Shown piece by piece: positions 1 to 38,378 of a DNA stretch of 38,378 nucleotides. The translations under genes and the position numbers were made by a program. Source of the DNA: Sulfuricaulis sp. (GTDB lineage: Bacteria; Pseudomonadota; Gammaproteobacteria; Acidiferrobacterales; Sulfurifustaceae). Location of the stretch: positions 1 to 38,378 of the forward strand of contig JAUSDQ010000323.1 of assembly GCA_030650525.1 (NCBI GenBank), written 5' to 3'. Every line of letters begins with the position of its first letter. The stretch's first letter is position 1. Under the pieces are notes generated by a model. The model worked only from the letters and a program-made list of their open reading frames with translations, had not been told where the DNA came from and ran no database searches.

Positions 1-312
1 GCCGTCAATAAAGCCTTCCGCATCGGCGGTCTCGTGGAGAGCGGGAGTGTGCGCCGGTCAACCGATGGTTTGAAAGTCGATTTTATCGTCACCGACCTCA
101 ATAAGAAGTTGCCGGTACATTACGAAGGAATCCTCCCGGACCTGTTCCGCGAGGGTCAAGGCATTGTCGCGCAGGGCCGCTTGCAGGAAGGAAACCGATT
201 CATAGCGAGCGAAGTGTTAGCCAAGCATGACGAAAAATACATGCCGCCGGAAGCGGCCCAGGCTCTCAAGGGCGGTGCCTTTGCGCCGGGCAAAGAAATG
301 AAACGGCCATGA
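1..312 (+). CDS. ccmE: Cytochrome c maturation heme chaperone CcmE (5' end outside window)
   Basis: CcmE is a membrane-anchored periplasmic heme chaperone. It binds heme covalently through a histidine and passes it to the CcmF/CcmH ligase during System I cytochrome c maturation. The frame is open from base 1, and 103 residues are visible, covering the beta-barrel core and C-terminus. The stretch [10 protein letters not shown] and the heme-attachment motif [12 protein letters not shown] are seen, with the histidine at visible residue 76 and the following tyrosine at 80. The N-terminal membrane anchor lies outside the window, so the GTG at 34 is not the start. The stop overlaps the start of ccmG by four bases (ATGA), so the two are translationally coupled. 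In most bacteria ccmF sits between ccmE and ccmG; here it is absent from this position and lies at 3122-5125 on the other strand. Confidence 0.96.
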
Positions 313-830
313 AAAAATACATCGTCCCGCTTGTGGTGTTCGTCGCCCTGGGCCTGCTGCTCGCCTACGGATTGAGACTCGACCCACACAAGATACCGTC
401 TCCGCTGATCGGCAAATCCTTGCCCGCTTTCTCGCTCGCCACCGTCGCCGACCCGGCCCGCAAAGTCAGCCGCGACGATCTCCATGGGCGAGTCTATCTG
501 CTCAACGTCTGGGCTTCATGGTGCGTCGCCTGCCGCCAGGAGCACCCGTTTCTGAACGAACTCACCAGCCGCAAGGTCGTGACCATTATCGGCCTCAACT
601 ACAAAGACAGACGCGAAGATGCCTTGCAATGGATCGGAAAACTGGGCAATCCCTACGAACTCAGCCTCTCGGATCAGGACGGCAGACTGGGGATCGATCT
701 CGGCGTCTACGGCGTGCCGGAAACCTTCGTGATCGATAAGCAGGGTGTCATCCGTTACAAGCAGATCGGCCCGCTCACGCCGGAAGCGTGGGAGCAGAAG
801 TTACAGCCGTTGATTAAGGAATTATCGTAA
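309..830 (+). CDS. ccmG: Thiol:disulfide interchange protein CcmG/DsbE
   Basis: Periplasmic membrane-tethered thioredoxin that keeps apocytochrome c cysteines, or CcmH, reduced before heme attachment. The 173-residue length is normal for the family. Residues 4-20 form an uncleaved N-terminal membrane anchor. The thioredoxin fold follows, with active site WASWCVAC (Cys72 and Cys75) and a cis-proline loop at GVPETFVID. The intervening CVAC dipeptide differs from the CPTC/CPSC common in enterobacteria. It overlaps ccmE by four bases and is the last gene of the rightward arm. A palindromic repeat begins just downstream. Confidence 0.95.
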
Positions 831-836
831 TTGTTC

Positions 837-867
837 GGTGGGTTACGGCAAAATTGCCTAACCCACC
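837..867. repeat. Palindromic hairpin between ccmG and the lytic transglycosylase
   Basis: A nine-base arm GGTGGGTTA (837-845) pairs perfectly with TAACCCACC (859-867), and an inner GGCA/TGCC pairing (847-850 with 855-858) extends it. It lies in the 3' space between convergent genes. It resembles the GGTGGGTTA...TAACCCACC palindromes scattered in many proteobacterial genomes. No run of T follows, so a role as an intrinsic terminator is uncertain. Confidence 0.7.
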
Positions 868-895
868 TGTTAACTATAGGAACCCCTGAATAATT

Positions 896-931
896 CCCTC
901 ACCCCAGCCCTCTCCCTCAGGGGAGAGGGGG
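896..931. repeat. CCCTCACCC/CCCTCTCCC palindromic repeat, copy A
   Basis: Single copy of a repeat whose core is CCCTCTCCC followed closely by its near-complement GGGGAGAGGG, preceded by CCCTCACCCC. Relatives occur at 19745-19820, 31506-31590, 34710-34748 and 36486-36508. This copy lies in the convergent gap downstream of ccmG and of the lytic transglycosylase. Confidence 0.85.
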
Positions 932-953
932 AATGACTTTTTTCAGACTTTCC

Positions 954-1592
954 CTAACGACTGCTGAGCTTATAGCGACTGCTAAGCTGATACTGCTGGT
1001 AAAGGCCGATGACGCGCGGCACATACAACCGGGTCTCGCGAAACGGCGGAATACGGTTGCCATAACGGACGACCGCCTGCTCGCCCGCGTTATACGCCGC
1101 CAGGGTCAGCGACAGATCGTTATTGTACTTGCGCATCAGATCGTGCAGATATTTCGCGCCACCACGGATGTTCTGTGCCGGATCGTAGAGATTTCGTACG
1201 CCATAACGGCGAGCGGTTTCAGGCATGAGCTGCATCAGACCGACCGCGCCTTTGCTCGAGACCGCATGGGGATCGTAGCCCGACTCGGCGGTAATCACCG
1301 CCTTAAGCAAATCGCTATCGATACTGTGTTCCAGCGCCGCCTCTTCCACCAGCGACACGAAATGTTCCGGAAATCGACCGAATTTCGGTGTTCTGGTGGA
1401 TACCCGCACTGGTGTCGGCGGGGGCCGGTATGACACCGGGACCATCTTCACATAACGTGGGTCGGAAGGGACGTTGGTAAAGTGGATGACACCGTTGGCG
1501 TCCATGAACGAAGAAATGCCCGCCTGCGCACCGTCTGACCACGACATGCCCAAAACGGATACCGCTGCTATTAGGAAACCAAGGAACCGCAT
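954..1592 (-). CDS. Secreted lytic transglycosylase with DUF4124-like N-terminus and SLT domain
   Basis: Predicted periplasmic enzyme cleaving the MurNAc-GlcNAc bond of peptidoglycan non-hydrolytically. With the ATG at 1592 the protein has 212 residues; a GTG at 1604 in the same frame would add four. A signal peptide ends near AQA. A short DUF4124-type segment (FMDANGVIHFTNVPSD) follows, then the SLT Goose-lysozyme-like domain. That domain carries the catalytic glutamate in ITAESGYDP (Glu103 from the ATG) and the motifs GLMQLMPETA and LAAYNAGEQAV. The C-terminus ends in a duplicated LSSR motif encoded by an 18-base tandem duplication (958-993). It is the last gene of the leftward ccmF-ccmH-ccmI arm, 121 bases after ccmI, so co-transcription is possible but not certain. 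Confidence 0.9.
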   Translation of the reverse strand: MRFLGFLIAAVSVLGMSWSDGAQAGISSFMDANGVIHFTNVPSDPRYVKMVPVSYRPPPTPVRVSTRTPKFGRFPEHFVSLVEEAALEHSIDSDLLKAVITAESGYDPHAVSSKGAVGLMQLMPETARRYGVRNLYDPAQNIRGGAKYLHDLMRKYNNDLSLTLAAYNAGEQAVVRYGNRIPPFRETRLYVPRVIGLYQQYQLSSRYKLSSR

Positions 1593-1713
1593 TGTTATTA
1601 TCACTGCTTATTTCTAATCGCTCAGGCTCACTTATACCCTAGCCGGCCGCGCACTGTAAAGTCGCAGGCTCCACCCAGCGGATCAAGTTCCCACCGTAAG
1701 CCAATGTTTGTTA

Positions 1714-2589
1714 TTACTTTCTAAGCTTTTCCCGCGTTTTAGCAATGATCAGGCGTATATGCTCCGCCTCCTTGCTGTCCGGCGCCAGACCTTTAAGCAG
1801 CTGCTCCCAATATTTCAGCGCCAGCTTGCTATCGCCGTGCTGAAAGCTGGCGAAGCCGAGGAACCAGAGCGCATCCTGGTTGTTCGGATCCAGCTTCAGC
1901 AGGCGGGTAAACAGATCTAACACCTGTCCGCCGGTATTCTCCGGATCGCCGTTGTAGAGAAATGTCGCGTATTCCGCCACCACTTGCGGATCGTCCGGTG
2001 TGAGTTTGTAAGCCCGCGCATAGGCTGAATTGGCCGCATCCTGCCGGCCCAACACGGCGTAGGCACGGCCGAGCTTGAACCAGCCGGCGGCATCGTCCGG
2101 CTGCTCTTCCAGACGTTTCTCCAGGCGCGCGACCATCTCCAGCACCATGGGCGGCATGGAAGCGTTCGCCGGCGCCTCGGGGTTGGAAATATACGCCAAC
2201 GTCGATCGCTGGCTCAGAGCATAAAGCCCCGCCGCCGCCCCGGGGATAACAACGCAAAGCACAACGAGGATGACGATCCAGCCCCGGCGCGGCTCGGTTT
2301 TGGCTTTTTTCTTTTTCTTCGCGCCCTTCAAGGTTTCCAGCTCACGTAACGCCTTCGCGAGTTCCGCCTCCAGGCGCTGGCGCTCATCGCCGACGACCGC
2401 GGCATCGATGTTACGATCGCCTTCCTCGATATCGAGCTCATTCAGTTGCACGAGCAAGCGATCGCGCAATTGTAGCAATTGATCGAGACGCTCACGATCG
2501 TCCGGTGTGATCGGCCGCATCAGCGGACGCGTGACGTACCACAACGTCAGGGCGGAAATCACCAGGGCACTCGCGGCCAGCCAGATCAT
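1714..2589 (-). CDS. ccmI: Cytochrome c biogenesis protein CcmI (TPR apocytochrome chaperone)
   Basis: CcmI is the inner-membrane chaperone that holds apocytochrome c C-termini and delivers them to the CcmF-CcmH heme ligase. The 291-residue protein has a first membrane helix at 3-20, a cytoplasmic acidic coiled-coil loop (about 28-90), a lysine-rich patch, a second helix near 104-127, then periplasmic TPR repeats (about 150-285, for example AGWFKLGRAYAVLGR and DALWFLGFASFQHG). This matches the usual CcmI plan, although the C-terminal TPR part is short compared with the longest homologues. Its ATG overlaps the ccmH stop by four bases. Confidence 0.92.
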   Translation of the reverse strand: MIWLAASALVISALTLWYVTRPLMRPITPDDRERLDQLLQLRDRLLVQLNELDIEEGDRNIDAAVVGDERQRLEAELAKALRELETLKGAKKKKKAKTEPRRGWIVILVVLCVVIPGAAAGLYALSQRSTLAYISNPEAPANASMPPMVLEMVARLEKRLEEQPDDAAGWFKLGRAYAVLGRQDAANSAYARAYKLTPDDPQVVAEYATFLYNGDPENTGGQVLDLFTRLLKLDPNNQDALWFLGFASFQHGDSKLALKYWEQLLKGLAPDSKEAEHIRLIIAKTREKLRK

Positions 2590-3074
2590 GAACTACCTTG
2601 TTTGCGCGCGGCGCGCACCTGGGCGGCGTCTTCCTTGGACAGCGGTGGCGGCGGCGGCATCGAGGGGCGCAGGCGGCGGCGCAGAAAGACCCAGCCGGAC
2701 ACGCCGACAACTACTATCAGCGCCAACGGCGCGGCCCACACGATCGCGCCCGATCCACGCGTGGGCGGCTTCATCAGCACGTAATCGCCGTAGCGATCAA
2801 CGAAGTAGCTGGTTATTTGTTCGCGTGATTTCCCGGCTTGAATCTGCTCACGGATGATGACACGCATGTCACGCGCCAGATCGGAGTTGGATTCCGCCAC
2901 GGGCTGGTTCTGGCATACCGTGCAACGCAGATCCTTGGCAATGTCGAGCACCTGTCGTTCCAGGGGATCTTCCGTCACCTGTGCGGCAGGCACCGTAAGC
3001 GAAAATAACAACACGCAGGCGCCGATGAGCGCCGACAGACACGGATAAAAAATATTCAAAAAGGATATTTTCAT
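2586..3074 (-). CDS. ccmH: Cytochrome c maturation protein CcmH (LRCxxC thiol-redox subunit)
   Basis: CcmH is the thiol-disulfide subunit of the heme ligase that reduces apocytochrome CxxCH motifs. The 162-residue protein has an N-terminal signal or anchor (about 8-31) ending in PAAQ. The diagnostic LRCTVCQNQ motif follows (Cys51 and Cys54), then helical segments including YFVDRYGDYVLMKPP, and a C-terminal membrane helix (about 109-130) with an arginine-rich cytoplasmic tail. It overlaps ccmI by four bases and lies 47 bases after ccmF. It is the short CcmH form, with CcmI encoded separately, rather than the fused CcmH of E. coli. Confidence 0.95.
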   Translation of the reverse strand: MKISFLNIFYPCLSALIGACVLLFSLTVPAAQVTEDPLERQVLDIAKDLRCTVCQNQPVAESNSDLARDMRVIIREQIQAGKSREQITSYFVDRYGDYVLMKPPTRGSGAIVWAAPLALIVVVGVSGWVFLRRRLRPSMPPPPPLSKEDAAQVRAARKQGSS

Positions 3075-3121
3075 CTGTGTTTATCGGAAATCATCGGCGC
3101 TGACAAAAAATCCGAGGAAAT

Positions 3122-5125
3122 TTATTTGGCCGGCTCCATGACGCTGGCCGTGGCCTTGACATCCCGCGCGCGCCGGCTGGTGAGGGACAGGAACAGGCCC
3201 GAGAGAATAATAATCCCGCCGGTCCAGATGAAATTGACCAACGGGTTGACGTAAACGTGCACGGCCCACTTGTCCCCGCCACCCGATTCCGCGAGCACCG
3301 CGTAGACGTCGCGCAGCAGGGTGGAATCAATGCTCGACTCGGTCATCGGCATTTCCTGCCGCATGTAACGCCGCTTCTCCGGAATTACAATTCGACCGCT
3401 GTTCAGCAAGGTCAGGCGCGCCTGGATGGCCGTGTAATTTTCACCGCGCCGGTTGCTTACCCCCTCAAAACGCAACTGTTCTCCGGCCACTTCCATCACA
3501 TCGCCCGGCGCCATAACGACCGTCTCTTCGGAGCGGAACAAGCCCGAGCCGACCAGCCCGAGCGTGATGATGACAATCCCAAAGTGTACGATCATGCCGC
3601 CGTAATGCCGCCGGTTACCCAGCACGGTCTTGAGGCAGGCGCGGCCCATTGATTCTTTGCTCAGTTGCAAGCGGCGCTGCCGCACGGCGCGCAGATAATC
3701 CGCCACCAGATTGGCCAAGGCAAACAGCGCCAGCCCCACCGCGACCGGGCCGGTCCAATGCACCGACCGCAGAAAGACAAACATCAGCGCCGCAACAGAC
3801 ACGCCTAAGGTAAGCGGCAACAATAGACGCTTCCGCAGCCGCTCGACATTCGATTTGCGCCACGGCACCAGCGGTCCGACAGCCATGAGCAGGATGATGA
3901 CAAGGAACAAGGGCACCATGACGGCATTAAAATACGGCGCGGCGACGGTAATCTTCTGCCCACTCAGCGCGTCAAGCGCCAATGGATAGAGCGTGCCGAG
4001 CAGCACGGTCGCACAGGCCACCGTGAACAGCACGTTATTCCAGACAAACAACGATTCGCGCGACAACATTGAGGTGATCGTTTCCTCCGCCTGCTGGTAA
4101 CGGCCCTTGGCCATGAAAATGCCGAAGGACACGGTCAGCACGATCACCATGAACGAGAGAATATAAGCACCGCGCCCCGGATCAACCGCAAACGCATGCA
4201 CCGAGGACAGCACGCCCGAACGCACCAGGAAGGTGCCGAGCAGCGACAGCGAGAAGGTCGAGATCACCAGAAAAATATTCCAGGTGTGCAGCATGCGCCG
4301 GCGGTCCTGCACCGTGATCGAATGCACCAGCGCCGTGCCCAACAGCCACGGCATGAACGAAGCATTCTCCACCGGGTCCCAGGCCCAGTAACCGCCCCAG
4401 CCCAGCTCGTAATAGGCCCACCAACCGCCGAGCATGACGCCGGTGGTCAGGAACCCCCACGCGATCAGCGCCCAGCGCCGGATCAGCCCGACCCAGAGTT
4501 CGCTGCGCCAGCGTGTAATGAGCGCCGTCATGGCAAAGGCAAAGGGCACTGAAAAACCCACGTAACCCAGATACAACATGGGCGGATGGATGACCATCCC
4601 CGGATCCTGCAACAGTGGATTGAGGTCGTTACCGTCCGCTGGCGAGGGGAACAAACGCGTGAAGGGGCTCGACAAAAACAGAATCAAGCCGAAAAAGCCC
4701 ACCATCAGCCACCCTTGAACAGCGAGAATGGAAGGCAAGTGTTCCGGATATTGTTTGCGCCCGTGCCAACCAACAATCATCGTATATAAGGTAAGCACCC
4801 ACACCCACAGATACAGCGAGCCTTCATGCCCGCCCCACAACGCCGCCACCTTATAGAAGACTGGCAACAGCGAGTTGGAGTGAGCCGCGACGTATTCAAC
4901 CGAGAAATTGCTGGTCACAAAAGCGTGAATCAGACTAAGACCGCCAAACGTAGTCAACCCAAACACGGCGACGCTGGCATTCACGCTGAGCTGCGCCAGC
5001 CGCGGCTTACCCAGGTAATGCGCCGCGATCGGTGCGAGCCCTTGCAGCAGCGCCAAGAGCATGGCGAGATACGCGCAAAAAAGCCCGAGCTCGACAAAAT
5101 TCAGCGAAAGATTATTGGCTAGCAA
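3122..5125 (-). CDS. ccmF: Heme lyase subunit CcmF
   Basis: Multi-pass inner-membrane protein that receives heme from CcmE and, with CcmH/CcmI, attaches it to apocytochrome c. The 667-residue length is typical. The tryptophan-rich WWD heme-handling segment is clear at about 233-260 (GGWWAYYELGWGGYWAWD). Conserved motifs YKVAALWGGHEGSLYLW and LLQDPGMVIHPPMLYLGY precede it. A C-terminal periplasmic domain and a final helix follow. The start must be the TTG at 5125 or later, because an in-frame TGA lies immediately upstream; AGGGA about nine bases upstream could serve as ribosome binding site. It is the first gene of the leftward arm, unlike the common ccmE-ccmF-ccmG order. Confidence 0.95.
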   Translation of the reverse strand: MLANNLSLNFVELGLFCAYLAMLLALLQGLAPIAAHYLGKPRLAQLSVNASVAVFGLTTFGGLSLIHAFVTSNFSVEYVAAHSNSLLPVFYKVAALWGGHEGSLYLWVWVLTLYTMIVGWHGRKQYPEHLPSILAVQGWLMVGFFGLILFLSSPFTRLFPSPADGNDLNPLLQDPGMVIHPPMLYLGYVGFSVPFAFAMTALITRWRSELWVGLIRRWALIAWGFLTTGVMLGGWWAYYELGWGGYWAWDPVENASFMPWLLGTALVHSITVQDRRRMLHTWNIFLVISTFSLSLLGTFLVRSGVLSSVHAFAVDPGRGAYILSFMVIVLTVSFGIFMAKGRYQQAEETITSMLSRESLFVWNNVLFTVACATVLLGTLYPLALDALSGQKITVAAPYFNAVMVPLFLVIILLMAVGPLVPWRKSNVERLRKRLLLPLTLGVSVAALMFVFLRSVHWTGPVAVGLALFALANLVADYLRAVRQRRLQLSKESMGRACLKTVLGNRRHYGGMIVHFGIVIITLGLVGSGLFRSEETVVMAPGDVMEVAGEQLRFEGVSNRRGENYTAIQARLTLLNSGRIVIPEKRRYMRQEMPMTESSIDSTLLRDVYAVLAESGGGDKWAVHVYVNPLVNFIWTGGIIILSGLFLSLTSRRARDVKATASVMEPAK

Positions 5126-5587
5126 TCAAATGTCCCTGAGAAGGCAATATGAGAAAGTCTGGATAAAGCGGAACAACGTTCCCCCATCCCTCAACGGCTT
5201 GCAAGGTTATCCTATCGCCGTGGATTCGTATAGAGTCGGAGGCAGCGGCGGCCACTGCATGTTCATTATTTCCGGACAAACAGGCTGGTTTGCACGATAG
5301 GCGAGAAACTACCCACAGATTTTGTGCATAAGTTTGTGTGTAATCATCCCCGGGCCGGAACAAACCAGCCCGGGCGTTGTGACTCTTTCAGATTGAACAT
5401 TTTTTAAACAAAACTGTCTGGCAGGTTACTGAAAAAGTCGGTACAACACCCGTGTCCGTCATTCCGGCGCAAGCCGGAATCCAGCGTATTACTAATTTCA
5501 TTCATTATAATATTCTGGACCCCGGCTTTCGCCGGGGTGACGAAGAGTTTTTCAGCAAGCTGCTAGGCACTACCGAAAAAATTCACC
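5126..5587. other. Intergenic region between ccmF and the RDD gene
   Basis: No convincing gene in 462 bases. It must hold the divergent promoters for ccmF and for the RDD protein gene, but I cannot place them with confidence. A GC-rich hairpin (CCCGGGC at 5349-5355 with GCCCGGG at 5368-5374) lies in the middle without a T-tract. The right half is occupied by the nested inverted repeat at 5419-5567. A weak 83-codon leftward frame overlapping the ccmF start is judged spurious. Confidence 0.6.
5419..5567. repeat. Nested inverted repeat (MITE-like)
   Basis: The outer arms are imperfect complements: GGCAGGTTACTGAAAAAG around 5420-5437 against CTTTTTCAGCAAGCTGCTAG-like sequence around 5547-5566. 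Inside is an 84-base element, 5458-5541. It starts GTCATTCCGG...CCGGAATCCAG and ends CTGGACCCCGG...CCGGGGTGAC, each half being a hairpin and the two halves roughly inverted. Such GTCATTCC/GGAATGAC elements are common dispersed repeats in proteobacteria. A related half-element is at 8053-8081. Confidence 0.75.
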
Positions 5588-6031
5588 ATGACCGCTGAAT
5601 TACCGCCCCCCGGTTTCCTGCGCCGCCTCGGCGCCATGCTCTACGACGGCCTGTTGCTGCTTGCGATCCTTTTTATGTTGAGCTATCCCTACGTCTGGCT
5701 GACCGGCGGAAAAAATCCCGGCATGATCGTTAAAACCGCCTATCAAATTTACTTGCTTGCTATCTGTTTCTTTTTCTATGCCGGCTTCTGGACTCACGGC
5801 GGCCAAACCTTGGGGATGCGCACCTGGCGCATCAAGTTGGTGCGCAACGATGGGGCACCGATGACATGGATCGACGCCTTCAAGCGCTTTGTCTTTGCCC
5901 TGCTCTCTCTACTTTGTCTCGGGTTGGGATTTTTCTGGGTGCTCTATGACCGCAATAAGCTCGCGTGGCATGACCGTCTTTCAGGGACACGGTTGATACG
6001 CTTGCCTACATCTAAAACTAATTCAGGTTAA
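5588..6031 (+). CDS. RDD family integral membrane protein
   Basis: Small membrane protein of the RDD family (147 residues), whose cellular role is mostly undefined; some members are implicated in ion transport. Visible features are the family's N-terminal motif PPGFLRRLGAMLYDGLLL with the arginine and aspartate, three membrane segments (about 17-36, 50-66 and 98-120), the GQTLGMRTWRIKLV signature between helices two and three, and a C-terminal WHDRLSGTRLI motif. It is a single-gene unit whose role cannot be deduced from context. Confidence 0.9.
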   Translation: MTAELPPPGFLRRLGAMLYDGLLLLAILFMLSYPYVWLTGGKNPGMIVKTAYQIYLLAICFFFYAGFWTHGGQTLGMRTWRIKLVRNDGAPMTWIDAFKRFVFALLSLLCLGLGFFWVLYDRNKLAWHDRLSGTRLIRLPTSKTNSG

Positions 6032-6232
6032 CCGTTATCTCTATTTTAGTGGCAGGCACCCCATAAATAATCACTCAAGTCTTTGTTCTTCTGCTATTTC
6101 ATCATTCGCTGATAAAGCTTTACACCGAAGGTGTCTTGACAAAGGCTGGGTAACACGGCGGAATGGGTGCAATACAGCGTCACAAGAAGACCGTGATATA
6201 CTTATCGAACAATATGCTTGATCTAGTTCATC

Positions 6233-6421
6233 ATGCCATCCACCAAAGTTAAAGAAGCCGCCCACCAGTTAATCGACCAGCTGCCCGATGAGGTTAGCTG
6301 GGACGAGCTGGCATACCAGATTGAGGTACGCGCCTCCATCGAGCGCGGTCTGGCTGATGCTGATGCGGGTCGGCTCATCCCACAGGAGGAAATCGAGAAA
6401 CACTTCGGCATCACGCGATGA
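6233..6421 (+). CDS. Antitoxin of a ParE-type toxin-antitoxin pair
   Basis: A 62-residue acidic protein placed directly before a ParE/RelE-like toxin and overlapping it by four bases (ATGA), the usual coupling of type II modules. The C-terminal half (IERGLADADAGRLIPQEEIEKHFG) matches the toxin-wrapping segment common in small antitoxins partnered with ParE. The N-terminal part, expected to be DNA-binding, is too short to classify as ParD, RelB or Phd. A TATACT element at 6197-6202 could be its -10 box. Function is inferred from size, tail motif and position. Confidence 0.85.
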   Translation: MPSTKVKEAAHQLIDQLPDEVSWDELAYQIEVRASIERGLADADAGRLIPQEEIEKHFGITR

Positions 6422-6732
6422 CGGCGGTTTTCTGGACGCCGGAAGCACAAGCGCGGCTGGAGGACATCGAAGACTATATCGCGAAAGACGCCCCGATCAT
6501 GGCCAAAGATGTCGTCGCCCGACTCGTGGCGCGGGCGCGCCAGCTGGAAACCGCTCCGCTCAGTGGCCGACAGGTACCCGATTATCCCCGCGACGACTTG
6601 CGTGAACTGCTCGAACGTCCCTATCGCCTCATCTACCGTATCACCGCCGTGCGCATCGAGATTCTTACCGTGATGCACTACCGACAGTTGTTGCCTCGCA
6701 AAGCCGGCGCATTACGAAAATCGGGACAGTAG
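6418..6732 (+). CDS. ParE/RelE-family toxin
   Basis: A 104-residue basic protein of the RelE/ParE fold. Family features seen are the N-terminal strand and helix VFWTPEAQARLEDIEDYI, the loop PLSGRQVPDYP, and the C-terminal strands YRLIYRITAVRIEILTVMHYRQLLP. The conserved tyrosine-arginine (PYRLIYRI) and the histidine followed by RQ fit ParE-like members, which poison DNA gyrase, better than ribosome-dependent RelE. The exact target is not provable from sequence. It is coupled to the antitoxin by a four-base overlap. Confidence 0.9.
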   Translation: MTAVFWTPEAQARLEDIEDYIAKDAPIMAKDVVARLVARARQLETAPLSGRQVPDYPRDDLRELLERPYRLIYRITAVRIEILTVMHYRQLLPRKAGALRKSGQ

Positions 6733-6852
6733 GCGCTGTCCTCACGCCGCGTGACCCGCCATTTTCTGCCCTTATCGAGCAAACATGTTGGCGCCGATAC
6801 GGTTGACAGCCGAAACTGCGGGTTAACTGCTTTTTTTAGGTTCATGCAACTC

Positions 6853-6880
6853 AAAAAAAAGACCGTCTCGCGACGGTCTT
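6853..6880. terminator. Intrinsic terminator between the toxin and the ice-binding-like gene
   Basis: A perfect nine-base stem (AAGACCGTC at 6859-6867 with GACGGTCTT at 6872-6880) closes a four-base loop. On the minus strand it is followed by eight Us (A-tract 6853-6860), a strong terminator for the gene at 6949-7821. On the plus strand a U-rich stretch (TTCTTGTTCTGTTTTT) follows, so it can also stop toxin transcripts. Confidence 0.88.
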
Positions 6881-6948
6881 CTTGTTCTGTTTTTACCACC
6901 AGTGCTTTAAGCGCTTACCGGAGCACGGCAGCGATAAACACAACTGTC

Positions 6949-7821
6949 TTAACCACGGCGCCGTTTTTTCGGAACGCTCGGAACGGTAACGGTCGTCGAA
7001 TCAAGAACAACCGCCGTCTGCGCTAGCAGCCTGCCGTTGATCGATGCGAGGGTTCCAAAAGTGATCCCGGTCTTGCCCAATATAACTCCCTCAAAATGCG
7101 TGCCCGCTCCCATGGTCACAGCACCAGAGACCTGCCAGAAGATATTCTGAGGCAGTACACCGCCGGCTAGGATAACTTTCATGTTAGCAGCCATGTTGAG
7201 CGTTCCCGCCACCTTAAGGATAAAGACATCGGTTGCTCTGCCACTGAAAGTGAGATTCGTCGGTATGGTAACAGCGCTCCCCCATTCGTAGACGGTAACG
7301 CCACCGGGAAGTGCGTTGAAGGTTAGGCTGGTCAGTGTTCCGCTACCGACATTGGTGGTGGCAGCAGATGAAGCTGTCCGGCCAGCGGCGTTGTTGTACG
7401 CGGTTTCCATGTTGAGTACGGCCGTGCCGAGATTAGTAGGCGTAGGCTCCGCGTAGTCGGCGGCGTATAATTTTCCGGGCACGGCCACTTGAGCGGATGT
7501 CGAATAGAGATCGGAGTTGTCGGCTGCGGCTGTTTCGGACCATCCCGTTAAGCCAACCCTGGCGATCGGACTCACTCCAACATTCCCAGTCACCACGGAG
7601 TATGGAACGGTTGAGACGCCCGCTTTTGCCAGAATCGCATAATAGCCAGCTGTTCCAAGGGGCACACTGCCCGCCGACGTACTGACTGCGCCTATCGGTC
7701 CATTCGCCGCGCTTGAGCCAGACCCGCCCCCTTGCGCGTTTACTACCCCTGTTGTCACCAATGCGGCTAGAGATAACGCTACCAACCAACTCCGTGGTTT
7801 AGAATTTTCGAATCTGTTCAT
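6949..7821 (-). CDS. Secreted ice-binding-like protein (DUF3494 family)
   Basis: A 290-residue secreted protein of the DUF3494 beta-solenoid family, whose studied members bind ice crystals; others may be general adhesins. A signal peptide (about 1-30, ending VNA) is followed by a Gly/Ser-rich linker. The family core starts at LGTAGYYAILAKAGVST and continues with GNVGVSPIA. It contains the late motifs AVTMGAGTHFEGVILG and ASINGRLLAQTAVVLDS that define the capping strands. The protein ends in a short basic tail KKRRRG, with no membrane anchor or PEP-CTERM signal. The start has a good ribosome binding site (AGGAG, nine bases upstream). It is monocistronic with its own terminator and sits among repeats, consistent with horizontal acquisition. 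Ice binding itself is unproven. Confidence 0.88.
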   Translation of the reverse strand: MNRFENSKPRSWLVALSLAALVTTGVVNAQGGGSGSSAANGPIGAVSTSAGSVPLGTAGYYAILAKAGVSTVPYSVVTGNVGVSPIARVGLTGWSETAAADNSDLYSTSAQVAVPGKLYAADYAEPTPTNLGTAVLNMETAYNNAAGRTASSAATTNVGSGTLTSLTFNALPGGVTVYEWGSAVTIPTNLTFSGRATDVFILKVAGTLNMAANMKVILAGGVLPQNIFWQVSGAVTMGAGTHFEGVILGKTGITFGTLASINGRLLAQTAVVLDSTTVTVPSVPKKRRRG

Positions 7822-8052
7822 GTTCCACTCCTGTTGTTATTCGATACCAAAATTGGCATCGATGTCATCAGATGAGCGGTCTCTCAGTTTAATTGGCTTT
7901 GACAAGAATCCAGTCAACGGGCTGTGAGGCCATCCACCGCTGCATCTCTTTTACGCCTTACGCCCTAGGAACACTGCGTGCTAGCGAACACAACGGATTC
8001 TGCAGAATGGCGCTTAACTTAAAGCAAACGTCCGTGAGGCCTGCAATAACCG

Positions 8053-8081
8053 CTGGATTCCCGCTTGCCAAGAATGACGGG
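8053..8081. repeat. Half-copy of the CTGGATTCCCG/AATGACGGG repeat
   Basis: CTGGATTCCCG followed eight bases later by AATGACGGG is the right half of the dispersed repeat seen more completely at 5458-5541. It has no coding role. Confidence 0.6.
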
Positions 8082-8398
8082 ATACTGAGCTTTTGCGGGA
8101 TAGGCGGTGAATTGATTGGGCGGCGTCCTTTAAGTAAGCCAGTCCCGAATTCCATAGACACCCAGATCGGAACATATCTTCATAGGGCGAGTAGGGTTTG
8201 CCCGCATCCTGCGGCTCGCTACATACCCGTAGCGTAATCGAAGGAGGTACTCATGAAATGCCGTCGCTCGTTAGCCATCGCTGAAAAATGGGGTCCGCCG
8301 TCCCGTGGATTGGCCTCATTCAACGTTGCACGGCTACATTGACGGGGCATGGTGACGCCAGATGGGGGCGCGTCCATGAATGAGGATGATTGACATGC

Positions 8399-8424
8399 GG
8401 CGCAATACGCTGCTCTATTGCGCC
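8399..8424. repeat. Perfect 9-bp palindrome with 8-base loop
   Basis: GGCGCAATA and TATTGCGCC are exact complements flanking CGCTGCTC. It is followed by CTACG rather than a T-tract, so it is more likely a dispersed palindromic repeat than a terminator. Confidence 0.7.
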
Positions 8425-8597
8425 CTACGTGCTACACGAACTGTCGGCGCCTGCGGCCGCGCAGCGACTATGCGAGATGCTTGCCCTTGTTGCATGCGGG
8501 GACATGAGTGCGGGAAGATGTGCGGGAAACCTCAAAGTCTGACCCCTGTTGGTCTTTGGTGCTTCGCCCCAGAGCAGTCAATGAATGGAGGACTACC

Positions 8598-9557
8598 ATG
8601 CGTCGCCTCATCCTGTTGATTCTCTTCTTTATCCCCTTGGCCGCGTCGGCGGCGTCGTTTTCGTCGCTTTATATCTTCGGCGACAGTCTGTCCGACCCCG
8701 GCAACATCCCTCTCGTAAGCGGCTACGGTTTCCCGCCCGCGCCTTATTCAGACAAGCGCTTTTCGAATGGCCCGGTGGCCGTGCAATACCTGGCTCCGTT
8801 ATTGGGTTTGCCAGTGGACAACAGCAAGAACTACGCTCAGGGTGGCGCCACCACGGGTTTTGTTAACGTGCTTAACGCCAGCAGCGGCGGATTTATTCCC
8901 AGCTCGGCCCTGACCGGTGTGCGCGGGCAAGTGAACGATTATCTCGATCGCACCAGCAGCGCCGATGCCAACGCGTTGTACATCGTTTGGGCGGGACCGA
9001 ATGACTTGATGCGGAGTTTGGAAAACCCCGCCACTTTCAACCCGGCGGCGGCCATCGGCAACGCGCTCGGTAATCTGTCAACCGCCATTACCGATCTCAA
9101 CAACGCCGGTGCCCAGCACTTCTTGGTTCCCAATCTGCCTGACCTGGGTAAGGCGCCGCGCTTTAACGGAACGTCGTCGCAATTGGGCGGCACGCTGCTG
9201 TCTGGGGTATTCGACCAGCAATTGGCGGCCATGCTGGGACAACTGAAAACCGATCTGCAGGCGGACATCATGTCGTTCAATACCTTCGGGCTGCTGAATA
9301 GTGTCGTGGCCAATCCGGCGAAATACGGTTTTGGTAATGTCACCCGTCCGTGCCTCGCGAATCTCGCCTGCATCATCGATCCCGGGATCGCGGACAGGTA
9401 TTTGTTCTGGGATCCGATACATCCGACAACGCGTGGCCACGAACTACTAGCGCTCGCCATGGCCTCCAGCTTACCAACGGCGGTACCGCTGCCTTCTGCG
9501 CTGATGTTGTTGCTGTCGGGGCTGCTGGTATTGGTGAGATTCAAAAAAACTCGGTAA
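8598..9557 (+). CDS. Secreted SGNH/GDSL esterase with PEP-CTERM-like sorting tail
   Basis: A predicted extracellular lipase or esterase of the SGNH hydrolase superfamily. The ATG at 8598 is chosen over upstream in-frame starts because GGAGG lies just before it and a signal peptide (about 1-19, ending SAA) begins there, giving 319 residues. Catalytic blocks are visible: block I FGDSLSD with nucleophile Ser30, a glycine block YAQGGATTG, GPNDL, and block V DPIHPTTRGH with Asp272 and His275. The C-terminus (about 295-319) is VPLPSA, a hydrophobic helix and the basic tail RFKKTR. This is the VPLP variant of the exosortase-processed PEP-CTERM signal. The matching exosortase is not in the window. 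The natural substrate is unknown. Confidence 0.88.
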   Translation: MRRLILLILFFIPLAASAASFSSLYIFGDSLSDPGNIPLVSGYGFPPAPYSDKRFSNGPVAVQYLAPLLGLPVDNSKNYAQGGATTGFVNVLNASSGGFIPSSALTGVRGQVNDYLDRTSSADANALYIVWAGPNDLMRSLENPATFNPAAAIGNALGNLSTAITDLNNAGAQHFLVPNLPDLGKAPRFNGTSSQLGGTLLSGVFDQQLAAMLGQLKTDLQADIMSFNTFGLLNSVVANPAKYGFGNVTRPCLANLACIIDPGIADRYLFWDPIHPTTRGHELLALAMASSLPTAVPLPSALMLLLSGLLVLVRFKKTR

Positions 9558-9611
9558 GCTAACGTTTATTGATAATATCCCGCCCTCACAGGTTTCCTGC
9601 GGAGATTTTCG

Positions 9612-10118
9612 ATGTTGATCAACAAATCGCCACGCGTAATTTTTTTTAGCGGGTTCCTGGTCTGTGCCGGGCTGATGGTGGCAGCGCTGTATTTCCAGTA
9701 CGTCATGCATCTGGAGCCCTGCCCGCTGTGCATCTTTCAGCGGCTGCTTGTGATCGGCGCCGGTCTCATTCTGCTGGCCGGTGCGCTGCAAAATCCAGGT
9801 GTGCTCGGTCAACGCCTCTACGGTGGGATGATCGCGTTGGACGCCAGCCTGGGTGCGGCAGTGGCCGGACGGCATTTGTGGATACAGAGTCTGCCGTTCG
9901 ACCAATTGCCCGGCTGTAGCTACGATTTCGACACGATGCTGGAAAAGTTTCCCTGGCAGAAGACGCTGAAACTGGTGTTTGAGGGCACCGGAGAGTGCGC
10001 TAAGGTCGACTGGACCTTCCTGGGGCTCAGTATGCCCGGTTGGACGCTTATCTTCTTCACGGGCTTGGTGGGGCTGGGAATGATGCTGGTTTTCAGCCCG
10101 GTGGGCAAGCCGCGCTGA
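9612..10118 (+). CDS. dsbB: Disulfide bond formation protein DsbB
   Basis: Inner-membrane quinone reductase that reoxidises DsbA. The 168-residue protein has four predicted membrane helices. It carries both periplasmic cysteine pairs: Cys37 and Cys40 in EPCPLC, and Cys102 (PGCSYDF) with Cys129 (TGECAKVDW). The Gln-Arg of IFQRLL after the first pair is the quinone-proximal arginine expected in DsbB. GGAG lies upstream of the ATG. The gene is 54 bases after the esterase. It converges with a double-thioredoxin protein gene, so this spot is enriched in periplasmic thiol chemistry. No DsbA is visible. Confidence 0.95.
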   Translation: MLINKSPRVIFFSGFLVCAGLMVAALYFQYVMHLEPCPLCIFQRLLVIGAGLILLAGALQNPGVLGQRLYGGMIALDASLGAAVAGRHLWIQSLPFDQLPGCSYDFDTMLEKFPWQKTLKLVFEGTGECAKVDWTFLGLSMPGWTLIFFTGLVGLGMMLVFSPVGKPR

Positions 10119-10148
10119 GCCGCAAGGCGGAAAAACATCGCAACCGCT

Positions 10149-11168
10149 TTATTGCGAGTAGTCGATCACCACCCCCTGTTGCAGCAGTTCCTCGCGGCGT
10201 TCAGCATTGTAGGAAGAGAAGCTGGCGTGCCGGCGGTAGTGCTTGCCGCTGACATAACGCAACAATTCCTTGAAGTGAAAATGGTATTGCATCCCGTCCA
10301 TCCGCACGCGCTCCTTGCCTTCATTGAAGAACACCACCCCCGGCCGGTAGATCACGTTCAGTCGTTGCGCCCATTCCCGGGGCGAGGTCTTTCTGCCGTC
10401 GAAGTCAACGATCGGGGACGTCGAGTAGGCATCGAGCCGGACGACCTTGAACTTGGCCAGCTCCGGTTGCACGTCGGCGTGGTCGAGCACCTTGGTATGA
10501 AACTCGTCGCAATCGACGCAGTCCTGGTCCTCGAAGATCACGGCCAGCGGCTGGGAATAACCCTTGAAATTGGACATGTTGGAGAACCGCGGATCCTGAC
10601 GAAAGCCATAAACGGGATTTTGTTTCTGCTTTTCCACAAAGCTCGCCAGCGACTGTAAGTGGTATTGCTTCTGGTGCACGTAATCGAGCGCCTGGCGCAA
10701 GCTGCGCGGCTGGCGGTAGCCGTTGAGCCGCAGCACGGTTTTTCCGCCGTGGTCAAAAAACAGCAGGGTCGGGGTAGCCATCACCTTGAGCTTCGCGGCC
10801 AGCGCCTTTTCCGTGTAGGACTTGCCGTCGAACCACTCGACGGTGCTGCCGCCGCGAATGTCGATGGCGATGACGTCGAAATGCTTTTCGGCAAAGATTT
10901 TAGTGTCACCGCTGCGGAAATTTTCATCCAATTGCCTGGCACAGTAAGGACACTCGGCGAGATGCAAAAATAGCAGCACATGCCGCCCCTGAGCCTTGGC
11001 CTCCTGCATGTCTTCGCCCAAAACCAGAAAGCTTTTCTTGAACCAGCCGGGCAAATCATAAATCTGGCCGCCCGTGAGGCGGCCAGGCGGAGTGTCGGCC
11101 TCAGCGACAGGCGTCATGCCGGCAACAGCAACGGCGATGGCCATCACAACGGCTCTAAGGATTCCCAT
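10149..11168 (-). CDS. Periplasmic protein with two thioredoxin-like domains
   Basis: A predicted secreted thiol oxidoreductase of 339 residues. The start is taken as the ATG at 11168, where a signal peptide (about 1-24, ending AEA) begins; a TTG at 11183 in frame is less likely. Domain one has AECPYC (Cys73 and Cys76) after strand HVLLFLHL, and a cis-proline motif MATPTLLFF, like SoxW or thioredoxin-2-type proteins. Domain two has EDQDCVDC (Cys217 and Cys220) and a second cis-proline loop in IYRPGVVFF. Both active sites keep paired cysteines. Its neighbours are dsbB (convergent) and lptG (upstream on the same strand, 29 bases away). The partner protein is unknown. SoxW-like reduction of a sulfur-oxidation or cytochrome protein is possible but not shown. 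Confidence 0.85.
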   Translation of the reverse strand: MGILRAVVMAIAVAVAGMTPVAEADTPPGRLTGGQIYDLPGWFKKSFLVLGEDMQEAKAQGRHVLLFLHLAECPYCARQLDENFRSGDTKIFAEKHFDVIAIDIRGGSTVEWFDGKSYTEKALAAKLKVMATPTLLFFDHGGKTVLRLNGYRQPRSLRQALDYVHQKQYHLQSLASFVEKQKQNPVYGFRQDPRFSNMSNFKGYSQPLAVIFEDQDCVDCDEFHTKVLDHADVQPELAKFKVVRLDAYSTSPIVDFDGRKTSPREWAQRLNVIYRPGVVFFNEGKERVRMDGMQYHFHFKELLRYVSGKHYRRHASFSSYNAERREELLQQGVVIDYSQ

Positions 11169-11197
11169 GGGATAATTAAACAACGGGCGATGGCAGC

Positions 11198-12274
11198 TTA
11201 CAATCCCCGCGCCGCGCGATAGAGCAGAAACTGCGCGAGAGCGAAAAACATGACAATGGGCAGCAGCGCCCCGGCAACGGGCGGTAGCGCGTAAATCAGG
11301 CCAAAGTAACCCAGGCTCTGATCCACAATAACGAACAACAGCCCGAGCATGATGCCGATGAACACGCGGTGGCTCATGCCGCCGCTGCGGATCTGGCGGA
11401 AGACAAATGGCGTGGCGAGCAGCATCATGACCAGTGTTGCCAAGGGCATGAAAATTTTCTTCCAGAACTCCAATTGGAAATTACGTGTATCCTGATTATT
11501 CTGCTGCAAGTGCCCGATGTAATAATGCAGCCGCTGGATGGAGAGGCTGCCGGGCTGCACCGCAAACACCGACACGACCTCGGGTGTAACCTCCGAGAGC
11601 CAGTCTTCCTTCGGCACACGGCGCGTCTGGACGGCTTCCTTGCCGACAATGACGCTTTCGCTGACATCTTCCAGCCACCACCTGTCGCCATCATGCCAGG
11701 CATGGCGCGCCGAAGTCTGCCTACTCAGCCGTGAATGGCCGTCGAAATTATAAACATTCAATCGCAGCAGGCTCAGATCGGGTAGCACCTCGCCGATATT
11801 CACGAACGACGTTCCGCTGCGCAGCCAAATACCGGAACTTTTCTTTTGCAAAGAGGTTTCAAGCGCCTTGGCGCGTCCGAGTTGCGCGAGGTTTTCCGAG
11901 ACGGGAACGACGTATTCACCCAACAAAAAAATCACGGCAATGAACACAAACCCGATTTTCATCGTAGCGCCGACAATGCGGGCGACGGATATGCCGGCCG
12001 CGCGCATGGCGGTCAGCTCGGAATTGAGCGCCAGCGTGGACAGCCCCATCATCGTGCCGATCAGGGTGGCGATGGGCGACAGATCGTAGACCTGCTGCGG
12101 TTGTTTGAGGACAACGTATTTGATGAGCTCAACCAGCCCGAAACCGGCCTTGCCATAATCCTTGAGGCCATCGATCATGATAAAGAACACCGCCAGCGCC
12201 ACCAGAACGTTCAGCACCAGCAGCGTGCTGTAGAGAATGTGGCGCGCGATAAGCCGGTCGATGAGGGCGTACAT
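11198..12274 (-). CDS. lptG: LPS export system permease LptG
   Basis: One of the two transmembrane subunits of the LptB2FG ABC transporter that extracts lipopolysaccharide from the inner membrane. The ATG at 12274 shares one base with the lptF stop (TGATG), so it is preferred to an in-frame start at 12289; length is 358 residues. Three N-terminal helices are followed by a periplasmic beta-jellyroll domain (about 130-265), then three C-terminal helices. Family motifs include ELTAMRAAGIS near helix three (coupling helix facing LptB) and PLATLVMMLLATPFVF. It is operonic with lptF, the usual arrangement. Confidence 0.94.
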   Translation of the reverse strand: MYALIDRLIARHILYSTLLVLNVLVALAVFFIMIDGLKDYGKAGFGLVELIKYVVLKQPQQVYDLSPIATLIGTMMGLSTLALNSELTAMRAAGISVARIVGATMKIGFVFIAVIFLLGEYVVPVSENLAQLGRAKALETSLQKKSSGIWLRSGTSFVNIGEVLPDLSLLRLNVYNFDGHSRLSRQTSARHAWHDGDRWWLEDVSESVIVGKEAVQTRRVPKEDWLSEVTPEVVSVFAVQPGSLSIQRLHYYIGHLQQNNQDTRNFQLEFWKKIFMPLATLVMMLLATPFVFRQIRSGGMSHRVFIGIMLGLLFVIVDQSLGYFGLIYALPPVAGALLPIVMFFALAQFLLYRAARGL

Positions 12275-13371
12275 CAACCGCGCCCCCATCGCGCGAGCAT
12301 GGCAAGCAACGGCCGGTTACGGGCACGCTGCCTGAGGAGATAGACGGCGACCAACACCATCCCGCCGTGAACCCACCATAAACCTGCCGCGAGCGGCAGA
12401 CGCCCATTTTGTAGCATGGTTTCGCCGATGCCAAGCAGGTTGGAGTAAACAAAGTAAACCACGATGGCCACAAAAAGATTGGACATTCTGCCCCGGCGCA
12501 CGTCGGTATAGGCAAAGGCCACGGCATACAACATCAACACGAACAGGGCGATGGTTTTACCCAGCCGCCAATGCAGCTCGGCAATGGCATCGCGATTAGC
12601 CAGCCGCCCCAATAAGGCGATGGTGGGAAGTCCCGCGGTCGGTACCGGTGCCTCGCCGATTTTTTTGGGTTCGATGCGAAAGTTATAAACACTGAATTCG
12701 ACGATGCGGTAATCGGGCGCGCCGGGCGCGCCTTCATAGAAGGTACCATCATGCAAGGCCACGAATTTGTCACCGGTTTTTGGATCGGTGAAAGAATTGC
12801 CCGATTGAGCCACGAGCACACCTTGCTTGCCCGCTTCCAGACTGCTGGAAAAAATGCCCTGCAAATCTCCCTGCTCATTTATTTTTTCGACATAAATGAT
12901 TCTTCCCGCGCCGGGTAACTCGGTAAACACGCCGGCGGCGATCAGGCTCGGTTCGGAGCGATGCGTGCTTTCGATTTTGACGTTTTCGATCTGCCGGGTG
13001 GCCAGCGGGGTGAAGTAAAACGCGCCGGCCGCCACCAGGATGCCGAACGCCAGCGCCAGCACCGCGATCGGCCGCATGAAATGCATCAGGCCGATACCGC
13101 AGGCGGCCAGCACGGTCATTTCGCTGTCGCGATACCAGCGCGACAGCGTCAGCAGAATTCCCAGGTAAAACGCCAGCGGCAGCAAGACGTCCAGTTTCGC
13201 GAGCGTCTGAAAACCGAGCAGAATATAAAGCACGGTCTCGGATTGCTCACCGCGTGCCGCCCGCCCGAGCAGGGTAGTCATGCTCATCAGGACCATGACT
13301 ACCAGCAGCACCGCCGCGATCGCCAGGGTAGTGGTACCGGCCTCCCGATAAAACGCGCGGTTAATGATCAA
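12274..13371 (-). CDS. lptF: LPS export system permease LptF
   Basis: Partner of LptG in the LptB2FGC lipopolysaccharide extractor. The 365-residue protein has the six-helix, central periplasmic jellyroll layout. It shows conserved motifs MIINRAFYREAGTTT at the N-terminus, YRDSEMTVLAACGIG (coupling helix), and VRRGRMSNLFVAIVVYFVYSNLL in the C-terminal helices. It is divergent from pepA, with about 215 bases between, a gene arrangement widespread in gamma- and betaproteobacteria. Confidence 0.94.
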   Translation of the reverse strand: MIINRAFYREAGTTTLAIAAVLLVVMVLMSMTTLLGRAARGEQSETVLYILLGFQTLAKLDVLLPLAFYLGILLTLSRWYRDSEMTVLAACGIGLMHFMRPIAVLALAFGILVAAGAFYFTPLATRQIENVKIESTHRSEPSLIAAGVFTELPGAGRIIYVEKINEQGDLQGIFSSSLEAGKQGVLVAQSGNSFTDPKTGDKFVALHDGTFYEGAPGAPDYRIVEFSVYNFRIEPKKIGEAPVPTAGLPTIALLGRLANRDAIAELHWRLGKTIALFVLMLYAVAFAYTDVRRGRMSNLFVAIVVYFVYSNLLGIGETMLQNGRLPLAAGLWWVHGGMVLVAVYLLRQRARNRPLLAMLARWGRG

Positions 13372-13586
13372 GGCGCGGCCACCCAGAGATGTTTTGACAA
13401 GCGACGAGGAAACATTGGAAAATGCCGCTCACTGGCGACACGGGAGCACAGGCAATCGAAAACACCGTTTTTATTCACACAGTCATCCCTAAGGACTTGA
13501 TTGTAAAACGGAACTGCAACCCGAACTCAACAAAAATATACCACATCTTCCCGCCGTCCAGCGGGAAATAATCACAGGGAATCGGC

Positions 13587-15098
13587 ATGGAATTCATCGT
13601 CAAAAGCGGCACCCCCGAAAAACAGCGCAGCGGTTGCCTCGTGGTGGGTGTTTTCGAATCGCGCAAGCTCTCCGCCGTGGCCCATCAAATCGACGAGGTT
13701 TCCGGCGGTGCCATCGGCGCCATCCTGCGCCGTGGCGATCTCGAGGGAAAATCCGGACAAACGCTGCTGCTGCACAACATCCCGAATATTCCGAGCGAGC
13801 GTGTGCTGCTCGTGGGCTGCGGCAAGGAAAAAGAATTCAACGAAAGCCGCTACCGCGAAGTCACCGGCAAGGCCGTTACCGCGCTGCGCGACACCGGCGC
13901 CTCCGAGATCACCACTTACCTCACCGAACTGGAAGTCAAAGGACGCGACATCGCCTGGAAAATCCGCCAGGCGGTGGAAGTCACGGAGGCCTCGCTGTAC
14001 CGCTTCGATCGACTCAAGAGCAAACCCAACAATAACCGCCGCGCGCTGCGGCGCGTGGTGCTGGCCGTGCCCAAACGCAGCGATCTGGGTACGGGCGAGC
14101 AAGCGATCAAGGAAGGCCAGGCCATCGCGGAAAGCGTGAAACTGGTGCGTGACCTCGGCAATCTTCCCGGAAATCTCTGCACCCCCACTTATCTCGCCGA
14201 GCAGGCGCTGGCCATCGGCAAACAGTACGGACTGAAGACCACCGTGCTGGAAAAAGCGGATATGCAGCAGCTGGGCATGGGCGCGTTCCTGTCGGTCGCC
14301 CGCGGCAGCCGTCAGCCGCCAAAGTTGATCGTACTCGAATACCAGGGCGACAAGGAAAGCGAAGCGCCGGTGGCGTTGATCGGCAAGGGACTGACCTTCG
14401 ATGCCGGCGGCATTTCGATCAAACCGGCCGCCAACATGGACGAGATGAAATATGACATGTGTGGCGGCGCTTCCGTGCTCGGCGCGATCAAGGCCGCGGC
14501 CGAACTGAAACTGCCGATCAACATCGTCGGCATCATTCCCAGCTCGGAAAATCTTCCCGATGGCGATGCCAACAAGCCCGGGGATATCGTCACCAGCATG
14601 TCCGGCCAGACCGTGGAAGTGCTCAACACCGACGCCGAAGGCCGGTTGATCTTGTGCGACGCGCTGACCTACGCCGAACGCTTCAAGCCGGCCGTTGTTG
14701 TCGATATCGCCACCCTCACCGGCGCGTGCGTGATAGCACTGGGAGGCCATGCGAGCGGACTGCTGGCCAACAACGATCAGCTGGCGCGCGAACTCGCCAA
14801 CGCCGGCAAGTATACCTACGATCGCGCCTGGCAGTTGCCGTTGTGGGACGAATACCAGAAGCAGCTCGAGAGCAACTTCGCCGACATGGCCAATATCGGC
14901 GGCCGCGAGGGCGGCACCATCACCGCCGCCTGCTTTCTCTCGCGCTACGCCAAAAATTTCAAATGGGCGCATCTCGATATTGCCGGCACCGCTTGGAAAA
15001 CCGGCAAGGAAAAAGGCGCGACTGGCCGGCCGGTGCCGCTCCTGATACAGTTTCTCATTAATCGCGCCCGGAAGGACGGGGCAGAAACGGGCACATGA
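13587..15098 (+). CDS. pepA: Leucyl aminopeptidase PepA (M17)
   Basis: Cytosolic hexameric, two-metal aminopeptidase that removes N-terminal residues from peptides; some homologues also bind DNA in Xer recombination. The 503-residue length is typical. Metal and catalytic residues are in place: Lys267 and Asp272 in [10 protein letters not shown], the KYDMCGGA segment, and the family signature NTDAEGRL at 347-354 (Asp349, Glu351, Arg353). AGGGA precedes the ATG. It overlaps holC by four bases and starts a rightward run pepA-holC-unknown-valS. Confidence 0.96.
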
Positions 15099-15541
15099 CG
15101 CGTGTGGATTTTTACCTTCTCGATCGCGCCACCGAAGGCGGCAGAGACACCGCTGTCTGCAAATTGACCCACAAGGCCTTCCGTCTCGGCCACCGCGTCT
15201 ACATACTCACCGACGATCATGACGGCGCACAGCGGCTCGACCGGCTGCTGTGGATCTTCGCTGCCTCCAGTTTCATTCCCCACGGATTAGGCGCGCGTCC
15301 GGCCGACGCCGGTCTGCCCGTGCTCATCGGCCACGAGGCGCCGCCACCGGCGCATGAAGACGTGTTGATCACGCTGGCCCCGCGGGTTCCGGAATATTTC
15401 AGCCGCTTCCAGCGTGTGGCCGAAGTGGTGCACGGCGGCGACGCGGAAAAAACGCTGGCGCGCGAGCGTTTCCGTTTTTACCGGGACCGCGGCTATGCGT
15501 TGCAAACGCACAATTTGGCGCTGGAATTCAGCGGGGCCTGA
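15095..15541 (+). CDS. holC: DNA polymerase III chi subunit HolC
   Basis: The chi subunit connects the clamp loader to SSB at the replication fork. The 148-residue protein shows the family landmarks: N-terminal VDFYLL, a helical region ending in [23 protein letters not shown], and the strand [24 protein letters not shown] followed by the C-terminal helix [19 protein letters not shown]. The pepA-holC-valS order is widely conserved, but here another large gene separates holC from valS. Confidence 0.93.
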
Positions 15542-15544
15542 CCC

Positions 15545-17668
15545 ATGAACACGCATGACCCGAAATACAAGCACAAACCTTCGGAGAAACATACTCTCGA
15601 AGAGGTGCTGAAATCGCTGCAAGACATGATCCGTAACGATCTGCGGGATAGCGAACAAACTGTTGCGCCCGCGGAAAAATCCCGACCGGCCACCGCTGCC
15701 ACCGCGGAAACCAGGCGGCGCGAGCCCGCACCGCCCGTGCGGGAAGATTTTGCCCCGACGAGTCCCGCGGCCGGCCCGGTGAATCTCGCTGCCGTGGTAC
15801 GGTCGCTGAACGACCTCATCAGCAATGAACTCAACGTTGGCGATCCGCCCGTCGCGGAGCAATCCACTCCCCCGCCTGCCAGGCAAAAAGCCGCTGAAGA
15901 AAATGTTCGGGGGGAATTTACGCTGGCCGAGATGGAACATATCTCTAAAGAACCGGTGCCACCGCCACCCGACCCACATGCCGACGAGGAAATTGTCGCC
16001 GAAGAATTGGCGCCGCTTGAGGAAGAACCGGTCTTTGAGGAGCCGGATAAACTGGGTGTCGATATTGCGAGCATCGTCGGCAAGGATATCGTGGCGGCGG
16101 ATGAAACAGCCGCGCCGGCTCCCGTGCAACACGTCGCGGAAAAGAATATATCCGAAGGACTTACCCCGCTTGAGGCGGTACCGGTCTTCGAAGCGCCTGC
16201 TGAGCCAGGCATCGGCGAGGAGTTCGCGCCGCCGGTGGAATCGCCCCCTGTCCAGAAAGCCGAAGAGGAAATTGTCTTCGTGGGCATCAAGCCCCCGGAA
16301 GCGGGTTCGATCTTCGAGGAGCCGATTGAGCTGAGTCTCGATCAGGAACTCGCGCCTCTGGAAGCAACGACCCCGCCGTTGCGCCCCGGCGAAGCAAGTG
16401 TTTCTGAAAAATTCGAGCCACTGGATGAGGAACTGACCTTCGACGAATCAACGGAAATCATTTCTGCTCCCGCCACCGAGCCGGCGACGCCGGAATTTCC
16501 CGGAGAAATCAACCCCGAGATGCTCGATACACCCGAGGCGGCGACATCGTCGGCCGCGCCTGTGCTTGAGCTTGAGCTTGAAAAAAAGCCTGCGCCGGGA
16601 TTGCAGCAGGAATTTTCGCTTGATGAATTGTCGCTGACTGCCATCGAACCCGTGGTTTCCTCACGGAATTTGACGTATGCAGCGGCGCCGCCACAGATGC
16701 TCGCTCCGCGCTCACCCGCGGAGACACTTCCCACGATAGAAGTCGAGGAGAGTTTTGATGAAATGGCTTACCGAGAGGCAGAGTCACTGCCGGGCCAAAC
16801 CCGGTCTTCGGAAAAACAGGAGATTCAAGAAATCATTGCCACAGCGCTCGCACCGCCCACTGAGCCTGGGCCAATACCCCCGGCCGTGACTTCTGCCGCC
16901 GGCGATGAAAAAACGCTAACACCAAACCCCACACCCGGACCGGAATTGGAATCGATAACAGCCCCAGCTAAAAAGAAGATCAAACTGGAAGTTGTCGACG
17001 GACCGCTCATGCCGGACTCCCCCGGCGTACCGCCCGTGGACTTCGATTTCGCCAGCCTGGTGTCCCCCGGAGAGCCGGACGCGGTTATCGAAACAACCGC
17101 CGCGCCCGCGCCCGCGACTGAAACGCCGCTGACGGCGGAAAAAATTCAAAGCCAAGCGACTGCGGTTGAATCCGAAACTATCGCCCTGGAACCGCCGCCA
17201 GCAGAACCGGCTCCGCCTTCCGTGAAACTTGAGGCCCGAGCACCGGAGAGCGAACCGCCCAAGTTGGCCAAAGAATTACCTGCTGCCGGGAACCAGGCGA
17301 CCGCCCCCGCTAAACCCAAAAAAGGGCAAACCCCTCCCGCCACGGACACGACACAGCCAACAGCGGCGCCACCGGCATCGGCGGCCAAGCCAGGGGGAAA
17401 ACCGCCCACCCTGGAACTGGACGATATTCCGGTATTGAATGAGGTCGTAGCACCTCCCGTCGGCAGTAGCCTGGTCGCTGACACGGCGTCAACACCGCCC
17501 GCTCCACCGCTGCCCACCCCGGACCGGGCCCGCGACATCGTCGTGCGCGCGGTGGCCAAGCTGAATATCGAGATGCGCCAGGCGGGTGGAACCGGGCTCG
17601 ACACAAAAACCATTCTCCGTCTGCAAAAGTTAATTCGCCAGGAGCTGGAAAAAAACAGCAGCAAATGA
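15545..17668 (+). CDS. Large Pro/Glu/Ala-rich repetitive protein of unknown function between holC and valS
   Basis: A 707-residue acidic, proline-rich and probably largely disordered protein; I do not recognise a functional domain. Two similar short helices lie near the N-terminus: EEVLKSLQDMIRNDL (about 19-33) and AAVVRSLNDLISNEL (about 82-96). A third comparable segment, TILRLQKLIRQELEKN, ends the protein. Between them are at least four degenerate repeats of 41-51 residues (about 148, 199, 240 and 282 onward) with the theme ExIxEELxPLExxPVFEEP. A DDIPVLNEVV motif lies at 626-635. It resembles short motifs I recall from uncharacterised betaproteobacterial proteins encoded at the same place (DUF2486-like), but that comparison is unverified. 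No signal peptide or membrane helix is present. It starts three bases after holC, so it is probably co-transcribed. Confidence 0.8.
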   Translation: MNTHDPKYKHKPSEKHTLEEVLKSLQDMIRNDLRDSEQTVAPAEKSRPATAATAETRRREPAPPVREDFAPTSPAAGPVNLAAVVRSLNDLISNELNVGDPPVAEQSTPPPARQKAAEENVRGEFTLAEMEHISKEPVPPPPDPHADEEIVAEELAPLEEEPVFEEPDKLGVDIASIVGKDIVAADETAAPAPVQHVAEKNISEGLTPLEAVPVFEAPAEPGIGEEFAPPVESPPVQKAEEEIVFVGIKPPEAGSIFEEPIELSLDQELAPLEATTPPLRPGEASVSEKFEPLDEELTFDESTEIISAPATEPATPEFPGEINPEMLDTPEAATSSAAPVLELELEKKPAPGLQQEFSLDELSLTAIEPVVSSRNLTYAAAPPQMLAPRSPAETLPTIEVEESFDEMAYREAESLPGQTRSSEKQEIQEIIATALAPPTEPGPIPPAVTSAAGDEKTLTPNPTPGPELESITAPAKKKIKLEVVDGPLMPDSPGVPPVDFDFASLVSPGEPDAVIETTAAPAPATETPLTAEKIQSQATAVESETIALEPPPAEPAPPSVKLEARAPESEPPKLAKELPAAGNQATAPAKPKKGQTPPATDTTQPTAAPPASAAKPGGKPPTLELDDIPVLNEVVAPPVGSSLVADTASTPPAPPLPTPDRARDIVVRAVAKLNIEMRQAGGTGLDTKTILRLQKLIRQELEKNSSK

Positions 17669-17744
17669 GACGCGCCAAGTTAAATGTGAAAAATGGCGTA
17701 TAAGTAATTAGAATCTCGCCCGCTGTTAACTTCAGACCGATTCA

Positions 17745-20711
17745 ATGAGCCCGAAACCCCAAAAACCGGCTGGTGACAGCCCGCCTGCCGATAGCTCCCT
17801 GAGCAAATCTTACGATCCGCATTCGATCGAGCAGCGGATTTATGGAACCTGGGAGCGCGCGGGTGATTTTGCACCGTCCATGGGCGCGCCTGACTCAGGA
17901 CAGGCCTACTGCATCATGATCCCGCCGCCCAATGTCACCGGCAGCCTGCACATGGGTCACGCGTTCCAGGACACGCTCATGGACACGCTCATCCGCTACC
18001 ACCGCATGCAGGGTGACAACACCCTGTGGCAGGCGGGCTCGGACCATGCCGGCATCGCCACCCAGATGGTCGTCGAGCGCCAGCTGGAAGCCGAAGGCAA
18101 AACCCGCCACGACCTCGGGCGCGCGGAATTCATCGAACGCGTGTGGAAATGGAAGGCCGAATCCGGGGGGACGATCACGCGCCAGCTGCGGCGCATGGGC
18201 GCCTCGCTCGACTGGTCGCGCGAACGCTTCACCATGGATGAAGGCCTGTCACAGGCCGTGACCGAAGTGTTCGTGCGGCTCCACGAGGAAGGCTTGATCT
18301 ATCGCGGCAAGCGGCTGGTGAACTGGGACCCGGTGCTGCATACCGCGGTTTCCGACCTGGAAGTCGTTGCCGAGGAAGAAGCCGGTCACCTCTGGCATAT
18401 CCGCTACCCGATCGCGGGAACCCGGGAGTATCTCATCGTCGCCACCACGCGCCCCGAAACCATGCTGGGTGACACCGCCGTCGCGGTGCATCCAGAAGAT
18501 GAACGTTATAAACATTTCATCGGCAAGCGGGTGGAACTGCCGCTCACCGGGCGCCAGATTCCTGTTATCGCAGATGAATACGTTGACAAGGAGTTCGGCT
18601 CCGGCTGCGTGAAGATCACCCCGGCGCACGATTTCAACGACTACGAGGTCGGCAAGCGCCACCAGCTCCCGCTGATCAATATTTTTTTCTCCGATGCCGC
18701 CATCAATCTGCCGGAGTCGCCCTATCACAACCTCGATCGCTTCAAGGCGCGCCAGCAAATCGTCTCCGACCTCGAGGCCCAGGGCCTGCTCGACAAGGTG
18801 CAGGAGCATAAACTGATGGTGCCGCGCGGCGACCGCACCGGTGCCGTGATTGAGCCCTTTCTCACCGATCAGTGGTACGTCAAAGTCGCACCGCTGGCCG
18901 CCGCAGCCATCCAGGCGGTCGAAACCGGACGCATCCGCTTTATCCCGGAAAACTGGACCAAGACCTATTACGAGTGGATGCGCAATATCCAGGACTGGTG
19001 TATCTCACGCCAGATCTGGTGGGGTCATCGCATTCCGGCCTGGTATGACGCCGATGGCCAGGTTTACGTGGCGCGCAGCGCGTCCGCGGCGCATGCCCAG
19101 GCGAAACAGAGGCACGGGCAGGATATCCCGCTCGAGCAGGATGAAGACGTGCTCGACACCTGGTTCTCCTCGGCGCTGTGGCCGTTCTCGACGCTCGGCT
19201 GGCCGGAACAGACAAGGGAACTGAAAACCTTTTATCCCACGAGCGTGCTCGTCACCGGCTTTGATATTATTTTTTTCTGGGTCGCGCGCATGATCATGAT
19301 GGGGCTCAAATTCACCGGCGAGGTGCCGTTCCGCGAGGTTTACATTCACGGCCTGGTGCGCGACGCCCACGGCCAGAAAATGTCAAAATCCAAAGGCAAC
19401 ATCCTCGACCCCATCGATCTCATCGACGGCATCGATCTCGAAGCGCTGGTGGCCAAGCGCACGCGCGGCCTGATGCAGCCGCAGATGGCGAAAAAAATCG
19501 AACAAGCCACGCGTAAGGAATTTGCCGACGGCATTCCGGCTTACGGCACCGACGCCCTGCGCTTCACGTTCGCGAGCCTCGCCACCCAGGGGCGCGATAT
19601 CAAATTCGATCTCGGCCGTATCGACGGGTATCGCAATTTCTGCAACAAACTCTGGAACGCCGCACGCTATGTGCTGATGAATACCGAGGGGCATGACTGC
19701 GGCCAATCTTACGAGGATGGCGCGCAAGCGCCCTCGGCTCGCCCCCCTCTCCCTGCGGGAGAGGGGATGGGGGTGAGGGCCGATCTCCCTCACCCTTTGC
19801 CCTCTCCCAAAGGGAGAGGGGAGGTAGGTAAGAATCTCTATTCCGTCGAGCTCAACGTGGCCGATCGCTGGATCATCTCACGTCTGCAACAGGTGGCGGC
19901 CGAGGTGGCAACCGCCTTCGGCCAATACCGTTTCGACCTCGCCGCGCAGGCCATCTACAGTTTTGTCTGGTATGAGTACTGCGACTGGTATCTTGAGCTC
20001 TCCAAGGTGGTGCTGACCGGTGCCGCGAGCCGGCCGGAACAATTACGGGGAACCCGCCACACGCTGGTGCGGGTGCTGGAAACATCGCTGCGGTTACTGC
20101 ATCCGATCATACCCTTCATCACGGAGGAAATCTGGCAACGCGCGGCCCAACTGGCAGGCAACTCCGGGACGACCATCATGCGCCAGCCCTATCCCAAGAC
20201 AGAGCAGGACAGGATAGATCCACAAGCGATCGAAGAGATGCGCTGGGTCATGGCCGTGATTACCGCGGTGCGCAATATCCGTGGTGAGATGGACATTTCA
20301 CCCGGCAAGTCACTGCCCTTGCTGGTACAAGACGGATCGCCGACCGACCGGAAATACCTGGAAGCCAATCTGCATTATCTGACGGCACTCGCCCGGGCTG
20401 AATCCATAACCTGGCTCAAACCAGACCAGGAAGCGCCCGAATCCGCCACGGCGCTCATTGGTCATATGAAGCTGCTGATCCCGCTGGGATCGCTTATCGA
20501 CAAGCAGGCTGAACTGCTACGCCTCGGCAAGGAAATGGAAAAAATCGAGAAGGAGCTGTCCAAGGCAAAAACCAAACTGGCCAATCCGGATTTTGTGGCA
20601 CGCGCCCCCAAAGACGTGGTCGAACAGGAAAACCAGCGGGTCCAGCAATTCGAAGCCGCGCTGGCGAATCTCCGCCAACAGCGCGTCAAAGTGGAAGCCC
20701 TACCCGGCTGA
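17745..20711 (+). CDS. valS: Valyl-tRNA synthetase with an in-frame repeat insertion
   Basis: Class I synthetase charging tRNA-Val, with editing of threonine. Its 988 residues exceed the roughly 950 of typical enzymes. Motifs are intact: HMGH at 69-72 (HIGH motif), KMSKS at 545-549, an editing domain in between, DCG...ADRWI at the start of the anticodon-binding domain, and a C-terminal coiled coil (about 925-985). Residues 667-693 are encoded by an inverted pair of the CCCTCTCCC repeat (19745-19820), read in frame as a Pro/Gly-rich loop [14 protein letters not shown] and onward. About 20 extra residues precede the usual N-terminal [11 protein letters not shown]. The frame is open on both sides and all motifs remain, so the enzyme is likely functional. 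Confidence 0.95.
19745..19820. repeat. CCCTCTCCC palindromic repeat, inverted pair (copy B) inside valS
   Basis: Two head-to-head copies of the repeat: an inverse unit at 19745-19779 (CCCTCTCCCTGCGGGAGAGG..., ending GGGTGAGGG) and a forward unit at 19787-19820 (CCCTCACCC..., ending GGGAGAGGG), separated by seven bases. The units are approximate reverse complements, so the whole can fold into one long imperfect hairpin. It is translated without a stop as part of valS. Confidence 0.9.
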
Positions 20712-20801
20712 ACTCTCCTATTCCGAGGGCGAGGCGCGCCCGCGCCAGACTTGGATGCGGCGCGATGATATGCGAACATAGCCCCTGGCCGTGATGCCCC
20801 C

Positions 20802-20828
20802 TTGGTGGCACTGTGCCTTTTCTATAAA
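20802..20828 (+). promoter_or_regulatory. Candidate sigma-70 promoter of the FKBP isomerase gene
   Basis: TATAAA at 20823-20828 could be a -10 box, with TTGGTG at 20802-20807 as a weak -35 at a short 15-base spacing. A second AT-rich element follows at about 20834. A strong AAGGAG ribosome binding site precedes the ATG at 20855. Placement is by eye only. Confidence 0.3.
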
Positions 20829-20854
20829 TTTCAATTATATTTTAAGGAGTAACA

Positions 20855-21568
20855 ATGAAAACCGGTTTACTGCTTGGTTTGGTCGCCGTTTCTTTATCCC
20901 TGAACGCCTATGGAAAAGATACGGCGGGACTCAAAACAGACAAGCAAAAATTCAGCTACTCAGTGGGTTTCCAGCTTGGCCAGAATCTGAGCCGCCAGAA
21001 ACTCGATATCGACTCCAAGATTGCCGCCCAAGGGATGCAAAACGCCCTGTCCGGAACCACCCCCAAGCTGTCGCCCGAGGAGATGCGCGCATCGATTCAG
21101 GTCTACCAGAAGAAGGAGCAGGATAAAATGGAAGCACAGGGGAAGAAAAATCTCGAAGCCGGCCAGGCCTTCCTGGAAGCCAACAAGAAAAAAGAAGGTG
21201 TGGTAACGCTACCCAGCGGCCTGCAATACAAGGTTCTCACCGAGGGCAAAGGCAAACAGCCCAAATCCAGCGATTCGGTAATTGCCCACTATCGCGGCAC
21301 GCTTATCAACGGCACGGAATTCGACAGCTCCTACAAGCGCAATGAGCCGGCCACGTTCCCGGTACAAGGCGTAGTCAAAGGCTGGCAGGAAGCCTTGCCG
21401 TTAATGAAGGAAGGTGCCAAATGGCAGATATTTGTTCCGGCCGATCTCGCCTACGGTCCGCGCGGCGCCGGTCAGGCGATCGGTCCGAATGAAACGTTGA
21501 TTTTCGACATCGAACTGATTTCAGTCAAAGACAGCACTGAAACCAAAGTGAACAAGGACGGCAAGTAA
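20855..21568 (+). CDS. Secreted FKBP-type peptidyl-prolyl isomerase (FkpA/Mip-like)
   Basis: Periplasmic folding catalyst isomerising X-Pro bonds. The 237-residue protein has a signal peptide (about 1-20, ending AYG). An N-terminal helical dimerisation domain follows (FSYSVGFQLGQNL to about 90), then a long helix, then the FKBP domain (about 112-225). FKBP motifs seen are VIAHYRGTLINGTEFDSSY, PVQGVVKGWQEALPLM, WQIFVPADLAYGPRGAG and LIFDIELI. The conserved active-site aspartate, tryptophan and tyrosine residues appear present. It has a strong AAGGAG ribosome binding site and stands alone; the next gene is convergent, 17 bases away. Confidence 0.93.
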   Translation: MKTGLLLGLVAVSLSLNAYGKDTAGLKTDKQKFSYSVGFQLGQNLSRQKLDIDSKIAAQGMQNALSGTTPKLSPEEMRASIQVYQKKEQDKMEAQGKKNLEAGQAFLEANKKKEGVVTLPSGLQYKVLTEGKGKQPKSSDSVIAHYRGTLINGTEFDSSYKRNEPATFPVQGVVKGWQEALPLMKEGAKWQIFVPADLAYGPRGAGQAIGPNETLIFDIELISVKDSTETKVNKDGK

Positions 21569-21585
21569 GGAAGCCGCCATTTCCA

Positions 21586-21996
21586 TCACCGCCGGCGTTT
21601 GAGCTTGTAGGAGGTCATATCTCCGACAAACGCCTGGCAGGGGATGGCTTCGAGGCGGCCGTGCTTTTCGATCGCTCGGCCAACAAGGTTGTGGATATTC
21701 GTCACATCGCCTGAACCGTCCGCGCCATTCTCCAGCAAGCGCTGCAAGCCGAGCAGGCCGCCAAACTGGATCTTCACCAGCACACTGTGGGGCATGCTGA
21801 GCAGGTCATCCTCCACGCCGAACGCCAGCAACGCCACCTGTTTCATCCGCTCAAAAAGTTTTTCGCACCGCTGATGCGCCGCATCGGACCGGCAGGCGAC
21901 ATCCGGCCCGCCGCGGCGCGTTACCTGCATTCCCTGCTCGCAGCCGAACTGGTTGGTCACCAGGGTATTACTGAAGGCGCACTTATATTCTTCCAT
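21586..21996 (-). CDS. Conserved-looking four-cysteine protein of unknown function
   Basis: A 136-residue protein that I do not recognise. Four cysteines in its N-terminal third (Cys6, Cys19, Cys35, Cys44) in a C-x12-C-x15-C-x8-C pattern, with histidines nearby (His41), could bind a metal or an Fe-S cluster; a fifth is at 120. The segment VEDDLLSMPHSVLVKIQFGGLL looks like a structured core. No signal peptide or membrane helix is visible. It starts nine bases after the stop of the ParS/MbcA-like gene on the same strand, so the two are almost certainly one operon and may form a functional pair. Confidence 0.75.
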   Translation of the reverse strand: MEEYKCAFSNTLVTNQFGCEQGMQVTRRGGPDVACRSDAAHQRCEKLFERMKQVALLAFGVEDDLLSMPHSVLVKIQFGGLLGLQRLLENGADGSGDVTNIHNLVGRAIEKHGRLEAIPCQAFVGDMTSYKLKRRR

Positions 21997-22005
21997 GTGT
22001 CGGTT

Positions 22006-22425
22006 TCAGCGCGCGCTATTACGGTTGCCGTCCGATCCGCTGATGTGCCAATCGTAAGCACAGTCGAGGTGCGTGCGCACGGCAATAATTCCGTCCAACC
22101 CGTCTTCCAGCATGGCCACCAGCGGTGTGCGATTGTCAAAGCGGTGATTAACCTTGTTCATCCAGATGGCGCCCATGTGTCCATTACGCGGATACGAGGT
22201 GCGCAGGGCATCGGCAATGCCGATAAAATGCTCGATGCGTTCCATGATCCGGACGTCTTCCGGAAACGGCGTACTCTGGCGAAACTGGCGGATCGAGCCG
22301 GGACGCGTCCCCGCCGGGAGGGCGAGCAGCTCCACCTGATCGGCGGGTCTTACGCCCCAACTGTCCAGTAGACCGACCATCGCGCGCGTCATGGTAATGC
22401 GATCCTCAAGATTCAGTTTTTCCAT
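22006..22425 (-). CDS. MbcA/ParS/Xre antitoxin-like protein (DUF2384-type)
   Basis: A 139-residue protein with the helical arrangement of the MbcA/ParS/Xre toxin-binding family. The ATG at 22425 is preferred to an in-frame TTG at 22455. It shows an N-terminal helix pair LEDRITMTRAMVGLLDSWG with a following helix-turn segment ADQVELLALP. The later part ERIEHFIGIADALRTSYP and HRFDNRTPLVAMLEDGLDGI corresponds to the C-terminal domain, which ends in a P-L-x-x-M-x-x-G motif. In classical modules the next gene encodes a RES-domain NAD-consuming toxin. Here it is a small four-cysteine protein, and no RES domain is seen nearby. The role may therefore be regulatory rather than antitoxic. Confidence 0.75.
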   Translation of the reverse strand: MEKLNLEDRITMTRAMVGLLDSWGVRPADQVELLALPAGTRPGSIRQFRQSTPFPEDVRIMERIEHFIGIADALRTSYPRNGHMGAIWMNKVNHRFDNRTPLVAMLEDGLDGIIAVRTHLDCAYDWHISGSDGNRNSAR

Positions 22426-22528
22426 CCAGATCGCCTCGTCATGGAAGCTGGCCAAACGCTTGTTTATGAATTTTGTAATGGTAAAGCGGACAGGTTAAGC
22501 CTGTAAACGCACAAGCCTCGTATCGATA

Positions 22529-24109
22529 TCAATGCTCGCGTGTCGTGAGGAATTGAATTTGGGGCCAACGCTCCCGGGTGAGATCCAGATTGACCATCGT
22601 CGGGGCGAGATACGCCAGATTCCCGGCCCGGTCCAGCGCCAGCCTGGCCTCGCCGTTCTTGCGAAAATCTTCCAGTTTCTTCGGATCGTCGCTCTCCACC
22701 CAGCGTGCCGTGGCGACATCGATCTTATCGTAAGTACATTCCACGCCGTATTCATGCTTGAGGCGATAGGCCACCACGTCGAACTGCAGGGCGCCCACGG
22801 CTCCCAGAATCAGATCGTTGCTGATGAGCGGCCGGAAAATTTGTGTCGCACCCTCTTCGCTTAATTGATCCAGCCCCTTCTGCAACGCCTTCATTCGCAG
22901 GGGGTCGCGCAGAATCACACGGCGGAACAGTTCCGGCGCAAAGTACGGGACCCCGGTGAACTTGAGGTTTTCACCTTCGGTAAAGGTGTCGCCAATCTGG
23001 ATCGTGCCATGGTTGTACAGGCCGATAATGTCACCCGCATAGGCCGCATCGACCTGCTCGCGTTCGCGCGCCATGAAGGTGATGGCATTGGCAATCTGCA
23101 CATCACGATCCAGACGCACCTGATGCATTTTCATGCCCTTGGAATATTTTCCGGACGTGATGCGCAGAAATGCGATGCGGTCACGATGTTTGGGGTCCAT
23201 GTTCGCCTGGATTTTGAATACAAACCCGGTAAACGGCACTTCCTCCGGCGCGACCGCGCGCGTCGTGCTCGCGCGCGCCAGCGGCGGCGGAGAATACCGC
23301 ACGAAATTATCGAGCAGCTCACGCACACCGAAATTATTGATGGCGGAACCGAAGAACACCGGTGTTTGCTCGCCGCGCAGGTATTCCTCAAGGTCGAACC
23401 GATGGCTCGCACCCTTGACCAGCTCGATTCCCGCGCGCAGTTCGGCGGCCTGATCGCCGAGGATGGCATCCAGCTCCGGATTCTGCAGGCCGTGGATAAC
23501 CACGCCTTGCTGAATCTTGCCGCCGTGTTGCGGGCTGAAGAAATGCACGCTGTCCCCGGCCAGATGATAGACTCCCTTGAAACGCTTGCCGCTGCCGATG
23601 GGCCAGGTCACCGGTGCGCAACGGATTTTCAGAACCGTCTCCACTTCATCCATAAGGTCAACCGGATCGCGTGACTCGCGATCGAGCTTGTTGATGAATG
23701 TAATGATCGGCGTATGCCGCAATCGACACACCTCCATGAGCTTGATGGTGCGCTCCTCAACTCCCTTGGCGCCGTCAATCACCATCAGCGCCGAATCCAC
23801 GGCCGTGAGCGTGCGGTAAGTGTCTTCGGAGAAATCCTCGTGTCCGGGTGTATCGAGCAGATTGATAATGTGACCCTGGTAAGGGAACTGCATTACCGAG
23901 GAAGTCACGGAAATACCGCGTTGCTTCTCGAGCTCCATCCAGTCGGAGGTGGCGTGTCGCGTACTCTTCCGGCCTTTGACCGCGCCGGCCAGCTGGATGG
24001 CGCCGCCAAACAAGAGCAGTTTTTCGGTCAGCGTGGTTTTTCCCGCGTCGGGGTGGGAAATGATCGCGAAGGTGCGCCGCCGCGCGATCTCCTGATTTAG
24101 TTCAGACAT
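22529..24109 (-). CDS. prfC: Peptide chain release factor 3 (RF3)
   Basis: GTPase that recycles RF1 and RF2 from the ribosome after termination. The 526-residue length matches the family. G motifs are HPDAGKTT (19-26), DTPGH (86-90) and NKLD (140-143). RF3-specific sequences include [22 protein letters not shown] and the C-terminal domain with [16 protein letters not shown]. It is 103 bases upstream of the ParS-like gene on the same strand. No strong ribosome binding site is visible before the ATG. Confidence 0.96.
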
Positions 24110-24180
24110 AGATTGATGGGCTATGGAAAATAAAGCGCGCGATTATACAAAATCCAAGAGCGAGGATCGGCGCGGTCCCC

Positions 24181-24212
24181 TGAAAAAAGAAACCCCGCTT
24201 TGGGCGGGGCTT
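24181..24212 (-). terminator. Intrinsic terminator of the cold-shock gene
   Basis: On the minus strand a GC stem (CCCCGC with GCGGGG; arms at 24204-24209 and 24193-24198) is followed by TTTCTTTTTT. It lies 24 bases after the cold-shock stop codon and just upstream of prfC. Confidence 0.88.
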
Positions 24213-24235
24213 CATAAGGACGACTTATGTCAGCC

Positions 24236-24442
24236 TTAGGCCTCGACGACGACCTTGGTCGCCTGCATGCCTTTCGGTCCCTTCTGGGATTCGAAGCTCA
24301 CGCTCTGCCCTTCGGCCAGGGATTTGAAGCCATTACCCTGGATGACGGAATGATGCACGAACACATCTTCGCCGCCGTCCTGCGGCTTGATGAAGCCAAA
24401 ACCTTTGGAATCGTTGAACCATTTTACTGTACCAGTACGCAT
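24236..24442 (-). CDS. Cold-shock protein (CspA family)
   Basis: A 68-residue single-stranded nucleic-acid-binding OB-fold protein. RNP1 (KGFGFI, 13-18) and RNP2 (DVFVHH, 26-31) motifs and the VKWFN opening are intact. The start is the ATG at 24442, preceded by GAGGT; the open frame extends further upstream but that part has no family similarity. A long AT-rich 5' leader and a terminator make it a single-gene unit. Such leaders often control cold induction by RNA structure. Confidence 0.96.
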
Positions 24443-24565
24443 TAAAATAACCTCGATAATAGACAATGTAAGTTTGTGTTGCAGAGCGTGAAAAGTATTT
24501 ACGGGAGATACCTCGAGAGGAACCACCGAAATCACTGACAACAAACTGCAACCTTTTTTACTATA
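24443..24565 (-). promoter_or_regulatory. Candidate cold-shock 5' leader and -10 box
   Basis: A TATAGT element (minus strand, 24565-24560) could be the -10 box, giving a leader of about 110 bases before the ATG. That is similar in length to known cspA leaders. No convincing -35 is seen. Cold-responsive folding is a family-based inference. Confidence 0.35.
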
Positions 24566-24636
24566 GCCGATTGCCGACGGGAATACCAGAATAGGCCCTT
24601 TTACCAGCCTGTTCAGAGGATAATAACGCCCGAGTA

Positions 24637-24894
24637 TCAGCGGCCCGGCCAAACGGAACGCAACCGAATCCGCGCGCGCATCGGAAAATCCAGTATTCCC
24701 CGACACCGGCGGACCTCGCGCAGGTAGAGTTTCGCGGCCCGGAACCCCAGCCGGAAAGAGCGCCGAAAGTATTCGGCCTCAGTCAGATGCCCGCCTTTCA
24801 GGGCGTGTTCAAAACCGGCATTGAATCGGTTTTCCCGTAAATCAGGGGGGATATTAAGACCAATATCGCGCGGCAATGGATAGGTGTTTGGCAT
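24637..24894 (-). CDS. Small basic protein of unknown function
   Basis: An 85-residue basic protein starting at the ATG at 24894; I do not recognise the family. It has a proline-containing N-terminus ([12 protein letters not shown]) followed by a likely helical stretch rich in Arg, Phe and Leu ([12 protein letters not shown], then [25 protein letters not shown]). The regular spacing of hydrophobic and basic residues looks like a real amphipathic protein rather than a chance frame. It has no signal peptide. It is divergent from the thioredoxin-TPR gene and upstream of the cold-shock gene on the same strand. Confidence 0.6.
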
Positions 24895-24977
24895 GAGGGT
24901 CTCATTAATTAATTATAGACTCCCTTTGAGACCTATGTTTCTTGCACTGCAACCGGATCTATCTATATCGTAGCCCC

Positions 24978-25841
24978 ATGGACACCTCCCCTTATGTTTT
25001 TGATGCCACGGCGGAAAATTTCCAAACACTGGTATTGGAAAATTCGGATAAGGGGCCAGTTTTGGTGAACTATTGGTCGCCACGCGCCGGCCCCTCCTTG
25101 ATGCTGATGCCTCGGCTGGTCCGGCTTGCCTCCGAATTCGGCGGCCGATTCCTGCTGGTCATGCTCAATACCGACAACCTGGGGCACTTGGCACGCGCGC
25201 ATGGCGTCACCAGTATTCCCACGGTCAAAGTGTTCCGCCGCGGCCAGATGGTTGACACCTTGCGCGGCGCCGAATCGGAACCCGTGCTGCGGGAGTTCAT
25301 CGACAAACAGGTGGCGCGCGAGGCCGACGTCAAATATACCGCGGCGATCCAGTCCTACCAGCGCGGTGACACAGACAAGGCCGTGACGCAGGCAGCCGAG
25401 GCCGCTCTGGTTGAACCGGACAATCCGCGTTTGGCAATGGATCTGGTGAAACTGCTGATGCTGCAGCAGCGGTATGCGCAGGCCGATGACCTGATGACAT
25501 CGTTACCGACGGCGACCCGCGAACTCCCGGAAGTACGCAATCTGGGCGCGCACGTGAGCCTGATCCGGCTTGCTCAAGAGGCCCCGCCCCGAAAGATACT
25601 GGAAAGCGTCATCGCCGATAATGCCAATGATCTTGAGGCACGGTATTTGTTAAGCGCCGTTAAAATGACACAGGATGATTACGCAGGGGCCATGGAACAG
25701 CTGCTGGAGATTGTCCAACGTGACAGCAGCTTCCGCCATCAGGCCGGGCGCAATGGCTTGCTCGCGATCTTTGCTTTGCTGGGCGAGGACGACGTGCGAG
25801 TGCAACACTTCCGTGCCCTGCTGCGCCAGGCGATGAATTAG
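24978..25841 (+). CDS. YbbN/CnoX-like thioredoxin-TPR protein lacking active-site cysteines
   Basis: A cytoplasmic protein of 287 residues from the ATG at 24978; an in-frame TTG at 24942 is less likely. An N-terminal thioredoxin fold (about 1-110) is followed by TPR-like helices (about 113-287), the layout of YbbN/CnoX, a holdase co-chaperone that hands clients to GroEL. The active site reads WSPRAGPS, so both cysteines of the usual CGPC are replaced, by Ala37 and Ser40. The cis-proline loop (TSIPTVKVF) is retained. It can therefore act only as a scaffold or chaperone, not as a disulfide reductase. Single-gene unit. Confidence 0.9.
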   Translation: MDTSPYVFDATAENFQTLVLENSDKGPVLVNYWSPRAGPSLMLMPRLVRLASEFGGRFLLVMLNTDNLGHLARAHGVTSIPTVKVFRRGQMVDTLRGAESEPVLREFIDKQVAREADVKYTAAIQSYQRGDTDKAVTQAAEAALVEPDNPRLAMDLVKLLMLQQRYAQADDLMTSLPTATRELPEVRNLGAHVSLIRLAQEAPPRKILESVIADNANDLEARYLLSAVKMTQDDYAGAMEQLLEIVQRDSSFRHQAGRNGLLAIFALLGEDDVRVQHFRALLRQAMN

Positions 25842-26034
25842 GCAAATCCGAATAGACCTTATTGCTTTGCCCGGCACGCAACTGAGCCGGTATTTCCCTC
25901 ACGGTATATAAGAAAATCATCTTAACTTTTACCGGAAAATCGACCGTCCATCGGCTAAAAGCTATGGCTGGGGGCCGAATTTCGTCTATATACAGGTAAT
26001 ACACAGTAAATATTAGGCATTCGGGGGCTTTGCC

Positions 26035-26598
26035 ATGTTAGTCAAATTCACAGGCCATCTGCTGTTACTAATTGTTTTAACCGCATTTACCCCAGCAGGT
26101 GCGGCGGGACTCGATGATGCCGATCAGCGCCTGTTTCGGGTACAACTTTCTATTGCAGAGAAAGGCGATGCACAGGCTCAGTACTATCTCGGCGAAATGC
26201 ATGAGCAGGGATTGGGAACCGAGCAAAATATCAATGAGGCTTTCAAGTGGTATGCAAAGGCCGCCGAGCGTGGAGACAGGATGGCCAAGAGAAAGCTCGA
26301 GCATCGCGCTGAAATCGAAGCCGAAATAAAAAAAGAACAGATGATAGATATCCCCCCAAAAACACCTGAAATCGCCGTTCCTGACGCCGTCAGAAAACCC
26401 AGCGCCGCCAAAAAACCTGCCGCCGCCAAAAAAGAAGCGCCGGCCGTCATGGCGCAGTCCGACGTTAATGTGAAAGAAATTGAAAGACTGAAGGAAATCG
26501 AAAGAACAAGAGCAGCAGAAAGAGAAAAGCGTCGCACCATGGTGCGCGCGATACTCCTTGAACGCATGCGAAATCCCGGTCCTGGACTGTTTGAGTAA
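26035..26598 (+). CDS. Secreted Sel1-repeat protein with charged C-terminal tail
   Basis: A 187-residue exported protein. A signal peptide (about 1-24) is followed by a Sel1/TPR-like unit (about 43-85: GDAQAQYYLGEMHEQGLGT and INEAFKWYAKAAERGD). A Lys/Ala/Pro-rich linker with repeated AAKKP follows, then a strongly charged helix (EIERLKEIERTRAAEREKRR). Sel1 proteins usually mediate protein interactions; the partner is unknown. The coiled-coil tail suggests oligomerisation. Confidence 0.82.
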   Translation: MLVKFTGHLLLLIVLTAFTPAGAAGLDDADQRLFRVQLSIAEKGDAQAQYYLGEMHEQGLGTEQNINEAFKWYAKAAERGDRMAKRKLEHRAEIEAEIKKEQMIDIPPKTPEIAVPDAVRKPSAAKKPAAAKKEAPAVMAQSDVNVKEIERLKEIERTRAAEREKRRTMVRAILLERMRNPGPGLFE

Positions 26599-26634
26599 TT
26601 ATCTGTTGTCCTGATGGAAAAAAGATAATGTGAC

Positions 26635-27099
26635 TCAATGGCTGAACTGGCCGTGCCGGGCCTGGTTCAGTATCCGCAGGAACTGTTCACCATCCACACG
26701 AACGAGCTCTTCGTGGTCACCGGCTTCAAAATAAACTTCCGCAAGTCCGACCAGGCTGTCATCCACGATCGTTTCCATCCCGTAGGCCGGCCCTAACGGC
26801 GGGATGGCGCCCAGATCGCAGTCCTTGAATACCGGCGCAATCCGTGACTCGTCCGCCAGCACGAGCTGGCGACCCAGCTTGTCGGACAGGCTATCCACAC
26901 CGACATGGCGATCGCTGGGCACCACGGCCATCAGATAACCCTGGCGATCCCAGAAAACAACGGCCTTTGCCAGGCATTCGGCCGAGACATGGGCCGCCGC
27001 GGCGGTCTCGCGGCTCGACAACGTGCGGCGATGCGGCACAACGGCGTATGGAATTTGGTGACTTTGCAGGTAAGTCATAACTGTTTTTGCGACTGGCAT
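26635..27099 (-). CDS. YbaK/ProX-type aminoacyl-tRNA deacylase family protein
   Basis: A 154-residue protein of the YbaK/ProRS-INS superfamily, which hydrolyses mischarged tRNAs such as Cys- or Ala-tRNA-Pro. Family landmarks are an N-terminal helix with the strand YAVVPHRRTLSSRETAAAA, then LAKAVVFWDRQGYLMAVVPSD with the conserved lysine, and PPLGPAYGMETIVDDSL near the end. The exact substrate cannot be told from sequence. A near-perfect ribosome binding site (AGGAGGTGA) precedes the ATG. Confidence 0.88.
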   Translation of the reverse strand: MPVAKTVMTYLQSHQIPYAVVPHRRTLSSRETAAAAHVSAECLAKAVVFWDRQGYLMAVVPSDRHVGVDSLSDKLGRQLVLADESRIAPVFKDCDLGAIPPLGPAYGMETIVDDSLVGLAEVYFEAGDHEELVRVDGEQFLRILNQARHGQFSH

Positions 27100-27270
27100 T
27101 GCTCACCTCCTATAGCCACACCAAGCCCCCATGCACGAGTTCAATACACTTTTCGTTTGATGGGAAATGATGAACAAGTCCGGCATAATTTTCCATGATA
27201 TTAATCAAATATCATCTGGGGCCCGCGTGGGCGGGAACACGGAAAACTTCCGATGGCCTATAAAAAATAA

Positions 27271-28464
27271 TTATGCCAGGCCGTCACGGCGCTGGAAGGT
27301 GGGCTTGTCTCCGGCAATCTTCTCGATCAACTTATCGTCAATCCACAAAAACGCCGCGCGCGTTACCGATGTAACGGTGTACATGCGCGGCTTCAATGAA
27401 GATACCGGGTTGCTGGCGTTACCGGTCCCGCCATCAATCAGTTTTTCACCTCCATCGGCTGCAGTCAGCTGCAAGGTACCCTCAAGCAGATAGAGATTCC
27501 ACGTATCGCGGGTACCACGCTCCAAAAGCTTTGTCCCCGGCGGTACCTTGTATATAAGGCACTGGGCAACAATCGCCTCCAACTTTTCGTGATCCAGACC
27601 GCGAAATCGGGTGAAGGTCTTGAGCGTGGCCATATCCGCCGGCTCAGGGTGGCCAACCAGAGAAGATCCGATATTCCTGATTAAATTGTCCTCGGCGCTG
27701 CCCGCGGAGGTTTTTCCCTGACTTGGCAAGGCATCCAAAGTTACCTGGCGCTCCGACCGTTTATCGACGTCACCATAGAGGTCGCCCTCATTTCTTTCTT
27801 TGCCGCTCTCGGCGTTACGGCGGATGTCCTCGATCAAGGTGAATTCAGCGGACTTGCGCATGCCCTTCTTGACACTGCCATGGTAGATCTTTTCCTTGAG
27901 GATACCGATCTCGGTCGTATTGCGTTTGGCCACTGGTATAGCGGCCAGGAGATTAATGACTTCCACTACGGGTGTTTCCCGATCGGCGGATATTACCTGG
28001 CGATCCAGGACGGAAGCATAATCATCAAGCATCGTGCCGCGGTCATAAAGCACGGGGCAATAGATCGGTACATCCGGGTTCGATCCGTCCTTGTATTCAA
28101 GGAACAGCTCCATGCCGCGGTAAATACTTTTTTCCCGATTTTTCTTCTGAAAGGAGGTCAAGTCAACATCCGTCGTCATCCCTGTCACCGGATAAAGCCG
28201 GCGCACGATATGTTTTTCCAGAAAGAGACATTCAGAACCCCAAGGCCGTTTCTCCTGCGTCCGATGGATGATGGCCAAGCGGAAATTTCCCTGCTCCGGG
28301 TTGCGCAGATAGGCCATCAAATAGCGCTTGTTGTAGTCGCCAAATGTTTTTGTAAGCATGGCATCCACAACAAACTTATTGTCCTGGTCAAAAAAACCAA
28401 ACTGGCCATCGGGTGTCAATACATAGAACCCGACCAATCCTGGAAATGTACTTATTGTGCTCAT
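27271..28464 (-). CDS. Protein with a degenerate C-terminal cNMP-binding-like domain
   Basis: A 397-residue cytoplasmic protein; the ATG at 28464 is preferred to an in-frame upstream start. Residues 1-265 show no family I can name. A middle part is charged and low in hydrophobics (KRNTTEIGILKEKIYHGS and RRNAESGKERNEGD). The C-terminal part (about 278-390) has the beta-barrel pattern of a cyclic-nucleotide-binding domain (LKTFTRFRGLDHEKLEAI, YKVPPGTKLLERG, WNLYLLEGTLQL). The phosphate-binding cassette (the GE...RxA motif) is not recognisable; GGTGNASNPVSS stands in its place. Ligand binding may be lost or altered. It is divergent from a PDC-sensor-like gene. Confidence 0.75.
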   Translation of the reverse strand: MSTISTFPGLVGFYVLTPDGQFGFFDQDNKFVVDAMLTKTFGDYNKRYLMAYLRNPEQGNFRLAIIHRTQEKRPWGSECLFLEKHIVRRLYPVTGMTTDVDLTSFQKKNREKSIYRGMELFLEYKDGSNPDVPIYCPVLYDRGTMLDDYASVLDRQVISADRETPVVEVINLLAAIPVAKRNTTEIGILKEKIYHGSVKKGMRKSAEFTLIEDIRRNAESGKERNEGDLYGDVDKRSERQVTLDALPSQGKTSAGSAEDNLIRNIGSSLVGHPEPADMATLKTFTRFRGLDHEKLEAIVAQCLIYKVPPGTKLLERGTRDTWNLYLLEGTLQLTAADGGEKLIDGGTGNASNPVSSLKPRMYTVTSVTRAAFLWIDDKLIEKIAGDKPTFQRRDGLA

Positions 28465-28956
28465 AATTCCTGTTCGAAAAAAAACGATTCCATTTAGAAG
28501 GCAGGAGTGGCTCGTCAACAATCAGGCGCAACCGTCACGCGACGTTACCCCAGCCAATTCCCTGTATATTCAATAAGCTCAATACCTTAAGCTTAGGTAA
28601 TAGCAGCGAACATGCCAGTAATAAGGTTGCTACCATCAGCTTAAAACAGGCTGGGCGTCAAAATAGCACGGATATTCAAGGCTATTCTGCCAGGCCCCCA
28701 GGGGCAGCCTGAAACCAGCGTCGCTCTCAATATTGATGGACTTGCCGAACCCGAAGCTGTAACGGTCGGCAGAACGGAATAGAATGACCGGGCATTCATC
28801 ATTTAATGAACTTTATTGCTGGTGTCGTCTCTCACATAAAGAATGTCTTCCCTACTTGCCCGGCAAATCCGCGCTATCAAAAATATGCCATGAAAAAACC
28901 GCAGGAATACGGCGCCAAAGACAAAATTAATTTAAACTGAATCACAGCGCATACCC
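28465..28956. other. Intergenic region between the cNMP-like and PDC-sensor genes
   Basis: 492 bases separate these divergent genes. No complete gene is seen. On the minus strand a 58-codon frame (28639-28812, stop at 28636-28638) reads like protein, for example FRSADRYSFGFGKSINIES and then LPLGAWQNS, but it has no start codon and begins right after a TAA. It may be a gene remnant. Promoters for both flanking genes must lie here but I cannot place them. Confidence 0.5.
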
Positions 28957-29925
28957 ATGTCATTCATTCAGCAGGCTATCCTGGCCAAGAAAGCGGCGCT
29001 GGCCGAGGTCGTCAGCGAACCCATGGCGAAGCTCGGAGATCAATGCGCCAACGTCTGGCCCGACGCGGAGGCGCTCGATCGTCTCCTGCACAACGCCATA
29101 GGAACCATCCCCCACTGTCACCTGCTGTATGCCTGGGACCTGAACGGGATTGAAGTATCGTCCATGGTTCAGGCGACCGGCGCCGATCCGTCCTGGCGCG
29201 GTCGCGACCTGTCGCAACGGCCCTATCTGAAAAACCACCTGCCGTTCAAGGGGGTGATGCTGTCGTCGGTGTACATGAGCCAATACCTGCCCAAACAGTG
29301 CATCACCGCGCTGCAGGCCGTGACCAAGGATAACAACCTGCTCGGGTTCATCGCCGCCGATTTTGCCTTGGACGATCTGATGCATGACTCGCGCCTGACG
29401 GCGCCGGAAATGCATTGGCAGCAGTTTCGCGGCGACCCGGCCGTGCGCAGCACGCTATTTATGCAGGAGCGTGTGCCCAGCCTGCTGGATCAGCATATTG
29501 ACGGCGTTCTCGATATCATCCACCGCCTCATGTGCCGCCACGGGGTGTTTCACAGCAAAATCCATTTCTCGAGCGGGCGTTGTTCGCTGTGGTTGTTCGA
29601 CGACCCTTATAACTACCGGCTGCACCGGGTGGACGAAATCATCAATCCGGATATCTGCCTGACGTACCCCACTCGTCCCTACCCCGCTAAAGCCAAGGTT
29701 TCTCCAGAACAGATCCGGCACGTGCTGGATGAACTTAAAGCGCTGCGTTTCGCCGATGAAACCATTTACCTGCGCTCCAGCTCCATCAACATCATGAACG
29801 GCCTGGTGGGGCTGACCTTCTCCTGCGACGGTTCGCACTACATGCCGGTCGAGGAGTTTCTGGAAAAGGACCTTTCATTTTGGGTGGGCGCGCTCAACAT
29901 CAAGCCGGAAGCCGCCGTGAGTTGA
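28957..29925 (+). CDS. PDC-sensor-domain protein without membrane anchor
   Basis: A 322-residue protein. Residues about 40-150 match the PDC/Cache sensor fold, with a strand pair HLLYAWDLNGIEVSSMV, the family's WRGRDLSQRPYLK segment, and the strand LGFIAADFALDDL. The rest (about 170-322) is unfamiliar and includes SGRCSLWLFDDPYNYRLHR and INIMNGLVGLTFSCDG. PDC domains normally sense ligands outside the membrane, but no signal peptide or membrane helix is present, so this one is likely cytoplasmic. No output domain (GGDEF, kinase, MCP) is attached. The divergent neighbour has a degenerate cNMP fold, so a joint signalling role is possible. Confidence 0.82.
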   Translation: MSFIQQAILAKKAALAEVVSEPMAKLGDQCANVWPDAEALDRLLHNAIGTIPHCHLLYAWDLNGIEVSSMVQATGADPSWRGRDLSQRPYLKNHLPFKGVMLSSVYMSQYLPKQCITALQAVTKDNNLLGFIAADFALDDLMHDSRLTAPEMHWQQFRGDPAVRSTLFMQERVPSLLDQHIDGVLDIIHRLMCRHGVFHSKIHFSSGRCSLWLFDDPYNYRLHRVDEIINPDICLTYPTRPYPAKAKVSPEQIRHVLDELKALRFADETIYLRSSSINIMNGLVGLTFSCDGSHYMPVEEFLEKDLSFWVGALNIKPEAAVS

Positions 29926-29959
29926 TCGCCGTCACTGTTTCCCGCGCAGGTTTCCCGTC

Positions 29960-30526
29960 TCAAGATTGACTGGCGACCGCTCCGGCCCGGAACAAACCCA
30001 CCAGCGTCTTGGCGTCCGTAATTTCACCCTCCTGCGCCCGTGCCAACGCCTCCGTAAAGGGAACCCAGTGCACCTCAAGAACCTCATGTGCCTCGGTGTT
30101 GGCCGGCACGCTGCTGAGAGCACGTGCCAGAAACAGATGCACGACTTCGGTGAAAACACCGGGCGAGCTGATGATCTTTCCCAATGGCTCCCAGCGGGCG
30201 GCACGCAAGCCGGCCTCTTCTTCGAGCTCACGTTGCGCGGTGGCAAGCGGTGGCTCGCCCGGATCGAGCTTGCCCGCCGGCAATTCCCACAGCCAGCCAC
30301 CGGTGGCATGCCGGTATTGACGCAGCAGACAAACCTGGTTTTCGCGGTCGAGGGCCACGACGGCCGCACCGCCGGGGTGGTGCACGATTTCAAACTCTGC
30401 TAGCGCGCCATTCGGGAGCGTGACATTTTCCAGGCAAAGTTCGATGATTTTTCCACGATAAATAACGGTTTTGCTGTGCGTCACGGTTTTCTCCGCCGGG
30501 TCTGAAGACGTTCGCCAAAACCGCAT
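29960..30526 (-). CDS. nudF: Nudix hydrolase, ADP-ribose pyrophosphatase-like
   Basis: A 188-residue hydrolase cleaving nucleoside-diphosphate-linked compounds, most likely ADP-ribose. The complete Nudix box GX5EX7REUXEEXGU occupies residues 85-107 (GKLDPGE then RELEEEAGL). Upstream LLRQYRHATGGWLWELPAG and downstream SPGVFTEVVHLFLA are characteristic of the ADP-ribose pyrophosphatase subgroup, where a proline about 15 residues after the box is diagnostic. It faces away from the M48 protease gene. The nudF symbol is a best guess. Confidence 0.88.
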   Translation of the reverse strand: MRFWRTSSDPAEKTVTHSKTVIYRGKIIELCLENVTLPNGALAEFEIVHHPGGAAVVALDRENQVCLLRQYRHATGGWLWELPAGKLDPGEPPLATAQRELEEEAGLRAARWEPLGKIISSPGVFTEVVHLFLARALSSVPANTEAHEVLEVHWVPFTEALARAQEGEITDAKTLVGLFRAGAVASQS

Positions 30527-30636
30527 TCTATCGGCAAATCAGCAAGGTAACAGGTAGAATCCGTACGGTGTGACTTTCCCTGGGAATCTTTTGAAACGGG
30601 GAGCATCCAATGGCCAACACCGAGATTAAATAAATC

Positions 30637-31443
30637 ATGCCCTACCAAAAATCATCGTCTATTCTTATCGCCGTTCTGACGAGTGTTGTGCTGCTCGGCG
30701 CCTGCGCCACCGTGCCCGAGACCGGGCGCTCGCAGCTACTGCTCGTCAGTCCGGCCCAAGAAACGCAACTCGGTTTCGATGAATTCGAGAAACTCAAAAA
30801 GACGGTACCGGTTTCCAGGGACGCGGCGGCGAACGCCCGGTTACAGCGCGTCGGACAACGAATCGCCGCGGTCGCGCCGTTGCCCAACGCACGCTGGGAA
30901 TTCGTGCTGTTTGATAAACCCAACGAGCCCAACGCCTTCTGTCTGCCCGGCGGGAAGGTCGGGGTTTACAGTGGCATCCTGCCCATCACCCAGGACGACG
31001 CCGGGCTGGCTACCGTCATCGGACACGAAGTGGCGCATGCCGTCGCGCGTCACGGCGCGGAGCGCATGTCCGAAGGCATGCTGATTCAGCTGGGCGGCCA
31101 GTTACTGGAGCAGGCGACACTCGGCCGCTCGCAAGCCAGCCGTGCGGTGTTGCAACAGGCCTACGGCATCGGTAGTGCCGTGGGTGTGGCGCTGCCGCAC
31201 TCGCGCGGTCAGGAGCTGGAAGCCGACCGCCTCGGCGTGCTGTACATGGCGCGCGCCGGATATGAACCACGCGAAGCACTGGCGTTCTGGAAACGCTTTG
31301 CGGAATACAAAAACAAGCAAGGTGGCGGCAAACAGGTCGAGTTTCTGAGTACCCATCCGCTCGACGACCACCGTATCCGGCAAATCGAAGGGCTGCTGCC
31401 GCAGGCACAGATGGAATATCGCAAGCCCGGCGGCACGCCATAA
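30637..31443 (+). CDS. M48-family metalloprotease lipoprotein
   Basis: A 268-residue outer-membrane-type lipoprotein protease of the BepA/LoiP/YcaL kind, involved in outer membrane protein quality control. The lipobox LLGAC puts the lipidated cysteine at 23. The zinc site is HEVAH (His130, Glu131, His134), and the third ligand is probably Glu195 in ELEADRLG. C-terminal STHPLDDHRIRQIE is typical of the family. There is no TPR extension, so it is closer to short LoiP/YcaL types than BepA. Confidence 0.93.
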   Translation: MPYQKSSSILIAVLTSVVLLGACATVPETGRSQLLLVSPAQETQLGFDEFEKLKKTVPVSRDAAANARLQRVGQRIAAVAPLPNARWEFVLFDKPNEPNAFCLPGGKVGVYSGILPITQDDAGLATVIGHEVAHAVARHGAERMSEGMLIQLGGQLLEQATLGRSQASRAVLQQAYGIGSAVGVALPHSRGQELEADRLGVLYMARAGYEPREALAFWKRFAEYKNKQGGGKQVEFLSTHPLDDHRIRQIEGLLPQAQMEYRKPGGTP

Positions 31444-31505
31444 CCATGAGATTTCTGTCAGTCAGGATTACTGACCCGACCGACAAATAGTGCGCATTGT
31501 TTTCA

Positions 31506-31590
31506 CCCTCTCCCTCCGGGAGAGCCGGGGTGAGGGGGAGAATTCCGGTAAAACAGCCCTCATCCTGTCCTGCTCCCGGAGGGAGAAGGG
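31506..31590. repeat. CCCTCTCCC palindromic repeat, inverted pair (copy C)
   Basis: An inverse unit (31506-31536, CCCTCTCCC...GGGTGAGGG) and a forward unit (31557-31590, CCCTCATCC...GGGAGAAGGG) are separated by 20 bases. This is the same bipartite layout as the copy inside valS, here in a convergent intergenic space. Confidence 0.85.
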
Positions 31591-31655
31591 ACCCAATGGA
31601 TGCGGCGGTGCGCACTATTTACCGTTCTCCTCAGTAACAGAATTTCTTGTCTCCA

Positions 31656-31700
31656 AAATCCTTAATCCTGTAAATCCTGAAAAATCCTGTTAATCCTGTC
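31656..31700. repeat. Short direct repeats AATCC(TG)
   Basis: Five copies of AATCC, four of them continuing as AATCCTG, at 8-10-base spacing within 45 bases. Units are degenerate and too short and close for a CRISPR array. Confidence 0.7.
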
Positions 31701-31724
31701 TATTTCATTTTTGTTTAATGATTC

Positions 31725-32219
31725 TTAAAAGATTTCCCGAAATGGCTTATCGATGGTCAGATCCCGCGCCAGGATGATCGCATCCTCGCGGCCGTGGCGC
31801 GCGGGATAATAGTTTTTGCGCAGGCCAACTTCATCGAAACCCAGCTTGGTGTAAAGCCGGTAGGCGGCGGTGTTGGACATGCGCACTTCCAGCAAGGCCA
31901 CGCGCGCCTTTCTCTGCCTGGCGAAATCCAGCAGGAACAGCACCATGCCCTCGCCCAGCCCCTGCCGCTGATGATTCGGGTGAATGCAAATATTCAGCAG
32001 ATGGCACTCGCCCGCGGCCACCGACATGATGCCGTGACCGAGAATTCCCCGAGAGCTTTCATACACATAACAGTGACAACCCACGCGCAGGCAGTCACGG
32101 AAAATCGGCAGCGTCCAGGGAAACTCATAGGCGGCGTTTTCAATTTCGAGAACCGCGGGCAGGTCGTGCCCAGACATGGGCCGGACGATCGGTTGCGGTG
32201 CCACCACCACAGCGCTCAT
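31725..32219 (-). CDS. rimI: Ribosomal protein alanine N-acetyltransferase RimI
   Basis: GNAT acetyltransferase that modifies the N-terminal alanine of ribosomal protein S18. The ATG at 32219 overlaps the udg stop (ATGA) and is preferred to an upstream in-frame start at 32270; length is 164 residues. Motifs include YEFPWTLPIFRDCL, the acetyl-CoA loop HPNHQRQGLGEGM, and RMSNTAAYRLYTKLGFDEVGLRKNYY near the C-terminus, which fits RimI specifically. It is coupled to udg. Confidence 0.93.
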   Translation of the reverse strand: MSAVVVAPQPIVRPMSGHDLPAVLEIENAAYEFPWTLPIFRDCLRVGCHCYVYESSRGILGHGIMSVAAGECHLLNICIHPNHQRQGLGEGMVLFLLDFARQRKARVALLEVRMSNTAAYRLYTKLGFDEVGLRKNYYPARHGREDAIILARDLTIDKPFREIF

Positions 32220-32965
32220 GGTTGCTCCATTTTTTCCAATACGGTTTTCGCCAGGCACAGATCGTCCCACACCTTGCGCTTGTCAGCCGGATTGCGCAGC
32301 AGATAAGCCGGGTGATAAGTAACGATAAGCGGCGTGCCGTGATAAGACAACCGTTGCCCACGCAATTTTCCCAGCGGGACTTCGGTCTTGAGCAGGCTGT
32401 GGGCGGCGTGCCGCCCCAGCGCCACGATCAGCTTCGGCTTGATCAACTCGATCTGGCGTATGAGATAAGGCTCGCACTGCGAGATTTCCTCCGGCTGCGG
32501 GTCGCGGTTGCCGGGGGGGCGGCATTTGATCACGTTCGCAATATAGACCTCCTTGCGCTGCAAACCCATGGCAAACAGGATCGCATTCAGCAACTGACCG
32601 GCGCGGCCCACGAACGGCTCGCCCTGACGGTCTTCGTCCGCGCCCGGGGCTTCGCCGATGAACATCCACTGGGCGCTGCGGTTACCGACGCCGAAAACCG
32701 TTTGTGTGCGGGTGGCATGCAAGCAACACTTGGTGCAGGAGCTGACGGCCGCCTCCAGCGCCACCCAATCCGCAGAATCTACACTTGTGTTTGAGGAGCT
32801 TCTGAGAACAACCGGTTCGGACGCGACGATGCCCGGAGCGATGGAATTACCGGATGTCGCGGGTACAGGTTGCGCGACCGATGCCGCCGCTCCACCGCGC
32901 GGTTCCCAGCGGGTAATACCGAGCGCGTCAAGATATTGCCGGCGATACATTTCTGGCGCATTCAT
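32216..32965 (-). CDS. Family 4 uracil-DNA glycosylase (Fe-S)
   Basis: Removes uracil from DNA in base-excision repair. The ATG at 32965, with TTGAGG just upstream, is preferred to the ATG at 32977; length is 249 residues. Motif A is GEAPGADED (104-112), and motif B is in VTYHPAYLLRNP. Cys77, Cys80, Cys148 and Cys164 form the expected 4Fe-4S ligand set. Residues about 20-65 are a low-complexity linker. It overlaps rimI by four bases. Confidence 0.93.
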   Translation of the reverse strand: MNAPEMYRRQYLDALGITRWEPRGGAAASVAQPVPATSGNSIAPGIVASEPVVLRSSSNTSVDSADWVALEAAVSSCTKCCLHATRTQTVFGVGNRSAQWMFIGEAPGADEDRQGEPFVGRAGQLLNAILFAMGLQRKEVYIANVIKCRPPGNRDPQPEEISQCEPYLIRQIELIKPKLIVALGRHAAHSLLKTEVPLGKLRGQRLSYHGTPLIVTYHPAYLLRNPADKRKVWDDLCLAKTVLEKMEQP

Positions 32966-33103
32966 GGCCTCAAGCATACGGCAGGTGTCGGGAAAAACAA
33001 GACAGGAATGTTGTCAGTAGCTGTTTTCAGCATCGATCGCGAGTCGCCGCTGCCCGGCTCCGAAACAGCGGCATCGAAAGCCGGGCCCGCGTCCTGCGAG
33101 ATA

Positions 33104-34651
33104 TTATATCGGTTGACCCACCTGAGGATGCGTGCGCTCCGCCGGCGCAATCAACTTGTTCAGAGCGTTAAGATACGCCTTGGCCGAGGCCACGACAATA
33201 TCGGTATCCGCCCCGTGACCGTTGACAATGCGCCCGCCGCGCTCCAGACGTACGGTCACTTCGCCCTGTGAATCGGTGCCGCTGGTAATATTATTGACCG
33301 AATAGAGCAGCAGCTGACCCTGATTGCCCGCCACGCTGTCGATCGCCTTGAACGCGGCGTCCACCGGACCGCTGCCTGGAGCGCCAGCCTTTTTTTCCCC
33401 GCCATTGACCGCGAGCGTCACATCGGCAAAGGGAATTTCGCCGGTCTGGGAACAGACCCTGAGAGACACCAGCCGATAATGCTCGTTCTCCTGCTCCAGA
33501 TCCGCTTCGGTCACCAACGCCTGCAAGTCTTCATCGAAGATTTCATGCTTCTTGTCGGCCAGATCCTTGAAACGCTCAAACGCCGAGTTCAACTCCTGCT
33601 CGGTCTTGAACTCGATGTTCAGTTCCTTGAGACGGCTTTTAAAAGCGTTGCGCCCGGAATGCTTGCCAAGCACCATGCGATTCGCCATCCAACCGACATC
33701 CTCGGCGCGCATGATTTCGTAGGTCTCGCGCTTCTTGATGACGCCGTCTTGATGAATGCCCGATTCGTGGGCGAAGGCATTCGCCCCCACGATGGCCTTG
33801 TTCGGCTGCACCGGAAAACCGGTGATACTGGACACCAGGCGGCTCGCGGGAACGATCTGAGTCGTGTCGATGCGCGTGTCACAGGAGAAGATATCGCGGC
33901 GTGTACGCACCGCCATCACCACTTCCTCCAAGGACGCGTTGCCCGCGCGCTCACCCAATCCATTTATGGTGCATTCCACTTGGCGTGCGCCGTTCAGCAC
34001 CGCCGCAAGCGAATTGGCCACGGCCAACCCAAGATCGTTGTGGCAATGCGTCGACCAGATCGCCTTGTCGGCGTTTGGCACACGCTCGATCAAAGTCTTG
34101 ATACGCTCGCCCCAGGCATGGGGAATGCTGTAACCGACGGTATCGGGGACATTGACAGTCTTGGCCCCGGCGGCGATCGCCGCCTCGAACACGCGGCACA
34201 GAAAATCCATGTCGGAACGGACGGCGTCTTCCGCCGAAAACTCCACATCGTCCGTGTACTGGCGCGCACGCTTCACCATGGACACCACGCGCTCCAGCAC
34301 CTGATCCGGCGTCATGCGCAGCTTGTGCTGCATGTGGATCGGACTGGTGGCGATGAAGGTATGAATGCGGCCGCGCCTGGCGGGTTTGATCGCCTCGGCC
34401 GCGCGATCGATATCTTTCTCCACGGCGCGCGCCAGCGCGCAGACGATACTGTCCTTCACCTCCTCGGCCACGGCTTTCACTGCCTCGAAATCACCGGGAC
34501 TGGCCACCGGGAAACCGGCTTCGATGATGTCCACACGCATGCGCTCCAGCACCTTGGCGATGCGCACCTTTTCCTCGCGTGTCATGGAGGCGCCGGGGCT
34601 TTGTTCGCCGTCGCGTAACGTCGTGTCAAAAATAATCAATGAATCGTTCAT
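33104..34651 (-). CDS. leuA: 2-Isopropylmalate synthase LeuA
   Basis: First committed step of leucine synthesis: acetyl-CoA plus 2-oxoisovalerate gives 2-isopropylmalate. The ATG at 34651 starts the conserved [20 protein letters not shown]. The frame upstream to 34777 crosses a non-coding repeat (copy D), so it is not part of the protein. At 515 residues it has the normal length, with a metal-dependent TIM barrel (HCHNDLGLA motif, GIHQDGVIK) and a C-terminal leucine-sensing domain. It is the last gene of the leftward ilvC-psd-pssA-leuA run, but a 356-base gap separates it from pssA, so it may have its own promoter. Confidence 0.96.
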
Positions 34652-34709
34652 GGTGTTCTCTCTGCGAAAATGTAGCCCTGCTTCGGCCAAATGGTTTTCC
34701 TCCAACTCC

Positions 34710-34748
34710 CCCTCTCCCGCGATAGCGGGAGAGGGCAAGGGGTGAGGG
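34710..34748. repeat. CCCTCTCCC palindromic repeat, copy D
   Basis: Inverse-orientation copy: CCCTCTCCCGC, a short loop, GCGGGAGAGGG, then GGGTGAGGG. It lies in the leuA 5' region. An open frame reads through it upstream of the true leuA start. Confidence 0.85.
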
Positions 34749-34859
34749 CGTGTCCTGTCATTCATGACCGTGGACATGATTTTTTCAAATCATGCGCACT
34801 AATAACAGGTTCTTGGGTGCGTATTATATTCCTCGCCAGGAAGGGGGGTTAGTTTGCGC

Positions 34860-34958
34860 CTAGCGGCGCAGCAGCAGGGTGACAAGCGACGCGGTCGCGA
34901 ATGCCGTCTCGCGGCGGAACGGGCTGACGTCGGGGAAAATGGCTATACGGCTTGGCAT
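34860..34958 (-). other. Possible leucine-rich leader peptide upstream of leuA
   Basis: A 32-codon frame, MPSRIAIFPDV onward, ends with SLVTLLLRR and a TAG. Four of the last eight codons are leucine, plus a valine, as in attenuation leaders of leucine operons. There is no ribosome binding site, and a candidate -10 box for leuA lies downstream of it, both of which weaken the case. No clear terminator/antiterminator pair with a U-tract is seen before leuA. Confidence 0.25.
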
Positions 34959-35007
34959 GGTCAAAGCATAATTGAAATTTGGAAAAAGATAAACCCGGCC
35001 GGGTGCC

Positions 35008-35796
35008 TCACATACCGCGGGGGTGTTTTCCGCTGGGGTCCTTTTCCTCCCGGTGCACCCGCCGCCGAAACAGAATCGCCGTCGGGCCGGACAGCGCATA
35101 CAAAAAGAAAGTCAGGAACAGCACCTGCGGAGGGTCCTGAAACAGCAGCACAAACGCCAGCGGCAGCGCGAGAATCGTCATGAACGACACCCGTCCGCGC
35201 AGGTCGACGTCCTTGAAACTGCGGTAGCGGACATTGCTGACCATCAGCACCCCCGCCATCACCGTCACGACCAGGGCGGCAATGCTGATTTCCCTTCCGG
35301 GCACGCCACTGGCGTGCAGCACCCACACAAAGCCGACCACCAGTGCCGCCGCGGCCGGGCTCGGCAGTCCGCGGAAATAACGCTTGTCGTGCAGGCCGAC
35401 CTGGGTATTGAATCGCGCCAGACGTAGGCCGGCGCCGGCCGTATAAATAAACGCCGCGAGCCACCCGAGTTTGCCCATGCCGGAGAGCGCCCATTCGTAC
35501 ATGATGAGCGCCGGCGCGAGACCGAAGGAAACCATGTCCACCAGGCTGTCGTACTGGGCGCCGAAGTCGCTTTCCGTATGGGTCAGGCGCGCGATCCGGC
35601 CATCGAGCGCATCCAGAATCATGGCGATGAAAATGGCCAGCGGGGCGTATTCGAAGCTCCCGTTCATCGCCTGCACAATGGCATAGAAACCGGCGAACAG
35701 ATTGGCCGTGGTAAACAGGCTCGGGAGAATATAAATGCCCCGGCGCCGGCGTTTCTCCTCGGTCACGGGTGCATCATCGTCGAAATGCTCCATCAA
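35008..35796 (-). CDS. pssA: CDP-diacylglycerol-serine O-phosphatidyltransferase PssA
   Basis: Membrane enzyme making phosphatidylserine from CDP-diacylglycerol and serine. The 262-residue protein has the CDP-alcohol phosphatidyltransferase signature (62-87: DALDGRIAR, then G79, D83 and D87 in FGAQYDSLVD) and about eight hydrophobic helices. It is the membrane-bound class II type, not the soluble E. coli form. It lies 14 bases after psd, the next enzyme of the pathway. Confidence 0.95.
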   Translation of the reverse strand: MMEHFDDDAPVTEEKRRRRGIYILPSLFTTANLFAGFYAIVQAMNGSFEYAPLAIFIAMILDALDGRIARLTHTESDFGAQYDSLVDMVSFGLAPALIMYEWALSGMGKLGWLAAFIYTAGAGLRLARFNTQVGLHDKRYFRGLPSPAAAALVVGFVWVLHASGVPGREISIAALVVTVMAGVLMVSNVRYRSFKDVDLRGRVSFMTILALPLAFVLLFQDPPQVLFLTFFLYALSGPTAILFRRRVHREEKDPSGKHPRGM

Positions 35797-35810
35797 CTCT
35801 CCAGAACCTC

Positions 35811-36455
35811 TTAAGGCGTGAAACGCGCGATCACGTCGGATGCACCTTTAACACTGTCGCCCAACGATACTTCGAATTTTGCGTTCAGCGGAAGATACAC
35901 ATCCACGCGCGAGCCAAAGCGTATGAAGCCATAACGCGCACCGCACTCGACCCGCTCGCCGGGCTTTACATAACACAGTATACGCCGTGCAATCAGACCG
36001 GCAACCTGTACCACCACCACGTCCTGCCCCTGTTCCGTCCGTATCCACAGGGCATTGCGCTCGTTGTCGAGCGAGGCCTTATCCAGCGCGGCATTGACGA
36101 ATTTGCCCGGGCGGTACCATTGTTCCTTGATAGTCCCGGTCACGGGGATGCGGTTGGAATGAACGTTGAACACGTTCATGAAAACACTCACGCGTTTGGC
36201 CGGGCGCTTGAGATAAGGATCCTCGACCTCGCCTAACGCGATCACCTTTCCGTCCGCGGGACAGATGACGACGCCGGGTGTATCCGGGATCTGCCGCGGC
36301 GGATCGCGGAAGAACTGGAGGATAAAAACGAGAACAATCCAGAAAGGCACGGCCCATAAGGGTCCGGCAAAATAATGCACGGCCAGCGCCGCGCTCGCGG
36401 CCAGCGCGATATGCCACCGGCCCTCGCGGGCCAGGATGGGGTATTTATTTTCCAT
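35811..36455 (-). CDS. psd: Phosphatidylserine decarboxylase (short form)
   Basis: Pyruvoyl enzyme converting phosphatidylserine to phosphatidylethanolamine. At 214 residues it is the short type found in alpha- and betaproteobacteria and archaea. N-terminal membrane segments (about 14-48) are followed by the catalytic fold with [10 protein letters not shown] and [12 protein letters not shown]. Self-cleavage occurs at Gly181-Ser182 in [12 protein letters not shown]. It is operonic with pssA. Confidence 0.94.
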
Positions 36456-36485
36456 ATATATTATTTTGGAACCTATCTCAAAACC

Positions 36486-36508
36486 CCCTCTCCCCGGAGG
36501 GGAGAGGG
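36486..36508. repeat. CCCTCTCCC palindromic repeat, core only (copy E)
   Basis: A perfect palindrome CCCTCTCC/GGAGAGGG with a short centre, without the GGGTGAGGG arm. It lies between ilvC and psd and could act as an RNA-stabilising hairpin for the upstream ilvC message. Confidence 0.85.
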
Positions 36509-36522
36509 ATTATGATATAGCT

Positions 36523-37548
<1,026 letters not shown>

Positions 37549-37595
37549 CTAAGATTTTAGATAACTACTGTAGTGGTCAACCCAACCCGAACACC

Positions 37596-37643
37596 CTAGC
37601 TAAGACCATTTTCATATTCCATCGGGGTCCGATACCCCAGGGT
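37596..37643 (-). pseudogene. C-terminal remnant of an IS3-family transposase
   Basis: Fifteen codons, TLGYRTPMEYENGLS plus TAG, match the C-terminus of IS3-family OrfB integrases (the TLGY-x-TP end of the catalytic domain). Upstream the match stops abruptly next to the Y1 transposase 3' flank. The rest of the element is gone. Confidence 0.7.
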
Positions 37644-37647
37644 CCCA

Positions 37648-37676
37648 CATGGGGTCAGGTCTTGCAATGCAACATC
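37648..37676. repeat. Flank of the Y1 transposase (GGGGTCAGGTCTTGCAATGC type)
   Basis: The sequence GGGGTCAGGTCTTGCA is typical of stretches found beside REP-associated tyrosine transposases. It sits between the IS3 remnant and the transposase stop, and may mark the element's boundary. Confidence 0.4.
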
Positions 37677-38378
37677 TCATGACTGTTCTCCTGCTGGCGC
37701 TCGCCGCCCCACCGCGCGACTGACCGTACTGTAATGCACCTTGAAGTGTTTGGCGATCTGGGCCAGGGTGTAACCGCCGCTTTGATAGGCGGCGGTCATG
37801 GCTTGTTTGGGATCGCGTGCGTGGTGCACATAGTGCTCGATCGGCTTGGGATCGGGCCGGCGTTGCGCACGCGGGACCTCTTTCAGCCGCTCTTCGGCGG
37901 TGACGCGACGGTGCAGTTTCTTGACGAAGGCTTCGTCACCCAGGTAGATCTGTCCACGCAGATGTTGCCAGATTTTAGGCTGATCTTTGCCGTCGGCGAC
38001 GAAGCGGACATAACGTTGTCGAGCGTCGCTACGACGGGGAGCGAGTTGCGCGAGCAGAAAGTCCGTCTCCAGCCACGCGGGCGCCGGGGCTCTGCCGATC
38101 ATGGCGCGGTAGCTGCTCCAGGGGTACTGACCCGCCGATTTGACCATGCCGGCGCGCACGGGATTTAAGACGACGTAGCGGGCCAGTTCGAGCAGGTACG
38201 GGTCCTTGTCGACCAGGATGGCGGTGTAACGGCCTTGGAAGAGATGTCCGACTTGGCGATGGCGACGGTTGAAGGCTTGGGTATAGACACCGTTTAACTG
38301 GCGCATGCCGCGCGCGAGGTTCGGCTCGGGGGTTTCGATCACGAGGTGATAGTGGTTGCTCATGAGGCAATAGGCATG
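37677..38378 (-). CDS. REP-associated tyrosine transposase (Y1 family), 5' end outside window
   Basis: Single-strand transposase of the IS200-related RAYT group, linked to REP-type palindromes. The frame stays open to the right edge (HAYCLMSNHYHLV), so the ATG at 38363 is internal. HYH is the metal-binding HUH motif. Family sequences GVYTQAFNRRHRQVGHLFQGRY and ELARYVVLNPVRAGMV follow, with YPWSSYRAM near the middle. A C-terminal extension (about the last 50 residues) contains a helix-turn-helix-like segment (YTLAQIAKHFKVHYSTVSRAVG). No frameshift is visible in the seen part. Confidence 0.92.
   Translation of the reverse strand, partial: HAYCLMSNHYHLVIETPEPNLARGMRQLNGVYTQAFNRRHRQVGHLFQGRYTAILVDKDPYLLELARYVVLNPVRAGMVKSAGQYPWSSYRAMIGRAPAPAWLETDFLLAQLAPRRSDARQRYVRFVADGKDQPKIWQHLRGQIYLGDEAFVKKLHRRVTAEERLKEVPRAQRRPDPKPIEHYVHHARDPKQAMTAAYQSGGYTLAQIAKHFKVHYSTVSRAVGRRAPAGEQS

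Follow-up and report, generated by a model that had tools for sequence, protein, structure and literature searches.

A large disordered protein encoded between holC and valS in Acidiferrobacterales: an expanded member of a holC-linked family and a possible PopZ-type scaffold

In the 38,378-nucleotide stretch of Sulfuricaulis sp. DNA analysed here (the window), a 707-residue protein, called X in the following, is encoded between holC and valS. We found that X is a real, conserved and resident gene and not an insertion, and that it is an expanded member of a hitherto nameless, holC-linked and widespread bacterial protein family. Conservation, gene order, disorder and helices (predicted), the conservation of motifs and a similarity to helix 1 of PopZ were computed for it; X might be a soluble PopZ-type scaffold with partners from replication or chromosome positioning, a reading to which we give even weight.

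Gene X in its locus and in the order

X starts 3 nt past the holC stop codon and ends 76 nt short of valS (Table 1). The identity of holC is certain from its Pfam match, and the names of the other two neighbours, presumably a pepA-type leucyl aminopeptidase and valS, were assigned from their sequences. The protein has neither Trp nor Cys and a net charge of -67, and it matched no family at E<=10 in Pfam, DUF2497 included, or in NCBIfam. Elsewhere in the window a cspA thermoregulator RNA (RF01766) was detected at 24185-24557 on the minus strand (95.4 bits; gathering score, 78), and short tandem repeats with 18-bp units lie at 26385-26505 within the ORF 26035-26598.

Of 41 genomes searched, one of them the window's own, 29 gave a match to X (E<=0.01), and 29 relative loci (L031-L059) from 28 genomes were compared. 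Upstream of X, 27 of these loci have holC; 25 have valS downstream of it, and both flanks are present in 23. The two loci without holC (L054, L059) are both at contig edges, L045 and L050 show the holC-X pair with no valS in the part of the locus that was fetched, and the contigs of L047 and L055 are short. The preliminary description had regarded the gene as inserted between holC and valS, which was wrong, while the fixed position beside holC that it also claimed was borne out. The length of the homologues ranges from 209 to 842 aa over the 29 loci, some of them being incomplete. In the N-terminal motif KHKPSEKHTLEEVLKSLQDLIRNDL nine columns are invariant among 23 sequences, which comprise the window plus 22 of the 29 loci (the motif pattern used had excluded the other seven). 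The C-terminal part, with the IPVL motif and the helices, could be aligned in the window and in all but one of the 29 loci, 29 sequences in total. Homologues at the same position are present in relatives with conserved motifs, on both of which the preliminary description had been made dependent.

Judged by profile searches, the N-terminal profile of X is restricted to the order: it matched in 22 of 35 order genomes, and in 4 of 276 genomes of the class, three of these lying within the order and the fourth being a chance match. The one weak match of this profile (A1) outside the order, in G162 (E=0.007), was discarded; it is on a different contig from the holC of that genome and was judged by eye to be a binding-protein gene. 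Searches of solved structures with A1 and a second profile, A2, gave nothing meaningful. A motif scan over one genome per species (84,980 species) returned 92 stretches fitting a pattern, and 22 loci were confirmed, among them loci of Sulfuricaulis, Acidiferrobacterales, Candidatus Muproteobacteria, Acidithiobacillales and unclassified Gammaproteobacteria or Proteobacteria. Twelve members from the order (L284, L285, L289-L298) are short, 126-131 aa, and consist of the N-terminal helix, a motif of the IPVL/IPTL/LPTL type and the C-terminal helix; since the order also has these short members with the same elements, X is regarded as the expanded form.

Table 1. Position of X, its neighbours and its sequence elements in the window
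Feature	Position	Strand	Basis
Presumed pepA-type leucyl aminopeptidase	13587..15098	+	synteny query
holC, DNA polymerase III chi subunit	15095..15541	+	Pfam DNA_pol3_chi PF04364, E=1.2e-41
Gene X, 707 aa, proposed disordered scaffold protein	15545..17668	+	ORF and homologues
N-terminal motif KHKPSEKHTLEEVLKSLQDMIRNDL, residues 9-33, predicted helix 18-38	15569..15643	+	9 invariant columns in 23 sequences; PopZ helix-1 match
Second helix copy AAVVRSLNDLISNEL, residues 82-96, predicted helix 81-94	15788..15832	+	PSSM and AlphaFold2
Four degenerate acidic repeats, starting at residues 148, 199, 241 and 283	15986..16447	+	self-alignment
QQEFSL, residues 354-359, conserved linker site resembling the beta-clamp hexapeptide	16604..16621	+	alignment; published consensus absent
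DDIPVLNEVV, residues 626-635, family signature motif	17420..17449	+	conservation
C-terminal helical hairpin, predicted helices 659-679 and 687-703, proposed self-association domain	17522..17665	+	conserved, predicted
Presumed valS	17745..20711	+	synteny query

A wider family of IPVL proteins downstream of holC

The C-terminal profile gave several weak matches next to holC in other gammaproteobacteria, therefore the region 3' of holC was read in 61 of the 63 genomes with HolC (the window's own and one of the same genus set aside, G087 and G094 left out). A frame of at least 60 aa follows holC directly in 33 of these 61 gammaproteobacterial genomes, and 22 of the 33 frames carry the pattern [IVL]P[VTILM][LIV]x[DEHNA][VIALP][VIA]. 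This pattern was composed after examples had been seen; by chance it is expected in a mean of 0.15 and a maximum of 2 frames (500 shuffles), and it also occurs in 7 of the 1650 remaining frames of these loci. Eight of the 28 loci without such a frame were re-read, and four of them show the IPVL motif in a frame. Most of the 22 short proteins have about 80-210 aa, two having 308 and 490 aa; for ten short proteins searched, no credible Pfam match was found, nor an NCBIfam match for any of eight. Between the X group and the short group hhalign found a link through nothing but the motif (Prob 91.5 over 19 columns).

In three loci (L121, L125, L154) an IPVL gene follows holC with no valS within the fetched stretch, which indicates that the family's tie to holC is no weaker than that to valS. 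Gene order thus supports the link to holC put forward in the preliminary description, including in some genomes that show no adjacent valS. DUF2486 (PF10667, known from Burkholderia) was considered as the family and rejected: it matched in none of 35 order genomes at E<=0.01 and gave one weak match among 140 genomes of the class. Our literature searches on holC-valS-pepA, on PopZ in gammaproteobacteria, on PopZ with the clamp loader and on PopZ-like or DUF2497 proteins returned no description of the family.

Anatomy of X and its likeness to PopZ

In an AlphaFold2 model built with 19 relatives only the four helices of Table 1 were predicted, and 540 of the 707 residues are below pLDDT 50 (mean 47.4). 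The duplication of the N-terminal helix proposed earlier was confirmed: when X is scored with a PSSM built from the first helix, the second copy ranks second (p=0.005, the lowest value that 200 shuffles allow), and in 18 of the 30 family members such a copy reaches p<=0.02. A similar helix had been claimed at the C-terminus as well; it is only the third-best match and a weak one, with a score of -4.6. The four acidic repeats were recovered by self-alignment with a score of 92 against a maximum of 72 in 200 shuffles (0/200), and equally 0/200 when the shuffling was local, in 20-residue blocks. The DDIPVLNEVV motif is present as described and is conserved among the relatives, and in many gammaproteobacteria the shorter protein after holC shares its IPVLxDVV form.

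This anatomy, together with the adjacency to valS, led us to consider PopZ (PF10691, DUF2497), the alphaproteobacterial polar organizing protein Z and a scaffold of the cell pole, for comparison. PF10691 was above cut-off in 94 of 299 genomes of the phylum; the loci of the best 30 of the 94 were read, and 17 rows of these 30 were kept in the alignment after near-identical ones had been thinned. In profile-profile comparison the N-terminal helix of X matched helix 1 of PopZ with an E of 6e-5, and of 1.7e-6 once the shorter order members had been added. The score of 24.2 stands against a maximum of 11.0 in column permutations (0/150) and of 11.3 in windows of other alignments (0/58), and the two helices are in the same register (TLEEVLKSLQDLIRND / SMEEILASIRRIISDE). 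Both proteins further share an acidic, Pro-rich linker of variable length (19% acidic and 17% Pro in X, 20.5% and 16.9% in the middle of PopZ), C-terminal helices, predicted as a hairpin in X, and a gene located just upstream of valS, which directly follows popZ in 21 of the best 30 of the 94 loci. For PopZ, an N-terminal client-binding helix, a disordered linker and C-terminal oligomerisation helices have been described (PMC9512792), with the ParAB sites within the N-terminal 26 residues (PMC5182065), and valS has been given as the popZ neighbour common to Agrobacterium and Caulobacter (PMC5686542).

The differences are nevertheless considerable. X has a second copy of the N-terminal helix, a linker that reaches several hundred residues, the IPVL motif, and holC upstream, whereas in none of the 30 alphaproteobacterial popZ loci read did the fetched flanks contain holC or pepA. 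Its host is a gammaproteobacterium, while a passage of PMC9512792 describes PopZ as limited to Alphaproteobacteria. By HMMER the profile of X misses PopZ and that of PopZ misses X, and the window's own genome holds, somewhere, a single DUF2497 match with E=0.253. The likeness of the C-terminal hairpin to that of PopZ is not significant, its score being reached by 4/150 and 14/150 permutations, the same holds for the middle motif (5/150), and the C-terminus of the short form was uninformative (15.0, with a reversed control of 14.5). Since the DUF2497 profile does not match and the C-terminal domain shows no significant match, X was not filed as PopZ; it probably works like PopZ, and because the family profile does not match, membership is not claimed.

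It should be considered that the sole significant match is a 16-residue amphipathic helix, which could be convergent, and that the C-terminal domain and the middle motif do not match PopZ significantly. X and the IPVL proteins would then have another role, such as the control of ValS or of translation; we consider this unlikely, as the order of the elements, the composition of the linker and the adjacency to valS agree with PopZ too. HubP/FimV, the polar hub of gammaproteobacteria, has a membrane anchor, whereas X shows no hydrophobic stretch (no transmembrane-like segment, highest 19-residue hydropathy 1.02). HubP/FimV anchors ParB and has been called PopZ-like in function, and is evolutionarily unrelated to PopZ (PMC6399470).

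If X is a PopZ-type scaffold, as we favour, the C-terminal hairpin would mediate the association of its copies, the long acidic and Pro-rich chain would hold the assembly open, and the pair of N-terminal helices together with the motifs of the chain (the QQEFSL-like site and DDIPVL) would capture partners; we infer self-association, partner capture and subcellular place. The pepA-holC-X-valS cluster suggests that these partners may belong to replication or chromosome positioning, e.g. the sliding clamp or ParA/ParB. PopZ has previously been assayed in E. coli (PMC5182065). A wider proposal is that X and the short IPVL proteins form a gammaproteobacterial PopZ branch, ancestrally located beside valS, whose Acidiferrobacterales form would be a giant, clamp-binding protein linking the replisome with a polar or mid-cell condensate; this we put forward only tentatively.

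Clamp, chi and psi as possible connections to replication

The preliminary description had suggested a tether or scaffold linked to replication or SSB. A tether or scaffold is still the best reading of the anatomy, but no support was found for a direct contact with HolC or SSB; the location at valS, like the N-terminal helix, rather indicates a PopZ-type scaffold. A read-through fusion of HolC and X from a short relative was modelled with AlphaFold2, which gave no inter-domain confidence. The fold of HolC and the helices were predicted with confidence, but the IPVL motif has a pLDDT under 50; a direct contact with HolC has no AlphaFold2 support, and binding of IPVL to HolC was rejected. The SSB tip is a C-terminus, and DDIPVL is internal in X (residues 626-631 of 707) and not at the extreme C-terminus.

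One short site stands out in the linker, where little else is conserved. It reads QQEFSL in the window, and QHEMFF, QQELIF, QQQLPF or QRELPF elsewhere. The loose pattern Qxx[LMF]x[FLY], taken from the known form of the clamp-binding hexapeptide, occurs in 22 of 30 X proteins against 1.7 expected; a strict pattern made after the alignment had been seen would be circular and was not used. The published clamp consensus QPhi-x-[L/M]-x-[F/L], which in its revised form requires an aliphatic second residue (PMC13254535), was found in none of the 30 X proteins, none having the aliphatic residue, and the window's copy also has F at position 4. The site is missing in 19 of the 22 short forms outside the order and in the twelve short order members. 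From its sequence, clamp binding by the QxE[LM]xF-like site is possible, not likely.

These observations also bear on the idea that X does not self-assemble at all and is a replisome tether joining chi (HolC) and the sliding clamp via short motifs on a flexible chain. The location of X directly after holC, retained in some genomes that show no adjacent valS, would fit such a tether, as would the closeness of the conserved site to the validated RecB clamp motif QVEMEF (PMC13254535); the low confidence of IPVL in the fusion model, the second residue of the site and its absence from most short forms speak against it, and we regard the tether as rather unlikely. The scaffold model with clamp binding can be likened to CrfC of E. 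coli, an oligomeric nucleoid-positioning factor that has the clamp-binding motif 41-QLALP and holds sister forks together (PMC6374313). CrfC belongs to the dynamin-like GTPases, and such a domain was not found in X by Pfam.

A further alternative concerns HolD (psi), the partner of chi, for which X, encoded beside chi, might substitute by bridging chi and the clamp loader. The HolD Pfam profile matched in 3 of 77 gammaproteobacterial genomes and HolC in 65 of 77, and chi without psi has already been noted (PMC3290774, PMC3197488). However, X contains no tryptophan and no DnaX-binding peptide of the psi type (GIxxW), and in the same window a psi-type N-terminal peptide sits on a uracil-DNA glycosylase upstream of rimI, which argues that X is not psi. 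The substitution of HolD is thus very unlikely and was rejected.

The glycosylase, of family-4 type (32216-32977, minus strand), lies directly upstream of rimI (31725-32270, minus strand). Its N-terminus, RRQYLDALGITRWEPRG, is similar to the peptide by which HolD/psi binds the clamp loader; the match to PF03603 covers positions 4-26 and, with E=0.0082, is below the cut-off. The peptide was found in 24 of 32 such glycosylases by a loose and in 21 by a strict pattern, a set that includes the window and its genus and two members chosen by the psi profile itself; the strict pattern occurs in 3 of 9158 other frames, all three of which look like such glycosylases. In 30 glycosylase loci rimI is nearby in 24 and leuA in 22, and holD of E. 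coli adjoins rimI. In L209 a HolD-like frame of 184 aa, from about position 1468, stands between leuA-like and rimI-like genes, in the place that the glycosylase occupies in other genomes. The core of the glycosylase compared with HolD gave E=0.001 (0/60 permutations), across 30 columns only. HolD may be a degenerate glycosylase; if so, the glycosylase would be tethered to the replisome and psi would descend from this enzyme.

If there is indeed a PopZ-like scaffold in the holC-valS cluster across many gammaproteobacteria, this would give a nameless family both a name and a test, and a replication gene would be linked to a scaffold that organises the cell.
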